DNA of 64,000 nucleotides from Bdellovibrionia bacterium (GCA_030427805.1 JAUICP010000005.1:1-64000); one strand, 5' to 3'. Positions 1 through 64,000 are shown, numbered from the stretch's first letter. Program-made: numbers and translations. Notes: generated by a model not told the origin, from the sequence alone.

Positions 1-2
1 AA

Positions 3-74
3 TCAGGTCTAGAATCCAAACTTAAAGATTTTTTTGAAATCTATCGAAAAACAATTACCAGGGAGGCTGCATAA
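3..74 (+). CDS. C-terminal end of an unidentified protein (5' part outside window)
   Basis: A reading frame open from the window edge ends at TAA (72-74) after 23 codons, with a charged helical-looking tail (LKDFFEIYRKTITREAA). It ends 9 bases before the stop of the convergent LysR gene, as expected for two real genes meeting tail to tail. Nothing in the short tail identifies a family, and the piece is too short to exclude chance. Confidence 0.35.
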   Translation, partial: SGLESKLKDFFEIYRKTITREAA

Positions 75-83
75 TGCTTAATT

Positions 84-875
84 TTAAACTCTATTCCTTG
101 GTGTCATTTCTTTATGGGTTAATACGTCATCCTTTGAAAAGTTTGAGATGCACAGTCCCTTTTGGACCAATGTTATACAAAAATGCCGGTGATCGCTCTC
201 AAAGTACTCTTCCACGAAAATTCCGTGGAGTTCTAGGTGATTTTGCACCATTTCATTGAGCTTGTGATCCCAAGAACTCTTCACCAGGGGCAGGTGCTTG
301 AGAAGGTCCGCTTTGTGGCTAAACTTCTTATAGGCGTCGTTAGAAGCACAGAACATCACTTCAGAGTGACCGACAAGGTGGTGGTTGAGTTCTGAAAGTC
401 TGGGCGGGTAGAGTGAAATGCCCCAATCGAGTTCATTGTTTAAAATTTTGTTTTCCATTCGTTCATGATTGGTTTCGCGAATGGTGTTTACAGTTCCAAA
501 CTTTTGAAACTTGCCCAGGTACTTAAGAATGAATTTGGTGGGAGTATAGACCGAAATGGTTTCTACAATTCCGATGCGAGCCGGGTAGCCGCCGATGCTT
601 TTAGGAGAAACGGCATCGAGAAAGCGAATACCCGAGGAAAACATCTCTTCAGCGTGGTTAAAAATACTGCGGCCTTCATTAGTGAGCTCAATGGAGCGCG
701 TTTTTCTGCGAAAGAGCTGCACGTCCAAGTGTTCTTCTAGGTTTTTAATATGCTCACTAATCGTTGGAGCGGAAACGCCGATGGCCTTGGAGGCATCCTT
801 CATGGACATTCGCTTGGCCACCTCGTAAAAGTAATAAACTTGATTCCAGTTGATATCGCTGAGTTTTCTCGTCAT
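84..875 (-). CDS. LysR-family transcriptional regulator, NhaR-like
   Basis: A DNA-binding regulator of 263 residues. Residues about 8-67 form the LysR winged helix-turn-helix (DASKAIGVSAPTISEHIKNL followed by LFRR), preceded by a stretch (NWNQVYYFYEVAK) that resembles NhaR-type members. The rest is a shortened substrate-binding region; typical family members have about 300 residues, so the effector domain is somewhat short. The inducer and targets cannot be read from the sequence. The gene points away from the tRNA-Gly gene and meets the partial gene at 3-74 tail to tail, so it is probably transcribed alone. Confidence 0.85.
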   Translation of the reverse strand: MTRKLSDINWNQVYYFYEVAKRMSMKDASKAIGVSAPTISEHIKNLEEHLDVQLFRRKTRSIELTNEGRSIFNHAEEMFSSGIRFLDAVSPKSIGGYPARIGIVETISVYTPTKFILKYLGKFQKFGTVNTIRETNHERMENKILNNELDWGISLYPPRLSELNHHLVGHSEVMFCASNDAYKKFSHKADLLKHLPLVKSSWDHKLNEMVQNHLELHGIFVEEYFESDHRHFCITLVQKGLCISNFSKDDVLTHKEMTPRNRV

Positions 876-980
876 GGCTTAGAATCATAGGCCATCTTGG
901 CCTTCAGCCAAAGACGCAGCTTGCCTTGCCCGGGGGTCTAAGTGCTTAAAAATATTGCTCAAATTCTTTGATAATGGGTG

Positions 981-1009
981 TTGACAGGGGGGCGGTTTTT
1001 AATTAGATT
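981..1009 (+). promoter_or_regulatory. sigma70-type promoter of tRNA-Gly
   Basis: A perfect -35 box TTGACA (981-986) and a -10-like TAGATT (1004-1009) are separated by 17 bases. This places the start of transcription about 6-8 bases before the tRNA 5' end at 1023. A G-run occupies the spacer. Confidence 0.7.
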
Positions 1010-1022
1010 GCTGACTTCATTC

Positions 1023-1099
1023 GCGGGTGTAGCTCAGTTGGCTAGAGCGCAACCTTGCCAAGGTTGAGGCCGTGGGTTCGAGCCCCATCACCCGCTCCA
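1023..1099 (+). tRNA. tRNA-Gly (anticodon GCC)
   Basis: A 77-base cloverleaf. The acceptor stem pairs GCGGGTG (1023-1029) with CACCCGC (1089-1095), followed by discriminator T and an encoded CCA (1097-1099). The anticodon arm CAACC-TTGCCAA-GGTTG gives anticodon GCC, which reads GGC/GGT glycine codons. The T arm contains GGTTCGAGCCCC. Its last 14 bases plus 11 downstream bases are repeated 243 bp further on, which suggests that the gene end has served as a recombination target. Confidence 0.95.
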
Positions 1100-1110
1100 A
1101 ATTCTCCTAA
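1086..1110. repeat. Direct repeat copy 1, tRNA-Gly 3' end plus flank (att-like)
   Basis: 25 bp identical to 1329-1353. It spans the last 14 bases of tRNA-Gly and the first 11 bases downstream. A direct repeat of a tRNA 3' end is the usual footprint of site-specific integration or of recombination at a tRNA gene. Confidence 0.75.
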
Positions 1111-1220
1111 ACAGCCAAATACTTTGTTGATATCGTCTTCGCCCTCGATCGAAGTACCTTTGTACGTCTCCTCGTTCGAAGACTCATCGCCGCGTCTTTG
1201 GCTGTTTAGGAGAATTTGGA
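1096..1220. repeat. 125-bp element bounded by 24-bp perfect inverted repeats, abutting the tRNA
   Basis: Bases 1096-1119 (starting with the tRNA discriminator and CCA) are the exact reverse complement of 1197-1220. Inside lie further self-complementary pieces: GTCTTCG (1135-1141) against CGAAGAC (1177-1183) and a GTAC...GTAC pair near 1154-1165. The 77-base interior has no convincing coding frame. It could be a MITE-like element, a structured RNA, or an inverted duplication of the tRNA downstream flank. Confidence 0.7.
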
Positions 1221-1276
1221 CTGAGTGATGCTGGTTTGAGGGTAAAGTACGAGCAGGAGCGAGTAGCGTGGGTTTG

Positions 1277-1327
1277 CCGATGGGAGAACCCCGCAGGCAG
1301 GATGCCGAGGAGTGAGGCTCCCATCGG
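1277..1327. repeat. Stem-loop with 10-bp perfect stem
   Basis: CCGATGGGAG (1277-1286) pairs exactly with CTCCCATCGG (1318-1327) around a 31-base GC-rich loop. It ends two bases before the second copy of the tRNA-end repeat. No T-run follows, so it is not a simple terminator. Confidence 0.55.
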
Positions 1328-1328
1328 A

Positions 1329-1353
1329 CATCACCCGCTCCAAATTCTCCTAA
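1329..1353. repeat. Direct repeat copy 2 of tRNA-Gly 3' end (att-like)
   Basis: Exact 25-bp copy of 1086-1110. The remnant of a transposase coding frame begins at the next bases, so this copy marks a recombination junction. Confidence 0.75.
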
Positions 1354-1354
1354 C

Positions 1355-1594
1355 CACCCACAAACCAACGGAAAGATCGAGAGGTACCACCGCTCGATTA
1401 AGGAAGAGATCAAGGTGTTCGTGTGGACGAGTCCTGATGCCTTGAGAGAGGCCATTGGTAAGTTCATTGCCTACTACAACTCCGAAAGATATCACGAGTC
1501 GTTAGGCAATGTGACCCCCGACGATGTTTACTTCGGAAGACGAGAATCAATCATAGAAAAGCGAAAGGAGGTGAAGAAAAAGACATTGAAGTGA
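1355..1594 (+). pseudogene. C-terminal remnant of an IS3-type transposase (integrase core)
   Basis: The frame reads HPQTNGKIERYHRSIKEE, then AYYNSERYHESLGNVTP and a basic tail ending at TGA (1592-1594), about 79 codons. This is the end of the rve integrase core of IS3-group transposases, including the region of the last catalytic Glu (NGKIER). The N-terminal two thirds and the first two catalytic Asp residues are missing: homology starts immediately after the tRNA-end repeat at 1353. There is no start codon or ribosome site, so it is a dead fragment left by a rearrangement. Confidence 0.85.
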
Positions 1595-1757
1595 CGACAT
1601 GATTACAATACAAACTTTGCAAATAAGAGATGGAACTGTTAACTAAAAATGAGCTTGTTTAGTCTCATATGTTCTGACGACGTACAGTTGCCTGAGCATC
1701 CCTCCTTCTTACACCCACAAATCATGCTAATTTTACTAATTGGAAACTTAGGCGGTC

Positions 1758-3020
1758 CTACCGAAATTCGTCAAGTTGGTCTCCGCGGTGGAGGACCTCA
1801 ATTTCATCACTTGGAAATACTCTCATGAGAGGGACCCTAGGATAGGTATAGGTCGCACAGTGAGCTGAATACCCGAACATATCGCTGGAATTGAACTGTA
1901 CAACTTCGAACCCCACATCCTCATAAACCTTTTTTGCGATTTCATCCTCAGGCACTCCAAATCTTGGCAAAAACACCTTGCCATTCAAGTAGACAGAATT
2001 GATATAACTTCGAGGATTATGATTATAGAGATGACTTCTAAACAGAGGGTGTTTTGGAGGGGGCGGAATAAACTTTGTATTGAAGCCTCGGTCTTTCAAT
2101 ATCTGAGAATACTGATAGTCACTGACAATAACCGTATTGTCCCACGCAAATTTGGCGTATTCATCAATATGACCTATACCACTTTTGTAGGGCAGTCGGA
2201 CAAGTCTTCCTGTGCACTTAAACTTATAAATATAGACCCAGTCAGGTATCGCAGCATCACCTTCGCGATTAATGATGAGACAGTCCCCTTGTTTGTTAGC
2301 TATGAAATTCCCACCGGAAATCATGTAAGGAGTGTGCACAGGCTCTGCCTCAAAGAGTCGGTGTAGTGAACTCCAGTCTGTGTAATCTCGACGTCCCACC
2401 AGACTGTAGTTAGAATAGGTGCTAACCAATTGTAGAGCATCGTTCTCATCATAGACAGGGATTGGCGAAACATCTCTCATCATAAAGACCTTCGAATTGT
2501 CTTTACCACGCACTGTACTTTCATAGTAAGGGTGCCAAACTATGGTCACTTTATTTCTATCAATAGATCCTTCAAGGAATTTTAAGATTCGTTCAGTTTC
2601 CGTTCTGCTTTTTGAGGAACTGATCAAGATGAGGTGTTCATTCTTTATGTTTTTTGCAACCTTTTTTATCAGGTTCCTAAACTGTTTGTATTGATTCCTT
2701 ACATGTTCGACATAAACTGGTGGTGTGTTTGGATGTATTTCTGTGGTTCTAATTGTTGCTGACATGATAATATAGCCGACGGGCTCCCGTTCCATAAAAG
2801 GGCGCCCTATATACTTGTTTGGTCCTGTGGAGAATTGTGGATCAAGAGCTTTTTCGTCAGATTCGCGGACCTTTTGATTGTAGTCGGCAATCTGTTTCTG
2901 ATACTCAGGGTCCATTTGAGGTCTGGTTGATTCCAAGGCCTGCGGAGCGACTCCACAGTTTTGGAAGCCAACTAGGGATGCAGTTAAAATAAAGACAATT
3001 GAGACAATAGCAATCTTCAT
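1758..3020 (-). CDS. Lipoprotein of the peptidylarginine/agmatine deiminase superfamily (paralog 1)
   Basis: A predicted exported lipoprotein of 420 residues: signal peptide with lipobox LVGFQNC (Cys22). The mature part carries the hallmarks of PAD_porph/agmatine deiminase enzymes, which hydrolyse a guanidinium group to a ureido group and ammonia: MRD (Asp183), SGGN (236-238), GHID (His284, Asp286), YINS...KVFLP (Asn341) and AHCAT (nucleophile Cys388). The spacing of NS..LN.KVF.P and HC.T resembles the Porphyromonas enzyme PPAD. Start chosen at ATG after a GGGGGAAAT ribosome site. The substrate is unknown: peptidyl-arginine, free arginine or agmatine outside the cytoplasm are possible. The closest relative in the window is the gene at 6925-8190. 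Confidence 0.75.
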   Translation of the reverse strand: MKIAIVSIVFILTASLVGFQNCGVAPQALESTRPQMDPEYQKQIADYNQKVRESDEKALDPQFSTGPNKYIGRPFMEREPVGYIIMSATIRTTEIHPNTPPVYVEHVRNQYKQFRNLIKKVAKNIKNEHLILISSSKSRTETERILKFLEGSIDRNKVTIVWHPYYESTVRGKDNSKVFMMRDVSPIPVYDENDALQLVSTYSNYSLVGRRDYTDWSSLHRLFEAEPVHTPYMISGGNFIANKQGDCLIINREGDAAIPDWVYIYKFKCTGRLVRLPYKSGIGHIDEYAKFAWDNTVIVSDYQYSQILKDRGFNTKFIPPPPKHPLFRSHLYNHNPRSYINSVYLNGKVFLPRFGVPEDEIAKKVYEDVGFEVVQFNSSDMFGYSAHCATYTYPRVPLMRVFPSDEIEVLHRGDQLDEFR

Positions 3021-3217
3021 ATTTCCCCCTTAGAGCAGCATTGGCAATGGGTTATCGTCTAATATTGAGTACATCTTGAGCCATTTTCGTTCGCTTGGGG
3101 GCGTACTCAAAAGCGGGATGATCATGCAGTAGCGTAAATTTAACCGTGTCTTGAAAAGAGTCAAATACAGTTGGTCCCAAATTGGAACAAATACAAGGCT
3201 TAGCCACTGAAACGCAA

Positions 3218-3764
3218 ACCCATCTGTCAGCCCTGACCGATCAACATCGGCTGGTTTTGATCAAGCAAGACGTATTCAAGGACAGAGACGATGGATTGGG
3301 CGGCTCTTTGAGTACGTAAAGAAAATACGTCTTCGATTTGCCGGCCCCAGGTGTGCACGCGCGCCCAGCTAATTTGTAGATCCAAGTCGTGAAACGCTCC
3401 GGCAGCTGCGAGCAGGAGACCCTTTTTGATCTTTACCTCGCAACGACACTGTGAGCTCGCCATCTCCCTCCTCGGTGACTTCGATGGCGGGGGACTTAGC
3501 TCTACACGCTTTTGCTTTTTCAGTGTCTAGCGCTATCACCGAAGCCATCTTTAACAATTGCTTCGGTGTTTTGCTGGTCTTCACCTGAAACCAATCGTAA
3601 ACCCCATAGTCTTCGATAGTTTTGATAGAACTTTGCCGAACCCGGCAACCAAGTGCGCTCAACAACGTGACGAATTGAAAAAACAGACCCGATTCGTCCT
3701 TTTTTTTATGGAACCGAATCCAAGTCTCTCCCTTTTTATTCCTCAGCACCAGAATCGGTAGTCA
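3218..3764 (-). pseudogene. glnD: Decayed C-terminal fragment of glnD (PII uridylyltransferase)
   Basis: Two overlapping frames together match the tandem ACT domains at the GlnD C terminus. The upstream frame gives NKKGETWIRFHKKKDESGLF and later VSLRGKDQKG; the downstream frame continues with LLLAAAGAFHDLDLQISWAR and RQIEDVFSL, ending at TAG near 3227. The break lies at the run AAAAAGGG (around 3415-3427), where one extra base shifts the frame. An in-frame stop at 3762-3764 closes the upstream side, and the nucleotidyltransferase and HD domains are absent. GlnD normally has about 800-900 residues, so this is a non-functional relic. Confidence 0.75.
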
Positions 3765-3891
3765 TTAACATTTCCCAAAAACGAAAAACTTCCTTTCAAG
3801 GTCGTTCGCTATGGCGAACTCCCGATTGTCGCGGGTGATGGGGTGCATTTATTGGATGATCTCAAATGGGTGGGGCAGTATTAGACCCGAG
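3765..3891. other. Short non-coding stretch, possibly another gene fragment
   Basis: Between the glnD relic and the next lipoprotein. A plus-strand frame of about 40 codons (3762-3884, containing LPFKVVRYGELPIVAGDGVH) looks protein-like but has no start or ribosome site. It may be the tail of another decayed gene. No family is recognised. Confidence 0.25.
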
Positions 3892-5121
3892 TCATTCATT
3901 GAATGCTTTTAATATCTTTACATTTTGGAAGTTTAAGGCCTGCTTTAGTTCGCTTAAGGGCAATTTCGGGTAGAGCATCGTAATGCAGTGAAGGGAACCA
4001 TTTCCTTCTCTAGAAAGTATTTTTGAGTTAATTTTAACGACTCGTTCGTACCCAGCTTGAATGTACTTACTTGCGGCAATATCATCATTTGCTGATCCAT
4101 AAGAAGGCATAAATACGGTTCCATTAATAGTGACCGAATTGACATAGGTTCCGCCTGACACTCCGGTATTCGATGGCACTAGTATGGCTTGGTAGCCAAG
4201 TTTTCTGAGAATGGTCGCGTAGGACTTCTGGTTAGTGATGAATTTTTTGGCCGAAACTGGTTTTATGACTTCGTCGACGTGTCCAATACCAAAAATGTGT
4301 TTTAGCCGAGTTAATTTTCTACATCCGTAGTAATTTTTAAAAATTGAATCTGGAATATCACTTGTCCGATAGTTATTGACCATAAAACAATGACCATTGT
4401 GAGTTGCTAAGAAATTTCCACCGGCAATAAAGAAACTGTGTTTTCTTAATCTCCCATTAAAGGCATTCTTAATGTAGAAATCGGGATTATAGTACTTGTA
4501 GTATTTAGCATCGACAAAGATAGACTCGTTCCCATTTTTAACAAGGACAGGCGGCAGTACATCTCTAGACCAGAAGCTGTGCCACTGCTGGAATTTGGGA
4601 TAAGTATCTGTATTTTCATGGGTTGGAGCCAGGTAAAGGATCGCTAAGCGTTTAAGATTAATATACCTCTTGTATTGATTCTTAATTCGGTTGATTTCTT
4701 CTTGGGTATTTAAATGAGTGTACAGGATTAAGTTAACATCACTCGGAAGGTTCGCGGCCATCTTTTGTCTTGCCTTTAAAGCTTGAGCCGACCAAGGGGC
4801 CTTTTCGGAATCTCCCCAAGTGCCATCTTGATTGTGAGCCGAGGCGACGAGGTATCCGATTTTAGAGTATTCTGCGAAAGGAAATATACCTGAATTGTTA
4901 AATGTTTTTTGGCTTATACCCTGGGCTTCTAAGGCTCGCAATTCTTCAAGGGCTTTTCGGTTTTCTTCGATGGTGCGTTTTGCTTCAAATTGACTGACTA
5001 GGCTATTTGGGTCACTGCTTAAGAGTTCAGTGGTCGGCGCAAAACCATCACCACAATTCTGAAACAAGAATAATAGCGGACTCATAGCCAAGACAATGAC
5101 GAAAACCTTAAAGAACTTCAC
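3892..5121 (-). CDS. Lipoprotein of the peptidylarginine/agmatine deiminase superfamily (paralog 2)
   Basis: A predicted lipoprotein of 409 residues with lipobox LFLFQNC (Cys23); GTG start after AGGGGTAACA. It keeps the full catalytic set of the guanidino-deiminase fold: WSRD (Asp187), AGGN (234-236), GHVDE (His281, Asp283), YVNS...TVFMP (Asn328) and LHCIT (Cys379). It is the most divergent of the three copies and lacks the shared C-terminal tail IEVLHRGDQLDEFR of the other two. A perfect TATAAT lies upstream (5163-5168), suggesting its own promoter. Probable role is hydrolysis of arginine-like groups on the cell surface or in the periplasm; the substrate is inferred only from the fold. Confidence 0.75.
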   Translation of the reverse strand: MKFFKVFVIVLAMSPLLFLFQNCGDGFAPTTELLSSDPNSLVSQFEAKRTIEENRKALEELRALEAQGISQKTFNNSGIFPFAEYSKIGYLVASAHNQDGTWGDSEKAPWSAQALKARQKMAANLPSDVNLILYTHLNTQEEINRIKNQYKRYINLKRLAILYLAPTHENTDTYPKFQQWHSFWSRDVLPPVLVKNGNESIFVDAKYYKYYNPDFYIKNAFNGRLRKHSFFIAGGNFLATHNGHCFMVNNYRTSDIPDSIFKNYYGCRKLTRLKHIFGIGHVDEVIKPVSAKKFITNQKSYATILRKLGYQAILVPSNTGVSGGTYVNSVTINGTVFMPSYGSANDDIAASKYIQAGYERVVKINSKILSREGNGSLHCITMLYPKLPLSELKQALNFQNVKILKAFNE

Positions 5122-5471
5122 TGTTACCCCTCACCAAAACACACTACCCAAGAACCTCTTTCATTATATGGTTTCAACTTCTAAGGGATGAATAAACGGG
5201 CTATTTTTTCAAGATAAGACAGTCATTTCATCAAAATGAAACAATACCCTATTCATAGCGAGTAGAATTTCGACTAGGTGATACTGATGTCTAACAAATA
5301 TTCTCTGTGACCCAAAATTCGTCTTTTTTTTAAAAAATCCTTATCAAATCAAATAGATGGACCTTTTATGGGGGTGAATTTTTGCACTTTGAAAGGGGGC
5401 GCCTAGAAGGAGTAAATTTTGAAAACGACGAACAATTTCTTGGTAACCAAGGTGTTAGGAAGAAAACAATA
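5122..5471. other. 350-bp divergent intergenic region
   Basis: AT-rich spacer between the divergent starts of deiminase paralog 2 (5121, minus) and the secreted protein at 5472 (plus). It contains the TATAAT noted above and homopolymer T/A runs near 5325-5340. A plus-strand frame continues upstream of 5472 to 5382 but has no signal peptide and is not taken as coding. No RNA gene recognised. Confidence 0.5.
5163..5168 (-). promoter_or_regulatory. -10 box TATAAT upstream of deiminase paralog 2
   Basis: A perfect minus-strand TATAAT 42 bases upstream of the GTG start at 5121. No good -35 box is visible at 16-18 bases, so it may need an activator. Confidence 0.4.
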
Positions 5472-6848
5472 ATGCTTTTTAGAATTACCGCGATTTTACT
5501 TACAATTTTTTCGCTCGGTTTGCCCGCCCATGGGGAGTCGTCTGCTCCGACTTGCGAAAACAGATTTCTTACAGACCTTCAAACCTCTGACCTGCAAAAC
5601 CGATCCGAAGAGAGCGACACCTTAACCTACGAGGCCTTTGAAGTCGTTGGCAGGAACCCAGGGATTCATGGAGGTCAGAGAACGGTCGTGCGCCGAACCG
5701 GAAGTTGGTTTGATTTTGAAAAGGAGCTCAAGAAAAAAGGTGATCTAGTCATCGATCTTCGTTTTTTTCCCCATGTTTTGGGCGAAAGGGAAGCCCACTT
5801 TTTTGGCTTCGAAGTTTTGGATGATCACCATATTAGCCTGCCCAATGTCGAAGAAATCAACGGGGCAATCGAAAAATACAATAGTTTACTACCAGAGGAT
5901 GATCCTAGACGGATTCTACTTCGCTATTACTCCATTCCTGAAGTCCACAATACCGTTCACGAGTACGTAACGATGTTTAGAGACAATTTAGCGATACCAA
6001 TTTCGTCAAACAGAAAATCATATTTTCACGATGTGAGCGCCCATAGTATGCAGGGACTCTTTGTCGATAACCTGGTCATTCAGGCCATTCAACAGCGAGT
6101 GGAGCTGGCCTTCGCTGCAGTTGAGCATGTGAAGGCAAAATTTCGAGGAACGGCAGAGGAGCCTAGAGCAAAAAGGCTATCATCAAGCATAAAGGGTCAG
6201 CTCGCTGGTTTAATTGATCAAATTGGAGCCTTTGTCAGTCTTGCTCCAAATAAAGAAATGCGCGACTATTTTGGTCGAATCGGAATTGAACATTACAATG
6301 AAGGTGTTAGTTCGGGGAATCAAAATCAACTCGATGAAAACTGGAGACAGATGATCGAAGACAATGGCGCCATCCATAAAATTGCATTCTTTCATTTTGA
6401 CTGGATCTTAAGCGATGATTTCGAATCTTACTTTAACAAAGAAGTGCGAGATACTTTAGCGACTAAGTATTCGAGGTACCGAGGGCTTCGAGAGCTTGAG
6501 ACTGCTGTAATGGAGGCTTTGCAGGAGTTTTTTGATCAGAACAGAAGTCAGTTGAATGAATTGTATGGCTTAAAGAGAATGATCGATGATGCTCGAGAAC
6601 TAGAAAAATCTCTTCGAGTTTTTGCCTTTCCACCTCGCTCTCCATCGAGACTGCAGAGAGCCGTTGAGCGTGTTGGAAGATTCCTTTCTCGAAGACGGCC
6701 CAGCGAACCAGACATTGATCTCACTCCCATTGATAGCGACTTAATCAATGATTTTGAGAGAAATCTATCGACCCATGAGTCAATGAGAGCCTATGTCAAC
6801 AGGCTCATCTTTTTAAGGCGGAATTTGACCGAACTATCGGGTGAGTAG
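5472..6848 (+). CDS. Secreted protein of unknown function, with Cys-x3-Phe motif after the signal peptide
   Basis: 458 residues. The frame is open from 5382, but the ATG at 5472 is preferred: it follows AGGAAG at good spacing and begins a clean signal peptide (MLFRITAILLTIFSLGLPAHG). The mature N terminus contains TCENRF, a C-x3-F motif also seen in other exported proteins of the window. Further features are a helical, charged middle region, a HD...H pattern near residue 190 (FHDVSAHS) and an Arg-rich stretch near residue 400 (FLSRRRP). No domain recognised. It sits, on the opposite strand, between two deiminase lipoprotein genes. Confidence 0.75.
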   Translation: MLFRITAILLTIFSLGLPAHGESSAPTCENRFLTDLQTSDLQNRSEESDTLTYEAFEVVGRNPGIHGGQRTVVRRTGSWFDFEKELKKKGDLVIDLRFFPHVLGEREAHFFGFEVLDDHHISLPNVEEINGAIEKYNSLLPEDDPRRILLRYYSIPEVHNTVHEYVTMFRDNLAIPISSNRKSYFHDVSAHSMQGLFVDNLVIQAIQQRVELAFAAVEHVKAKFRGTAEEPRAKRLSSSIKGQLAGLIDQIGAFVSLAPNKEMRDYFGRIGIEHYNEGVSSGNQNQLDENWRQMIEDNGAIHKIAFFHFDWILSDDFESYFNKEVRDTLATKYSRYRGLRELETAVMEALQEFFDQNRSQLNELYGLKRMIDDARELEKSLRVFAFPPRSPSRLQRAVERVGRFLSRRRPSEPDIDLTPIDSDLINDFERNLSTHESMRAYVNRLIFLRRNLTELSGE

Positions 6849-6924
6849 GTGACACAGTCGTAATCCTTAGTATTTTCTTTTTTTGAACGATTTAAGATTA
6901 AGAATAATACAGGAGAGTAAGAGC

Positions 6925-8190
6925 TCATCTAAACTCGTCGAGCTGGTCGCCGCGATGGAGGACTTCAATTTCATCGTTTGGGAAAATCCGCATTGTTGGT
7001 ACACGTGGGTATGTGTAAGTCAGACAATGGCCTGACCCTCCACCACGTAGGACTATATTACTAGAAGAAAAACGAATCACATTGAATCCCAAGTCAGAGT
7101 AGACCTTTGCCGCTTGATTGTCTTCTGGTTCACCATAGACTGGCATAAACACTTTTTGATTCAAAAAGACAGAATTGATATAAGTTCTTGAATTCCCACT
7201 GGTTGACTTGAGGGGGTCTTTTCTAGGGGTGGGCATAAATTTCGTGGTAAAGCCATTCTGCTGTAAGATTTGTGCGTATTGATAATTGCTGACCAAAACA
7301 AGATTGTCACTGGCGAAGCTTGCGTACATGTCGATGTGTTCAATTACGCCATTTCCCAATGGGGGAAGTCGCACTAGGCGTCCAGTACACTTATACCTGT
7401 ATATAAATACCCAATCAGGTGTTAGGGCCTCAGCATAGGACCGGTTTACGATCAGGCAATCGCCCTTGGTGTTGGCTACAAAGTTACCTCCCGCCCAAAT
7501 GTAAGGAGAGTGAAGTTTTTCCGCTGCAAACATTCTTGCTAAGTAAGGGGCTCTATAGATGTAAACGCTTTCGTCATAGGTGCTTACAAGTTGGAGTTGA
7601 TCATTTTCGTCATAAACTGGTATGGGTAAGCGGTCTCTCCACCACTGTAGGCCCCGGTTTGGGGTAGTATCAAATCTGCGGTCATCACTGTTATTAGACG
7701 CGATATGCACTATGAACAATTTGTTTAGATCAATATGGTCTTTTAAGAAGTTTAAAATTCTATTTGTCTCAGATTCCTGTTTTGATGAAGAGATAATGAC
7801 AAGACGTTCACTTTTAATATTTCGAGCAATCTTTATTAAAAAGCGCTTGTATTCTCTTAGAGCACTTCTCCAGGTATCTGTATATATTTGTGGGGTTTCG
7901 GATCCAAACCTATACATTCTTGGGGGCGGCCCCATGACAACGTAGCCGACGGGTTCCGTTTCCATAAAAGGTCGGCCAATATATTTACTTGGAGCCGCGG
8001 CAAAAACCGGATCATTAGCCTTAGAGTCATTGGCCAGGGTTTCTTTTGTCTGTTCGAGCATGAGCTGCTGATAATCGGGGTCGAGCTCTGGCCTCAGGGA
8101 TTCTGCAAGTTGAGGAGCGTATCCACAGTTTTGGAAGCCAATTATAGTTGCTGCTAAGAAAATAGCGATTGAGACGATTGCTTTTTTCAT
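6925..8190 (-). CDS. Lipoprotein of the peptidylarginine/agmatine deiminase superfamily (paralog 3)
   Basis: 421 residues from the ATG at 8190; a GTG two codons upstream is possible, but the AGGGGTG ribosome site fits the ATG. The lipobox is IIGFQNC (Cys22). Catalytic residues of the superfamily are present: WWRD (Asp186), AGGN (234-236), EHID (His285, Asp287), YINS...KVFMP (Asn339) and GHCLT (Cys389). Where the other copies have GHID/GHVD, this one has EHID. It is clearly the sister of paralog 1: shared KYIGRPFME, PVYDEND.LQLVSTY, CTGRLVRLP and an identical last 14 residues. An extracytoplasmic guanidino-modifying enzyme is inferred. Confidence 0.75.
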   Translation of the reverse strand: MKKAIVSIAIFLAATIIGFQNCGYAPQLAESLRPELDPDYQQLMLEQTKETLANDSKANDPVFAAAPSKYIGRPFMETEPVGYVVMGPPPRMYRFGSETPQIYTDTWRSALREYKRFLIKIARNIKSERLVIISSSKQESETNRILNFLKDHIDLNKLFIVHIASNNSDDRRFDTTPNRGLQWWRDRLPIPVYDENDQLQLVSTYDESVYIYRAPYLARMFAAEKLHSPYIWAGGNFVANTKGDCLIVNRSYAEALTPDWVFIYRYKCTGRLVRLPPLGNGVIEHIDMYASFASDNLVLVSNYQYAQILQQNGFTTKFMPTPRKDPLKSTSGNSRTYINSVFLNQKVFMPVYGEPEDNQAAKVYSDLGFNVIRFSSSNIVLRGGGSGHCLTYTYPRVPTMRIFPNDEIEVLHRGDQLDEFR

Positions 8191-8300
8191 ACCCACCCCT
8201 AGGACCTACATACTACCAAATAGATATCGGCTCTTTTAGGGGGGATCTAGATCAATTTATCAATTTGAGAAGTTATTAATTTCAGAGGCGCAATTGGCTA

Positions 8301-8543
8301 TTATCCACAACACTTTTTGTACTTTTTGCCGCTTCCGCAGGGGCAGGGTTCATTGCGGCCAATTTTGGGGGTGAGGTTGACGATGGGCTGGCGCTTTTCG
8401 TGGTGATGGCCGTGGTTACAGTGAGGCCCATGGACATGGCCGTGGTGGTGATGATCATGATCGTGGTCATGGTTGCAGTCGGGACCGTGAACGTGTCCGT
8501 GCTCGTCGGTTTCATTATTTTTAGTTCCAGTGGTATGGTCCAT
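8301..8543 (-). CDS. His-rich protein with C-terminal SEC-C zinc motif
   Basis: 80 residues. Residues about 14-49 are dominated by His, Asp and Gly with repeated HGHVHGP(D/H)CNH blocks, and the C terminus is a classic SEC-C motif ([19 protein letters not shown]), the Zn-binding module found at the end of SecA. A metal-storage or metal-delivery role fits the composition. SEC-C proteins can also contact ribosomes or nucleic acid; this is family knowledge, not visible here. It has no signal peptide, so it is probably cytoplasmic. It is divergent from the GreA-like gene. Confidence 0.85.
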
Positions 8544-8631
8544 GCTTCACCTCTTTTACTTGATCTATATCCCTGTTCTACTAAAATTCAAGTTAATTTA
8601 CGGTAACTGTTTAAATTTGTTTAAAGTCAGG

Positions 8632-9072
8632 ATGGATCCTTTGATTAGAGCTCATCTCATAAAAAAGCTTATAGAGGTCTTCGAAGAGCAGTGTAATTTA
8701 TATAACGCCAAGGTTGCTTCGAGTTCGGCAAAGGAACACGCCAAAAAATATAAACTAGCGATTGATTACATAAAGAGTCTACCAGGTAAGCCTAAAAACC
8801 AGAAAATTGAAGAAGGTGCGGCTATCGAGCTAAGGTCAATGGGGTCGGGGTTGGGTGAACCTCAATCCCTCTACTTCTTGATTATCCCGGATTCCTTCGA
8901 TCTGATCTCAAACGACTGGCAAATATATCCTACGACCGAAATTGGAGTCCTTACGGAGAGCTTTGTTTCGAGTCAAGCCTCTAGAATTGGCGACACCCTC
9001 GAATTCAAGTTCATTGAAGACAAGGGTGTTGAGTCGCTTGTGGCTTATAAAATTTCTTCGATTGAATCCTGA
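8632..9072 (+). CDS. GreA/GreB C-terminal-domain-like protein
   Basis: 146 residues starting at MDPLIRAHLIKKL; the frame is open upstream, but those residues are overlapped by the divergent SEC-C gene and look unstructured. The N terminus (1-60) is a charged helical region and the rest matches the pattern of the GreA/GreB C-terminal domain: an AAIELRS strand, a YFLII strand, a TEIGVLTESF segment corresponding to the SP.G.AL.G region, GDTLEF and a final AYKISSIE strand. Gre factors bind the RNA polymerase secondary channel. The N-terminal coiled coil here is too short for canonical GreA, so it may be a polymerase-binding regulator rather than a cleavage factor. Confidence 0.5.
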   Translation: MDPLIRAHLIKKLIEVFEEQCNLYNAKVASSSAKEHAKKYKLAIDYIKSLPGKPKNQKIEEGAAIELRSMGSGLGEPQSLYFLIIPDSFDLISNDWQIYPTTEIGVLTESFVSSQASRIGDTLEFKFIEDKGVESLVAYKISSIES

Positions 9073-9073
9073 T

Positions 9074-9481
9074 TTAGCGCGGCCCTGGGTTGGTTATTGA
9101 TCCTGGTAAATCGACCACCATTTCAATGGGTGCCTCTTTTGGCTCGATATTTGTCTTCTTACACCAAGATACACGACTATTCATGAATACAACATATTCA
9201 TCTTCAAGTGCTAACCAGGCCTCGACATAAGTTATTTGAGTGCTTTTAAGAGAGTCTATTGTTTTCTGCATCTTGCGTGCGAGAGACGTCTTACCTTTGA
9301 GAGTGGCGTCGAGCATTTTAGTTTCATAGTATGAAATTTGGCGTACTGATTTAAGAGCACCCTTTCGAATTACTTCTTGATTCGATTCTAAAGTAGCTGC
9401 GTGTTCTAAATATTTCTCGCAAAGATTTGCGAAGGCTGATTGTGTACCTAGTAAAATAATTATAGCGATTAATGTTTTCAT
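9074..9481 (-). CDS. Small secreted protein, unknown function
   Basis: 135 residues with a clear signal peptide (MKTLIAIIILLGTQSAFA) and a ribosome site GGGGG six bases before ATG. The mature part is mostly helical and charged, with two Cys residues (NLCEKY near the N terminus and SWCKK near residue 107) that could form a disulfide in the periplasm, and a Pro-rich tail. No family recognised. It is convergent with the GreA-like gene, one base apart, with no visible terminator between them. Confidence 0.75.
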   Translation of the reverse strand: MKTLIAIIILLGTQSAFANLCEKYLEHAATLESNQEVIRKGALKSVRQISYYETKMLDATLKGKTSLARKMQKTIDSLKSTQITYVEAWLALEDEYVVFMNSRVSWCKKTNIEPKEAPIEMVVDLPGSITNPGPR

Positions 9482-9657
9482 GATATCCCCCTGTTATATT
9501 CATTTTGGGGGATGGATGCTCGTTATTGAGTAACAAATGTGACGAATAAAAGTCTATCAAAATGAGCCAATAGAATGGTGCTTTTTTATTGAATTCAGAT
9601 ATTTACCAGAATGACGACCCTAGTATCTGGGTCGCTTAGGATCAGAGGAAACGCATC

Positions 9658-10122
9658 TTACTGCTGAATACAGCCGTTTCTTAAATTGAAAGTTTTCTCT
9701 TGTCGATCGCCGAGGTGTTCGTTGTAAACGAGTGGCGCAAACTCTTTTCTGTAGATTACTAAAGAGGAAGGATTAATCTCTTTGTACTGAGCATATTCTA
9801 AGTAATCTCCATAGTTATCTGTTACCTTGCGATCACAAAGGATTTTTAGTTCATCCATTGCCTTATTGAGTTCAGAGTGGGCGTGTGTAGAGATGAGCTC
9901 TCTCGCTGAACGGGTGACTGCCAGAGTTCCTTCGACCCAGCCCGGAACCTGATCGCCATCGTTGTGGAAAAAGTTAGTGTACTGGCAAGTCGCCGCACAA
10001 ACCCAAGTTCCAACACTAGAAACTTCCGGGACTTCTTCGCCATCATCGACGAGGGCCTTTGCGAATTGTGAAAGGCTTAAGATCAGCAGTGAGATGGTCA
10101 AAATTCGGGCTACAAGAGTCAT
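9658..10122 (-). CDS. Small secreted protein, unknown function
   Basis: 154 residues with a signal peptide ending near FAKA. The mature protein has four Cys residues (WVCAATC near residue 43, ILCDRK near 94, NGCIQQ at the C terminus), a pattern typical of disulfide-stabilised periplasmic or extracellular proteins. AAGGA lies upstream of the ATG. No family recognised. It is one of a run of three minus-strand secreted proteins (9074-11278) separated by gaps of 130-180 bases, so each may have its own promoter. Confidence 0.75.
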   Translation of the reverse strand: MTLVARILTISLLILSLSQFAKALVDDGEEVPEVSSVGTWVCAATCQYTNFFHNDGDQVPGWVEGTLAVTRSARELISTHAHSELNKAMDELKILCDRKVTDNYGDYLEYAQYKEINPSSLVIYRKEFAPLVYNEHLGDRQEKTFNLRNGCIQQ

Positions 10123-10252
10123 AATAGAGTCCTTAATAACAAGATATTAGAGTAAAAACCTCATACCTTGGTTAGATGCTACCTTAAATCAAGATTACTG
10201 AGATCTTGAAAGTTATGAGACTAGGAATGTGCAATTGATATTCCAAAAAAAC

Positions 10253-11278
10253 CTAAGCGCCCCAATTGACGGGTGCTAGGAGTTCTTTGGGAATGGGTTT
10301 AGAAAAGAGGGGCTTCAAACTATCGCCACCGATTGTATTTTGTGCCTTTTTTAAACTCTCAAGGTCTTTGACATTGATGTGGACATTTACTTTTTTAGTG
10401 TGTTTGGCAATTTGTCTGAAGTAACCCTTTACACTTTTTATCTTGTTAGATTTTGGCTGCATCACAAAATAAACATCGTAATCGTAGCAGAGGTCGTCTT
10501 TACCGTAACCATTTGTACAATAATTAAAAGTAGCCTGGGACGATTTGAGCCACCCCTCCGAAGACAAAGTTCCGCGCCTTTTTTCGATGCCCTTCAAATA
10601 TTCGCAATAGATTTCGTATTTAAAGTCGGATTTATCTCTTTTAAGTTCGATAAAAGTTTGATGGCCGATAAGTTCATTGGCATGGACGAATTCTACAAAG
10701 CTTCGAGCTGGTGACTTACTCAAGTCATACTCTTGGGAGAGGATTCTGTCGCGGTGTATTTTAAAGGATTTATTGTCTCGTTTGATTAAAGCGATCTTTT
10801 CAACTTTGTAGTAGGCCCCGTCAAAGAGTTGATGCCCATCATAAAAAACATAATACCAAGGAGAGTCCTTGCGGTATTGAAAAATCCACGAACCAATTTC
10901 GTCGTTAAAAACCTCGTTATACTTGTGGTTTTTTCGAAGTTCTTTAAGCTTTTTATAATATTCCTTTAGATTTTTACTTCGGAATGCTTTGTTGTTTTTG
11001 TCTGTGCCAAGTACCTGGAGATCTTCGGCAAAACATTCTTTCATTTTCGCTTCAGTTAATGAGTCTTTAAAAATGTCGTTACATGATTTCAAGAAGGCAC
11101 GAAACTCAGTATAAAGATTTTCACTTTCTTTGTCTTTGTGGGTATCGACTTTTACAATTCCTTTTTCGCTGACGGGGTCATCAACAATACTCGTGGGGAG
11201 TGAATCGAGATCGATCGGCATTTCTGCCTGGCCTGCTATTGCGACTAAAAAGACAAAACTGAATGCTAATAACTTCAT
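10253..11278 (-). CDS. Secreted protein, unknown function
   Basis: 341 residues; signal peptide MKLLAFSFVFLVAIAGQA. The mature part begins with an acidic linker (to about residue 50), then a Lys-rich region alternating helices and aromatic beta strands (GSWIFQYRKDSPWYYVFYDG), and a C-terminal half with strands and Cys pairs (YCEYL, YCTNGYGKDDLCYDYD). The overall pattern suggests an extracellular alpha/beta protein, but no family is recognised. The ribosome site is weak. Lys-rich, AT-rich coding resembles neighbouring secreted genes. Confidence 0.75.
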   Translation of the reverse strand: MKLLAFSFVFLVAIAGQAEMPIDLDSLPTSIVDDPVSEKGIVKVDTHKDKESENLYTEFRAFLKSCNDIFKDSLTEAKMKECFAEDLQVLGTDKNNKAFRSKNLKEYYKKLKELRKNHKYNEVFNDEIGSWIFQYRKDSPWYYVFYDGHQLFDGAYYKVEKIALIKRDNKSFKIHRDRILSQEYDLSKSPARSFVEFVHANELIGHQTFIELKRDKSDFKYEIYCEYLKGIEKRRGTLSSEGWLKSSQATFNYCTNGYGKDDLCYDYDVYFVMQPKSNKIKSVKGYFRQIAKHTKKVNVHINVKDLESLKKAQNTIGGDSLKPLFSKPIPKELLAPVNWGA

Positions 11279-11363
11279 AATTTTATTGAACCAGAGTTGC
11301 TGTAGAGCTTCAAAGATTTATTTCTAGTAATGGGACAAATTTTAAAATGCGAGAGAGGTGAAA

Positions 11364-11624
11364 TTAGGTAGTTTTTAGTTTTAGAAAGAATCTATTGAGT
11401 GCAATGCCCAGGGCAGACCCGGGCAGTGTGAGGCACAAACCCAATGATAGGTAAATGGTCCAGTAGCCGAATTCGTCTTGGGATAGAAACATGTAAAGAG
11501 CAAATAGGAGGGAGGGTAGGAGTAGGGCGAGGGCAGTCGTCCATCGATTTTTCTTCAAAAATCGAACCATTAAAAAGCTTGGAATAAGGCTAAAGACCAC
11601 GAGGCCAATCATAAAATAATTCAC
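11364..11624 (-). CDS. Small integral membrane protein
   Basis: 86 residues with three likely membrane helices (about 3-19, 29-46, 55-78) and basic residues between the first two (RFLKKNRW), placing that loop in the cytoplasm. The first possible start is a GTG; an ATG four codons later is an alternative, and neither has a strong ribosome site. No family recognised. It stands alone between two secreted-protein genes. Confidence 0.5.
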   Translation of the reverse strand: MNYFMIGLVVFSLIPSFLMVRFLKKNRWTTALALLLPSLLFALYMFLSQDEFGYWTIYLSLGLCLTLPGSALGIALNRFFLKLKTT

Positions 11625-11850
11625 TGAATCAGCCTATTCTTACCCCTTAAAAGAGTCAGGTAAGCTTCTTGTAAATAACTTGAAGTGGCAAAAATTGGGC
11701 TCCAGAAGCAAAAGAGCGGCGCGCCGAGGGTGATTCTCACCCGCGTTGCAGGAATTTCGCAGCATTTAAGATTTTCTTTGAAACTTTTGCCCGGTCTTAA
11801 TAGCATCCGGCCAGATTCAGGGGACAGATACTATTCGGGAGGGGATTCAA

Positions 11851-12789
11851 ATGAATAGATCAATCATCAAAGTTTTACTCGTACTTTTATTTCCATTGCT
11901 TGCAATGGCCAATCAACCAAAAGAAGTCAGCTACATCGATAGTCTCTCAGATATTACCGATCCGGCCACTCACCACGGTTTTGTTGACCTCAATGATCTT
12001 TGGTATCCACCAGGAATTGAGATGAACGGTATGACCGAGGAAATCTTTAATCAGATCCTCGACAACGTTTACAAAGTTTACGAACCCATCTTTAGAGCTA
12101 AAGGCGCAGAATTTGTAATTGAGCGTCGTTGGGAAGACGGTACTGTGAACGCTTTTGCCAGACAAATTGGCAATAAGTGGATGATTCGTATGTTTGGTGG
12201 TCTTGCTAGACACGAAACAATTACTCCTGATGGGTTTGCCCTCGTTGCTTGTCACGAAGTCGGTCACCATTTGGCGGGAGCTCCTAAAAAAGGAACTCGT
12301 TGGGCTTCAAACGAAGGCCAGTCTGATTACTTTGCGACTCTAAAGTGTATGCGAAAGCTATGGGCTCAAGATGATAACATCGGTTATGTCGAGTACATGT
12401 GGGCCATGGAAAATCCTTTCGTTGATGAGTACGCCATGGAGATGTGTATTAAGGCTCACCAAGGTGGCCCCATGCAGGCTCTTTGTGGCCGAATGTCAAT
12501 GGGTGGCCAATCGGTTGCTTTCCTCTTTCAAGCATTGAGAAAGTTGCCAACGCCTCCAAAATTCAATACGCCCGATCAAACCAAAGCGAAGCAAACTCAA
12601 GACTCTCATCCAATGCCACAGTGTCGAATGGATACCTACTTCCAAGGAGCGCTTTGCCCGATCAGTGCTGATCAAGATGTCGATGATATGGATCCAAGTG
12701 TAGGAACTTGTAATCGACTTGCGAACCACCCTTACGGACTTCGTCCTCTTTGTTGGTTTGCTCCAGCTGAAGCCTTTGGATTCTTCTAA
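11851..12789 (+). CDS. Secreted zinc metalloprotease-like protein (HEVGH)
   Basis: 312 residues; signal peptide MNRSIIKVLLVLLFPLLAMA. The zincin motif HEVGH (135-139) lies in a hydrophobic helix (ALVACHEVGHHLAG) and is followed by NEGQSDYFA, where Glu155 or Asp159 can be the third zinc ligand. Cys residues near the C terminus (CRMDTY, ALCPIS, GTCNRLA, LCWFAP) suggest disulfides in an exported protein. Ribosome site GGAGGGGATTCAA. A strong terminator follows, so it is monocistronic. Predicted extracellular or periplasmic peptidase; specificity unknown. Confidence 0.8.
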   Translation: MNRSIIKVLLVLLFPLLAMANQPKEVSYIDSLSDITDPATHHGFVDLNDLWYPPGIEMNGMTEEIFNQILDNVYKVYEPIFRAKGAEFVIERRWEDGTVNAFARQIGNKWMIRMFGGLARHETITPDGFALVACHEVGHHLAGAPKKGTRWASNEGQSDYFATLKCMRKLWAQDDNIGYVEYMWAMENPFVDEYAMEMCIKAHQGGPMQALCGRMSMGGQSVAFLFQALRKLPTPPKFNTPDQTKAKQTQDSHPMPQCRMDTYFQGALCPISADQDVDDMDPSVGTCNRLANHPYGLRPLCWFAPAEAFGFF

Positions 12790-12815
12790 GGGTCATGCAA
12801 AAATGATTTTAAACA

Positions 12816-12848
12816 AGGCTGTATCTTTCGGATGCAGCCTTTTTTTTC
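12816..12848 (+). terminator. Rho-independent terminator after the HEVGH protease
   Basis: AGGCTG and CAGCCT close an 8-bp-class hairpin around ATCTTTCGGAT, directly followed by seven T (12841-12847). Confidence 0.85.
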
Positions 12849-13108
12849 GTTTATCCGGCTGTCTCATTTTGAAATACCTGAATTCTCTTTTCTCGCTGGA
12901 ACCGAGCTCTCGTTTTCTTACTTCATTTTGATGTCGAACTTTTTTGAGTTCTAAGTGAGAGTCGATTCACGACTTTTTGGAATGACCGTGCTCGATGCAG
13001 AATAACTAGACAAGTGTATACGAGTTAACGATGATAAAGTCCTGGTTTTATTAAAAAATATCGGTTTAGATAAAAGTACGGCAAGAGAGACAAGGCGAGA
13101 GGTTTCAA
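12849..13108. other. 260-bp intergenic region without a recognised gene
   Basis: Lies between the terminator and the hydrolase-like gene. A short stem AGTCG...CGACT followed by five T (near 12960-12980) could be a weak terminator or attenuator. No RNA gene or promoter is clear. Confidence 0.3.
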
Positions 13109-13867
13109 GTGGCGAGAGGTTTATTCTTACTTATTTTTTTAGTTTCTTTAGAGAGTGTGGCGCGATTGGAATCGGCCTGCTTTCCCGATCCTAATGATCC
13201 TGAAATGATGGCGGCTCTTCAGGCAGCTGGTGTTTCTGACTTGCACAGTATTCACGACTGGCCAGTGTCAGCCATTTACTTGCATGGTTGGGATGACATT
13301 ACTCAAAATGGATCCACTGATGAGTTAGCCAATCGCGAGCGACTCAGGGAACTCGCCATTGAATTAGCACGAAGAGGGGAGCGGATTGCTCTACCTGTTT
13401 CGGGAATGACGAGAAGAGATCCCAATGGTCGAACCGTTCTTCATTGGCCCAGTAATTCAGTGATGCCCTTAGAAGAGGCTTCAGCATCTTCTCGAGAACA
13501 AAGTGTTGAAGGGTTGGCTCGAATGGCTTGTAGTTCTGATGGCTCGGGTGATGATGTGGAGCTCGCTCACCCAAGAACACTGATGGGTTATTCAAACGGA
13601 GCCTACAAAGCTCTGTATCTCGCTGAGGGCATGCCCTGTCCCGGTGGATATCTTAATGGTCACTATACGCGGGTTATTGCCATTGGCGCTCGACAAGCTC
13701 GAAGTAGTTGTGGAGCTCTCCGAGTGAATACAGGGCATAGTCCTGCTAACTTCTCAAATCGGCTCGATGGATATTTACAAGGCTGGGAAGTGACGGGTGC
13801 CGTGCGAACGTCCCCGCGAGCCGCTCCTAGAGGTCAGCCCTATACTCCTGGAGTTATTGAAGACTAA
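13109..13867 (+). CDS. Secreted alpha/beta-hydrolase-like protein
   Basis: 252 residues from a GTG start preceded by GGCGAGAGG. An N-terminal hydrophobic segment (RGLFLLIFLVSL) acts as export signal. Two marks of the alpha/beta-hydrolase fold are visible: an HG turn after a beta strand (IYLHGWDD, 56-63, oxyanion region) and a nucleophile elbow G-Y-S-N-G (Ser162). A catalytic His may lie in the C-terminal part, for example NTGHSP. Likely an exported esterase or lipase-like enzyme; the substrate is not predictable. The mature part has a composition richer in Arg and Gly than its neighbours. Confidence 0.6.
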   Translation: MARGLFLLIFLVSLESVARLESACFPDPNDPEMMAALQAAGVSDLHSIHDWPVSAIYLHGWDDITQNGSTDELANRERLRELAIELARRGERIALPVSGMTRRDPNGRTVLHWPSNSVMPLEEASASSREQSVEGLARMACSSDGSGDDVELAHPRTLMGYSNGAYKALYLAEGMPCPGGYLNGHYTRVIAIGARQARSSCGALRVNTGHSPANFSNRLDGYLQGWEVTGAVRTSPRAAPRGQPYTPGVIED

Positions 13868-13885
13868 TTCCTACTACGAGAACTT

Positions 13886-14446
13886 CTAAAACATATACAT
13901 AATGCTTAGACCAAAAATCGATGACTGGCCGGTGATAGTCATTTGATTACTGTCTTCACCACCATCAACGAGGGCATCATCCCTTGAGAGGGTAAGGCCA
14001 CCATCGACGTGAAAGAGAATTCTCTTGCGCACGCGAAAGTGAAAACCTGCAACGCCAGAGATGCGGAAAAAACTTCGATCTTCAGCGTAGTCTCCAAGGC
14101 CTAAACCTCCGCCGACATGGAATCCTAAGCGCTTGGTCCCGGACACTGTATACTTGTAAAGTCCACCGATTCCATAGGTCATTGGATCTGAACCCGATAC
14201 TATTAAAAAGGCTTGCGCTGAAGACTTCTCTCCGACACTAAAAAGACCCGTTAAGGCCGTTTGAGAGGTGTAGAGAAGTTGTGAATTTGAAGCCAGGCCC
14301 ACTGCCATGGTTGAATCTTTAGCTGACCATCTAATGCGCTTTTCTTTTTGTTCTGGTTTTTTATCAATATCAGGAAACTGCCCAAAGGCATGCGAAAGAA
14401 AAAACAAATTGAGTAATACAAAAAATAAAAAGGATCTTATCCCCAT
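13886..14446 (-). CDS. Outer-membrane beta-barrel-like protein
   Basis: 186 residues starting at the ATG at 14446, chosen because MGIRSFLFFVLLNLFFLSHAFG is a clean signal peptide; the frame extends 64 codons upstream without signal-like character. After a short charged linker (DIDKKPEQKEKRIRW) come alternating amphipathic strands rich in Gly and aromatics (GGLYKYTV, GFHVGGGLGLGDY, FHVDGGLTLS), ending in IMYMF, a typical C-terminal aromatic of outer-membrane barrels. About 8 strands are likely. No family is recognised beyond that. Divergent from the gene at 14693. Confidence 0.7.
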   Translation of the reverse strand: MGIRSFLFFVLLNLFFLSHAFGQFPDIDKKPEQKEKRIRWSAKDSTMAVGLASNSQLLYTSQTALTGLFSVGEKSSAQAFLIVSGSDPMTYGIGGLYKYTVSGTKRLGFHVGGGLGLGDYAEDRSFFRISGVAGFHFRVRKRILFHVDGGLTLSRDDALVDGGEDSNQMTITGQSSIFGLSIMYMF

Positions 14447-14692
14447 CAATAGCCCCCATTCCCACATATAAGACGAATAGACCCCTGAAGAGTTACAAAA
14501 TAAAAGAGACTCGGGCTCTAAGCTCTTAATAATGCGAAAAAAATCAGTTTTTATTAAAACCCAAGAATTTCGTTTTGTGAAAGGGACTACGGATTTAAGG
14601 ATCTCAATTCGAAACATGACAAAAGGACGTCGCGGCATTGCCTTTAATGGGAATGTGGGTGACTGGAGCAGTCAATAAAAAGGAGAAGTTAA

Positions 14693-15544
14693 ATGACAAC
14701 GAAAGCTAAACTCATCATGGGACTATTTGTGATTCTGTTGGCTCCTTCAATAAGTCTTGCTGGGACTTTTACAGGAGTGACGCCAGATGATCTTGAAGCA
14801 TGCGAAAATAGAAATCAGTACGACTACTGTCGAATCTATAATTTACTAGATAGCGACGATTACACTAATGATCGCACCGAGGCAATAGCAGCTCTGAGAG
14901 ACTATATGGTCGATACGACAAGTGATCGTAGGGAATCGGTTGATGTTAAGAACATCGAAAAGACGAAATCGGGTCGGGCCAATGGCGCTACTAATAGTGA
15001 GAAACGCACGGACTATTTAGTAGAGTTTAGTCATGATAAATATTATGGCTCGCGAACGAACTGTCAGGTCAAACTTTTTAGGTTTGAAGGCAGCGGAAAC
15101 GCCTTAAAGGTTAATGAGAACTCCTTAAAGTGCGGTGAAGATCTTGTGAAAGCTAACTTCTTGGGGATTTCGAAAGCCTCTGTTGTTAGTCATATTCGAA
15201 GCCATGGCGATCTTCGCCAGATGATCGGTAGCTATGTGACGGAACAGAAGAAGATCCTTGATGCTCTTAACGAGTATTTTGTTTCGAGGTACTACGATGA
15301 CGACAGCATAAAAATGAAAAGCATCGCTAAAACGAGATCGGGTGTTTGGCATGGAGATACCAAGGCCAAGAGAATTTCAGTCTTTACTGTAAAGTTTGAG
15401 CATCGAGATCGCAGTCCTTACCAGTATGATGACTGTCGGGTACAAGTGAGAACCCAAGAAAAGCGTGGCGGTCCCGAAGAAAATAGCTACTGGGTTGCTA
15501 CGGGTGCACTTTCTTGCAAGACCATTAGTGTGAGTCCTTACTAA
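14693..15544 (+). CDS. Secreted protein with two-fold internal repeat
   Basis: 283 residues; ribosome site AAGGAGAAG, signal peptide ending near SLA. The mature protein contains two related halves: residues about 66-130 and 200-265 share AL..Y.V, a V..K.I.KT.SG block, a YLVEF/FTVKF strand, and NCQVKLF/DCRVQVR with a Cys. A further Cys pair lies at each end (LEACENRN, LSCKTI). It is probably an extracytoplasmic beta-rich duplicate domain. No family recognised. Convergent with the M14 carboxypeptidase gene. Confidence 0.75.
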   Translation: MTTKAKLIMGLFVILLAPSISLAGTFTGVTPDDLEACENRNQYDYCRIYNLLDSDDYTNDRTEAIAALRDYMVDTTSDRRESVDVKNIEKTKSGRANGATNSEKRTDYLVEFSHDKYYGSRTNCQVKLFRFEGSGNALKVNENSLKCGEDLVKANFLGISKASVVSHIRSHGDLRQMIGSYVTEQKKILDALNEYFVSRYYDDDSIKMKSIAKTRSGVWHGDTKAKRISVFTVKFEHRDRSPYQYDDCRVQVRTQEKRGGPEENSYWVATGALSCKTISVSPY

Positions 15545-15558
15545 CAAAATGGCAGCTT

Positions 15559-17256
15559 CTACCAGGTGAGGTGGAAGCTGCGCCCTCGGGGGTAGTTGAT
15601 TTCCAGGTGGATTTCGCCTTCGCCCTGTACCAGCCAATGGCGTTTTACTTTATAATGTTGGGTTTCTTCGCTTTTAATTGAAGGTCCCATCATTTGCGTG
15701 TCGAATAATGCGAATTCACTGCGACCACTAAGGTGGGGGAGGCGTTCAAAGCGCGCACCCTGGACGAGTTTTTGGCCGCTGCCAAGTTTGATCTCGGCAA
15801 ATGGGTTCGGAAGGGTTTTCTCAAGCCCTGGGATGTTCGCTCCTCGAGTCGAAAGATAGCCCGAGTTTTCAATTTCAATACTAATTCTTCGCGTCTTTGT
15901 GGCTTCGTCCACCATTTCGACTTCTGACTTTGTCATTTCCAGTCGGGGATTGGCCTCGGCACAGTACAATGCGAATTCCGCATTACCTTCAACTTCAGCC
16001 TCGAGTAAATTTTCAGGTGGATTACCGATAGGAGAAACGCGATCCCAGCCACCAACTTCGACTGGTCCCAATTCTGGATGATCCACTGCCGTCCAGTCTT
16101 TGAAGAAATCTTTAGGGCAGTGATCTTCACACCAGGCAATGACTTTAAGCTGTTCCTCTTCGTTGAGTGCGCGCAAAAGAAACTTAACGTGATCGCTTTT
16201 ACCAATTTGAATGCCAGCCTGTTTGAAAACACTCCAAATCTCATTGGTGTATCCATAAATTCCAAGCGTTGCATACATCCAGTCGAGAAAGCCGCCGGTG
16301 ATGTGATTTTTGTGGTCGTAACAAAAGTCCTCGGCCACGCTTACACAGGGGTAACCGGTGAGTTCTTCGCCCTTTTTTCCAAGAGCTTTAAAAATCTTTA
16401 AGTCGGTGTGGTCCATCTCTGAATCGGCTTCAAAAAAGCCCGGACGCAATATGATGGCCGAGAATGTATGAAAGTCTTGGGCGCCGATAATATTGGGGCG
16501 ATCGAGAACCGCTTGGGCAATGGCCCGTGTTTCTGGATTGAGCAAAGGTCCCTGTCCCGCTCCCATCTGCAAGCCTTCAGGTCGCCAGCGCACTGGGAAG
16601 TTGCGGTTGTAGTCCTGGCCGAATTCATTTTGATACCAAGTTCCCTCACCTCGTTCTTCAGGACGTCCCTCTGGATACAGGTGGTAATAAGTTTCATCAG
16701 AATCAAAGTCATTCGGTTCTCGAAGTAAAAGAATGCGCGGGTCGCTTTTTGATTTTTTCCAAGTACCCGAAGGGCTCGGCACAAGCATGGAGCGAATCTT
16801 TCCATCACCATCCAGGTCCACTTGCTTAAATTTAGGGTCAGTGGTGTGAGGGTAGAGATCATTCACTGAGCGGACATAGAAGCCATTCATGACATGCTCA
16901 GCTCCGTCTGGAGAAATGCGGGGTAAAACGTAGAGCGTGTTATGTTTTAAAAGCTCGCGAAAGCGGTGTTCATTTTTGTCGATACCGGAAAGCACTTTGT
17001 GAATGACGTGAAGAGAAGCCTGGCATCCCGTCAATTCAGAAGCGTGAATGTTACCGCTGACCCAGTAGGCCGGTTTGTCTTGGTGTTTTCCGGTGGAGGG
17101 GTCGGTGAGAGTCATGAGCCAGAGGTCGCGCCCTTCTCTCGATTGCCCAACACTTTCAAGTTGAGTGTATTTAGAAAATTCCTCATTCCACGACTTAAGC
17201 AACTGAGTGAGTTCGTCGTAGCGTAAATATTTGCTCGGATTGTATTGAGTTTCCAT
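15559..17256 (-). CDS. M14-family zinc carboxypeptidase
   Basis: 565 residues from ATG 17256 (GGGAGTC ribosome site; a start 15 codons upstream overlaps the previous gene and is less likely). M14 peptidases remove C-terminal residues from peptides or cell-wall stems. Visible marks: zinc ligands in GNIHASE (His71, Glu74), RISPDGAEHV, a DLDGDGKIR segment, the substrate-binding QDYNRNFP, and the third zinc ligand in AQDFHTFS. A C-terminal beta-rich region follows the catalytic domain. No signal peptide is evident at the chosen start, so it is cytoplasmic or exported otherwise. It is 10 bases downstream of the scramblase-family gene and very likely co-transcribed. Confidence 0.9.
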   Translation of the reverse strand: METQYNPSKYLRYDELTQLLKSWNEEFSKYTQLESVGQSREGRDLWLMTLTDPSTGKHQDKPAYWVSGNIHASELTGCQASLHVIHKVLSGIDKNEHRFRELLKHNTLYVLPRISPDGAEHVMNGFYVRSVNDLYPHTTDPKFKQVDLDGDGKIRSMLVPSPSGTWKKSKSDPRILLLREPNDFDSDETYYHLYPEGRPEERGEGTWYQNEFGQDYNRNFPVRWRPEGLQMGAGQGPLLNPETRAIAQAVLDRPNIIGAQDFHTFSAIILRPGFFEADSEMDHTDLKIFKALGKKGEELTGYPCVSVAEDFCYDHKNHITGGFLDWMYATLGIYGYTNEIWSVFKQAGIQIGKSDHVKFLLRALNEEEQLKVIAWCEDHCPKDFFKDWTAVDHPELGPVEVGGWDRVSPIGNPPENLLEAEVEGNAEFALYCAEANPRLEMTKSEVEMVDEATKTRRISIEIENSGYLSTRGANIPGLEKTLPNPFAEIKLGSGQKLVQGARFERLPHLSGRSEFALFDTQMMGPSIKSEETQHYKVKRHWLVQGEGEIHLEINYPRGRSFHLTW

Positions 17257-17266
17257 CGAGGACTCC

Positions 17267-17878
17267 CTAATTCTTTTGTTCAAAATATTTAAGATCAACA
17301 AAGATGGCGGCTGCTAAGAGGACACGGCGCAATTCTTCTTCTGAGAGGTCGTTGCCGGAAAATACGACTCTAAAGTTATCCGCATCAGTAAAAATTTCTT
17401 TGAGTCCGCCAGACCATTTCTTTTCAATTCGACCTTGCTCCACCTCTTGAAGGTTCTTTATTGGGAAGGTCCAAAAGCGAAACCAAGGAGATTTGCACTC
17501 GAAAACAACTTTACCCTGAGCATTTTCAACGTCGAAACGCTTTCTAAAAAAGCTGAAACGCTGTTGAATTGCCCCTAGCTTTTGTCCATTCTGATCATTG
17601 ATATCGAGACGGCTAAAAAACCAGCGAAAAGGGTGATGACCGATGAACACCAGGTTTTTGGAGGCGTCAAAAAAGTGAATATGGAAACTGCGCCAATGAC
17701 CGAGAAAACCCCGAGCTAAAAATCCAAGAAAGCCCTTCCCTTGTTCAGCAGCAAAACCGAGGGGCGAGCCCTCTGCAGTTTTAATCTCGTATTTATTTCG
17801 AGTTTCAATATCGAGAAGAATTTCTCCCCACTCTTTTCTTTGTTTTATAAAGACTTCTGGGTGGTCTTTGAGAATCAT
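17267..17878 (-). CDS. Scramblase-family (phospholipid scramblase-like) protein
   Basis: 203 residues. The alternation of short beta strands with charged turns, the segment LGHWRSFHIHFFD, the FFSRLDINDQNGQKLG repeat-like turns and KSPWFRFWTFPI resemble the scramblase/LURP fold (a 12-stranded barrel around a helix). Eukaryotic members move phospholipids; for bacterial members only the fold is known. The C-terminal helix (SEEELRRVLLAAAIFVDLKYF) matches the buried helix of that fold. No signal peptide. Forms a two-gene operon with the M14 carboxypeptidase. Confidence 0.65.
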   Translation of the reverse strand: MILKDHPEVFIKQRKEWGEILLDIETRNKYEIKTAEGSPLGFAAEQGKGFLGFLARGFLGHWRSFHIHFFDASKNLVFIGHHPFRWFFSRLDINDQNGQKLGAIQQRFSFFRKRFDVENAQGKVVFECKSPWFRFWTFPIKNLQEVEQGRIEKKWSGGLKEIFTDADNFRVVFSGNDLSEEELRRVLLAAAIFVDLKYFEQKN

Positions 17879-17984
17879 TGAGCACTCCCGGTTGATTTTC
17901 TAGGCCCTAGAATTAGAACCGAATTCAGGCCGGGAGTCACTTTATGATGCTACTAATTGCTGGGCCTTGCGCAGCGTAATAGTG

Positions 17985-18578
17985 CTATTCGTAAAAAGAG
18001 ATAATTTCTTCGAGGAGAGTCTTGATTTGGGCGTCATTGTTGATGTCATCCATAACCACGACCAGGTCGTCTAAATAGAACCAAACCGCTTTCTTCTCGG
18101 CAGTGAGATTCACGTCGCCCTCAAACTCCAGGTAAAGTTGATTGGTCGTCTGATAAGCTCCCCCAGAATTACTAAAAGAAAGGCTGATTCCCGACTGGCA
18201 ATTGAGCCCATCGAGATCGAAGACCACTCGGTTGTAGTGTCCAAGGGGAATATTAAAGCCCTTAAAAAGGCTTCCTTGGGGTGAAATAGCCAGTTCACCC
18301 GGATAGACGATAACATCAGGTGTGTCATCGACACCGAAAAATCGCATTTCTTTAAAGCACATTTTTAAATTGTTAACGTCGACGAGCCCTCCGTCCTCGT
18401 CTTCGACTTCATCGTAGGCGATAAATCGAAGGGCCTTACTTGGATCTCCGGTGGATGTTCCCTCGCTGCCACCCCTGTTTTCGTCAGGGCCAATTTTCCA
18501 CTCACAGTTTTGAAAGCCGATTAAAAGACCGAGCAGTAAAATAATAAGACCTAGAATCTTTGTTTTGTTCTTAAACAC
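17985..18578 (-). CDS. FQNC-type lipoprotein coupled to a TIGR02147 regulator
   Basis: 197 residues with signal peptide and lipobox LLIGFQNC (Cys about 25). A low-complexity Gly/Ser/Asp linker follows, then a beta-rich domain (LRFIAYDEVEDED, LGHYNRVVFDLDGL, AVWFYLDDLVVVMDD) resembling DUF4382-like lipoprotein domains. The GTG start (18578-18576) shares its first base with the TAG stop of the regulator gene, so translation is coupled. A surface or periplasmic lipoprotein whose amount is tied to its regulator; ligand unknown. Confidence 0.75.
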   Translation of the reverse strand: MFKNKTKILGLIILLLGLLIGFQNCEWKIGPDENRGGSEGTSTGDPSKALRFIAYDEVEDEDGGLVDVNNLKMCFKEMRFFGVDDTPDVIVYPGELAISPQGSLFKGFNIPLGHYNRVVFDLDGLNCQSGISLSFSNSGGAYQTTNQLYLEFEGDVNLTAEKKAVWFYLDDLVVVMDDINNDAQIKTLLEEIISFYE

Positions 18579-19432
18579 TACTTATCTCCCGCCAATTGGA
18601 CAGCCGCAAAGCTGACGTGATAGACGCTCTCTAGGTTTTCCTCGGTTTCCTCAAGGGCAGCTATCTGCTTTTCGGCATTTTCGAGGATTTTGCTAAGCTC
18701 TGCCAGTTTCCCCTGGGGAATCGCTAGAGTATAGCCAAAGAGGCGTCGGTTTTCTTTTTTTATTTGATCAATTGAGTCGATGGTTATGTTGAGCATCTCT
18801 TTGTGAAAGTGATTGAGTGAAAGCTGAAAAGCGCCTCTCTTGCAACTGACGACTTTATCGGGGAGGTAGGCTTTTCCCTTGTCGTCCTTTGCGATAAAGC
18901 CATGGTCCAGTAGGAACTTAATGGCTTTTTTGATTTCTCTGAGAGGGACGGGGAGGCTGAGTTTTTTGCGAATCCATTTGGGGTCAAACTGAAAATCTTT
19001 TCTTTGGGCGAGCTCTCGGATCGCCACATAATACCAGGAGCTGAGGTAGCGATAGGTTTCAAATTCTTTGGGACGTTGTTTTTGAAAGCGCTTGAATTTC
19101 TTTATTTTTTCGAAAGCTCGGTTGCGTTCTTCGGCCTTGCGCGCGTCAGAGAGATCGACGAGACAGCGAAAGTAGTCTTCTTGTTGTTCGTCGAATTGAA
19201 AATAGAAAATGATTTTAAGAAGGAGTTCATCAGAAAGGTTTCTTCGGTTTGATAGTATTAGAGAAAGTAGGCTATGGGTGACTCCCAGGTCTTTTGCGAG
19301 TGAGCGAAGTGAAAACTTCTTTTTCTCGCTCTTAGCCTTTTCAATATATTGACTGAGAAACTCTCGATAATCGTGAAAATCGAAAATATCCTGGTCTAAG
19401 TTTTCTTGGCTCGGCAAAGAATCCTTCTTCAT
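18578..19432 (-). CDS. TIGR02147-family transcriptional regulator
   Basis: 284 residues from ATG 19432 (MKKDSLPSQ); an ATG 16 codons earlier lacks a ribosome site. The N-terminal HTH reads FHDYREFLSQYIEKAKSEKK then FSLRSLAKDLGVTHSLLSLI, the signature of the TIGR02147 family, abundant in Fibrobacter and Bdellovibrio. The C-terminal two thirds contain a second winged-helix-like region (IKKAIKFLLDHGFI) and a charged tail. Family members are putative DNA-binding regulators, often beside secreted or lipoprotein genes, as here. Possible operator repeats lie upstream at 19491 and 19577. Confidence 0.85.
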   Translation of the reverse strand: MKKDSLPSQENLDQDIFDFHDYREFLSQYIEKAKSEKKKFSLRSLAKDLGVTHSLLSLILSNRRNLSDELLLKIIFYFQFDEQQEDYFRCLVDLSDARKAEERNRAFEKIKKFKRFQKQRPKEFETYRYLSSWYYVAIRELAQRKDFQFDPKWIRKKLSLPVPLREIKKAIKFLLDHGFIAKDDKGKAYLPDKVVSCKRGAFQLSLNHFHKEMLNITIDSIDQIKKENRRLFGYTLAIPQGKLAELSKILENAEKQIAALEETEENLESVYHVSFAAVQLAGDK

Positions 19433-19490
19433 AGATTTATTATCTCTCAAATGTGTGAAATGAGCGAGCCGAATTCTCATTATGAGACAA

Positions 19491-19514
19491 AAAATGGTTA
19501 CAAAAAAATAGCAC
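19491..19514. promoter_or_regulatory. Possible operator, copy 1 (TGGTTACAAA repeat)
   Basis: A 24-base motif, AAAATGGTTACAAA followed by AAAATAGCAC, about 60 bp upstream of the TIGR02147 start. It matches copy 2 at 19577-19600 in 21 of 24 positions by eye. Two spaced copies between a regulator gene and a divergent small gene suggest autoregulation. Confidence 0.45.
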
Positions 19515-19576
19515 TAAAATGAGATAAGTTCCCAAAAATAGGAGAATTACAACCTAAAAAACCTTTGAGTCCTCTA

Positions 19577-19600
19577 AAAATGGTTACAAATAATTAGCAT
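19577..19600. promoter_or_regulatory. Possible operator, copy 2 (TGGTTACAAA repeat)
   Basis: Second copy of the 24-base motif, 86 bp from the first (start to start). The embedded TTACAA could act as a -35 box with TAAATT 17 bases downstream, for a plus-strand promoter of the small gene at 19669. Confidence 0.45.
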
Positions 19601-19668
19601 TGAGTCTAAATTGGGGCTATTCTTAGTTACACAGAGAACGTTTGCGGAGTAAGAAGAAGGTGGAGAGA

Positions 19669-19779
19669 GTGAGAGTAAAGTCTTCGCGAGGGCAATGGGC
19701 CACGGATTGGCTCATTAGTTTTTTTGTTTTTATTATGTTTTCAATAGTTTTTGTTTTTGTCGGTCTGAGCGTCAGTTAA
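19669..19779 (+). CDS. 36-residue single-helix membrane peptide
   Basis: GTG start seven bases after AAGGTGGAG. The product begins with a basic segment (MRVKSSRGQWATDW) followed by one hydrophobic helix (LISFFVFIMFSIVFVFVGL) and a short tail, ending at TAA (19777-19779). The order is typical of small inner-membrane peptides with the N terminus in the cytoplasm. It lies divergent from the TIGR02147/lipoprotein pair and could be controlled by the same repeats. It is too short for a family call. Confidence 0.5.
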   Translation: MRVKSSRGQWATDWLISFFVFIMFSIVFVFVGLSVS

Positions 19780-19810
19780 AAAAGCGAAAACAAATTCTGA
19801 TATAAAATTA

Positions 19811-19889
19811 TCTAGCGGGATGGGTTTTTGTCCTTAACCAAATATAACCCAGTCATGACCCAATAACTTTCGAATCCCATCTCGCTAGA
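19811..19889. repeat. 79-base stem-loop with 14-bp closing stem
   Basis: TCTAGCGGGATGGG (19811-19824) pairs along its whole length (one G-U) with CCCATCTCGCTAGA (19876-19889). The 51-base loop contains a small palindrome GTCATGAC. Too long a loop for a standard terminator; it may be a structured RNA, or a 3' structure of the small gene upstream. Confidence 0.5.
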
Positions 19890-19933
19890 GCTCTTTTCAG
19901 GTAGAAGCTTTTTTGTGCTGGCGTACCTGCATG

Positions 19934-19962
19934 AAAAAAGGCCTCCATTTCTGAAAGCCTTT
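19934..19962 (-). terminator. Terminator of the secreted-protein gene at 19973
   Basis: On the minus strand AAAGGCTTTC pairs with GGAGGCCTTT (two G-U pairs) around a 6-base loop, followed by a T-run. It sits 10 bases after the stop codon. Confidence 0.75.
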
Positions 19963-19972
19963 CTGCTGATAA

Positions 19973-20428
19973 TTACTTAAGCCATTCGATTTTTTCGATA
20001 GATCCAATAACTTCTTCAGAGAGTCTTCGGTTTTCAATACATCCAAAAAGACCATCATCGCCGTCGACGTAGAACTTTGTATAAGTCACCTTGAAAGCCA
20101 AAGTGCGATTGTTGAAAAGACCCTGGTCGAGGAATGACTTTTTCATAGGGTAGACAACAATGTCCGTATGCCAGCTCTCGGTACCGTCACCAAAAGTATT
20201 CACACTGTAAACAACAGGGGGGTCGACAAGTTCCCAAAGTTTATTAGAAATTTCTGCGCCTGTACCTGGCATTTGCACGACGCCTTGAGCACTGAGGCTA
20301 TCGGTTACTGTTTGATAAACTACTGAACGCAATTCCTTATGAGAAGTGAGGCTGCAGTAATAGATGCCGGCCTGGGCAAAGACAGTACTTGTAGACAACA
20401 CGATCAAAATAGAAATCAAAATTTTCAT
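19973..20428 (-). CDS. Small secreted protein, unknown function
   Basis: 151 residues from ATG 20428, chosen because GGAGGATTTA precedes it and MKILISILIVLSTSTVFAQA is a clean signal peptide. The mature part contains two Cys residues (YYCSLTS and GCIENR), beta strands (YSVNTFGDGTESWHTDIVVY, LAFKVTYTKFYVDGDDG) and no recognised family. A terminator follows immediately, so it is a single-gene transcript. Likely a periplasmic or secreted beta-sandwich with a disulfide. Confidence 0.75.
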   Translation of the reverse strand: MKILISILIVLSTSTVFAQAGIYYCSLTSHKELRSVVYQTVTDSLSAQGVVQMPGTGAEISNKLWELVDPPVVYSVNTFGDGTESWHTDIVVYPMKKSFLDQGLFNNRTLAFKVTYTKFYVDGDDGLFGCIENRRLSEEVIGSIEKIEWLK

Positions 20429-20611
20429 TAAATCCTCCAACACTAAATTAAGTAGAAAACCCTGTTTTTTTAAAACCCGTCAGGGGGTTTTAGGAAGCAT
20501 TAGGGGCCAGGTCAAAGCCGAGTCCCCTTGGCTGTAAAGAATACTGCCTTTCTTGGGAAAGTCCCTTTTTGGGGAGATTAAGTCGGCATCCTTTTTGTTT
20601 AAGAGAATGCT

Positions 20612-22057
20612 ATGTCTAAAACCCTGAAGGTTCTGTTTTTCTCAATGGTGAGCCTATTTTACGGCTCGATTGCCCTGGCGAGTCCCAGCTCAAGCTGTAG
20701 TGCTCTTTTCTCGCATTTGGGCCTCATTCACTCCCATAGTCATTTGATGAAGCAGTCGTCGAGACCAGGTTTTACTCCCTTTGTTCACTATGAAAATCAT
20801 CAATTTGCGGCCCATAGGCGCTTAAAAGAGCTTGGTGTTGTAGCCACAATGTCCTCAGATGTTTACTACCGCATAAGGATCGAGCCCATCGAAAATGCAC
20901 CTTCGGCCTGGAACCGACTGGCTTTCCAGTTAGAGGGTATGGGCTACGAACTTGTCTACGATATCAATGAGCTCATTGAGTCCGGTAACTCAAAAAGTCT
21001 TCACCAGAGTATCGTGCGACCGAAAGTGGGCGAGGACCGTAGAGTGCAACTTCTGAAAGATAAGTTTATTTTTATTTCTTTTGACGAGATCAGAGATGGA
21101 TATTTGCAGGATCCAGTGGTTCACGAAAATTCCCATGGTGCCATGGAATATGCCAGCGAACTCGGGGCCATATCCTTATTTCATTTGGTTGCAACATCTA
21201 TGAACGGCACGGCACTGGTTGAAAACACTGATGCGGATAACCCTATTCTCGCCTATTACACCCACTTTCTTCCATTCGAAGAAATGATTACCTTTTCGTA
21301 CAATCTACTCCTCCAATCTGAAGAAATTCTTGAGATTTTAAAGGGAGACCTCCCTTTAAGTTTGATGCGCGAAAGACTGCGGACGAGTTATGATAATGCC
21401 AACGCCATAAGAGATGTTTCGTTCTCGGCTTTCAATAATATCGATCTGATAAAGAAAGCCTTCGACTATTTGGCAGGTCATTTCGGCTCGATGAGTCCTG
21501 CTGAAGACTCTGTTTCTTTCAAAGCACTTTACAAGGAACCCCAGGTTCGAGGTTACAATATGGGCGCGGCGATCTTGGGTCGTGGTGATTCGAAAATGTT
21601 TTTTAAAAAAGTTGAAATGGCCGGAGAAAATGGGCGTCCGGAAGATCGTTGGCTCTTTGAGTACCGTGATGATAAAGTCCATTTAGAGATGTTCCTTCCA
21701 CCGGGCCTTGGATCTGAAATCAGTGAGTTGATGGAGCTCGAGCCGAATTCGTTCTTGGCAAAACAGAAATTTTACGGACTGATCTCGCAGTTGATAGTCC
21801 ATCTCCAGCCCCTCGATACGATCGCAAGAAACATTTGGCAAAGGGCCGCCGAGATTGTTTACATATTCGGTGGTGCGAACCCTTACCCAACAATTCAAAC
21901 AAATTCGGCTACTGAGTACGATCGTCTTTCTCGAGAAATCAATGAGCTAGTTCTTTCTGAACTGCCCGATGGCTTCAATAACTTCCTAGATGAGGTTCGT
22001 TTGACAAAAGAAGAGTTCATTCAAAAACTCAGGAACCGGGAAGTCACCATTTTCTAG
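20612..22057 (+). CDS. Secreted protein with HExxH-type motif (HENSH)
   Basis: 481 residues; signal peptide ending near IALA. Right after it comes SCSALF, a C-x3-F motif like that of other exported proteins here. A zincin-type H-E-N-S-H (171-175) follows a beta strand (FIFISFDEIRDGYL), with Glu residues shortly downstream (MEYASELG) as possible third ligand. The surroundings are less hydrophobic than in standard peptidases, so activity is uncertain. The rest is helical, with a beta region near 330-360. No established family recognised; the last 80 residues are charged helices. Confidence 0.7.
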   Translation: MSKTLKVLFFSMVSLFYGSIALASPSSSCSALFSHLGLIHSHSHLMKQSSRPGFTPFVHYENHQFAAHRRLKELGVVATMSSDVYYRIRIEPIENAPSAWNRLAFQLEGMGYELVYDINELIESGNSKSLHQSIVRPKVGEDRRVQLLKDKFIFISFDEIRDGYLQDPVVHENSHGAMEYASELGAISLFHLVATSMNGTALVENTDADNPILAYYTHFLPFEEMITFSYNLLLQSEEILEILKGDLPLSLMRERLRTSYDNANAIRDVSFSAFNNIDLIKKAFDYLAGHFGSMSPAEDSVSFKALYKEPQVRGYNMGAAILGRGDSKMFFKKVEMAGENGRPEDRWLFEYRDDKVHLEMFLPPGLGSEISELMELEPNSFLAKQKFYGLISQLIVHLQPLDTIARNIWQRAAEIVYIFGGANPYPTIQTNSATEYDRLSREINELVLSELPDGFNNFLDEVRLTKEEFIQKLRNREVTIF

Positions 22058-22383
22058 ACCCCTGTAACAACTACGAAAGGTCCTTGCGTTCGGTCTTTGG
22101 CTTGCGCTGCGGCTCAAACCTGGGTCGAGCTTTTTACGCAATTTCTCAGGCCAGTTTCTTGGAGTTTTTCTCAAGTCAATTAATCCCAAAATTAGATTTG
22201 TGAATAACAAGTTAAATCGAAGGTGATTGTCTCAGTTCTGTGAGTTGTTAAGAAGTCTTCAAAACCTCTACCATAGCCCTGTTTCAAGTTGGCTCAAAGC
22301 CGCTCTAATGCTCGAAAAATACAGGCCTTTATGGGAAAATTTTTCTTGATTATACTTATGTTGAACGTTGGCGAATGAGAAGT
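22058..22383. other. 326-bp intergenic region upstream of the giant lipoprotein
   Basis: No gene recognised. A possible -10 box TATACT lies about 30 bases before the ATG at 22384, without a good -35. The GC-rich patch at 22075-22135 has no clear hairpin with T-run. Confidence 0.4.
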
Positions 22384-25300
22384 ATGGATAGAACGATCAT
22401 CGAACAAAAATTTAAGCAAATTCTTTTTGCACTTGTTTTTGCGAGTCTTGTCGCCTGTGGTGGACAGCCTACTGGTGACGACGATGAAGATATTGGTTCT
22501 GTTCCTCCGTTTGATATTCTCGGGATTGAAGGGGGAAGTGACGGAATCGTCGATGGCTTTCTTACCAACGGATCTCTCGCCAATATTTCTTGGGAGCCAA
22601 ATTCCATGGCTTCCAGTTACGCTGTCGAAATCACAACGCCCGCCAATGTCGATGTATGCGCCAGTCAAACCACAACCAACACAAGTTTTAGTTTTGATTC
22701 TTGTAACCTCAGTGAGGGCCAAGATTACCTCGTTCACGTTTTTGCAGTTACGGCGGCGGGAAATATTCCTGCCACGAATTCTCCGTTTCCGTTTACGGTT
22801 GATACCGAAGTTCCAAATACTTCGATCGATGTTAATCCTGCGGCGATCGATACTGATGCGACTCCCACTTTTGAATTTTCAGGGACCGACGCCACTTCGG
22901 GGATTGCTAACTTTCAATGCCGAATAGACGGCAGCTCGTGGGCTGTGTGTACGAGCCCTTTTACTTTTCCTTCAGCCTTATCCGATGGAGCTCATACCTT
23001 TGATGTTCGTGCGACGGATGCGGCCGGCCTCGTCGAAGATAGTATTTCAAGTTTTGCTTGGACCGTGGATGCCACAGCTCCAGAGACAGCGATTGATGTA
23101 GCTCCAGTGAGTCCCGATACGGATTCGACTCCGACCTTTGAGTTTTCTGGGACCGACGGCGGGAGCGGTGTTGCCAGTTTTGAGTGTCAGGTCAATGCTG
23201 GGGGTTGGGCTGCCTGTTCCAGCCCCCATACTTTGAATCCCGCTTTAAGTGATGGCAATTATACCTTTCAAGTTCGTGCTATTGATAATGCTGGAAATGT
23301 GGATGGGACTCCTGCTAGCCACGCTTGGACTCTCGACACGGCTCCACCGGGATCATTTAATATCACCGGAGTTCAAGGCGGCACGGATGCGGTGAGTGAC
23401 GGCTTTTTAACGGGAAGCTTAAATCCCCACGTATACTGGGGATCGGCAACGGGGGCCACTGATTATGATGTCCTGATCAGAAATGCGGGCGATACGGCCG
23501 ATGTCTGTGCCACACAAAACACAGCCAATACTGACTATAATTTTGCAGCTTGTAATTTGGTTGAAGGAACTAGTTATAAGATTTTTGTTACGGCCAGAGA
23601 TGGGGTGGGTTTAACAACACCAGCTGGCAATAATTCTTTTGATTTTACGGTCGATACGGTGGCTCCGGATACTTCAATAGATGTCGCTCCAAGTGATCCC
23701 GATTCTGATACCACGCCGACCTTTGAGTTTTCTGGGACGGATGCTTCGAGTGGAGTCGCCAGTTTTGAATGTCAAATCGACAGTGGTGGGTGGGCCGCCT
23801 GTACGAGTCCTCACACCTTGAATCCTGCTCTGAGTGATGGCAGCCATACCTTTGAAGTTCGAGCGATCGATAATGCCGGACTCGTTGATGGCTCTGCTTC
23901 CAGTCATACTTGGGAAGTGGACACCGCTCCTCCGGGCCCGTTTACCATCGCCGGAGTTCAAGGTGGCACCGACAACACAAATGATATTTATCTCAGTGGG
24001 GGATTGAATCCTCATATTTATTGGAATGCATCGACGGGGGCCACGAACTACGATGTGGTTGTTCGCAATGATGGCGATACGGCCGATGTCTGCGCCACGC
24101 AAAACACGGCGGGAACTGATTATAGTTTTGCAGCATGTACCCTTGTTGATGGCACTAGTTATAAAGTGAAAGTAACAGCCAAAGATGGAGCCGCTCAGTC
24201 GACAGATGCCGGTAATAATCCCTTTGATTTTACAGTGGATGTGACTCCGCCAGAAACGGCGATCGATGTGGCTCCGGCGGATCCCGATGCCAGTGCGACT
24301 CCCAGTTTTCAATTTTCGGCAACCGATGCCACCAGTGGTGTGGACTCTTTTGAGTGTCGATTGGACGGCGCTTCGTGGAATGCCTGTACAAGTCCATTTA
24401 CGACTCCAGTCCTTGCAAATGGAGCCCATACTTTCGAAGTTCGAGCTTACGACAATGCCGGTCTCGTCGATGCCACTCCAGCCAGTCATAACTGGACGGT
24501 GGATAATTCTCCTCCAGGGGATTTCACAATTACTGGTGTTCAGGGTAACGCCGATGTCAGCAGCGATGCCTTTCTTACCAGTGGTGATAAGGCCCATGTT
24601 TTCTGGGGCGCTTCCAGTGATTCGACTAGTTATGATGTGGTGATTCGCGATAATGGCGATACAACTGATGTCTGTGGTCCGCAAAACACGGCGGGAACTG
24701 ATTACGACTTTTCTGCCTGTGCTTTGACCGAAGGAACAACCTACAAGGTTAAGGTAACAGCCAAAGATGCGGTCCCTCTGAGCACTGATGCGACCAATAG
24801 TCCTTTTGATTTTACGGTCGATACGGTGGCCCCTGAAACAACCATTGATGTAGCGCCAAGTGACCCGGACTCGAGTACCGAGGGTGGATTTGAGTTTTCT
24901 GGGACGGATGCTACGAGTGGAGTCGCTAGTTTCGAATGTCGAATTGACGGCGGTGCCTGGGGAGCGTGTGTCAGTCCATATACGACTCCGACCTTGAGCT
25001 CTGGTGCTCATACTTTTGAGGTCCGTGCTCTCGATAATGCTGGTCTCGTGGATGCCACTCCGGCGAGCCACAATTGGACAATCGATAATACTCCGCCTGG
25101 AAACTTCAGTATTACTGGGGTTCAAGGTGGCTCTGATGTTTCGAGTGATGCCTATCTAACAAGTGGCTTAAATCCCCACGCTTTTTGGGGAGGGGCTACG
25201 GGCGCATCGAGCTACGATGTCGTGATTCGCAATAATGCGGATAGTGCTGATGTTTGTGCGACCCAAAATACGGCCGGAACTGACTTTGACTTTTCATCTT

Positions 25301-28300
25301 GTACCCTGGTTGAGGGCACAAGCTATAAAGTGAAAGTCACGGCAAAAGATGATGCCGCTTTAACGACGGCCGCTGACAATGATCCTTTCACATTTATGGT
25401 GGATACGGTAGCTCCGGCGACGACCATTGATGTGGCCCCTGGGGATCCCGATGCTGATGACACTCCCACTTTTGAGTTTTCAGGCACAGATTCTGCCAGT
25501 GGTATCGCCAGTTTTGAATGTCAAATCGACAGTGGCGGATGGAGTGCCTGTACGAGTCCCTACACACTCAGCACCCTAGGGCAGGGGGCTCATACTTTTG
25601 AAGTTCGTGCCTACGATAACGCTGGCCTGGTGGATGCAACACCGGCCACCCATAACTGGTCGATTGATTCCGTCGCTCCCGATGACTTTAATATTCTTGG
25701 GATTCAAGGTGGAACCGATTCGACCAGCGATGACTATCTCACTAATGGTAGCCTTGCCCATGTTTACTGGGAGGCAGCGACAGGGGCTACGAACTACGAT
25801 GTGGTGGTTCGCGACTCGGCGGACTTGATTGATGTTTGTCCTACGCAAAACACAGTCAATACCGATTACAATTTTATTGGATGTACCCTAACTGAAGGGA
25901 CCAGTTACCGCGTTAAAGTTGCTGCCAAAGATGATGTTCCTCTTTCGACGGATGCGCTTAATAATAATTACTACTTTACGGTCGATACTGTAAGGCCAGA
26001 TACCTCAATTGATGTGGCTCCGAGTGACCCTTCAAACGAGGGGATTCCAACTTTTGAATTTTCGGGAACGGACGCCACGAGTGGTGTGGCCAGCTTTGAG
26101 TGTCGGGTGGACGGAGTGTCTTGGACGGCATGTACAAGTCCAACCACGTTTGGTTCGGCCTTTAGTGATGGCGCTCATACGTTTGAAGTTCGTGCCATAG
26201 ATAGTGCTGGAAATGTGGATGTGACTCCAGCCCTCCACGCTTGGACCGTGGATGCCACTCTTCCGACAATAAGTATTGATGTTCAACCGCCAGATCCTGA
26301 CACGGATCAAACGCCGACTTTTGAATTTTCAGGTACAGATGGTGGTTCTGGTGTTGATCACTTTGAGTGTCAAATCGACGGTGGTGGCTGGAGTACGTGT
26401 ACCAGTCCCTATACAACTGGGACACTTTCTTATGCTAACCACACTTTCGAGGTGCGCTCTCACGATGCTGCCGGAAATATTTCAAACCCGGTTGCCAGTT
26501 ATAATTGGGATATCGCTTCCAAGCCTGTGGCACCAAACTCTTTAACTTTGTCAAATCCGGTTAGTTCTCCTTGGGATGATACCACTCCTGAAATTACGGT
26601 CGGGGGAGTGACGAGTGGTAACACCGTACGACTTTATGCGGAAGATACTTGTACAACAGAAATTGTTAATGGTGTTGCCAGTGGTTCGACTATTGCGCTA
26701 ACAGTGCCGGCCCTAGCCGACGGAACCTATGACTTTTATGCCATTCAGGATAATGGCACTCCATCGGATTGTTCAACGGCTACTGTTGAGTACATTCTCT
26801 ACACGGGAACACCGGCCGATCCGAGCGGGCTCTCGCTCTTCAATCCGATTTCGAGCCCCGAGGCCGATGCCACTCCTGAAATTTTAGTGAGTGGTGTGAC
26901 GGCCGGACATACGATTCGCCTTTATAGAGGAGCGGGCTGTGCGACCGAAGTCGGTTCGGGAGTTGCGGCTGGTTCTTCCATTGCCATTGCATCGAGTACT
27001 TTGCCGAGCGACGCGACCTACAACTTTTATGCGACGGCTGAGTACGGAAATCGCCAATCGGGATGTTCGGCTGCGACCGTTGCCTATACTTTAAATTCTT
27101 CACTGACCCCGGCTTCGATGCCGACGGGACTCTCGCTTTTTGATCCGGCGACGTCTCCAAGTGGAGATGCGACTCCGATCATTCAAGTAACGGGTGTTGC
27201 CAATGGCGATACGGTTTATCTCTTTACGGATTCGAGTTGTACATCACTTGTTGGAACGGTTACGGCGACGGGAACGGTGGCTAATGTGCAATCGGCATCC
27301 CTTGCCGAAGGTAGTTACACTTTTTATGCTAAACGGGATAACGCTTCGACTTCGCCTTCGGCCTGTTCGACGGCGAGTGTTGCTTATCAAGTTATTTTTA
27401 CACCACCTTCTGCGCCTACGAGCTTAGCTCTTGTGAACCCCAATGTTTCACCGAGCAACGATCCAACGCCGTTGATACGAGTTAATGGCGTTGAAGTGGG
27501 CGCTACCGTGAGAGTTTTTACGGACGATACTTGTTCGACAGAGGTCGGTTCAATTACATCGGCCGGTGCCAGCGCTGAGGTTCTGATTTCGACACTGGCG
27601 GAAGCGACCTATAGCTTTTATGCCAATCAAACCAATGTCAGTGGATTGACTTCAAGCTGTTCGGGTTCTTTTGTTCAGTACCAGTACGACAGTGGGGTGA
27701 GTTTGCCAGATCCACCGACGTCATTGAGTCTATCAACTCCTTCCACTTCCCCTGATAATGACACAACACCAACGATCAGTGTTGAAGGGGTGGCTAGTGG
27801 GGATACCGTAAAACTGTTTACAGATAGTAGTTGTACGACTGAAGTTGCCAGTGGTGTTGCTTCGGGTACGAGTATTGAGTTGACGACTTCGGCTCTTTCT
27901 TTAGGGCAATCGATTATCTATGCCAATCGAACGGATACGGCAGGTCCGACGACGTCGAATTGTTCTTCGACATTTGTTATTTATGAAGTCACTTCTGATA
28001 TTCAACTCGATAATTTCGAAGCCGGCTTTGGTAACTGGAGTAATGTTGCTGGCGATCAAAGGGATTGGTCTACTCGAACGGGTGGTACTCAGTCTAATGG
28101 TGTCGGGCCAACATCGGGTTACGGTGGCTCTGGTCAGTACATTTATACCGAAGCCTCCAGTCCAGTTAATGCTGATGATGAATTTCATTTAGAAAGTAAT
28201 ACTCTCGATGCCGGAGCTAATAACTTGGGCATAAGCTTCAAGTGGAATAAGCGCGGGGATGATATGGGAGATCTCCACCTTGAGGTTTCGACAGACGGTG

Positions 28301-29316
28301 GAACCACTTGGGATAGCGCCATTTGGTCCCATATCGGAGCTGACGTTGAAACCGGTGGTGCCGATGTTTGGAATTCGGCGGCCGTAGACTTATGTGGCCT
28401 GGGATATAATTCTGGAAATATTAAGCTGCGATTTAGGGGAGTGATGCCATCCAGTGGAACGACATGGAACTCTGATATTGCCCTTGATGACGTTCGCATC
28501 TATTCTACAGCTTGTGCTCCGTCGCCGAGTGTGACAATTGCCAGCGATGAAAGCTTCGTTTGGAGTGGTAACGAATCCGCCGTAACAGTTTACGGAACTT
28601 GCTCTAATAGTGGTGGTAGCATTGCTGTTCGAGGAGCAGGGACAGCCGACACTGTGTGTACTGAAAATGCGTGGTCGGCAACTCTTGATCTCAGCGCTGA
28701 GCCCGAGGGAGACCTGGATTTACTCGTACAACACTTCTACGGTTCATCCCAGGGGATTAATTTCTTAACTCTGGTAAAAGACAATAGTGTTTTAACCTAC
28801 GATAATTTCGAAATAGATTTGGGGAATTTTGCCAATGTCGGTGGAGATGACAGGGATTGGACGCGGAATTCGGGTGGAACAACATCGAACAATGTTGGAC
28901 CGACTGCGGGTTACGGTGGTTCTGGTTTCTATATGTATACCGAAGCTTCGAACCCTGTGAACGCCAACGATGAATTTTTCTTTGAGCACACGACAAGCTT
29001 TGATGCTTCGGCTAGTAGTCTGCAGTTAGATTTTAAATACAATAAGCGCGGAAACAATATGGGTAATCTCTACGTTGAGGTTTCTGATGATGGCGGTTCG
29101 ACATGGAATAGTATTTGGAGTCATATTGGAGCTGACGTAGGAAGTGGCGGTACCGATATCTGGCGAGATGATTCCGCCGACGCCTGTGCGGCCGGCTATA
29201 ATTCAGGAAACATACTCGTGCGTTTTAGAGCAGTCATGCCGTCAAGCGGAAGTGTCTTCAACTCCGATATCGGTATTGACGAAGTCATCGTCCGCGACGG
29301 CGACTGCACCCCCTAG
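22384..29316 (+). CDS. Giant repeat lipoprotein with Ig-like repeats and two MAM-like domains
   Basis: 2310 residues from ATG 22384. Signal peptide with lipobox ASLVAC (Cys about 25) and an acidic linker (GDDDEDIG). Up to about residue 1380 two kinds of Ig-like unit alternate: eight of type A (IDVAP.DPD..PTFEFSGTD, SFEC..D...W..C.SP, HTFEVRA.DNAG) and six fibronectin-like type B (GVQGG.D, SYDVVIRN, DVC..QNT, GTSYKVKVTAKD). Five shorter units (TSP..D.TP.I.V.GV, CST..V.Y) run to about 1870. Two MAM-like lectin-fold domains (about 1872-2044 and 2137-2310; DNFE..FGN, KRG..MG, WSHIGADV) flank an Ig-like spacer. The layout suggests a long surface adhesin anchored by lipid at the N terminus with binding domains at the tip; that role is inferred. 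Confidence 0.85.
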   Translation: MDRTIIEQKFKQILFALVFASLVACGGQPTGDDDEDIGSVPPFDILGIEGGSDGIVDGFLTNGSLANISWEPNSMASSYAVEITTPANVDVCASQTTTNTSFSFDSCNLSEGQDYLVHVFAVTAAGNIPATNSPFPFTVDTEVPNTSIDVNPAAIDTDATPTFEFSGTDATSGIANFQCRIDGSSWAVCTSPFTFPSALSDGAHTFDVRATDAAGLVEDSISSFAWTVDATAPETAIDVAPVSPDTDSTPTFEFSGTDGGSGVASFECQVNAGGWAACSSPHTLNPALSDGNYTFQVRAIDNAGNVDGTPASHAWTLDTAPPGSFNITGVQGGTDAVSDGFLTGSLNPHVYWGSATGATDYDVLIRNAGDTADVCATQNTANTDYNFAACNLVEGTSYKIFVTARDGVGLTTPAGNNSFDFTVDTVAPDTSIDVAPSDPDSDTTPTFEFSGTDASSGVASFECQIDSGGWAACTSPHTLNPALSDGSHTFEVRAIDNAGLVDGSASSHTWEVDTAPPGPFTIAGVQGGTDNTNDIYLSGGLNPHIYWNASTGATNYDVVVRNDGDTADVCATQNTAGTDYSFAACTLVDGTSYKVKVTAKDGAAQSTDAGNNPFDFTVDVTPPETAIDVAPADPDASATPSFQFSATDATSGVDSFECRLDGASWNACTSPFTTPVLANGAHTFEVRAYDNAGLVDATPASHNWTVDNSPPGDFTITGVQGNADVSSDAFLTSGDKAHVFWGASSDSTSYDVVIRDNGDTTDVCGPQNTAGTDYDFSACALTEGTTYKVKVTAKDAVPLSTDATNSPFDFTVDTVAPETTIDVAPSDPDSSTEGGFEFSGTDATSGVASFECRIDGGAWGACVSPYTTPTLSSGAHTFEVRALDNAGLVDATPASHNWTIDNTPPGNFSITGVQGGSDVSSDAYLTSGLNPHAFWGGATGASSYDVVIRNNADSADVCATQNTAGTDFDFSSCTLVEGTSYKVKVTAKDDAALTTAADNDPFTFMVDTVAPATTIDVAPGDPDADDTPTFEFSGTDSASGIASFECQIDSGGWSACTSPYTLSTLGQGAHTFEVRAYDNAGLVDATPATHNWSIDSVAPDDFNILGIQGGTDSTSDDYLTNGSLAHVYWEAATGATNYDVVVRDSADLIDVCPTQNTVNTDYNFIGCTLTEGTSYRVKVAAKDDVPLSTDALNNNYYFTVDTVRPDTSIDVAPSDPSNEGIPTFEFSGTDATSGVASFECRVDGVSWTACTSPTTFGSAFSDGAHTFEVRAIDSAGNVDVTPALHAWTVDATLPTISIDVQPPDPDTDQTPTFEFSGTDGGSGVDHFECQIDGGGWSTCTSPYTTGTLSYANHTFEVRSHDAAGNISNPVASYNWDIASKPVAPNSLTLSNPVSSPWDDTTPEITVGGVTSGNTVRLYAEDTCTTEIVNGVASGSTIALTVPALADGTYDFYAIQDNGTPSDCSTATVEYILYTGTPADPSGLSLFNPISSPEADATPEILVSGVTAGHTIRLYRGAGCATEVGSGVAAGSSIAIASSTLPSDATYNFYATAEYGNRQSGCSAATVAYTLNSSLTPASMPTGLSLFDPATSPSGDATPIIQVTGVANGDTVYLFTDSSCTSLVGTVTATGTVANVQSASLAEGSYTFYAKRDNASTSPSACSTASVAYQVIFTPPSAPTSLALVNPNVSPSNDPTPLIRVNGVEVGATVRVFTDDTCSTEVGSITSAGASAEVLISTLAEATYSFYANQTNVSGLTSSCSGSFVQYQYDSGVSLPDPPTSLSLSTPSTSPDNDTTPTISVEGVASGDTVKLFTDSSCTTEVASGVASGTSIELTTSALSLGQSIIYANRTDTAGPTTSNCSSTFVIYEVTSDIQLDNFEAGFGNWSNVAGDQRDWSTRTGGTQSNGVGPTSGYGGSGQYIYTEASSPVNADDEFHLESNTLDAGANNLGISFKWNKRGDDMGDLHLEVSTDGGTTWDSAIWSHIGADVETGGADVWNSAAVDLCGLGYNSGNIKLRFRGVMPSSGTTWNSDIALDDVRIYSTACAPSPSVTIASDESFVWSGNESAVTVYGTCSNSGGSIAVRGAGTADTVCTENAWSATLDLSAEPEGDLDLLVQHFYGSSQGINFLTLVKDNSVLTYDNFEIDLGNFANVGGDDRDWTRNSGGTTSNNVGPTAGYGGSGFYMYTEASNPVNANDEFFFEHTTSFDASASSLQLDFKYNKRGNNMGNLYVEVSDDGGSTWNSIWSHIGADVGSGGTDIWRDDSADACAAGYNSGNILVRFRAVMPSSGSVFNSDIGIDEVIVRDGDCTP
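23660..26000 (+). repeat. Tandem coding repeat of about 580 bp (A-B units)
   Basis: Four successive A+B Ig-like pairs begin near 23664, 24249, 24831 and 25411 (next A near 25995), a period of roughly 580-585 bp. Nucleotide blocks such as GTCTCGTCGATGCCACTCC recur between copies, showing duplication by unit followed by divergence. Confidence 0.8.
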
Positions 29317-29357
29317 TCATTCAGGGTAGCGTTTTCTTTTTGGTAGCGCACATGCGT

Positions 29358-29390
29358 AAAAAAAAGCTTTCCAAAAAGGAAAGCTTTTTA
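29358..29390. terminator. Bidirectional terminator
   Basis: AAAAGCTTTCC and GGAAAGCTTTT (29362-29372, 29378-29388) form an 11-bp perfect stem with A-run upstream and T-run downstream. It serves the giant lipoprotein gene (plus) and the LprI-like gene (minus). Confidence 0.9.
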
Positions 29391-29410
29391 TTTTGCTCTT
29401 AAAAGACGTT

Positions 29411-29818
29411 TTACATTTCGCCGGGTTCGCTGTGCTCGTAGCAGTCTGTGAAAAGCGTTCCTAGAAATTTGGTTCGCTCCTCGGTCATTTCAGTCATGCA
29501 GCTAAAATAGGTAAGGGGCCAGCCAGAGCCTCGGAGTTCAATTCCCCAATCGAGACCCGCTTCAAGTTCGCACTGACTTTCTTTCAGCTGAATCCAGGCC
29601 TTTTGTGACTTTACAATTAAAGCCCATTCTTCAGGAGAGTTGATCTTACAGACCCGTAATTCAATCCAAGTCATATTCAATTTCTGATCAGAGGCTTTGT
29701 AATCGCTAGCCACACACTGATTCATTTCTGATTGGGTCATACCCGTGCACTCTTCGCCGGCAACGGCATTAGTCGCCCAAAAACTGACTGCCACTACCAA
29801 AGTTATAATCCATTTCAT
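29411..29818 (-). CDS. LprI/DUF1311-like secreted protein
   Basis: 135 residues; signal peptide ending in NAVAG. The mature sequence follows the DUF1311/LprI pattern: CTGMTQSEMNQCVASDY near the N terminus, an N-M-TW helix, SQKAWIQLKESQCELEAG, and a late SCMTEMTEERTKFL. LprI of Mycobacterium inhibits lysozyme; other members are only known as periplasmic helical proteins. Four Cys residues at the conserved places can form two disulfides. Ribosome site GGGAGG. A role against lysozyme-like enzymes is possible, not shown. Confidence 0.8.
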   Translation of the reverse strand: MKWIITLVVAVSFWATNAVAGEECTGMTQSEMNQCVASDYKASDQKLNMTWIELRVCKINSPEEWALIVKSQKAWIQLKESQCELEAGLDWGIELRGSGWPLTYFSCMTEMTEERTKFLGTLFTDCYEHSEPGEM

Positions 29819-29888
29819 CTTAACCTCCCATTTTATAGAATTTTATATGCAAGGGCCTATTAGCTGTGAAGTTATTGGGCCCGTTGAG

Positions 29889-30536
29889 TTATTGGTAAAA
29901 CTCTCCACTTGGAGAAACCCGCCAGCGTCCTTCGCGAACTCGCCCCGTAATAACATTAATTGTGAGATTTTCTGAGGATTGAAAATAACTTCTTCTTGGC
30001 TCGTAGCCGTTAGCTTCACGAAGGGGGTTCTCACAGTTTCGAACGATGTAGAGTTCATTGCGCCAATGATTTGTGTCGTAGGCGGGGTCGAAGTTTCCGT
30101 ATTTTGTATGGCAAAACTCGTGGTGAATAATTGCGATAGGATCAACTTCTTGGCCACCAACGGGAAAGTGGGTTCTGAACGCCCCGATTCTAACAAGGGC
30201 TGGCTGGGCAACAGCTCCGTAGGAGGAGTACTCTTCGATGATAAAAGGTGAATGGCCATAGAGGTAGGCCTCAAAGGGTGACTCAATGTCCTCTTGGATC
30301 AAACGAGCTGTTTCGCTCAAGAAAATTCGCTCCATGGTTTTTTGACCGTGGGTCGTGTGAAAATACTCGCAAAGGAGATTGAATCTCTCAAAACTGAGGT
30401 TGTCGTCAAAGTGAAATTTTTTGATCTGTTCGAAATAATAATTGAGACGACCCTCAGAAAAGTCCCTGCACGTTTTTGCAAATAGACTGTGAGATACTAA
30501 ACTCAAAACTAATATGAAAACTATTTTCACGAACAC
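29889..30536 (-). CDS. Secreted zincin-like protein (HEFCH)
   Basis: 215 residues; signal peptide ending near LFA, followed by KTCRDF. The HExxH motif HEFCH (139-143) sits in PIAIIHHEFCHTKYGN, a context typical of zinc peptidase helices; the third ligand is not obvious (Asn/Glu in HWRNELY, about residue 160, is a candidate). Cys at 142 and 168 may pair. Predicted small exported peptidase of unknown specificity. GTG/ATG start near 30536 following AAAACT; no strong ribosome site, so the start is approximate. Confidence 0.7.
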   Translation of the reverse strand: MFVKIVFILVLSLVSHSLFAKTCRDFSEGRLNYYFEQIKKFHFDDNLSFERFNLLCEYFHTTHGQKTMERIFLSETARLIQEDIESPFEAYLYGHSPFIIEEYSSYGAVAQPALVRIGAFRTHFPVGGQEVDPIAIIHHEFCHTKYGNFDPAYDTNHWRNELYIVRNCENPLREANGYEPRRSYFQSSENLTINVITGRVREGRWRVSPSGEFYQ

Positions 30537-30721
30537 CCCGAAAGTGACTGAGTCACAGGGGATTATCTAATTGAAGATTTCGATTCTGATAAGACTCAAT
30601 TCTTCTTGGGAAAAAAAGTAAATAACTTTGAAATTATGTGATCCCAAAGCTGGACAGAAACTGTAGAATTTCGTCAATCGACCGTGGAATCTTCAAGCCC
30701 AAAAAGACGCCATCGACGGGA

Positions 30722-32143
30722 TTAGGTGGCGGAGCTGACAGGATCGTCCTGGCAACGAAGGGTTTCAAGAGGTGAGGGGCCGTCACCCACCTGTTTGGCG
30801 GCACTTCGAATGGCCGTGCGTAGACCTTCTTCGACGACGGGGTGATAAAATGGAAGGCTTAGGGCCTCGTGAACAGTCTTTTTCCAACTAATCGCCCAAG
30901 AAATAAGGTGAGCCATGTGTTCTCCCGACGGAGCCATCATTTCAGCGCCCAAAATGAGACCGGATTCTTTGTGGGCGTATATTTTCAACAAACCTTTATT
31001 TTTTAGCATACTCAAAGCGCGCCCTTGGCTTTCAAAAGAAACTTCTCCAGCAACAAAAGGAATCTTTTCATCGACGAGATTCTTATAGGTCTTTCCAACA
31101 AAAGCGATATTGGGATCGGTAAAGGTGATGCCGATGAGGGCTCGGCGACTAAAACACTGTTCTTCGTGGACGGCATTGTAGCCGGCAATTCGTCCCTCGT
31201 CAGCGGCTTCGTGTAGTAAAGGCCTGTCCCCATTGACATCTCCAGCAATGTAAATGGAACTCCCTTTTATCTTCGCCGTATTAACATCAAAAACCGGGTA
31301 CCCTTTGGCATCCAATTCAACACCGGCGTTCACAATTTCAATTCGGTCTAAGTTCGATCGGCGTCCGACAGCAATAAGTACTTTGTCAACGAGCCATGAT
31401 TTGTCTTTTGAAAACACGCGTAGTTGCTGGCCTTCTTTTTCGAAGCGCTCAACTCCGTCTAAAGAAAGCTCGAATTCTTCGCCCATGGTTTTGACGATAT
31501 AATCTTGGATTGCTGGATCACTAGCGCCCCCCAAGCTTCGGCCTAAACCAATGCCGACGACCTTTGTGCCCAAACGGCTAAAGGCTTGTCCTAATTCTAA
31601 GCCGATGACTCCAAGGCCCACTACCGCAAGGCTTTGGGGAAGTGTTTCGAGCTCAAAAACACTGTTGGTATCAATGAAGAACTCTTTAAATTCTTCCCAG
31701 GGTTTTGGCAAAATGGGGCGTGAGCCAGCAGCAATAATAATTTTATCGGCTTGGTACTCTTGGTTGCCGGCTTTTAAGGTATTTGGCCCGGTGAAATAGG
31801 CGCGCTCTTTGATGAGAAATTCATCTTGCCACTTTTCGACGCTCCTAACAACTCCCCCCGAAAATCGATCGCGAAGTTTACGAACGTGTTGCATGACTGC
31901 CGTTCCGTCGACCCTAAGGGATTCACTGCCTTGAATACCTATGGACTCGAATTTATGTCGGCGGTGATAGTCGTTGGCCACTTGAATCATCACTTTGGAG
32001 GGCATACATCCCACGCGCGCGCAGGTCGTGCCCAAGGGACCATCATCGAAAACTAAAAAGTTCTTTGTTATTTTTTCGACTTCTCTTTTAGCGGTCAGAC
32101 CGGCTGAACCGGCCCCGATGATCGCGACATCGAGTTTTTTCAT
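30722..32143 (-). CDS. lpd: Dihydrolipoyl dehydrogenase (E3)
   Basis: 473 residues from ATG 32143 (AAAGGA ribosome site; a longer frame upstream overlaps pgsA). A flavoenzyme that reoxidises dihydrolipoamide in 2-oxo acid dehydrogenase complexes with NAD+. Visible: FAD site AIIGAGSAGL (8-17), redox pair CARVGC (Cys41, Cys46), NAD site VVGLGVIGLELG, second FAD site YIAGDVNGD, and the dimer-interface His-Glu pair in YHPVVEEG. No E1/E2 genes lie nearby. Ten bases downstream of pgsA and likely in one operon. Related mercuric-reductase-like oxidoreductases cannot be fully excluded. Confidence 0.85.
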   Translation of the reverse strand: MKKLDVAIIGAGSAGLTAKREVEKITKNFLVFDDGPLGTTCARVGCMPSKVMIQVANDYHRRHKFESIGIQGSESLRVDGTAVMQHVRKLRDRFSGGVVRSVEKWQDEFLIKERAYFTGPNTLKAGNQEYQADKIIIAAGSRPILPKPWEEFKEFFIDTNSVFELETLPQSLAVVGLGVIGLELGQAFSRLGTKVVGIGLGRSLGGASDPAIQDYIVKTMGEEFELSLDGVERFEKEGQQLRVFSKDKSWLVDKVLIAVGRRSNLDRIEIVNAGVELDAKGYPVFDVNTAKIKGSSIYIAGDVNGDRPLLHEAADEGRIAGYNAVHEEQCFSRRALIGITFTDPNIAFVGKTYKNLVDEKIPFVAGEVSFESQGRALSMLKNKGLLKIYAHKESGLILGAEMMAPSGEHMAHLISWAISWKKTVHEALSLPFYHPVVEEGLRTAIRSAAKQVGDGPSPLETLRCQDDPVSSAT

Positions 32144-32153
32144 GAACAATCCT

Positions 32154-32726
32154 TTAGTGGGGACGGTTTTTGAAGTAACCCCAGGTATATTGATAACCGC
32201 TGACGAGGCTGAGGGCAACACTGACCCACATGACGATCAAGCCAATTTCGTAGATGGGAAGGCCAAATAGTGGTGTGTAGATTAAGATGGCGGGAATTCC
32301 GACCATTTGAAGGGCTGTCTTCCACTTGCCTAAAGAGCCCGCAGAAATAATAACATTGTTTGAAGCGGCGATGGAGCGCACTCCTCCGATAATAATATCG
32401 CGACAGAGTAAAAGGATGACCATTACCGGTCCCACCCGGTCAGAGGGAATAAGCATGATCAGGACAATGGCGACTAAGATTTTATCGGCAATGGGATCCA
32501 TGAATTTTCCGAGAGTGCTCTCGGCTTGATATTTTCTCGCCCAATAGCCGTCTAAATAATCTGTTATCGATGCGAGAATAAACAACAGTGCGGCGATATA
32601 GCCAGCCACAGGCGAATCCCAGTAAAAGAAGAGCATAATGACTGGCGCTAATCCCATACGAAACCATGTGGCCCACATGGGTAGTCTTTTTTGCCAGTCT
32701 TGTATGGGCTTGCTTTGTTGACTCAT
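32154..32726 (-). CDS. pgsA: CDP-diacylglycerol-glycerol-3-phosphate 3-phosphatidyltransferase
   Basis: 190 residues. Makes phosphatidylglycerol phosphate from CDP-diacylglycerol and glycerol 3-phosphate in the inner membrane. The CDP-alcohol phosphotransferase signature D-x2-D-G-x2-A-R-x8-G-x3-D-x3-D is complete (DYLDGYWARKYQ, LGKFMDPIADK, about residues 57-83). About five membrane helices. Located upstream of lpd with a 10-base gap; its start region overlaps the non-coding leader of the divergent SRPBCC gene. Confidence 0.93.
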   Translation of the reverse strand: MSQQSKPIQDWQKRLPMWATWFRMGLAPVIMLFFYWDSPVAGYIAALLFILASITDYLDGYWARKYQAESTLGKFMDPIADKILVAIVLIMLIPSDRVGPVMVILLLCRDIIIGGVRSIAASNNVIISAGSLGKWKTALQMVGIPAILIYTPLFGLPIYEIGLIVMWVSVALSLVSGYQYTWGYFKNRPH

Positions 32727-32839
32727 TATTTAAGTGTTTAGTTTTTAGTTTAACGGGTCAAGGTCCTCGGAGCCTAAAAATTCCAAAAATCAAGGACTTG
32801 GCCATAGACAGCTCAGAGGCTTGGTGCCAGCATAAAAAA

Positions 32840-33490
32840 ATGAAGTATTTTCTCATTCTGGTCATATTCAATTTCTGCTTTTTTTTCGGGCTTGAGGGAA
32901 AGGCAAAAAGTCAGCCAGAAAATTCCAATCCCAAGCTCTTGCGGCAGATCGAGCTCGAGCAAAGCAAAAGGCGCGAGCAGATGCTCGTTCATAAAAAACT
33001 TTTTGTGAATGTGCAGACAGACCAACTCAAAAACAAGGGTGAAGAGCTCGTTATGGAAGCCGAGGGAATCGTAGCTGCTCCCTATCAAAATACCTTAAAA
33101 ATTGTGACCGATTATTCCCAGCTCAAAGACGTTAGTGGTCATTTTCGCAAGGTCGTCTATCGCAAGGACAATCAACGCCTTTACCTTTTGGTGGGAGCCA
33201 TGGGGTATGTGGCTCAGCTTTGGATGCAGCTTAAAGAAAACCAAGACAAAGAAGAAGGCTATCGCCTCGATTGGTTGATTGACCGGGGAAAATTCAAAGG
33301 GATGCAGGGGCAAATCATTTATGAACCCATTGGTTTTCGCCATACTCGCATCCAGATGAAATCGAAACTGCAGGCAAAGAAGCTTCCTTTGCCACCGATC
33401 ATTAGCCGCCTGGCACTCGAAGTCCTCTCCCATCGAGTTGCCTCTAGAATGCGCACCTATATCGAAACTCAAAGTAAGAAACCTAAATAA
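32840..33490 (+). CDS. Exported SRPBCC/START-like protein
   Basis: 216 residues from ATG 32840; the longer frame (from 32666) runs through the divergent pgsA start and is rejected. Signal peptide MKYFLILVIFNFCFFFGLEGKA. After a charged helix (PKLLRQIELEQSKRREQ) the domain reads EGIVAAPYQNTLKIVTDYSQ then a run of paired strands and a long C-terminal helix (LALEVLSHRVASRMRTYIE), the layout of SRPBCC hydrophobic-ligand-binding proteins. It may bind a lipid in the periplasm. No operon partner; glpX follows 49 bases later with its own ribosome site. Confidence 0.6.
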   Translation: MKYFLILVIFNFCFFFGLEGKAKSQPENSNPKLLRQIELEQSKRREQMLVHKKLFVNVQTDQLKNKGEELVMEAEGIVAAPYQNTLKIVTDYSQLKDVSGHFRKVVYRKDNQRLYLLVGAMGYVAQLWMQLKENQDKEEGYRLDWLIDRGKFKGMQGQIIYEPIGFRHTRIQMKSKLQAKKLPLPPIISRLALEVLSHRVASRMRTYIETQSKKPK

Positions 33491-33539
33491 CCTTGACTCA
33501 TTGGTTCTTTCGATGTGTTTTAGGGCCTTTGGAGGTTTC

Positions 33540-34526
33540 ATGGATCGCAATTTAGCCCTTGAATTTGTGCGTATTACCGAATCAGCAGCATTGTCATGTA
33601 GTCGTTATATGGGACGAGGCGATGAAAAGAAGGCCGATCAAGCGGCTGTCGACGCCATGAGACAAGCTTTTGATGATGTCGAAATCAAAGGGACCGTCGT
33701 TATTGGAGAAGGGGAACGGGATGAAGCTCCCATGCTCTACATCGGCGAAGAAGTGGGAATGAAAACCGAGAGAGCTCCAGAGGTCGATATCGCCCTCGAC
33801 CCTCTCGAAGGAACTACGATTTGTGCCCAGGGTGGCGTTGGCGCCATTGCGGTGATCGCCGTTGCTGAAAAAGGCGGCTTTCTTCACGCCCCCGATACCT
33901 ACATGGAAAAAATCGCAGTCGGGCCCAAATCAAAGGGTGTTGTCGATCTCGATAAATCCGTCGAAGAGAATATTGAAGCCGTTTCAAAGGCCGTTAACAA
34001 GCCCGTAAAAAACATGACAATTGTTATATTAAACCGTCCTCGCCACGAAGACTTGATTGCGAGAGTCCGTAAAATGGGAGCTCGAATTCAGTTGATTGGT
34101 GACGGTGATGTTTCAGCAGCCATTGCGGCTGCCACTCCGGGAACGGGTATCGATATGTTGATTGGGACCGGTGGAGCGCCAGAAGGCGTAATTTCAGCGG
34201 CGGCTCTGCAATGCATGGGCGGTGATTTTCAAGGTCGTTTGCAGTTTCGCAATGATGAAGAGCGGGTGCGAGCCAAAGAAATGGGCATAAAAAATCTCGA
34301 TGGAGTGTTTACGATCGACGACTTGGCAAAAGGCAGCGTCATGTTTTGTGCGACGGGTGTGACCGATGGGCCACTCCTTCGCGGTGTTCGATTTGAAGCC
34401 GGTCGGGCAACCACCCAATCTGTTGTTATGAGATCAAAATCGGGAACCATTCGTTGGATGGACTCCGATCACGATATTAGCAAAAAGCCTAAAATCTTTA
34501 CTGGAAACATTAACGGCGAGCTATAG
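33540..34526 (+). CDS. glpX: Fructose-1,6-bisphosphatase class II
   Basis: 328 residues from ATG 33540, preceded by GGAGG. Removes the 1-phosphate of fructose 1,6-bisphosphate in gluconeogenesis. Metal-site motifs are present: GEGERDEAPML (about 55-65) and DPLEGTT (about 84-90), with GDGDVSAAI and GTGGAPEGV further on, all standard for GlpX. First gene of a compact set: the zinc-ribbon gene starts on the base after its stop codon, followed by a RatA-like gene and a conserved hypothetical, so the four are probably co-transcribed. Confidence 0.95.
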   Translation: MDRNLALEFVRITESAALSCSRYMGRGDEKKADQAAVDAMRQAFDDVEIKGTVVIGEGERDEAPMLYIGEEVGMKTERAPEVDIALDPLEGTTICAQGGVGAIAVIAVAEKGGFLHAPDTYMEKIAVGPKSKGVVDLDKSVEENIEAVSKAVNKPVKNMTIVILNRPRHEDLIARVRKMGARIQLIGDGDVSAAIAAATPGTGIDMLIGTGGAPEGVISAAALQCMGGDFQGRLQFRNDEERVRAKEMGIKNLDGVFTIDDLAKGSVMFCATGVTDGPLLRGVRFEAGRATTQSVVMRSKSGTIRWMDSDHDISKKPKIFTGNINGEL

Positions 34527-34823
34527 ATGGCTTTATCCTTCGTTGCCTGTTTTAAATGTGGTGAAAGAACCGAGTTTGATCGCAAGCTCGGTTACCGAGT
34601 CGAATGCAGTCAATGCGGAGAAGACCTACATTGTTGTAAAAATTGTCGCTTTTATGATCCCAGTGCATATAATGAATGTCGAGAAACTTCAGCTGATGTC
34701 GTTCGTGAAAAGGAACGGGCTAACTTTTGCGATTACTTTGAAGCAAAAGAAGGCGAGGGAAAGAAATCGGACCCTTCAGCTGATTTGAAAAAGGCTGCTG
34801 AAGCCCTTTTTAAAAAGAAATAG
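34527..34823 (+). CDS. Small Cys-rich zinc-ribbon-like protein
   Basis: 98 residues starting directly after the glpX TAG. Two C-x2-C pairs (CFKC, CSQC) and a CCKNCRFYD block followed by NECRET and ANFCDYF give at least eight Cys arranged as a zinc-binding fold; the C-terminal third is a charged Lys/Asp/Glu tail. Similar small proteins are conserved in deltaproteobacteria-type genomes, function unknown. Cytoplasmic, likely co-translated with glpX. Confidence 0.8.
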   Translation: MALSFVACFKCGERTEFDRKLGYRVECSQCGEDLHCCKNCRFYDPSAYNECRETSADVVREKERANFCDYFEAKEGEGKKSDPSADLKKAAEALFKKK

Positions 34824-34847
34824 GACGATCTCTTTTAAGGAGAGAAA

Positions 34848-35279
34848 ATGGCCAAAACCACCCATACCGAAGTTTTTAATTGCTCACTCCAACAGTTTTA
34901 TGACCTGGTCAGTGATTACGAAAAGTACCCAGAGTTTATCAATGAAGTAAAGTCAGTCGAAATTGTGAAGACCGAGGGGAACACCAAGCATGTTCAATAC
35001 GAAGTCTCCGTTATTAAAACGATTTCATATACTCTAGAAACGACAGAAAATCCGCCCAATGAAATACATTGGTCATTTACCAAGGGTGACCTCTTTAAGA
35101 AAATGAGTGGATCCTGGATCTTGAGTGAAGAGGCCGGCAAATGCCGTGCTGAATACACGATCGATGCTGAGTTTGGCGTATTTGTTCCGGGCCCGATCAC
35201 TCGAACTGTGCAAACGGTGAATTTGCGATCAATGATGAGTGCATTTCACAAGCGCATTCAAGAAGTCTACGGAGGCTAA
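34848..35279 (+). CDS. RatA/COQ10-like SRPBCC protein
   Basis: 143 residues; ribosome site AAGGAGAG. The sequence follows the RatA/COQ10 family: FYDLVSDYEKYPEFINEVKS at the N terminus (the ligand-gate helix), paired strands through the middle, and a C-terminal helix (VNLRSMMSAFHKRIQEVYGG). Members bind ubiquinone or other hydrophobic molecules; E. coli RatA was described as inhibiting 70S assembly. No toxin-antitoxin partner (RatB) is adjacent. Stop codon and next gene's ATG are two bases apart. Confidence 0.85.
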   Translation: MAKTTHTEVFNCSLQQFYDLVSDYEKYPEFINEVKSVEIVKTEGNTKHVQYEVSVIKTISYTLETTENPPNEIHWSFTKGDLFKKMSGSWILSEEAGKCRAEYTIDAEFGVFVPGPITRTVQTVNLRSMMSAFHKRIQEVYGG

Positions 35280-35281
35280 GG

Positions 35282-35698
35282 ATGTCTGACTCTGACGAAG
35301 AAGTGAAATGGGATAGTGTTAACGAAGACAAGGGCTCTTTCGGAGATTACGTCAGAAAACTAGCGACAGCTGGTCTTTCTGCCGCGTTTATGACCGAAGA
35401 GAGTATTCGCTCATTTGTGAGCGAATTGAAGCTTCCCAAAGAAAGTCTCAATATTCTTTTACAGGGAGCGGCCAAGTCCAAAGAGGAACTCACTCAACGG
35501 GTGGGTAACGAATTGGTAAAAATGATTTCGCGAATTGATTTTGTAAAAGAGGCTTCTCGCTTTGCCAATGATCATAAGTTTAAAGTGACAGCCGAAATCG
35601 AAGTCATCCGTAAGGACAATAACGAAAAAATAAGCACGATCTCAAAAGATGGGGATTCCAACGAATTTGAAACCCATGTCGAAATCAAATCCGAATAG
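35282..35698 (+). CDS. Conserved deltaproteobacterial-type hypothetical protein
   Basis: 138 residues; ribosome site GGAGGCTAAGG inside the end of the previous gene. A helical core (GLSAAFMTEESIRSFVSELK, LLQGAAKSKEELTQ, NELVKMISRIDFVKEA) precedes a short beta segment (KFKVTAEIEVIR) and an acidic tail. The pattern is reminiscent of small conserved proteins of Myxococcota/Bdellovibrionota distantly like phasins; no function is known. Last of the glpX cluster. Confidence 0.75.
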   Translation: MSDSDEEVKWDSVNEDKGSFGDYVRKLATAGLSAAFMTEESIRSFVSELKLPKESLNILLQGAAKSKEELTQRVGNELVKMISRIDFVKEASRFANDHKFKVTAEIEVIRKDNNEKISTISKDGDSNEFETHVEIKSE

Positions 35699-35778
35699 GT
35701 GGCATCTACTTAGGTCTAGATTTGTTAACCCATCGGCTTAAAACTGGTGTCTAATAAGGGTCTGGGGAGGTTCGTACT

Positions 35779-36321
35779 ATGTCTCTTAAAACTTTATCAG
35801 CCGGTTTTATCTTTCTTTGTGGTCTGTATGTTTTAGTTGTTGATGAAATTCCGTTTCAACCGCATAAGTCACAGGCTCATTCTGATGAGTCGCAAGTCTT
35901 TTCTTCATTTTCTAATTTCAATGAGATGGTCGATCAGCTGCACACCTCTTCTAGTTTTTACGAACGTCTTTGGTTAAAACTGCAAATGACAGAATTGGAC
36001 CTTGTTGAGCTTCCTAAGATAAAAAGGGTCGGCGAGCAATTTTTAATTGGCGATAAAAAACCCATTCGATTAAAAACTCTGGGCGATAAAGGCCGGGTTT
36101 ACAGCGTTAATGGTGTTGTTATCAAGGTCTTTGATGATGATCGCTTTGTCGACGTCTTTAAAAGGGTACAAAAAATTCTAGAGGTCCGTTCCCCAGGGCC
36201 CTATGAAATCAGTGATCCCAGGCAAGAAGCTAAGGAATTTCTCTTGCGACTTCCAAAGAGCATCGAGGATCGCGTCGATGAAGTACTTGTGACTTCAAGC
36301 CTTATGTACAGTCGAAATTAG
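35779..36321 (+). CDS. Membrane-anchored or exported protein, unknown function
   Basis: 180 residues; ribosome site GGGGAGG. One N-terminal hydrophobic helix (TLSAGFIFLCGLYVLVV) without a clear cleavage site, then a Ser/His-rich linker, a helical region (about 45-75) and a small beta-helix domain (IRLKTLGDKGRVYSVNG, VVIKVFDDDRFVDVFKRV). No family recognised. Probably anchored in the inner membrane with its domain outside the cytoplasm. Confidence 0.65.
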   Translation: MSLKTLSAGFIFLCGLYVLVVDEIPFQPHKSQAHSDESQVFSSFSNFNEMVDQLHTSSSFYERLWLKLQMTELDLVELPKIKRVGEQFLIGDKKPIRLKTLGDKGRVYSVNGVVIKVFDDDRFVDVFKRVQKILEVRSPGPYEISDPRQEAKEFLLRLPKSIEDRVDEVLVTSSLMYSRN

Positions 36322-36391
36322 GTTTATTAAGAAAATCTTGCAGTAGAGAAACTGGACTCAATAACTAGCGTTTCATTCCGATACAGAATCT

Positions 36392-36631
36392 ATGAGCGAT
36401 GTTTTATTAGTCGGTATTTCATTTTTGGTTTTTCTACTCAGTTGCCACCTCATTATGCGAACTCTCGAGGTGAGTAACCCGTTTCAGGTAAGGGGACCAT
36501 TTTCACGAAGAGCCTTGATCTTGCAAAAGGTTTATCTGCGCATTGCAGGGTTTTTATTGGCGGCGATGAGTCTCGCTTTTTTCCTCAAGACGATTTGGAC
36601 GAGCTTTCTTTTAGAGGCTGCTGTCTTTTAA
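36392..36631 (+). CDS. Small two-helix membrane protein
   Basis: 79 residues with two membrane helices (about 2-21 and 47-75) joined by a basic loop (SRRALILQKVYLR), which would face the cytoplasm. The ribosome site is weak. No family recognised. It is convergent with the secreted-protein gene at 36676; a small TTCTTT/AAAGAA hairpin lies between. Confidence 0.5.
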   Translation: MSDVLLVGISFLVFLLSCHLIMRTLEVSNPFQVRGPFSRRALILQKVYLRIAGFLLAAMSLAFFLKTIWTSFLLEAAVF

Positions 36632-36675
36632 TCAATTTCTTTTTAAAGAAGATTCATTAGCAGTTTAGTTTGAGT

Positions 36676-37509
36676 TTATTCGTAGTCAGATTGTTTTTCG
36701 TCTGATTCCGTTGAAAGACTTTTTGAATTCTTTAAGGAGTCGCGCATTTTACTGGCGTTATCGTCTTTGACTAAAGGGGATAGGGGGAGCGAATTACTGC
36801 CTTGAATGGCTTTCATTTGTTTTTGCTTTAATTCCTCGAGGCGCTTTTCGAGGGCGAGCCCAACTTCTTCGATAGGAACTTCAGTAGCTTTTGCAGCCAG
36901 TGCCCCGCTGGTGTAGTGGCGGTGTTCTAGGAATGCAAAAGGAGGTTTGGGTTTGGAAATGCTCGAGAAATTCAAATAACTTTCAATGAACTCAAAAAGG
37001 TTCTCATTGGGACTTGGGATTTCTTTGAGGGCGATGCTGAGGTAGCTTAAAAACCGCCACATTGAAGCGTCGGGCTTTTTCTGGCTCATTTCAACGACCG
37101 ACATTTGCCTCAGAGTTTTAATAAGAAATGGGCGGGTTTCATAGCGGTCGGACCATTTGCTATCAATTTGAAAAATCATTCGATCCACAAAATCTCGCCG
37201 CAACATAAGCTCTTTGCGCCTTTGAATAAGGCCCGTGAGGTTCCCTTCCCACTGGTCGAAACGACTTTTAATTTCTTTTCCAGATGAATTAATACTCTTC
37301 ATATCGAAGCTCTGACTACTCGAAACGATTTCGGTAATCTTGCGATCCAAGGCCTTGAGTTCTCCCACCTGCTTTTTCTGCAATTCGGAGAGTTGGCTCA
37401 AACACTTTGATTTTCTTTGCTTCATGCCATGGGCTTCAGAAAGGCCTACTAGGGCCACTAATAGCACAATTAAAAATCTGAAAGCCTGTGAGTTTTTTAA
37501 CAATTTCAT
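36676..37509 (-). CDS. Secreted helical protein, unknown function
   Basis: 277 residues; signal peptide ending near EAHG. The mature part is strongly helical with coiled-coil character at residues about 36-100 (LSELQKKQVGELKALDRKIT, LIQRRKELMLRRDFVDRM) and again near 215-235 (ALEKRLEELKQKQM), then a Ser/Lys-rich tail. A single Cys (SKCLSQL) lies near the mature N terminus. No family recognised. It is transcribed alone, divergent from the gene at 37699. Confidence 0.7.
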   Translation of the reverse strand: MKLLKNSQAFRFLIVLLVALVGLSEAHGMKQRKSKCLSQLSELQKKQVGELKALDRKITEIVSSSQSFDMKSINSSGKEIKSRFDQWEGNLTGLIQRRKELMLRRDFVDRMIFQIDSKWSDRYETRPFLIKTLRQMSVVEMSQKKPDASMWRFLSYLSIALKEIPSPNENLFEFIESYLNFSSISKPKPPFAFLEHRHYTSGALAAKATEVPIEEVGLALEKRLEELKQKQMKAIQGSNSLPLSPLVKDDNASKMRDSLKNSKSLSTESDEKQSDYE

Positions 37510-37698
37510 CTACTTATAGAATAAAGCAAGGTCAGGACCAAGGCGAGTCCTCGCCTGTTTCTTTTACTAAATAGCAACCTGTATAACTTATATTCACAGA
37601 GACCCTTATCGGGAGTAGAGGCACTGCGTTTAAAAGGCGATTAGGGGTAGATTCTTGAGGTTCTGCCTGTGATGATAGCCTTTCTATTGGAGGACCAA

Positions 37699-38580
37699 AT
37701 GGGAAAAAACTTAGTGTTCTTGATAATTTTCGCAGTCGTTCTGAGCCCTTTTTACGGCAAAAAAGCAAGGGCAGAAACCATCGAAGAGCTTCTCAAAAAA
37801 GGGATAAAAACCTGTAATGATCTTTTTGATGGGGAAAGACCCCAGGAGTACGTTTTTGATAAAAAGAACGCCTATGCCCATGTGGCTGGAGGCTATCCCA
37901 CCTGTGGATGCCCTTGCTCTTCGACGACGACGGTTTTTGTGGGAGCGGGGAAGCAGCGCAATCAGTGGACCTATGAGACCGAAGGTTGCAATCAAATCTT
38001 CAAAAACACGAGCAATCAGGACCTAAAGAAAATCCTTCCCCTGGATTTACTCAAAGAGTTTGGACTGAATAAAAAAGAGGCACCTTCCTATGGTGTTTTC
38101 TACGTTGAACCAACACTTCCGCAAAAGGGAACGACGGTGAGTCTCGAAATCAAAGTGACCCCCCTTGGAATTATGGAAGAATGTGGTAGTCCCATTTGTC
38201 TTTCTCTCCCCGGAGGGAGCCTCGAACGGAAAGTGAGTCTTGTCGATTACCTCAAGGAGTGGTTTAAAAAGCCCGAAGCGGCGAGTATGGCAAAGGTCTA
38301 CCTGGAGAAAAATAAGATCCCCGAAGAGATTTCAAAAGAGCTTATTGAGTTCGAAGTTTCGCGCTACTCCAATCGCAAGCCCAGTGCCGAGAAGGTCTTA
38401 AAAGACTTGAAGTACGTGCAATATATTTATGAAATGAGCCAAAGTCTTCAGTTTTCAAAAATTGATCTGCGCTGGAACAAGAAGAAAAACCAGTTCGAAA
38501 TTAAAAAGAAGTACCCTATTAAGAAAAAGAGTTTTAAAGACTTTTTCACAGAGCAGGAATTTGAATCGCCCAAGTGCTAG
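37699..38580 (+). CDS. Secreted Cys-rich protein, unknown function
   Basis: 293 residues from ATG 37699 (GGAGG ribosome site at good spacing; an ATG ten codons upstream is not preferred). Signal peptide ending in ARA, then KTCNDLF, another C-x3-F motif. A CGCPCSS cluster near residue 75 and ECGSPIC near 165 suggest disulfides. A beta-rich middle is followed by a helical, Lys-rich C terminus. No family recognised. Its stop is three bases before the tilS start, so it may lead the tilS-ftsH transcript. Confidence 0.75.
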   Translation: MGKNLVFLIIFAVVLSPFYGKKARAETIEELLKKGIKTCNDLFDGERPQEYVFDKKNAYAHVAGGYPTCGCPCSSTTTVFVGAGKQRNQWTYETEGCNQIFKNTSNQDLKKILPLDLLKEFGLNKKEAPSYGVFYVEPTLPQKGTTVSLEIKVTPLGIMEECGSPICLSLPGGSLERKVSLVDYLKEWFKKPEAASMAKVYLEKNKIPEEISKELIEFEVSRYSNRKPSAEKVLKDLKYVQYIYEMSQSLQFSKIDLRWNKKKNQFEIKKKYPIKKKSFKDFFTEQEFESPKC

Positions 38581-38583
38581 CCT

Positions 38584-39567
38584 ATGAATTCAGAAACTAA
38601 GACAGCCCTAGATCGACTCGAAATGGAGATCTACCAACAATGGAAAGGCCAATTTCCAGAAAAAGTGCTACTTGCAGTTTCTGGTGGACTGGATAGCTGC
38701 GTTTTACTCGAGGTTTTTAGTCACCTCCGGGGTCGATTGAATACCGAAGTGGTTCTTGCCCATGTGCACCACGGTCCGTCGGATAATCCTTTACAGGTTG
38801 AATACCGAGATCGATGCCAGGAGTTTCTGAAAAAACGGGCCGAGGAGAATTCACTGACTTTGTTCTGCAGTGAAAAGCCAAAGAAAACCCTGCACTCAGA
38901 AGAGGAGTTTCGGGACTTTCGCTACGCCTTCTTTCGACAAATTCAAGAACGAGAAACGATCCCTTGCCTGCTATTGGCCCATCACCAAGAAGATCAATTA
39001 GAAACTCAGATGATGGCACTCCTTCGGGGAGCCGGAGAAGTGGGCCTTCGAGGAATGAGTGAGGGCAGCCCCCAGGCGGGAGTTTTTCGACCTTTTCTGA
39101 GACAGTCACGGGAAGAACTTGAGCGCTATGCTCGAAAAAAAGGCTTAGATTACTTAGAGGATCCCAGTAACTCTGAGGCGAATTACTTTAGAAATTGGCT
39201 GCGCAATCATTGGTTTGCCGACCTCGAAAAGCATAGAAAGGGCAGTCTTCAGGCCCTGGCCCGCTCTTTGGGCGATATTTCCGGTCTTCTCAATAGGGAA
39301 CGAAGTACCTTTGAGGCGCAAATTTTTGCCGAAAAATCGGGCGCTTCATGCATAGATTTGCCGTCATACCTTGGACTTTCATCGAGAGAGCAGCTGAGGG
39401 CCTTAGCCTTGTTTTTAAAAAAGCACCAGGTCCATGAATTCACTCGCTCACAGTTGGTAGAAATCCAAAAGCGCCTTGACTCAGAACAAAAAGAACACAG
39501 TTTTAAGGTAGGTGGGCACCTGTGGAAAATTCAGTCCACTGAGATTCATTTAGAGTCCTGTCTTTAG
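38584..39567 (+). CDS. tilS: tRNA(Ile)-lysidine synthase
   Basis: 327 residues. Adds lysine to cytidine 34 of tRNA-Ile(CAT) using ATP, so that it reads AUA. The PP-loop SGGLDS is at 33-38, followed by HVHHG and LAHHQEDQLETQMMALLRG, all typical of TilS. The C-terminal substrate domain is shorter than in E. coli (432 residues), similar to the short forms of other bacteria. Upstream of ftsH, a common arrangement. Confidence 0.93.
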   Translation: MNSETKTALDRLEMEIYQQWKGQFPEKVLLAVSGGLDSCVLLEVFSHLRGRLNTEVVLAHVHHGPSDNPLQVEYRDRCQEFLKKRAEENSLTLFCSEKPKKTLHSEEEFRDFRYAFFRQIQERETIPCLLLAHHQEDQLETQMMALLRGAGEVGLRGMSEGSPQAGVFRPFLRQSREELERYARKKGLDYLEDPSNSEANYFRNWLRNHWFADLEKHRKGSLQALARSLGDISGLLNRERSTFEAQIFAEKSGASCIDLPSYLGLSSREQLRALALFLKKHQVHEFTRSQLVEIQKRLDSEQKEHSFKVGGHLWKIQSTEIHLESCL

Positions 39568-39625
39568 GTCATGGCCCAGGTGGTTACGCCCTAGGACGTA
39601 AACGGACTGTAAAACCTCTCCTTCG

Positions 39626-39654
39626 TTGAGAGTCATAGGACTCGATGGTATCCT
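39626..39654 (+). promoter_or_regulatory. Possible sigma70 promoter of ftsH
   Basis: TTGAGA (39626-39631), 17 bases, TATCCT (39649-39654), in the 162-base gap between tilS and ftsH. Gives a leader of about 70 bases. Confidence 0.5.
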
Positions 39655-39729
39655 ATAAAGAGGGGCTTACAAAGGGATCTCATGTTGTAGTGAGGGGACC
39701 TGAAGACCCCATTTTTAGAAAGGACCAAA

Positions 39730-41721
39730 ATGCGTTCTAATCCAAAGAATATTGCTTTCTGGCTCGTGCTTCTCGTGTTGGGTATTGTCATTCTCAATCT
39801 CTATCAACAAAGGCAAGAAGCGAGTATTCGCGATTTTGATTACGACAAATTCACTCGAGCTCTCGAAGATAAAAAAGTCGAGAAGGTGAGTTTTGACCGC
39901 GTGAATGGAATGATTCGCGGTGAGGTAAAACCCGAGTTTGAAGAAGAGTACGGCGGTAAAGAATTTCTTATTCCCGGTAACGTGGGTGATGAGGGTTTTC
40001 GCATTGTTCGTCAAAATGGAATCACCCCGGTCTACGAAGAAAACCGTGAAAATGGTTTCCTGCAAATGCTTCTCGTTAACTGGCTGCCATTGATTGTCAT
40101 CGTTGGTCTCTTTATTTTCTTGATGCGACAAATTCAAGTGGGTGGCGGCAAGGCCATGAGTTTTGGTAAAAGTCGAGCCAAACTCCTCACCGAAAATAAA
40201 AACAAAGTGACGTTTAAAGACGTTGCTGGAGTTGATGAAGCTAAAGAAGAACTCGAAGAGATTGTTTCGTTTTTAAAAGATCCAAAAAAGTATACGCGCC
40301 TGGGTGGACGTATTCCTAAAGGGGTTCTCCTGGTAGGGCCTCCGGGAACGGGTAAAACTCTACTTGCCCGCGCCGTTGCCGGAGAAGCGGGTGTGCCGTT
40401 TTTTACAATTTCTGGTTCAGACTTTGTTGAAATGTTTGTCGGTGTTGGAGCCAGTCGTGTGCGCGATCTTTTTGAGCAGGGTAAGCGAAATGCACCTTGT
40501 TTGATTTTTATTGATGAAATTGATGCCGTCGGAAGACAGCGTGGTGCTGGAATGGGTGGCGGTCACGATGAACGTGAGCAAACACTCAACCAAATGCTCG
40601 TTGAAATGGATGGCTTTGAAAGTAATGAGGGTGTGATTCTGATTGCTGCTACAAACCGCCCAGATGTTCTCGATCCTGCATTGTTACGACCGGGTCGATT
40701 CGATCGTCGAGTGATCGTTAACACTCCGGATATTTTAGGGCGACAAAGAATTCTTGAAGTCCACGCTAAGAAAACTCCTCTAGCGACCGATGTTGATCTC
40801 GAAAGAATTGCGCGCGGAACTCCAGGGTTTTCCGGTGCCGATTTAGAAAACCTCGTCAATGAGTCGGCATTGATCGCAGCTCGCGAAGAGCGCAGTAAAA
40901 TTACAATGGCCGATATGGAAAAGGCTAAAGACAAAGTCATGATGGGTGCCGAACGAAAATCCATGGTGATCAGCCAAGACGAAAAGAAAAACACAGCCTA
41001 TCACGAGGCGGGACACGCCTTAGTCGGAGTAAAACTTCCAAAGACAGATCCCGTTCACAAGGTGACTATTATCCCTCGTGGAATGGCTTTGGGGTTGACT
41101 CAATTTCTGCCGAGAGAAGATCAAAGAAGTATGTCTAAGATACAAGCTGAAAGCTTGGTCGCTGTTATGTATGGTGGTCGCGTAGCCGAAGAACTTTTCT
41201 TTGAGGATTACACGACGGGAGCGAGTAACGACATTGAGAGAGCAACCGATGTCGCGCGCCGAATGGTTTGCGAGTGGGGAATGAGCGAAAAGCTTGGACC
41301 TCTTGCCTACCAGAAACAAGAAGGCCCAGTGTTTTTAGGAAAACAAATGAGCCAGGGTAGGGAATACTCTGAAGCTAAGGCTGAAGAAATTGATTCCGAA
41401 ATTTCGCGAATTGTGACTGAGGGTTATGAGAAGGCAAAAAAGATTCTCAAAGAGAATGAGAAAGCCTTGCGAGAAATGGCCGAAGCCCTCATTGAATTTG
41501 AAACAATTGATGGCGATGAAGTATTAGCCATTGTTAATGAAGGTGCCACGGTTGAAAGTTTACGCAAAACCCGTGATGAACAGGCGAATAAGATGAAAGA
41601 AGAGCAGCAAGCCGGTCACGAAGAGCTTAAGCAAAAAGAGCGCGAAGAGCGCGAGGCACAAGAAAAAGCCAATGAAGGGGGCGATGACCCTGTCGGCAAT
41701 ACGGGACCAGTCACCGCTTAA
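39730..41721 (+). CDS. ftsH: ATP-dependent zinc metalloprotease FtsH
   Basis: 663 residues; ribosome site AAAGGA. A membrane AAA+ protease that degrades damaged membrane proteins and short-lived regulators. Two membrane helices (about 8-24 and 115-132) flank a periplasmic domain; Walker A GPPGTGKT at 203-210, Walker [10 protein letters not shown] near 257, second region of homology [16 protein letters not shown] near 309, zinc site HEAGH at 425-429. The tail is acidic and repetitive ([16 protein letters not shown]). Followed 9 bases later by cdaA. Confidence 0.97.
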
Positions 41722-41730
41722 TAGGAAAGA

Positions 41731-42537
41731 TTGATATTACAGAATTTTTACGACAACATTGCTTTTCTCACTGAACACTTTAGGCCGCGAGATCTACTTG
41801 ATATTTTTCTCGTCTGGCTTGTCGTCTACCGCATATTAATTTTAATCCGGACAACTGGTACCCTACAGATGTTGTCCGGTCTCGGCATTTTAGCTATCGT
41901 TTACCTTTCAAGTATTTGGTTTGAGCTCTTCACGATCCATTGGATCCTTGAAAAATTCTTCGGTAACCTCTTTTTGATTGTTGTCGTTCTGTTCCAAGGG
42001 GAAATTCGCAGAGCCTTAGCCCATATTGGGAGTAATCCGCTTTTAACGGGCGACACCCGGGTCGACGACTCCCAAGTAATCGAAGAGATTTCAAAGGCCG
42101 CTCAGAGTATGGCGAGCAAAGGTTTTGGCGCTTTGATTGTCCTCGAAAAAGAAATTTCTCTGGAATACTTTATCGAAGAAGGGACCTTGGTTGACTCCGA
42201 GATTTCCAGCGAACTTCTTATTTCCATTTTTGACCCTTCAAGTCCACTTCACGATGGAGCTGTCATCATTCGTGGCGGGCGAATATACGCTGCTGGTTGT
42301 TTTTTACCTCTAAGCAAGAATCCTATACTCGATAAAAATTTGGGAACTCGTCATCGGGCCGCCCTGGGCTTAACCGAAGAAACCGATGCGGTTGTGATCG
42401 TTGTTTCCGAAGAGTCGACCACAGTCAATGTGGTCTATCAGGGTAAACTCGACCCTGGGTTGGATTTGCCAAAGCTTCGTAAATTTCTATTCGATGCTTT
42501 TGATTTAAAGCCAAGAAGTGAGGTTAATAGATCATGA
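41731..42537 (+). CDS. cdaA: Diadenylate cyclase CdaA
   Basis: 268 residues from a TTG start after AGGAAAGA. Makes cyclic di-AMP from two ATP. Three N-terminal membrane helices (up to about residue 80) precede the DisA_N catalytic domain with LHDGAVII (DGA motif) and GTRHRAALGL (RHR motif). The gene overlaps cdaR by four bases (ATGA), and glmM follows: the conserved cdaA-cdaR-glmM module in which CdaR and GlmM modulate the cyclase. No c-di-AMP phosphodiesterase gene is in the window. Confidence 0.95.
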   Translation: MILQNFYDNIAFLTEHFRPRDLLDIFLVWLVVYRILILIRTTGTLQMLSGLGILAIVYLSSIWFELFTIHWILEKFFGNLFLIVVVLFQGEIRRALAHIGSNPLLTGDTRVDDSQVIEEISKAAQSMASKGFGALIVLEKEISLEYFIEEGTLVDSEISSELLISIFDPSSPLHDGAVIIRGGRIYAAGCFLPLSKNPILDKNLGTRHRAALGLTEETDAVVIVVSEESTTVNVVYQGKLDPGLDLPKLRKFLFDAFDLKPRSEVNRS

Positions 42538-42938
42538 AGCGCTTCAAGACCCCTCGAACCTATCTCGGTTTTGTTACCAATAATGGAAGCTATAAGTTGG
42601 TGGCTCTTTTTGTGACCCTTATTTTGTGGATCAGTATTATGGGGCGGCGCCCCTTTGTCGAGGAAATGGCTCTTTCTATTGAGGCGCAAACGCCGACGGC
42701 TCTACAGGTTGAGTGGGAAATAAAACCTGAAGTTAAAGTTAAGGTAAAGGGTACGAGAAAACAGATTAAGAAGTTCAGAACATTATTTAGCAAATTAGTC
42801 GTTGATCTCAGGGGGGAGCCTAAGGGTAGACTGCGGTTAGACCTAAAAGATGAGCTTCACGACCTCCCGAAGGGAATGGACTTGGTTTCTGTCCGACCTC
42901 GGAGTATAGAAGTAGAACTCGTTGAGAAAACCAATTAA
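42534..42938 (+). CDS. cdaR: YbbR-domain protein, probable CdaA regulator
   Basis: 134 residues; ATGA overlap with cdaA. One N-terminal membrane helix (KLVALFVTLILWISIMG) and a single YbbR-type beta domain outside the cytoplasm (PEVKVKVKGTRKQIKKF, RPRSIEVELVEK). Firmicute CdaR has up to four such domains; this short form has one. By position it is the partner that tunes c-di-AMP synthesis. Confidence 0.85.
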   Translation: MKRFKTPRTYLGFVTNNGSYKLVALFVTLILWISIMGRRPFVEEMALSIEAQTPTALQVEWEIKPEVKVKVKGTRKQIKKFRTLFSKLVVDLRGEPKGRLRLDLKDELHDLPKGMDLVSVRPRSIEVELVEKTN

Positions 42939-42960
42939 GGATCAATTTTAAGAGGAATGT

Positions 42961-44334
42961 ATGGGGCAGAAAAAGACGGAAAAATTATTTGGAACCGATG
43001 GAATCAGAGGTCGAGCCAATAGTCACCCCATAACTCCCGATGTGCTCTTAAGAGTAGGACAAGCCATGGGATATCTTCTTCGTAAAAAGCCAGCACGGAA
43101 TAAACATCCTAAGGTGGTCATTGGTAAAGACACGCGCTTGTCGGGCTATATGGTAGAGCAGGCTTTGACGAGTGGACTCAATTCTATGGGTGTTCACGTG
43201 CAACTGGTGGGCCCCCTTCCAACGCCTGGGATTGGCTTTGTAACGCAAAACATGCGGGCCGATGCGGGGATCGTTATTTCTGCCAGTCACAATCCCTATT
43301 GCGATAACGGGGTTAAGATTTTCGGCCCCGAGGGTTTTAAAATTGCCGACGAAATGGAAAAAGAGATCGAGCATTTGGTGGCAAATGCTGACTTTAACTC
43401 TCTTCTCGCCGGAAGTAATGATCTGGGTCGTTCTAAAAGGATCGACGATGCCCAGGGTCGATACATCGTATACTTAAAAAGTACCTTTCCTTTAGAGTAC
43501 ACTTTAGAGGGATTGCGGGTCGTTCTCGACTGTGCCAATGGAGCTGCCTATAAAGTAGCGCCAGCAGTTTTTGAAGAGCTCGGAGCCGAAGTCATCGTTA
43601 TTGGCAATGAACCCAACGGTTTTAATATAAACGACAAAGTGGGAGCTCTGTACCCAGCGAAATTGTCAGAGGCAGTTCAAGCTTACCGCGCCGATGTCGG
43701 TATCAGCCTTGATGGCGATGCGGACCGATCTCTTTTGGTTGATGAAAAAGGCCGCATGGTGAATGGGGATCACATTTTGTGTCTTTGTGCCCTTCATATG
43801 AAGAGCAAGGGGACTTTAACGAAAGATACGGTTGTCGCCACCCAAATGAGTAATTTTGGATTGGATAAGATTCTTAATAGTAAAGGTGTGAAGGTTGTGC
43901 GCACTAATGTTGGTGACAAGCATGTCGTCGAAGAAATGCGCAAGAATGGCTTCACCCTTGGAGGCGAACAATCAGGTCATATTATCTTCTTAAATCACTC
44001 CACAACGGGAGATGGTTGTGTGGCAGCCCTGAATGTTCTCGCAGTCATGAAAGAAACAGGCAAGCGACTGAGCGAGCTTAATGACATGATGACCGACGTA
44101 CCACAAGTTCTGATTAATGCTAAGGTGAGACAGAGAAAAGATCTCAGCGAAATTCAAGGCTACCCAGAGATGATTGAGAAGATAAAGAAAAAGCTCAATG
44201 GCGAAGGGCGTACTTTCGTACGTTTCTCTGGAACGGAAGATGTTATTCGAGTCCTTGTCGAAGGCCCCGATAAATTGGCCATCGGCAAATACGCTGAAGA
44301 AATAGCAAACTTCCTGCAGAAGGAACTTTCTTAA
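42961..44334 (+). CDS. glmM: Phosphoglucosamine mutase
   Basis: 457 residues; ribosome site AAGAGG. Converts glucosamine 6-phosphate to glucosamine 1-phosphate on the way to UDP-GlcNAc for peptidoglycan and LPS. Active-site phosphoserine in ISASHNP (Ser109), metal loop DGDADR, substrate loop GGEQSGH and phosphate-binding RFSGTE are all present. It completes the cdaA-cdaR-glmM module. Confidence 0.96.
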   Translation: MGQKKTEKLFGTDGIRGRANSHPITPDVLLRVGQAMGYLLRKKPARNKHPKVVIGKDTRLSGYMVEQALTSGLNSMGVHVQLVGPLPTPGIGFVTQNMRADAGIVISASHNPYCDNGVKIFGPEGFKIADEMEKEIEHLVANADFNSLLAGSNDLGRSKRIDDAQGRYIVYLKSTFPLEYTLEGLRVVLDCANGAAYKVAPAVFEELGAEVIVIGNEPNGFNINDKVGALYPAKLSEAVQAYRADVGISLDGDADRSLLVDEKGRMVNGDHILCLCALHMKSKGTLTKDTVVATQMSNFGLDKILNSKGVKVVRTNVGDKHVVEEMRKNGFTLGGEQSGHIIFLNHSTTGDGCVAALNVLAVMKETGKRLSELNDMMTDVPQVLINAKVRQRKDLSEIQGYPEMIEKIKKKLNGEGRTFVRFSGTEDVIRVLVEGPDKLAIGKYAEEIANFLQKELS

Positions 44335-44360
44335 ATCATAAATCATTGAAGAGGGGATCG

Positions 44361-45872
44361 ATGAGAATAGCCACCTGTGACCAATGCCAGTCGATCGATC
44401 AAAGCTCTCAAGAAGAGTTTTTACTTTCAGCCGAGATTCTAATGGAATCCGCTGGAACGTCTGCGGCACGAGAAATCGATCAATCCTTCTTGCCAGAACT
44501 CACTCGCGGAAGTGTTGGGATTGTATGTGGGCCAGGCAATAACGGAGGAGATGGTTTAGTCGTGGCAAGGCATCTCCACTCAATGGGCCATCGGGATCTT
44601 CAGGTTTTTTTAATGGCCGAGCCAGACTCACAGACAGAGCTTTATCAAAAACAGCTGCAAAGAATTAGCAAACAGGGCATTCGCATCATAGACCTTTGGA
44701 ATCAGCCCGAGGACACGTCTTTATTTAAGAATCTCGAGCTTTTAGTCGATGCTCTTTTCGGGATCGGTCTTTCAAGAGATATTGAAGCTCCTTACAGTCA
44801 AGTTGTTGAAGCCATGAACTCCGCTCGTTGTGCGAAGGTCTCTTTGGATATTCCTAGTGGACTTGATGGTGACAGAGGTGCCGTGCGCGGAATTGCATTT
44901 AGCGCCGATCAAACGCTTTCATTTGGCCTCGCCAAACCTGGTTTTTTTGTATCGCAAGGTCCTTCCCATGTCGGCCGATTAAGGGTTTTATCCATTGGCT
45001 TTCCATTTGAGCTTTTACGAAAGTTAGCCACGAGTCACTTTGCATTTGGTGAGAAGCTGGCCAAACGCTACCTGCCTAAAAGACCCAATAGCGGCAATAA
45101 GTCGAGTTTTGGTCATCTTATGATTATCGCTGGAAGCCCTGGTACATGGGGTGCTGGTTTGTTGGGAGCTACGGCTGCCTATCGAATTGGTAGTGGCTAT
45201 GTCAGTTTGGTGAGTTTTGAAGACCCGCAAAAGGTTATAAATGATCAACCTGAAATCATGACCGGAGTTTGGGGAGCTGAGGGACTTTTAAAAAAAATGC
45301 CCAGTGCCTTTGCCGTCGGACCGGGTCTTGGAGTTTCTGAGAAGACAAAAGATGTTATTGAGCATTTAAAAAGTATTGCTGCCGAATCAGTTGTTATTGA
45401 TGCGGACGGAATCACGACTTGTGTTCAATACGATCTATTCCCATTGCCGAAGTCTTGGGTAATTACTCCCCACGCCGGAGAATTGTCGAGAATTTTAAAT
45501 GTTGAATCAACAGTCATAGAACAGGACCGCTATCGCTATGCCTTAAAAGCGGCCGAGGTGACTGGCTGTCATGTTTTACTCAAAGGTTTTCGCAGTGTCC
45601 TCGCCTATGAAGATCGCTGTATGGTTATCGTTGCTGGAAACTCAGCACTTGCAAAGGCGGGTTCGGGAGATGTTCTTACGGGTATGATCGGAGGACTTTT
45701 AGCGCAAGGGTTGCCAGCCGTTCAAGGTACGGCAACGGCCTGCTATCTCCACGGGCGCATGGCCGATGAATGGATTCGAAGTGGAAAACACAAGAGTAGT
45801 TTGATGCCCTCTGATCTCAGTCAACACCTGCCTTCGATTATGGAGCGTTTGGGTGGGGGAGCTTTGTTTTGA
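44361..45872 (+). CDS. nnr: Bifunctional NAD(P)H-hydrate epimerase/dehydratase
   Basis: 503 residues from ATG 44361 (AGAGGGGATCG before it; a TTG five codons upstream is unlikely). Repairs hydrated NADH/NADPH. The N-terminal YjeF_N epimerase (about 1-220) shows CGPGNNGGDGLVVARHL and DIPSGLDGDRG; the C-terminal ADP/ATP-dependent dehydratase (about 235-500) shows IAGSPGTWGAG, TPHAGELSRIL and AGSGDVLTGMIGG. Joined to tsaE by a short overlap, an arrangement common in bacteria. Confidence 0.93.
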   Translation: MRIATCDQCQSIDQSSQEEFLLSAEILMESAGTSAAREIDQSFLPELTRGSVGIVCGPGNNGGDGLVVARHLHSMGHRDLQVFLMAEPDSQTELYQKQLQRISKQGIRIIDLWNQPEDTSLFKNLELLVDALFGIGLSRDIEAPYSQVVEAMNSARCAKVSLDIPSGLDGDRGAVRGIAFSADQTLSFGLAKPGFFVSQGPSHVGRLRVLSIGFPFELLRKLATSHFAFGEKLAKRYLPKRPNSGNKSSFGHLMIIAGSPGTWGAGLLGATAAYRIGSGYVSLVSFEDPQKVINDQPEIMTGVWGAEGLLKKMPSAFAVGPGLGVSEKTKDVIEHLKSIAAESVVIDADGITTCVQYDLFPLPKSWVITPHAGELSRILNVESTVIEQDRYRYALKAAEVTGCHVLLKGFRSVLAYEDRCMVIVAGNSALAKAGSGDVLTGMIGGLLAQGLPAVQGTATACYLHGRMADEWIRSGKHKSSLMPSDLSQHLPSIMERLGGGALF

Positions 45873-46324
45873 ACGCTGCCATGCAGTTAATTGACAGTCA
45901 TTTGTTTGCCAGTGTTTCTGAGCTTCAAGAGTGGACTGACGAGTTGAAATCAGAAATGAACGACCGTCAAATCATCTTACTCGAAGGTCCAATGGGGGTC
46001 GGCAAGACCGAATTTACCCGATGTTTTCTTAACTCTCTCAACTCTAACGAAGTCACTTCGCCCAGTTATGCGATTCACAATCATTACGAAACGGCATGGG
46101 GTGATGTTGAACATCTCGACCTTTACCGTCTTGAGGATGAAGATGATTTAGAATCAACGGGTTTTTGGGATTTGTTTGTTCGCGAAAAGGCTCTCATTAT
46201 CATTGAATGGGCCGATCGATTGGACGCTTCTGTCCTGCCAAAAGCGTGGTCACAATGGCTTGTTAAGATGGATTTTAAAAACGAGTTTCGAGAAGTGAAT
46301 AGGTATCTTGTTCCGGAGACGTAG
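45869..46324 (+). CDS. tsaE: tRNA threonylcarbamoyladenosine biosynthesis ATPase TsaE
   Basis: 151 residues; TTG start overlapping the nnr stop codon (an ATG four codons later is an alternative). Helps the TsaBD complex make t6A at position 37 of ANN-decoding tRNAs. Walker A GPMGVGKTEF, TSPSYAIHNHY, the HLDLYRL strand and IIIEWADR are family signatures. Last gene of the tilS-to-tsaE run; an imperfect hairpin (AGACCC...GGGTCT, 46321-46349) follows without a T-run. Confidence 0.93.
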   Translation: MNAAMQLIDSHLFASVSELQEWTDELKSEMNDRQIILLEGPMGVGKTEFTRCFLNSLNSNEVTSPSYAIHNHYETAWGDVEHLDLYRLEDEDDLESTGFWDLFVREKALIIIEWADRLDASVLPKAWSQWLVKMDFKNEFREVNRYLVPET

Positions 46325-46370
46325 ACCCCTGTCTTTTGACACGGGTCTGCTACCAAAAGATACCTTCTAC

Positions 46371-47159
46371 CTAACGGAATTTGGCGAGGTGGACTTCGCA
46401 GAGGTTCTTGGCATCCACGAATTTCCATTGGCGCCGACTGATGTTCCACTTCTTTAAGAAGTTTCCAAGTGAGATTTCGCCACCTGAATTAGTCGGTACA
46501 AAAATCAGTTGGTCTTCATCGATGGCCTCAATGGCAAATTTTTTGAAAATGGTTTTGCTCGCAAAGTCGGCGACAAAGTGTGTTTCACCGCCAGCAACTT
46601 CGGCACGAAAACGGTGTGGGATCTCTACTTCAAGTCCCTTGGCCCAAACGCCACGGCCCTTCTTTTCGGCAACACGAGCTGCGTCCCAGTAATCTTCGTG
46701 GTATTTAAATGTGGGGGCAAAGGTAATTGGAAAAGCCATTCCCTTGTAAATCATCTCTTTATTAATATTGATTTTCCCTTCGAAAATCGTTCCGAGAACG
46801 CGACCGAAGGGCCCTGTGGCAACTTCATCAACTCTGACTCGGACATTTGTGCCTACAGGAACAAGTTTTTTAAGGGTCGCGCTCGCTTCGTCGGCGATCG
46901 GCCCTTGGGTTCGACCCATGTGATTTTTTTCTGGAGTATCGATTCCAATCAAGCGAATGCGTATGATTTTACCTTTGAACTCGCCACGAGTGACTTCAAC
47001 ATCCATCGTATCGCCGTCAGAGTGTCTGTGGACCTTGCCATAGAGACTACTATTTGCTGGCGGGTCAATTCTTTCAAAACGTGGTTTCGCTTCAGCGGAA
47101 TTTTGCTGAAAAAGAATGAGTAGTAAAATCCCCAGTGAAAAAGACATCAAGCTTTTCAT
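46371..47159 (-). CDS. Exported thermonuclease-like (SNase-domain) protein
   Basis: 262 residues; ribosome site GGAGG, signal peptide ending in AEA. The staphylococcal-nuclease fold is visible: HRHSDGDTMDVEV, IRIRLIGIDTPE (catalytic Arg and Ca-binding Asp), GPFGRVLGTIF, GMAFP and a YWDAARVAEKKGRGVW helix. A C-terminal beta region of about 80 residues (VADFASKTIFKKFAIEAIDE) is extra. Likely a secreted or periplasmic nuclease; in a predator it could help degrade prey DNA, which is inference. Confidence 0.85.
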   Translation of the reverse strand: MKSLMSFSLGILLLILFQQNSAEAKPRFERIDPPANSSLYGKVHRHSDGDTMDVEVTRGEFKGKIIRIRLIGIDTPEKNHMGRTQGPIADEASATLKKLVPVGTNVRVRVDEVATGPFGRVLGTIFEGKININKEMIYKGMAFPITFAPTFKYHEDYWDAARVAEKKGRGVWAKGLEVEIPHRFRAEVAGGETHFVADFASKTIFKKFAIEAIDEDQLIFVPTNSGGEISLGNFLKKWNISRRQWKFVDAKNLCEVHLAKFR

Positions 47160-47289
47160 TTTTCCTCCAAAGTTCGTTGAGCGCGCAATCTCGTCGGTCT
47201 TTTGAAAATTTGATAATAATTATCGACTCAAAAGGGTCTGACTCTATTTCAACGAACTTTGTTTGTAATAGCATATGTTATGCCACTTC

Positions 47290-49179
47290 TTAGGAAGCTT
47301 CTTTGATCTTAATTTTTTGATAGGCTTTAGAGATTTGTTCGGCCAGTTCCTGCATAAAATGCAAACTGTATTTGTAGTCTAAGATGTCTGTGTTGTCAGT
47401 GGCTCCGACAATAAGGCCAGCGACATTACCATTGATGGTAATGGGGAGCGCACTCACATGCTTAGGATTTTTGCTATCGTACCAGTCCTGACAGAAGAGA
47501 TCATTGACCTGACTTGTACAAATGTACCCATGGTAGGGAAGTAGTGTATTAAAGGCGACTCTGAAAAAGCTTGGTTTTGCAAGATCTATCGCTGCTGGAG
47601 CTTTGGCTCCTTTGTACTGCCATTTTGATGTCCAACGCCATGGAATAAGCTGGTTTTGATGAAATACAAGAAGCATACTTTTTTGAAAATGGATCGCCAT
47701 CTTCTTAAAGCTAATGCCTGCAACGTCGTCAAAGCTTTGAGCCTGGTCAAAGTTAGCAGGGCATGCGTCGATCTCTTTTTCGGTCATTGGTGCACAAACA
47801 GGACGGGTGTCGTCGTTGTACATGTCTGTGAATTCGAGAGTATTAGTGTGGTTAGTTGCTTCGATACTGCGCAAACTCGTGATTGCAGTGACCTCTTGAA
47901 AATCCCATTCTGATTTTGGAGAAGGGGGAAGAGGGATATTTGTTTTTGTTTCATCGATGGGAGTTTCGAGTCGTGTTACCGTAGAGGCTGAAAGATCATT
48001 TTCATCTTCACTTTCTTCGGTGGTTTCTGCGGGTGGTTCTGCGGGGCTCTCTTCGGGCTCATCGATACTCTCAAGGTTTTCTTCGGAAATAATGGGTGGA
48101 GGACTAGTTAGAGTTTCAGGTTGAGCTGGAGAATCGGTCGCGTTTGCTTCATGGGCCTCAGTGTTTTCGACAGGGGCCTCTTTAACTGACTCTTCTTGGG
48201 GTTGATTTGCTTCCGCCTGGGTTGGTTGATCTTTCGACTCGCCATCAAACTGGGTGAGGTTTAAACCCATCGGTGCATCTTCAGCGGACTCCGCCTCGGG
48301 TTCACTGGGTATTTCCTTATTTTCAGAGGCTTGAGTCGGCGGTATGACGAGCCCTTCGGGCTGGTCCGTATCGATATTGATTTCGTCGGCTTGGATCGAA
48401 CTCAATCCCTCTGGAGCCTCAGAAACCTTTGATTCCTGTGGTTTTTCTTGGGCTTTTTGCGCTTCTAATTTTTCTTGTTCGGCGAGCAAATCAAGGGGTT
48501 GGTTTGCTTTTTCTGCTTTAGCGTCTTGGCCTTTTTCATGTTCGCGAGGTTCGAAGGAATTGACGTTGTTATTGTTAATCATTTCAATCGATTCGTTACT
48601 GACATCAATTTGGCTAATGTGATCTCTAACCTCGGCTTCGTGAACCGTGTTCTGAGCGAGACCGTCCTCGGAACCTTCTTCTTCTGTCAGGATCGGAGGC
48701 TTGGCCAGATTGTGTTCGCTACTGACTGAAATTTGTTGAGAGGTTGTTGAAGTGAGTTCGGAGGGATCGACCACATTTTGATTATTTGCCTGGGCCCAAA
48801 GAAGGCTCAAACCCGAAACCGGAGAAACAACATAAATGAGATTATAGCCCTCTATTTGCACTTCTTCGTTGGGTTGAAGGCAGGCCACGTAGATATTGTT
48901 TTCCCATTGTCCGAGTGGTTGAAAATCGGGAGTCCAATTGTAGAGAGAAAAACTACTTCCGCGAAAGTCTTCATCCAAGGGGCGAGTGAAGAAATCCCTT
49001 TGAATTCGAGGAACTTCGTAGCGCTGGCTCGCCCATTCGAGGTAGTCGTTTTCTTTCACAAAACCCTGGGCAATGCAGTACCACAGGAGGCTTTGGCCCT
49101 CTGGGACTTTTCCCTGAATCTCGGCAAGTTTACCTTCAGGAATCGCAAAGTGTTTAATCCATGATTTTTCTACGCTCAT
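47290..49179 (-). CDS. Large cytoplasmic protein: MshEN-like N terminus, disordered acidic middle, GAF-like C terminus
   Basis: 629 residues. The first 120 (LLWYCIAQGFVKENDYLEWA, VPRIQRDFF) resemble the N-terminal domain of GspE/PilB-type ATPases (MshEN, which binds c-di-GMP in some proteins). Residues about 150-450 are low complexity, rich in Glu, Pro, Gln, Ala and Ser. The last 150 residues form a globular alpha/beta domain (FKKMAIHFQKSMLLVFHQNQ, LPITINGNVAGLIVGATD) with GAF-like strand order. No signal peptide. Its role may be regulation of surface motility or secretion; this is inferred only from the N-terminal similarity. Confidence 0.6.
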   Translation of the reverse strand: MSVEKSWIKHFAIPEGKLAEIQGKVPEGQSLLWYCIAQGFVKENDYLEWASQRYEVPRIQRDFFTRPLDEDFRGSSFSLYNWTPDFQPLGQWENNIYVACLQPNEEVQIEGYNLIYVVSPVSGLSLLWAQANNQNVVDPSELTSTTSQQISVSSEHNLAKPPILTEEEGSEDGLAQNTVHEAEVRDHISQIDVSNESIEMINNNNVNSFEPREHEKGQDAKAEKANQPLDLLAEQEKLEAQKAQEKPQESKVSEAPEGLSSIQADEINIDTDQPEGLVIPPTQASENKEIPSEPEAESAEDAPMGLNLTQFDGESKDQPTQAEANQPQEESVKEAPVENTEAHEANATDSPAQPETLTSPPPIISEENLESIDEPEESPAEPPAETTEESEDENDLSASTVTRLETPIDETKTNIPLPPSPKSEWDFQEVTAITSLRSIEATNHTNTLEFTDMYNDDTRPVCAPMTEKEIDACPANFDQAQSFDDVAGISFKKMAIHFQKSMLLVFHQNQLIPWRWTSKWQYKGAKAPAAIDLAKPSFFRVAFNTLLPYHGYICTSQVNDLFCQDWYDSKNPKHVSALPITINGNVAGLIVGATDNTDILDYKYSLHFMQELAEQISKAYQKIKIKEAS

Positions 49180-49355
49180 CTAAGACTTTATCGGCGGAGA
49201 GCCCATCTAAGTTAATGAAACCATTAGAGAAACCAGACCATTATCGAGGATGAATCCTCACATTGGTACAGTCAGAGATTTTCTAGGGACCATCGAAGCC
49301 AACAAAAATGGGTACAAATTAGAAAAAATCTCCTTATTTTGGTCATTTAAGAGTC

Positions 49356-49384
49356 TTGTGGGAGGGTGCGATATATGCTATATT
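49356..49384 (+). promoter_or_regulatory. Promoter of nifS implying a leaderless transcript
   Basis: TTGTGG (49356-49361), 17 bases, TATATT (49379-49384). The expected start of transcription (about 49391) falls at or within three bases of the ATG at 49394, and no ribosome site lies before it. Confidence 0.55.
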
Positions 49385-49393
49385 TTTGCGCTT

Positions 49394-50626
49394 ATGAACT
49401 TTACGACGCTTCGCGATAACAGTCTAAAAAAAGATCGAATCTACCTCGATTTCAACGCCACTAGCCCATTGTCTATGGAATTGAGCGAGCAGATTCCTGG
49501 TTGGCTTTCGGCCTGGGGAAACCCCAGTTCAATTCATTGTGATGGCCGGCGTCCGAAAACATTAATGCGAGATGCGAGAAACAACCTTGCCAAGTTTTTA
49601 GGGGTTCATCCCCTTGAAGTTATTTTTACAAGCGGAGGCTCCGAAGCCAATAATACGGCGATCAAGGGAGTATTCGAAAGCTTTCACAAGGTCAGCTCTG
49701 ATCCAAAGAAAAAACAGCGCGGGCAACTCATCATTAGTGCCGTTGAACATCCAAGCGTAAAGGGCGCAGCCCAGTGGGCGCGCGAGCGTGGCTTTGAAGT
49801 CACAGTTATTCCTGTCGACCGCTCGGGTCAGTTGGATATTGAATTTTATAAAAAATCTCTCAGTGAAAAGACGGCATTAGTTTCTATGATGTACGCTAAT
49901 AACGAGACGGGTGTCATTTTTCCAATTAAAGAACTTGCTGAAATGGCCCATCATCACGGAGCACTCTTTCATTCCGACTGTGTGCAAACTCTCGGTAAGA
50001 CAGAATTTAATTTGCGGGATTTGAATGTCGATTATGCCAGCTTCTCAGCCCATAAGTTTTATGGACTCAAGGGGTCGGGCCTTCTTTATGTCAAAAAACG
50101 ATCGGCCTACGGCAATCTAATCCAGGGTGGTGGCCAAGAGCGAGGTCGTCGCGGTGGTACTGAAAACGTACTGGCCCATACGGCATTCGGTTATATGACA
50201 AAATTCCAAGGACTTATTCCTGAAGCTATTTCTAAGATGGAAAAGCTGCGAGATTATTTTGAAGAAGAACTCATTAAGAGAATCGATAAAGTTTCGATTA
50301 CGGGAAAAACCAGCCAACGCCTCCCAAATTCTTCGAATGTACTTATCGAAGGTATTGATGGAGAGTCCCTTCTAATGAACTTAGATATTGAAGGTTTTTC
50401 TGTCAGCACGGGTGCAGCCTGCAGTTCGGGAAACCCTGAGCCCAGTCCGGTTCTTTTAGCCATGGGATTAAGTGCTAAAGAAGCGCAAAGTTCTATGCGC
50501 ATCGGTTTGGGTTGGACAACGAGCCAAGAAGAAATCGACTCTTTTTTGAGTGGTCTTGAAAAAGTTGTATCGCGCCTGAGAAAGATTCAAGCTGAAAGTC
50601 TCCGCCATGGGGAGGTGAGTTTATGA
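49394..50626 (+). CDS. Cysteine desulfurase (NifS/IscS type)
   Basis: 410 residues from ATG 49394; the frame upstream to 49250 lacks similarity. A PLP enzyme that takes sulfur from cysteine, here probably for tRNA thiolation since mnmA follows with an ATGA overlap. Visible: YLDFNATSP, GNPSSIH, SGGSEANN, PLP lysine in SAHKFYG (Lys221), GGGQERGRRGGTEN, and the sulfur-carrying Cys in GAACSSG (Cys343). No iscU or iscA nearby. Confidence 0.93.
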   Translation: MNFTTLRDNSLKKDRIYLDFNATSPLSMELSEQIPGWLSAWGNPSSIHCDGRRPKTLMRDARNNLAKFLGVHPLEVIFTSGGSEANNTAIKGVFESFHKVSSDPKKKQRGQLIISAVEHPSVKGAAQWARERGFEVTVIPVDRSGQLDIEFYKKSLSEKTALVSMMYANNETGVIFPIKELAEMAHHHGALFHSDCVQTLGKTEFNLRDLNVDYASFSAHKFYGLKGSGLLYVKKRSAYGNLIQGGGQERGRRGGTENVLAHTAFGYMTKFQGLIPEAISKMEKLRDYFEEELIKRIDKVSITGKTSQRLPNSSNVLIEGIDGESLLMNLDIEGFSVSTGAACSSGNPEPSPVLLAMGLSAKEAQSSMRIGLGWTTSQEEIDSFLSGLEKVVSRLRKIQAESLRHGEVSL

Positions 50627-51747
50627 GTCCTAGGATTTTGAAGCCTTCACCCGTAAAACCCGACGGAACAAAAACCCGTGTCTTGGTTGCCATGAGCGGA
50701 GGTGTCGATAGTTCAGTTGCCGCGGCCCTTCTCGTAGAAGAGGGGTATGAAGTTATTGGCGTGACCATGCAAGTATGGGACTACTCTCAATGTGAAGTCG
50801 ATGAAGGTGCGGGAACTTGTTGTTCGACCACCGATGTGGATGATGCTCGTGATGTTGCCGATCGTCTCGATATCCCTTTTTACGTGATTAACTGTGAAGC
50901 CAAATTCAAAGAAGATGTCATCAATCCTTTTGTTTCAGCCTATCTACAGGGGCAAACACCATTGCCTTGTGTGAACTGTAATACCTACTTGAAGTTCGAT
51001 CATCTCATTCGAAAAATGAAAGAGCTGAATTGTGATTATCTAGCAACCGGCCATTATGCGCAGATTCAAGAAGGTCCGGCTGGAGACCCACAGATTTTCA
51101 CTAGTGAAGATAGTTGGAAAGATCAAACCTACTTCTTGTTTACGATTCAACCTGAACTGCTGAATACTATTATTTTTCCAGTCGGGGATTGGACCAAGCC
51201 TGAGCTGCGTAAGTACGCCGAAGAAAAAGACCTTATTGTCGCGCGAAAAAAAGATTCCACTGGAATTTGCTTTGTTGGTAACTCTGGTTATGACAACTTT
51301 ATCGAATCTCAGGTGGGTCCTGGTGACTTGCCACCAAAGGGGCCCATCAAAGAATATCCAACTGGTAAAGTCCTTGGTGAGCACAAGGGAATTCATCACT
51401 ATACCCTTGGTCAGAGAAAACGACTCGGGGTTTTTGCAGAAAACCCTCTTTACGTTATTAAGATCGACGCGGCTGAAGCCACTGTATGGGTAGGCGATCA
51501 AGAGCACCTTTATCGATCTGAAATGGAAATTGCTAAATGTCATTTGCTGGACCAAATCGCAGAAGGCGAATCCTTGCGCGTGAAAATTCGATTTCAGCAC
51601 CAAGGAGCCAAGGCACAACTTTATAAAAAATCAGATGATAGTTACTCGGTTCGATTTGATGAGCCCCAGCGAGCTATTACTCCTGGTCAGGCTGCAGTGA
51701 TTTACCGCGATAAACAACTTCTGGGTGGAGGATGGATATGTCCTTAA
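50623..51747 (+). CDS. mnmA: tRNA-specific 2-thiouridylase MnmA
   Basis: 374 residues; ribosome site GGGGAGG, ATGA overlap with the desulfurase. Thiolates U34 of tRNA-Lys, -Glu and -Gln. PP-loop AMSGGVDSSVAA (23-34), catalytic Cys in PCVNCNTYLKF (Cys119), ATGHYA, and the second Cys in STGICFVG are present. An insertion with CEVDEGAGTCC (57-67) is seen, as in many MnmA. Its end overlaps mtaB by 16 bases. Confidence 0.96.
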   Translation: MSPRILKPSPVKPDGTKTRVLVAMSGGVDSSVAAALLVEEGYEVIGVTMQVWDYSQCEVDEGAGTCCSTTDVDDARDVADRLDIPFYVINCEAKFKEDVINPFVSAYLQGQTPLPCVNCNTYLKFDHLIRKMKELNCDYLATGHYAQIQEGPAGDPQIFTSEDSWKDQTYFLFTIQPELLNTIIFPVGDWTKPELRKYAEEKDLIVARKKDSTGICFVGNSGYDNFIESQVGPGDLPPKGPIKEYPTGKVLGEHKGIHHYTLGQRKRLGVFAENPLYVIKIDAAEATVWVGDQEHLYRSEMEIAKCHLLDQIAEGESLRVKIRFQHQGAKAQLYKKSDDSYSVRFDEPQRAITPGQAAVIYRDKQLLGGGWICP

Positions 51748-53048
51748 AGCCAGAGTTTCACACATTTGGTTGTAAAGTAAATACCTACGATACGGGTTTG
51801 TTGCAAACGCGCCTTGAGGACTTTGATTCATTGTCACAGCCCGTACACATTTTAAATACCTGTGCAGTCACCGCTGAAGCGACTAAAGAAGCCATTCGTA
51901 AAATTAGAAAAATAAAACGAAACTCCCCAGAATCGAAAGTGGTTGTAACTGGTTGTGCCGCCCAGGTTGATGGGGCTCAGCTCGATCAATTGGCCGAAGC
52001 TGATCTTATTGTCGCCAATTCTCACAAAGGGCAAATTAAAAAAATCTTGAATGACTTTTTTAATGGAGAAAATGAGCAAAAAGTCTTTCGCGCAAATATT
52101 TTTAAAGAAGCAGAGCTCGGTCTTGGTGGCGGAATAGAAGAAGCTCACACACGGGCGTTTTTAAAAATCCAAGATGGTTGCAATAGCTTTTGCTCTTACT
52201 GCATAATTCCCTATACACGGGGTAAGTCGAGATCCTTAGCGGCCCCGGAAATGATTAAAAGAGTCAATGAGCTTTATAGTAAGGGTATCAGAGAAGTTGT
52301 GATTACTGGTATTCACTTGGGGGATTACCTCGACGAAGAAAGTAGTGGTGGTCCTTACGATCTCGAAGACTTGCTCGAATCCTTACTTCATGAAACGTCC
52401 ATGCCGCGGTTTCGTGTTTCGAGCCTTGAGCCCCTGGAGTTGAGTGATCGACTTATCGAACTTTATAAAGATGAGCGTCTTTGTCCTCATTTTCATATGA
52501 GTATTCAATCGGCTGAAGACCAAGTGCTAAAAGATATGAAAAGAAATTACCTAGCCAAAGACGTTGAAGGGGTGCTTAATAAAATTCAAAAGAATCTCCC
52601 TGGAGCTTTTGTCGGTATGGATGTCATCGTTGGCTTTCCCACTGAAACACAAGCCTCTTTCGAGGAGACCTTGAAGCGCTTGCAAAGTCTTGATTGGACG
52701 CGAATCCATGTTTTTCCATACAGTGAGCGTCCTGGTACTCGAGCCGCAGAACTCATGTCAGAGTCCGTTCCTGTTGCGGAGAGAAAAGAACGTTCCAAAA
52801 TTTTGCGAACTCTCAGCACAGAACGCTTTAGTATGAAGGCTCTCGATGAAGTAGGAAAAACAAAGAAATGTCTGGCCTTACAATCAAAAAAGTCTGAGAA
52901 CTCCCGTGGATTTTCGCGGGATGGCTGGAATATTCAGTTGAATTCGAACCTCAATATTCTCGGTCGAGAAGTACAGGTAAAAATACTTGGTTTTGATCAA
53001 AGTGAATCATCCCGTATGGAAGGAGTCCATTATGGCGAATTGGTTTAA
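51732..53048 (+). CDS. mtaB: tRNA t6A methylthiotransferase MtaB
   Basis: 438 residues (ATG 51732, or ATG two codons later). A radical-SAM enzyme that converts t6A37 to ms2t6A in lysine tRNA. N-terminal cluster motif TFGCKVN, ILNTCAVT and TGCAAQ; radical-SAM cluster CNSFCSYC; VVITGIHLGDY and a C-terminal TRAM-like region. Its 3' end overlaps the RNase III gene by 17 bases. Shares the operon with mnmA, thus two sulfur-adding tRNA enzymes with a cysteine desulfurase. Confidence 0.93.
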   Translation: MDMSLKPEFHTFGCKVNTYDTGLLQTRLEDFDSLSQPVHILNTCAVTAEATKEAIRKIRKIKRNSPESKVVVTGCAAQVDGAQLDQLAEADLIVANSHKGQIKKILNDFFNGENEQKVFRANIFKEAELGLGGGIEEAHTRAFLKIQDGCNSFCSYCIIPYTRGKSRSLAAPEMIKRVNELYSKGIREVVITGIHLGDYLDEESSGGPYDLEDLLESLLHETSMPRFRVSSLEPLELSDRLIELYKDERLCPHFHMSIQSAEDQVLKDMKRNYLAKDVEGVLNKIQKNLPGAFVGMDVIVGFPTETQASFEETLKRLQSLDWTRIHVFPYSERPGTRAAELMSESVPVAERKERSKILRTLSTERFSMKALDEVGKTKKCLALQSKKSENSRGFSRDGWNIQLNSNLNILGREVQVKILGFDQSESSRMEGVHYGELV

Positions 53049-53748
53049 CTTATGGTCTAAACCGGAGTTGGGGCCTATTGAAAAGTCACTGGGCTATCAA
53101 TTTAAAAATAAGAGGCAACTCAATAAAGCTCTCACCCACAAAAGCTTTCAAAATGAGGGTGGTGATAAAAAGGGTGGAAACAACGAGAGACTCGAATTTT
53201 TAGGTGATGCTATTCTCGATTTTGTCATTAGTGATTTACTAATGAAGAGTTTTCCGCGAGACCCCGAAGGGAGTCTTTCAAAAAAAAGGGCTTCTTTAGT
53301 TAATGAAGATCATCTTTCTCAAATGGCAAAAGACATGGGTATCCCAGATGAACTTCGTTTGGGCAAAGGTGAGACTAAAACCGGTGGAAATAATAACCCA
53401 CGACTGCTTGCTTCGGCTTTAGAAGCAATTATTGGGGCCATTTATCAGGATTCAAATATCAAGAAAACTTATGAGATCGTCAGCAATATGTTTGAACAAT
53501 CCCTTGTAGACATTGGTTCCTCTCCTGATTATGCCTCTGATTACAAAACGCGATTGCAGGAACGGGTGCAAAAGAGCCTTCATAAAACTCCGGTCTATGA
53601 ACTCATCGAAGAAACGGGCCCTGACCATGAAAAGAGTTTTTTAGTGAGTGTATCCGTAGATGGAAAAGTCCTCGCTCAGGGTAAAGGTCGAAGTAAGAAA
53701 AACGCCGAACAAAACGCCGCTCGAAAGGCGATGGAGACAATTAAATGA
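53032..53748 (+). CDS. rnc: Ribonuclease III
   Basis: 238 residues from ATG 53032, preceded by AAGGAG; earlier in-frame starts lie deep inside mtaB. Cuts double-stranded RNA in rRNA and mRNA processing. Signature NERLEFLGDAILD at 51-63 with the catalytic Asp and Glu, and a C-terminal dsRNA-binding domain (SVSVDGKVLAQGKGRSKKNA, EQNAARKAM). Followed by era with an ATGA overlap, the conserved rnc-era pair. Confidence 0.96.
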   Translation: MANWFNLWSKPELGPIEKSLGYQFKNKRQLNKALTHKSFQNEGGDKKGGNNERLEFLGDAILDFVISDLLMKSFPRDPEGSLSKKRASLVNEDHLSQMAKDMGIPDELRLGKGETKTGGNNNPRLLASALEAIIGAIYQDSNIKKTYEIVSNMFEQSLVDIGSSPDYASDYKTRLQERVQKSLHKTPVYELIEETGPDHEKSFLVSVSVDGKVLAQGKGRSKKNAEQNAARKAMETIK

Positions 53749-54644
53749 GTTATCGTGCAGGATTCATTGGTTTTTTAGGGTTACCAAACGCGGGTAAGAG
53801 TACCTTGTTGAATTCCCTTGTGGATGAAAAACTCAGTATCGTATCCGATAAACCACAAACCACTCGACAAACAATCACTGGTATTGTTTCAAGAGAAGAG
53901 GCCCAATATATTTTTCTCGATGCCCCAGGCACTTTAAAAAGCGATTCTGGTCTCAATCCGTTTTTGAAATCAGAGGTCGAGAGGGTTCTAGAAGAAGCCG
54001 ATGGGATTGCTCTGGTTGTTGGCGCTGATCAAGAGCCTTCCGATCAATTGCTTGAGCTCATTGAACATATTAAGTCTTCGAAGAAACCTTGGATTTGCAT
54101 CGTCAGTAAATCAGATTTGAAAGCGCCGAAGGAATGTCTTGATTTGCAGGCCCAACTCCGTGATGAAGGTGTCAGGGTCATGCGAGTCGCTCCTCAGAAA
54201 ACGCCAAAAGATACGCGAAGTCGTTTGTTTGAAGAGTTTTATAATTTGATTCCAGAAAATCCGGCCCCCTTGTTTGATACAGACATTTATACGACAGAGA
54301 CCTTGCGAGAGATTGCTCGAGAACGAATTCGCGAACAGTGCTTTGTTTACCTTAAAAAGGAGATTCCCTACGGTCTAGGTGTCCGTATAAATCGCTTTTT
54401 AGAAGATGATAAAGTGATCCGAATTTACGCCGACATTCTGGTGGAAAAAGATAATCACAAGCCAATTCTCATTGGTGGTGGTGGTTCAATGCTCAAAAAA
54501 ATAGGAACCGAAACGAGAAAAGGCTTAGAAAAACTCATGGGAACAAAGGTCTTTTTAGACCTTCATGTGCAAGTGAGAAAGTCCTGGACTAAGGATGCCA
54601 TGTTCCTCAATGAATTGGGTTACACCAAGAAAAAAGAGTCGTAG
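53745..54644 (+). CDS. era: GTPase Era
   Basis: 299 residues; ATGA overlap with rnc. Binds 16S rRNA near its 3' end and helps 30S maturation. G1 GLPNAGKSTLLN, switch region TTRQTITG, G3 DAPG, G4 SKSD (near residue 120) and a C-terminal KH domain (KPILIGGGGSMLKKIG). G4 is SKSD rather than NKxD, a small variation. Directly abuts der. Confidence 0.95.
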   Translation: MSYRAGFIGFLGLPNAGKSTLLNSLVDEKLSIVSDKPQTTRQTITGIVSREEAQYIFLDAPGTLKSDSGLNPFLKSEVERVLEEADGIALVVGADQEPSDQLLELIEHIKSSKKPWICIVSKSDLKAPKECLDLQAQLRDEGVRVMRVAPQKTPKDTRSRLFEEFYNLIPENPAPLFDTDIYTTETLREIARERIREQCFVYLKKEIPYGLGVRINRFLEDDKVIRIYADILVEKDNHKPILIGGGGSMLKKIGTETRKGLEKLMGTKVFLDLHVQVRKSWTKDAMFLNELGYTKKKES

Positions 54645-55988
54645 ATGGAAGAAAGTCAGAAGAAAGCCAATCAGTTCGGTCCCACTCGTGTCGCCATTTT
54701 AGGTCGACCCAACGTCGGAAAATCGTCTCTATTCAACTATCTGACTGAGACGCGAAAGTCAGTGGTTAAAAACCAGCCGGGGGTCACAAGGGATATCATT
54801 GTCGAGACAGCTGAACTTTGGAATAAATCCTATGAAGTGATCGATACAGGTGGTTTAACAGAAGCTGCTGATGAAATTTCGCAATTAATTCGCGAACAGG
54901 TGGTCGAATTCCTATCCAGTGTTGACCTTCTCTTGGTGATGATGGACGCCAAGTCGGGGGTCATGCCCGAAGACCGAGATCTGATTAAAATTGCCTCCGA
55001 AGCGGGTAAGCCATTTCTGGTTATCGTGAACAAAGTGGACAGTCCCATTGATATCGAAATGCAGCTCGCCGAATTTTATGAGTTCGGAGCCGAGCTTGTC
55101 GGAATTTCAGTTGAACAGAGACAGGGCTTGAGCGAACTCTTTGAGTGGCTTCATCCTCGCCTTAATGAATTTGATGCTGACTACCAAGATGCCCTCAGAA
55201 TTGCCATTGTTGGAAAACCCAACGTGGGTAAGAGTTCCATCGTCAACAAACTCCTCGGTGAAAAGCGTGTACTCGTTTCTGATATAGCGGGGACTACAGT
55301 TGATTCTGTGGAAGTTCCTTTTGAACTCGACGGAGTAAAGTATCTTTTGGTGGATACTGCGGGTTTAAGGCGCTCTTCGCGCAGAACTGAAGATGTTGAA
55401 ATTCTTTCGGCTTTCAAATCAAATGAAGCCATTCGCAAAGCCGATCTCGTCTTGTTGATGATAGACTCTTCAGAAGGGCCTTCGGATCAAGACTCCAAAA
55501 TTATTCAGCAAATCGTAGAGCAGCACAAAGGTGTCCTCGTTGTTGCCAACAAAATCGATAAGGCCGAAGAAACTCGTCCCGAAGCCAGAAAGTGGTTTCG
55601 AGAGGAGATGGAAAAGAATTTTCACTTTTTCCCAGACCTTCCGATGGTCTTTACTTCAGCTTTAACGGCGCGAGGATTTGAAAAACTCTTCGAGGCGATC
55701 CAAGACCTACGTAGTAAGTTAACGAAACGCATGAGCACTTCGGATCTCAATGACTTCTTTAGCCAAGTCATTCGTCAAGCGCCAGCTCCGCTCTATGGAA
55801 CAAAGACGGTGAAGTTTTACTACCTAACACAGACCCATCAGGTTCCACCGAGCTTTATTGCCTTTGCCAACCATCCTGACGGAGTGGATCCGTCCTATCG
55901 ACGTTTTCTTTCGAAGAGGATGAAGGAGCGCTTTGATCTGCACGGAGTTCCGATTCGAATTTTTGTGATGAAAAGTAAGAATCGATAG
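54645..55988 (+). CDS. der: Double-domain GTPase Der
   Basis: 447 residues, ATG on the base after the era stop. Acts in 50S ribosome assembly. Two GTPase domains: GRPNVGKSSLFN with NKVD, and GKPNVGKSSIVN with DTAG and NKID, then a KH-like C-terminal domain (APAPLYGTKTVKFYYLTQ, RIFVMKSKNR). Ends the nifS-mnmA-mtaB-rnc-era-der run. Confidence 0.96.
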   Translation: MEESQKKANQFGPTRVAILGRPNVGKSSLFNYLTETRKSVVKNQPGVTRDIIVETAELWNKSYEVIDTGGLTEAADEISQLIREQVVEFLSSVDLLLVMMDAKSGVMPEDRDLIKIASEAGKPFLVIVNKVDSPIDIEMQLAEFYEFGAELVGISVEQRQGLSELFEWLHPRLNEFDADYQDALRIAIVGKPNVGKSSIVNKLLGEKRVLVSDIAGTTVDSVEVPFELDGVKYLLVDTAGLRRSSRRTEDVEILSAFKSNEAIRKADLVLLMIDSSEGPSDQDSKIIQQIVEQHKGVLVVANKIDKAEETRPEARKWFREEMEKNFHFFPDLPMVFTSALTARGFEKLFEAIQDLRSKLTKRMSTSDLNDFFSQVIRQAPAPLYGTKTVKFYYLTQTHQVPPSFIAFANHPDGVDPSYRRFLSKRMKERFDLHGVPIRIFVMKSKNR

Positions 55989-56050
55989 TCCGTTGCTTCC
56001 GCGGCGGAGCTCGCTTAAAATAGTTCTGATACTATTTTCAGGGGAATTCT

Positions 56051-57454
56051 ATTAAGCGCGAGCTTTTTTCAACGAGAATTGGCTTTTACTGTGTCGCCAT
56101 TGGTTCGGCCTTCGGGCTCGGTAATTTATGGCGCTTTCCCTATGTGATTGCCGAAAATGGTGGGGGAGCTTTTGTTCTCTTATACTTGGGTTTGGCCTTT
56201 TTCATTGGTTCCGCACTGATCATCGGCGAACTGATGCTGGGAAAATTAACGCGAAGGTCGGCCATTTCGGCTTCTGAATATGTCACGGGCAAAGACCCTG
56301 AACTCGCTTGCGATAAAGACGACCTAGGTATCAATCGTTTCTTCCCCAAAAAACTTTGGAAAGTGGTCACCATGGGCTCAGTGGTGGCGGCTTCGGCCTT
56401 GTTAATTTATTATACGGTCATTAGTGGTTGGGTTCTTCACTACTTTATGCAGATGTTAATTGGTCAACTCAGGGGTGATGCCTTTTCGCCAGAACAAACT
56501 CTGATGACCTTAAGAGATAATATTTTTCTCCATTTGGCTTTAATGAGTGTCCATTTCATTCTCATTATTTTTGCCGTGATTAAAGGCATTCGCAGTATCG
56601 AAAAGTGGATTGTTTATTTAATTCCGTTTTTTGCGACGATCTTTGTCCTCTTATTGGTGAGAACTCTTGAGTTGCCGACTTCCACCGAGGCCCTTCGCTA
56701 CCTCTTTTACCCCGATTTTTCGAAAATGAGTTTAACTTCACCGCTTGAGGCCCTCGGTCATGTCTGTCTTTCGTTATCTATAGGTTTTGGTACCATGATA
56801 ACTTTTGGCAGTTACATGCGTGACGACGCGAAATTACCAACTTCTGGATTCCGAGTGGCGAGTATCGATACGATCATTTCGCTCCTTTCAATTCTATTGA
56901 TTTTTCCCCTCGTGGTGGGAGCGAGTTTTGCCGTCTCTGGCCCTGAGCTCGTTTTTCAGACATTGCCGCGACTCTTCTTAAGCATGTCCGGGGGAACGAC
57001 CTTTGGCGTTTTATTTTACCTTTGCCTCTACCTTTCGACCTTCGCAGCCAGCGTCATGTTGATGGAGAGTGTGGTTTCGAACTTTATTGACTTTAAGAAG
57101 TGGCCACGAAAAAAAGCGACCTGGGTTTTTGGAGGTATTGCTTTTTTCTTGGCTATTTTTCCGGCACTCACCACGGGGCCTTTGCGGCACATCTCCATTG
57201 CAGGTCGCACTGTTTTAGAGGCTTTAGATCGAATTTTGGTCAATGGTTTGTTACCTCTGCTCGCACTTTTTATGAGCTCTCTCTTAGTGCTTTTCATGCG
57301 CGAAGAACGAAAGAAAGAGCAATTTGTTTTTGACGACAGTATTTCTTCTCAGCGGCTTTTTAAGCACTGGCAAGTGGTCATCACCTATGTCGCGCCAATT
57401 GTAATTCTCAGTGCCCTTTTAATGGCTCTCGCTTCGTTTTTCTTACCAGCATAG
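56051..57454 (+). CDS. Neurotransmitter:sodium symporter (NSS) family transporter, apparent ATT start
   Basis: 467 residues if translation begins at ATT 56051. Sodium-coupled amino-acid uptake across the inner membrane is the usual role (LeuT fold). The first helix IGSAFGLGNLWRFPY, which holds the sodium and substrate sites, lies upstream of the first ATG/GTG/TTG (a GTG at 56144), so the protein must start earlier. The frame is closed by TGA at 56027-56029, and only ATT 56051 has a ribosome site (AGGGG, 6-base spacing). About 11-12 membrane helices follow. The substrate is not predictable. Confidence 0.85.
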   Translation: MKRELFSTRIGFYCVAIGSAFGLGNLWRFPYVIAENGGGAFVLLYLGLAFFIGSALIIGELMLGKLTRRSAISASEYVTGKDPELACDKDDLGINRFFPKKLWKVVTMGSVVAASALLIYYTVISGWVLHYFMQMLIGQLRGDAFSPEQTLMTLRDNIFLHLALMSVHFILIIFAVIKGIRSIEKWIVYLIPFFATIFVLLLVRTLELPTSTEALRYLFYPDFSKMSLTSPLEALGHVCLSLSIGFGTMITFGSYMRDDAKLPTSGFRVASIDTIISLLSILLIFPLVVGASFAVSGPELVFQTLPRLFLSMSGGTTFGVLFYLCLYLSTFAASVMLMESVVSNFIDFKKWPRKKATWVFGGIAFFLAIFPALTTGPLRHISIAGRTVLEALDRILVNGLLPLLALFMSSLLVLFMREERKKEQFVFDDSISSQRLFKHWQVVITYVAPIVILSALLMALASFFLPA

Positions 57455-57464
57455 TTCTCAAACA

Positions 57465-57529
57465 CAAATTAGAGGTGCCTCAGGTGCCAATGAGCCTTCG
57501 GTTATCCCATAAAAATGGCTCCTAATTTG
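57465..57529. repeat. Imperfect inverted repeat between transporter and secreted-protein genes
   Basis: CAAATTAG (57465-57472) pairs with CTAATTTG (57522-57529), and the pairing extends imperfectly inward (AGGTGCC against GGCTC). No T-run follows, so its role as terminator is doubtful. Confidence 0.35.
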
Positions 57530-57586
57530 CTCTTCTAAGCCTGCGAAATTGAATGAATATTTGGCTCCTAAAAAGAGGATTAAATT

Positions 57587-59683
57587 GTGAAATTAAATCG
57601 CTTCGGATTGACGATTCTACTCTTAGTTTTTTTAGCAATGGGCACGGCTCAGGCCCAGACCAATCAGTGTGAAGCTCGGTTTGGTCTTTTACCCGTTCCG
57701 ACGAATGAGGCGCTGCAAACAACGACTGGGCGAAATGATCATTTCCCCATGGGTAAAAACGGTATTAAGCAGGTTCCGGTGGTGCAAAACAAGATCTATC
57801 AATCCATCCACAACTTGACTCAACATCTCGATCCAGAAACCCAAGAAGCCTTCAAAAACCTTTTTGGACAGGGCGGTCCATTCCTTAATGCCGACATCCC
57901 GACGATTATGGCCGATGCCCTTTCAGATCATAGGTCCTTGTCTCAGCAGTTGCAGAATTTTATGGGGGTCGAGAGTTTTGCAGACGGAGAACTCCTTGCG
58001 GAAATTGCACGAGTAACTAAAGAGAAAATAGAAATTGTCTACGATAAAAATCGCACTTACGACGATACTATGAGAATAATTGGATTAACAAATCGAGAGT
58101 ATTACGAGGTAAGAAAACGAGCGCTTCGCTACTTTAAATTAGCCATTCAAGAAGATAGTTTTCTCCAACAGCACCCTGAAATTCGCGACAACTATGAGTC
58201 GGCTCTTCTTTTATGGGGCGTTCAATACTCTATGGTCAGCTTTAATTTGCTTAGCTCCAGTAATTACACCATTCAAGAGCAATACATGATGAATAACGAT
58301 GGAAATGAACGAATGGGGTATTTTGCGCCTGTTTTACATACTGCTGTTTCCGGAGGAGCGAGTTATTTCACTTTAACCCAACTCGCAGGTGAATTGGCAT
58401 GGGCTAGTTTGTATTCGACACCAGAAGGAATTCTGGCGGCATTGGCCTCGGGAACTGTCTTTTTAGTAGCCCAAGCTTATCGGGGTAAAGGGGCCAATAC
58501 CGATGATTTTTTTGAAGGATTCGTCCCAGATCGAACGGGTACCTTTATTTCGCCATTGCGGATTTTCTTTAAGAAAATGGCCAATCGAGCCCGTCGAAGA
58601 AAATTGAGAAAACACGCTCTTCAGTTACAAGAAGCTCTTCAGTCCGGACAAATGCAACTCGTTGACGGTCGAAGTCGTCGTGCCATTGAGAGTGCGAATA
58701 CTATTAAAGAAGATGGGGAAGTAAAAATTCCGATGATCGAAAGAGAAATCAACCTCGATGCCCATATTGCACAAATTCGCGCTTTAGGCGATGACCAAAA
58801 CGAAATGGAGTACGCTCTTTCTCAATTCGTTATTGACGGGCAAAAGCTAATTACAAAACACAGTCTTAATAGCTTGCAAGGGGATAGCGATTTTACGAGA
58901 CTTTGGGAAACCCTTGCGACTCTTAAACCCAATCGCGAACAAAGAAAGCGACTCGAAGACGTTCGCGCCAATCCTTTACAGCCGGTAGAGCGCCTTCAAG
59001 AAAAATCCGAACAACTGATCGGTGTTCTTAGAAGCATACGTTCGACTCAAAAAAAGCTCAATGAGCTGAATGTTCTGGTGGAAGAGCGCATGAAATCCGG
59101 TGTGCAATTTAGTGAAGAGACTCTCAAGAGGCTTTCTGTCCTCGGTAGATCCATAGAAAGTTTGGTTTCAAGTATCGAAGGACTGCGAGAGGTCACGGAT
59201 TCTGTTTCGAGTAGTCTTCTCGAAGGAAAAATTGATGAAGCACTTTCTGAGGCTCAAGGTTTCCCGCAGTTTAGCGACCGCATTCTCCTTCAAAGTAGGG
59301 TTGAATCAACGCGGCCGCAATTCACGGTCGTAGGAGGAGTTTCTCCCAAAGCTCAAGTCTTCGAGGTACCCATTGAACAATTGCAGCTTGGAAGTGTCTC
59401 ATCGATTGGATTGTCCACACGTTTTGAGATTTCTGAAATCCGATTAGATGGAGAAATGGTGAGTCTCGATCGACTGACTAATTCAGACCTTAAAAAGTTA
59501 TGTAAAAAGCTTTCAAATCGATGGTTAATAAGCAAAGCAAATATTAAAGTAAGAGGTCAAAGAAACTCTAAATTTAATATTCTTGGCTTTGGAGCAAATG
59601 GAAAGAAGATCATTGTTGAAGTATTTGAATCAGCTGAAGATGGTTCCCATCTAGAAACAAATGTACTTTATTGTAAAGATTAA
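57587..59683 (+). CDS. Large secreted or membrane-associated protein, unknown function
   Basis: 698 residues from a GTG after AGAGGA. Signal peptide ending in AQAQ, then NQCEARF, again a C-x3-F motif. Two hydrophobic segments near residues 250-300 (AVSGGASYFTLTQLAGELAW, GILAALASGTVFLVAQAY) could span a membrane, followed by a very basic stretch (KKMANRARRRKLRKHA). Residues about 380-570 are long charged helices with coiled-coil character. The last 120 residues are beta-rich. No family recognised. Confidence 0.7.
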   Translation: MKLNRFGLTILLLVFLAMGTAQAQTNQCEARFGLLPVPTNEALQTTTGRNDHFPMGKNGIKQVPVVQNKIYQSIHNLTQHLDPETQEAFKNLFGQGGPFLNADIPTIMADALSDHRSLSQQLQNFMGVESFADGELLAEIARVTKEKIEIVYDKNRTYDDTMRIIGLTNREYYEVRKRALRYFKLAIQEDSFLQQHPEIRDNYESALLLWGVQYSMVSFNLLSSSNYTIQEQYMMNNDGNERMGYFAPVLHTAVSGGASYFTLTQLAGELAWASLYSTPEGILAALASGTVFLVAQAYRGKGANTDDFFEGFVPDRTGTFISPLRIFFKKMANRARRRKLRKHALQLQEALQSGQMQLVDGRSRRAIESANTIKEDGEVKIPMIEREINLDAHIAQIRALGDDQNEMEYALSQFVIDGQKLITKHSLNSLQGDSDFTRLWETLATLKPNREQRKRLEDVRANPLQPVERLQEKSEQLIGVLRSIRSTQKKLNELNVLVEERMKSGVQFSEETLKRLSVLGRSIESLVSSIEGLREVTDSVSSSLLEGKIDEALSEAQGFPQFSDRILLQSRVESTRPQFTVVGGVSPKAQVFEVPIEQLQLGSVSSIGLSTRFEISEIRLDGEMVSLDRLTNSDLKKLCKKLSNRWLISKANIKVRGQRNSKFNILGFGANGKKIIVEVFESAEDGSHLETNVLYCKD

Positions 59684-59698
59684 TGGGCCTAATAAAAA

Positions 59699-60481
59699 TT
59701 AGAAATTCACGCCAAGGACACCGTTAATCGTATAGGTGTCCCCACCGGGAAAGATTCCCGTGGCATTATTATCCGCATCGAGGATTTCTTGGGTTTCGTC
59801 GTCGAAGTTGAGTAACTGATACATGGCCTGGATCCCAAAAAACATTTTGTTCGATAAAATCGGGATTTCAATGCCGATCCCGATGTCTAAGCCGAGAGCG
59901 TCATCTTTAGCAAAAACCGAGCTTCCAGAAACGGTGAGCGTTCGGTAGTTTTGTGAAAAGCCCGCGACGAGAAATGGGTTGAGCTCGGCAAGTCCCTTGG
60001 TCACGTTTTGTGTGTTCATGTAATATTTTAAATCAATGCCGATCGATGTGAGGCCCACATTCCCCTGAATGACCGGGTCAGTGACATCGATGAGTAGGGC
60101 GTGGTCACCGGTTACAAAACTAATTTGCATGGCAAAGCGCAGATCAAAAAAGTACGAAAGAAAGAGTCCGAAGTTAGGGGCGGGGTCATAAATTTGCCCC
60201 AGGGTTTCGGTCCACGCGCGAAAGCCACCGATGAATCCCAAAGTAAAAAAGCGACCGTTGAGAAAGAAGTTGATATCAGCTTCTTCTTCGGCAGAGTTTT
60301 CGTATTCAGAAAAGTCTGCGAATGGGTCGTAGGCATCATCACCGTACTGGGCGACTTGGTAAGAATCGGCACTCTTCCACCAACCCTTGGGGATCAAGTC
60401 ATCGACTTTGATGGATTCGCTCGCCTGAGCGGTCGTCGCACCTAGTAATAAAATGAGTATAGAAACTAAAAACCGGCCCGT
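59699..60481 (-). CDS. Outer-membrane beta-barrel protein, apparent ACG start
   Basis: 261 residues if started at ACG 60481. The product then begins with a perfect signal peptide (MGRFLVSILILLLGATTAQA) preceded by AAGAAGGGGG at 5-base spacing. The only nearby regular start in frame is a TTG 37 codons upstream, which would place a long charged segment before the signal. The mature protein has an acidic N terminus (YDPFADFSEYENSAEEEADI) and then alternating amphipathic strands (FFTLGFIGGFRAW, FGLFLSYFFDLRFAM, INGVLGVNF with terminal Phe), typical of an outer-membrane barrel. Divergent from purM across about 190 bp. Confidence 0.7.
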   Translation of the reverse strand, partial: TGRFLVSILILLLGATTAQASESIKVDDLIPKGWWKSADSYQVAQYGDDAYDPFADFSEYENSAEEEADINFFLNGRFFTLGFIGGFRAWTETLGQIYDPAPNFGLFLSYFFDLRFAMQISFVTGDHALLIDVTDPVIQGNVGLTSIGIDLKYYMNTQNVTKGLAELNPFLVAGFSQNYRTLTVSGSSVFAKDDALGLDIGIGIEIPILSNKMFFGIQAMYQLLNFDDETQEILDADNNATGIFPGGDTYTINGVLGVNF

Positions 60482-60671
60482 GGGGACCCCCTTCTTAAAA
60501 GCTCTCTGTAAGTCTTTATCGGCTTTAACAAAATTGAGGATTAGTAAAAAATTTTTGACTATATTTTTGGCAGCTGAATAGCCTCTATACAAAGGGCCAT
60601 GCCTTGCTTTATTGGTGGGGCTCTGGTAGCTAATGGCTGTGCTTTTGAGGCGCTTAAAAAACGGGGCTGAT

Positions 60672-61658
60672 ATGATCAATTATAAAGATTCTGGTGTTGA
60701 TATCGAAGCTGGAGACGCCCTCGTAGACTGGCTCAAGTCCAATCAAGGCGAAAAGCGCCCCTTCGAAGACCAACTGGTCTCGGGAATCGGCGGATTCTCT
60801 GCCATCATGAAATTTCCATTTATGAATATGAAAGAGCCCTGTCTGGTAAGTGCTACAGATGGCATTGGAACCAAGCTGAAATTGGCCATCGCCAAGGGCG
60901 ATTACTCCAGCATAGGCCAAGACTTGGTTGCCATGTGTGTCAACGACTTGGTCTGTTGTGGCGCTCAACCCCTCTTTTTTCTCGATTACTACGCCACCGG
61001 AAAATTGGAGTTAGACACGGCCAAAGAATTTCTTGGCGGTGTACAAAGGGCCTGTAACGAATCGGGTTGTCTCCTGATTGGTGGTGAGACTGCAGAAATG
61101 CCTGGCGTTTATTCGGAGAAGGACTTCGATTGTGCGGGTTTTGCTGTCGGGGTTGTCGATCGCGAGAAAATACTCGGTCGTCACTTGGTCAAAGAGGGAG
61201 ATGTTATCCTCGGAGTTTCTAGTTCTGGATGTCACTCAAATGGTTACTCACTCTTGCGCAAACTCTTTAAAGAAGATCTTGAAGAGCACTTGGAGCAGTT
61301 AATTACTCCGACTCACTTGTATCCCAGTCTCGTTGGTACACTTAAAGAAAAGCTTGAACTCCATGCTCTCGCCCATATCACTGGCGGTGGCATCGACAAC
61401 CTGGCTCGAGTCCTTCCAGAAAACCTTTCTGCCGAAGTAAAGCAGTGGAGTTTTCCAGATCTGTTTTTAGAAATTCAGAAACGATCGGGACTTAGCGATC
61501 AAGAGTTGATGAAGACCTTTAACTGTGGGATCGGGCTCATGATTATTTTACCAGAGTCAGAGGCCACCCAAGCTGTGGCTTTGATCAAGGATCAGGGCTT
61601 TGAAGCCTATCGCCTGGGGCAGGTTGTTTCCGGCGATGGAAGTTTAAAGGTTCACTAA
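60672..61658 (+). CDS. purM: Phosphoribosylformylglycinamidine cyclo-ligase
   Basis: 328 residues from ATG 60672 (GGGG eight bases before). Closes the imidazole ring to form AIR in purine synthesis. Family marks: KDSGVDIEAGD, SATDGIGTKLKLA, IGGETAEMPGVY, SSGCHSNGYSL and HITGGG. The stop TAA shares its last base with the purN ATG. First gene of purM-purN-X-purB. Confidence 0.96.
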   Translation: MINYKDSGVDIEAGDALVDWLKSNQGEKRPFEDQLVSGIGGFSAIMKFPFMNMKEPCLVSATDGIGTKLKLAIAKGDYSSIGQDLVAMCVNDLVCCGAQPLFFLDYYATGKLELDTAKEFLGGVQRACNESGCLLIGGETAEMPGVYSEKDFDCAGFAVGVVDREKILGRHLVKEGDVILGVSSSGCHSNGYSLLRKLFKEDLEEHLEQLITPTHLYPSLVGTLKEKLELHALAHITGGGIDNLARVLPENLSAEVKQWSFPDLFLEIQKRSGLSDQELMKTFNCGIGLMIILPESEATQAVALIKDQGFEAYRLGQVVSGDGSLKVH

Positions 61659-62206
61659 TGTTAAAGTGGGCCTTTTTTGTTTCAGGACGGGGCTCAAACA
61701 TGAAATCCCTGCTCGATGGTGGAATGTCAGATGAAGTGGCTCTCGTTGTTTCCAACCGCCGATCGGCCTTGGCCCTAGAGCATTGTCATCGCAGGAATCA
61801 GGAGAACTTTGTGATGAAGTCCCAGGACTCCTGGCAGGACCTTGATCGGGAGCTTCGAAGTAAGGGAGTTAATGCCTTGTTTTTATTGGGCTTTATGAAA
61901 ATTATCCCGAATGAATTTGTTCGAGCCTGGCAGGGGCGCATGCTCAATGTCCATCCCAGCCTCCTTCCTGCCTATCCGGGATTAAAAAGCATTGAGCGAT
62001 CCTTCGAAGATAACGCGCCAATGGGAGTGACCGTGCATGAAGTCACTGAAGAGGTGGACGCCGGTGAAATCATACTTCAAGAGAAATTAATCGATAGACC
62101 GCAACAGAGTGGATTAAGCTTGAACGAACTTCAATTCAGGATACATTTGATCGAACATCAACTCATACGAAAGGCCGTGAAGTTATGGATCCCAAAAAGG
62201 ATTTAG
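61658..62206 (+). CDS. purN: Phosphoribosylglycinamide formyltransferase (folate-dependent)
   Basis: 182 residues. Transfers formyl from 10-formyl-THF to GAR. Visible: VSGRGSNMKSL near the N terminus, catalytic NVHPSLLPAYPG (Asn-His pair), GVTVHEVTEEVDAG and ILQ. Slightly shorter than usual. Its 3' end overlaps the next gene by 22 bases. Confidence 0.95.
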   Translation: MLKWAFFVSGRGSNMKSLLDGGMSDEVALVVSNRRSALALEHCHRRNQENFVMKSQDSWQDLDRELRSKGVNALFLLGFMKIIPNEFVRAWQGRMLNVHPSLLPAYPGLKSIERSFEDNAPMGVTVHEVTEEVDAGEIILQEKLIDRPQQSGLSLNELQFRIHLIEHQLIRKAVKLWIPKRI

Positions 62207-63486
62207 TTATTGTCTCAGCTTTCGGTCGAGGGCACTGGATTTGCCAAGAACTTTTACGGCAAGGATTCCGTGTCGGTTTGGTTGATGTATCGGGGCGACT
62301 GGGCCGTTGGGCCCCCGAAGATTGGGAAGGTCCCTTTCCATGTTTTGAGACCAGCCATTTAGATCCCAGTCAAAGGGCGCGCTTGGTTGAAGATGAAGAA
62401 ACCTTAGCCTTAGACCGTGGCCTTTGCCTTTGGCTCAAAGATGGTCCCCTCGAATTAAAAAGTCCGCTAACGAGTTTTCTCCTGCGACAGAGAAAGATTC
62501 CCAGTTCTGTAGAAGATTATTTGTTGGCAATTCCTTCGGAAAGTTCCCAGCAGAAAAAGGCTCGAATCCAAGAACTTATGAATTTGGATTTCAAAGAAAA
62601 CTGGCTCGCCCATTTCGCTCACCAGTGGTCTTCGAGTCGTTACCAAGCTAATCACTTGGCCATGGAATCGGGACAGGCTTTAGCTTTGTTCACACCCTGC
62701 TTTATGCGCAGGGCTTCGCGCTTTAGTTTTGAAAAATCCTTGCAGGAATTTAAGCGTCTCGGAGGAGATGTAATTCTAGGTTCAGAATTGCGCGATCTAT
62801 CTATTCAAGGAAAAAACATCGCCGCCGTTGAAGTTGGATCCGATCTCAGTGGGGGAGTTCTTAGAGCCGATAATTACTTGTGGATGTTGTCGTCTCAAGA
62901 AACCTATTTTCTCTCGGAAACGATTGGTCACCTTTTATTTCCAAAAGGCCCTCTAGATCCCATGTGGGTTTGGTTGCGTTTTCGTGTCGAACTCACTGAA
63001 GGGGTAGAGAAAAATGCCCTACCTGACCATTTTGTGATGATCGATCATCTCGATCTCCCCTGGACGCGAGAGAACTTTTTAACCTGTGTGCGAGCGCCTG
63101 CTTCAAATCAACTTGATGTTTGGATGCGAGTTCCGCAGAAACAGCGATTTCAGCGCCAAGACCTCGAAGAGATGGCTGCAGAAATCATTTTAAGTCTTAA
63201 GCATCGAATGCCTTCAAGCCACCCAAAACTTTTAGAGATGCCCCAAGAATTTCTCTATAACTACGAAGAACTGGGTCCGTCACGACATGGTGTCTATCGC
63301 TCAGAAGATATTGAAGCGCACCCCGAAACCAACCACATTCAAAATATTAAATTTAATTCCCCAGAGACTTGGCCGGGCTTGGATTGGAATAATCAGCTCC
63401 TCAGTCAAAAGTCTCTCTTTAATCAGTACGTTCAAAGTTTATCCAAAGAGGAAGGTTCAGTCGATGATCACACGCTACACCCGTGA
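62185..63486 (+). CDS. Protein of unknown function embedded in the purine operon, Rossmann-like N terminus
   Basis: 433 residues. It starts inside purN (22-base overlap) and ends inside purB (23-base overlap), so it is certainly co-translated with them. The N terminus (LVIVSAFGRGHWICQELLRQ, GFRVGLVDVSGRLG) looks like a dinucleotide-binding beta-alpha-beta unit with a degenerate glycine loop. A middle block (FEKSLQEFKRLGGDVILGSE, then a strand-turn-strand) resembles the FAD-dependent amine/phytoene oxidoreductase layout. The C-terminal YNYEELGPSRHGVYRS could be an FAD-contacting end. No known purine enzyme matches. Likely an oxidoreductase-like protein; function unknown. Confidence 0.7.
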   Translation: MDPKKDLVIVSAFGRGHWICQELLRQGFRVGLVDVSGRLGRWAPEDWEGPFPCFETSHLDPSQRARLVEDEETLALDRGLCLWLKDGPLELKSPLTSFLLRQRKIPSSVEDYLLAIPSESSQQKKARIQELMNLDFKENWLAHFAHQWSSSRYQANHLAMESGQALALFTPCFMRRASRFSFEKSLQEFKRLGGDVILGSELRDLSIQGKNIAAVEVGSDLSGGVLRADNYLWMLSSQETYFLSETIGHLLFPKGPLDPMWVWLRFRVELTEGVEKNALPDHFVMIDHLDLPWTRENFLTCVRAPASNQLDVWMRVPQKQRFQRQDLEEMAAEIILSLKHRMPSSHPKLLEMPQEFLYNYEELGPSRHGVYRSEDIEAHPETNHIQNIKFNSPETWPGLDWNNQLLSQKSLFNQYVQSLSKEEGSVDDHTLHP

Positions 63487-64000
63487 AGAAATGGGGCGCA
63501 TTTGGACCCAAGAAAATCGATTTCAAAAAATGTTAGAAGTGGAAGTGGCCGTTGCCCAGGTTCAGGCCAAGCACAAAATGATTCCTACGGCCGCGGCGGC
63601 TGCCATCAAGAAGAAGGGTAAGTTCTCGGTCAAGCGCATTGAGGCCATCGAAAAGAAAACTCGGCACGATGTCATCGCTTTCGTTACAAACGTTGCAGAA
63701 AATGTGGGCCCCCAAGGGCGTTATGTACACTTTGGTCTCACTTCTTCGGATGTTCTCGATACCGCTCTCAGTCTTCTTGTCGCCGATGCTCGACCCGTTT
63801 TAACGTCGTCATTAAAATCTCTTTTGAAGGCCCTAAAGAAGGGCTCAGAAAAGTATTCCGATGTTCTTTGTTCGGGGCGAACCCACGGCATGCACGCCGA
63901 ACCGGTTAGTTTTGGTTTAAAGCTAGCGGGATTTTATACAGAATTCTCTCGTCACATGGATCGAATCAATCGCGCCTTTGACCAAATGGCCATCGGTAAG
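63464..64000 (+). CDS. purB: Adenylosuccinate lyase, N-terminal part (cut by window end)
   Basis: 179 codons from ATG 63464 to the window edge; GAGGAAGG precedes the start inside the previous gene. Splits SAICAR and adenylosuccinate in purine synthesis. The beginning MITRYTREEMGRIWTQENRF, KTRHDVIAFV, GRYVHFGLTSSDVLDTA and CSGRTHGMHAEP are all typical of PurB. Confidence 0.95.
   Translation, partial: MITRYTREEMGRIWTQENRFQKMLEVEVAVAQVQAKHKMIPTAAAAAIKKKGKFSVKRIEAIEKKTRHDVIAFVTNVAENVGPQGRYVHFGLTSSDVLDTALSLLVADARPVLTSSLKSLLKALKKGSEKYSDVLCSGRTHGMHAEPVSFGLKLAGFYTEFSRHMDRINRAFDQMAIGK

Follow-up and report, generated by a model that had tools for sequence, protein, structure and literature searches.

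Three predicted lipoproteins of a Bdellovibrionia bacterium form a divergent, accessory branch of an exported PF04371 family

Three neighboring genes in a 64,000-nucleotide stretch of DNA from a Bdellovibrionia bacterium (GCA_030427805.1 JAUICP010000005.1:1-64000; hereafter the window) raise the question of what a set of putatively lipid-anchored relatives of the guanidino deiminases would do outside the cytoplasm. The original prediction described them as surface lipoproteins with intact peptidylarginine/agmatine-deiminase active sites, and the three ORFs were recovered on the minus strand at 1758-3020 (P1, 420 aa), 3892-5121 (P2, 409 aa, with a GTG start) and 6925-8190 (P3, 421 aa), each predicted to encode an exported PF04371 (PAD_porph) lipoprotein and each with a purine-rich stretch 5' of its start codon. 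A GTG upstream of P3, at 8196, is a possible alternative start. No other PF04371 gene is present in the source genome of 4.5 Mb. P1 and P3 share 56% protein identity and P2 is 29–31% identical to P1; P2 is the family-typical member of the trio, with at most 42% identity to its relatives (alignment A4). Between P1 and P3, only 27–57% of third codon positions are identical per 30-codon block, with saturated dS and a dN of 0.39. As third positions have thus almost reached saturation and the protein sequences are still conserved, both P1 and P3 have been kept by protein-level selection. For the tails of the two genes, we rejected gene conversion, given 91% protein identity vs 50% third-position identity in this part.

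All three proteins scored above the curated cut-off of the PF04371 profile, with E-values of 4.6e-10, 7.6e-12 and 3e-14 and bit scores of 39.7, 45.5 and 53.4 for P1, P2 and P3, respectively, against a gathering score of 25; the alignment covers essentially only their C-terminal 60–85 residues. AlphaFold2 models built from 40-sequence alignments reached a pLDDT of 82.6 for P3 and 81.4 for P2, each with a pTM of 0.83. When these models were compared with the PDB using Foldseek, the top matches were exclusively guanidino-modifying pentein folds, led by agmatine deiminases (6nib, 3.5e-17 for P3; 6b10, 1e-17 for P2) and PPAD of Porphyromonas gingivalis (5ak8, 5.4e-16 for P3 and 2.6e-17 for P2), and followed by DDAH, ADI and the human PADs. 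The alpha/beta-propeller deiminase fold that had been proposed is thus the one predicted for P2 and P3 and, on profile scores and models together, P1–P3 belong to the guanidino-modifying (pentein) superfamily. Foldseek does not separate PPAD from agmatine deiminase (AguA), as the E-values lie within about one order of magnitude of each other.

We then mapped the active-site residues through an alignment to a PPAD homologue and a table of alignment columns. The ordered motifs reported by the original prediction are present in all three proteins: RD (R182/D183 in P1, R186/D187 in P2, R185/D186 in P3), GGN (236–238, 234–236 and 234–236), H-I/V-D (284/286, 281/283 and 285/287), NS (341, 328 and 339) and HC-x-T (387/388, 378/379 and 388/389). 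Computed from the residue numbering, the His-Cys codons that mark the nucleophile region fall on the minus strand at 1857-1862 (H387-C388 of P1), 3985-3990 (H378-C379 of P2) and 7024-7029 (H388-C389 of P3). PPAD activity requires D130, H236, D238, N297 and C351 (PMC4487231), which align with D187, H281, D283, N328 and C379 of P2; the corresponding residues are D183, H284, D286, N341 and C388 in P1, and D186, H285, D287, N339 and C389 in P3, such that PPAD and the trio have the same five essential residues. Judged by alignment to solved members, these residues would converge in one pocket.

The description of the active site as intact holds for this Asp/His/Asp/Asn/Cys set but not for its surroundings. 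A Glu preceding GGN, kept in 37/37 non-window rows of the working alignment, is replaced by S235 in P1, A233 in P2 and A233 in P3. ADI and DDAH use a Cys-His-Glu triad in which the Glu stabilizes the catalytic His (PMC3474736, PMC11659421), and from the E-GG motif we infer that the lost residue corresponds to this triad Glu. The family-invariant Thr-Asp (296–297 in P2 numbering) reads TN, VS and VS in the trio, and M180 of P1 takes the place of the family Trp in W-x-R-D. PPAD likewise has no Glu at the position before GGN: its residue there is Thr (T180), and the T180A mutant retains ~66% activity (PMC4487231), suggesting that Ala or Ser in the trio is compatible with catalysis. Catalysis by P1–P3 is therefore plausible but not assured.

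These substitutions bear directly on the alternative that the trio are catalytically impaired lipoproteins that bind, but do not hydrolyze, a guanidino compound or a protein. Replacement of the family-invariant Glu, Asp and (in P1) Trp speaks for such a role, as do five relatives from a wider set (L014, L015, L126, L129 and L130) that go further and combine a His-to-Asp change at the catalytic His with Glu-to-Val, indicating ongoing change in this part of the active site within the family; the missing pathway genes described below point the same way. Against it, the complete Asp/His/Asp/Asn/Cys set persists in three proteins that otherwise diverge to 26–56% identity, and a protein with a binding role would have no need to retain its nucleophile. 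We consider loss of catalysis unlikely on this balance.

Where would such enzymes act? The N-termini of P1–P3 consist of a hydrophobic signal followed at its end by FQNC-G, encoded on the minus strand at 2953-2966 (P1, Cys22), 5051-5064 (P2) and 8123-8136 (P3). FQNC-G is a non-canonical lipobox sequence. We counted a degenerate DNA pattern for FQNCG across the 4.5-Mb genome, with the reversed pattern as a control, and found 14 occurrences vs 1 for the control; all 14 lie directly 3' of the N-terminal hydrophobic stretch of an ORF. By this placement (14/14), FQNCG behaves as the lipobox of the source organism, which agrees with the lipobox originally assigned to all three proteins, and P1–P3 are predicted to be exported and lipid-anchored. 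The prediction covers export and lipidation; an outward-facing position in the outer membrane, as the original term surface lipoproteins implies, would go beyond it. In addition, two extra Cys residues (C245 and C267 of P2) are invariant in 40/40 family members, consistent with a disulfide formed in an oxidizing compartment.

Next, we considered whether the trio could be true extracellular peptidylarginine deiminases, citrullinating proteins of the cell itself, its prey or its neighbors. PPAD (PDB 5ak7, 4yt9, 6i0x) shares PF04371, the pentein fold and export with the trio, and the PDB entry most similar to P3 in sequence is a PPAD structure (6i0x, E = 1.9e-4, compared with 4e-3 for the best agmatine deiminase). 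Moreover, Ala or Ser at the position of PPAD Thr180 is a PPAD-like rather than an agmatine-deiminase-like feature, and the predicted export and lipid anchor would allow access to proteins. The same order also contains a genuine PPAD homologue (L016), which matches PPAD with E = 1e-60, carries YNRPRP and both carboxylate-binding arginines, and aligns with the C-terminal part of PPAD. The trio differs from PPAD in several respects, with only 16–18% identity in structural alignments and a predicted N-terminal lipid anchor in place of type IX secretion. PPAD has a C-terminal Ig-like part after its catalytic domain, whereas P1, P2 and P3 end ~30 residues past the catalytic Cys and have no such part. 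The substrate carboxylate is bound in PPAD by R152, R154 and Y233, of which R152 is indispensable, and human PAD4 carries the two arginine positions as R372/R374 (PMC4487231); in the alignment columns, no equivalents of R152, R154 or Y233 were found in the trio or its family. This makes protein citrullination by the trio improbable in our assessment. The proposed resemblance of the C-terminal half to PPAD over agmatine deiminase finds a basis in the P3 sequence match but not in the family profile, against which other PF04371 structures score as well as PPAD, nor in the Foldseek comparison. The further claim that secreted bacterial protein deiminases are very rare goes too far for homologues: bacterial PAD sequences have been described in many genera (PMC7864903), and relatives of the trio occur in 23/141 genomes of the order, in many Elusimicrobiota and in a few others. 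As an enzyme, PPAD is still reported to be the sole prokaryotic PAD known so far (PMC4585897).

Agmatine deiminase offers a second comparison. AguA (PDB 6b10, 6nib, 1xkn) shares PF04371, the pentein fold and the catalytic Asp/His/Asp/Asn/Cys with the trio, and exported agmatine deiminases would be in line with the Foldseek ranking, which places this group first by a small margin, and with hhalign, which gave E = 3.5e-18 for the family against an AguA-like protein and 3e-17 against a PPAD homologue. Conversely, the NCBIfam agmatine deiminase models (TIGR03380/NF010070) returned 12.9, 26.1 and 29.2 bits vs a cut-off of 381.8, and a phylogenetic tree set the family apart from AguA-like proteins (SH-aLRT 98–99). 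AguA-like proteins lack an export signal and retain the Glu before GG, whereas the trio is predicted to be exported and has lost this residue. A further residue that they retain is the Asp at position −4 from the catalytic His, which binds the agmatine amine (Asp220 in MtAIH; PMC6447857); this column is not conserved in the trio and its family, being F277 in P2 and a mixture of D, K and A among relatives. Taken together, these differences make it very improbable that the trio are exported agmatine deiminases.

To place the three proteins, relatives were gathered using the family alignment as the query (alignment A4, loci L030–L067). The resulting exported PF04371 family has ~26–42% identity to the trio and shares with it the two invariant Cys, RD, GGN, I-x-H-x-D, the N before the last strand pair and HC-x-T-x-x-YP. 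Among relatives whose N-terminus is intact, nearly all start with an export signal, as judged by crude rules. In the relatives these signals are cleavable or transmembrane rather than the FQNC lipoboxes of the trio, and nearly all relatives keep E-GGN and T-D, which the trio does not. The close relatives belong to Bdellovibrionota, to many Elusimicrobiota and to a few MAGs labeled Proteobacteria, and the family was present in 25/291 genomes of a phylum survey. Within the order, 141 genomes were searched at 1e-5 with P3 to give the 23 matches mentioned above; none of these genomes held another protein of the P1/P3 type, the best outside match having 39% identity over the C-terminal half. In the tree, P2 and the P1/P3 pair sit on long branches, P1 with P3 is the only supported grouping among them, and the tree fixes the position of neither inside the family. 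No relatives were found in viral contigs or plasmids, providing no link to phages or plasmids. The suggested link to predation is weak: in one genus of the order (g16), represented mostly by complete genomes and probably Bdellovibrio, only 1 of the ~20 genomes listed matched P3, and weakly. Our literature search found nothing relevant on deiminases in Bdellovibrio or Elusimicrobia and no described function for the exported PF04371 family.

The trio is also variable at short range. In a genome of the same genus (G001), the locus is syntenic with 83–95% DNA identity over the aligned parts, but the segment at 1343-5284 that holds P1 and P2 is replaced by ~200 bp, P3 is absent from both contigs flanking its position, and P1, P2 and P3 have no match elsewhere in this 91% complete draft, suggesting that, with that degree of completeness, the trio was gained or lost at the species scale. 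An exported 488-aa protein of unknown family is encoded between P2 and P3 on the plus strand (5382-6848). We do not count this gene as part of the system and rejected an operon with the trio, as it lies on the opposite strand and stays in G001, at 83% DNA identity, when its deiminase neighbors are absent. The 37-nt repeats near a tRNA-Gly were not supported as an integration site; most of the region recurs in G001, where P1 and P2 are missing. The inverted-repeat element of the G001 junction was not found in the window genome. We regard the trio as a branch, divergent in sequence and accessory in distribution, of the exported PF04371 family that Bdellovibrionota and Elusimicrobiota share.

A hint at function came from the gene neighborhoods of the relatives. 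At seven loci (L030, L031, L032, L033, L054, L014 and L117), the exported family gene is arranged head-to-head with a cytosolic arginine-dihydrolase-like gene, and the PPAD homologue in Bdellovibrionales is likewise paired with such a gene in an eighth genome. The partner belongs to the DDAH/arginine dihydrolase group, has ArgZ as its closest solved structure (6jv0, E = 7e-35) and shows no export signal; ArgZ/AgrE and DDAH are in the same superfamily as the trio. Co-occurrence of the partner and the exported deiminase across 60 genomes was 8/11 vs 4/49 (Fisher p = 2.6e-5), or p = 0.003 when collapsed to genera, a value without full phylogenetic correction. Linkage and co-occurrence point to a tie between the exported enzymes and arginine or guanidino catabolism, and the head-to-head pairing suggests this role rather than a citrullination weapon specific to predation. 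In the window genome itself, neither the arginine-dihydrolase-like partner nor ADI was found, and no AguB scored over the cut-off, so that no route for a ureido product is apparent.

The reading we favor is that the trio are exported guanidino hydrolases acting on a small arginine-derived substrate, an interpretation to which we assign an even chance. P1–P3 would be lipid-anchored cysteine hydrolases that hold an arginine-like compound through two Asp residues, one from RD and one from H-x-D, and attack its guanidinium carbon with the Cys preceding the final strand. Release of ammonia would be followed by His-assisted hydrolysis of the Cys-bound intermediate, so that a ureido (citrulline-like) product forms outside the cytoplasm. 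The compound is most likely a small arginine-derived guanidine, such as free arginine, arginine at a peptide terminus or a related molecule, which the enzymes would encounter in the periplasm or extracellularly; their role would be nitrogen or arginine catabolism. Activity, substrate and role, as well as the membrane and the face at which the trio would sit, are what we infer from these comparisons. This reading is favored by the PF04371 scores, the pentein-only structural matches and the conservation of the five residues essential in PPAD; by lipobox use, the invariant Cys pair, the export signals of relatives and cores kept despite saturated synonymous sites; and by the partner linkage and co-occurrence in relatives together with the activity of PPAD T180A. 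Loss of the His-stabilizing Glu, the altered Thr-Asp pair and the pathway genes missing from the window genome count against it. The substrate of the trio is a guess, as the substrate-recognition residues of characterized members are not conserved. The original observation itself stands and exceeds what chance would give. Its interpretation is partly supported: PF04371 membership, the predicted fold, the five catalytic residues and the predicted lipid-anchored export hold, but a closeness to PPAD does not extend to the trio in general.

The best-studied case of bacterial protein citrullination is that of PPAD, which acts as a virulence factor in humans and has been associated with rheumatoid arthritis (PMC4585897, PMC4487231). 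It is conceivable, if quite doubtful, that the trio represents a lipid-anchored, cell-surface protein-citrullinating system that arose separately from PPAD in a Bdellovibrionota lineage, by a route that would have combined loss of the Glu partner of the His with a changed substrate rim. Should this be true, no lipoprotein protein deiminase would precede P1–P3, and bacterial PF04371 enzymes would gain only a second kind of experimentally supported protein citrullination. Beyond this scenario, our analysis delineates an exported PF04371 family with members across Bdellovibrionota and Elusimicrobiota, with a predicted lipid-anchored branch in which the His partner is altered and a subgroup without the catalytic His, and it places a genuine PPAD homologue in Bdellovibrionales adjoining the arginine-dihydrolase-like gene. 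Together these offer a panel for studying the roles of exported deiminases in free-living bacteria and the evolution of substrate choice.

The final 22 residues of P1 (window 1758-1826) and P3 (6925-6993), approximately RVFPSDEIEVLHRGDQLDEFR, are 91% identical, far more than the remainder of the two proteins, while third-position identity between the tails is only 50%. These comparisons point to a constrained tail, which P2 and the relatives lack.

In eight related genomes, a gene encoding an exported deiminase forms a head-to-head pair with one of ArgZ/DDAH-like type (loci L030:5021-5854, minus strand, L031, L032, L033, L054, L014, L117 and L016), and in L030 and L031 the pair is enclosed by a mur/fts-like (cell-wall) gene cluster. 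The members at L014, L015, L126, L129 and L130 carry Asp in place of the catalytic His and Val in place of the neighboring Glu, with the Cys retained, and are possibly pseudoenzymes or enzymes of altered chemistry. L016:610-1992, from genome G010 of the Bdellovibrionales, encodes a genuine PPAD homologue (E=1e-60) that keeps both carboxylate-binding arginines, in YNRPRP, as well as the C-terminal part, and that is adjoined by the arginine-dihydrolase-like gene.

A tRNA-Gly gene (window 1023-1099) is overlapped at its 3' end by a 37-nt repeat (1086-1122), which recurs at 1329-1365 and, inverted, at 1194-1230. The region (1023-1365) is att-like, although its bulk is also present in the sister genome G001, which lacks P1 and P2. 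There, approximately 200 bp occupy their place (L162:9774-9973, G001:C160), flanked by the inverted repeat CCATTTCACATTCCAGAAACTTC, an element with no copies in the window genome. Elsewhere in the window lie a 2313-aa ORF (22375-29316, plus strand) and a gene for an exported protein with a CHEVGHH motif (11851-12789, plus strand), whose M48 peptidase match is weak and below the cut-off.

Genome-wide, FQNC-G lies at signal ends in 14/14 occurrences, including window sites 2953, 5051 and 8123. This placement indicates, at the sequence level, that FQNC-G serves as a lipobox in the source organism, one that would escape canonical lipobox patterns.
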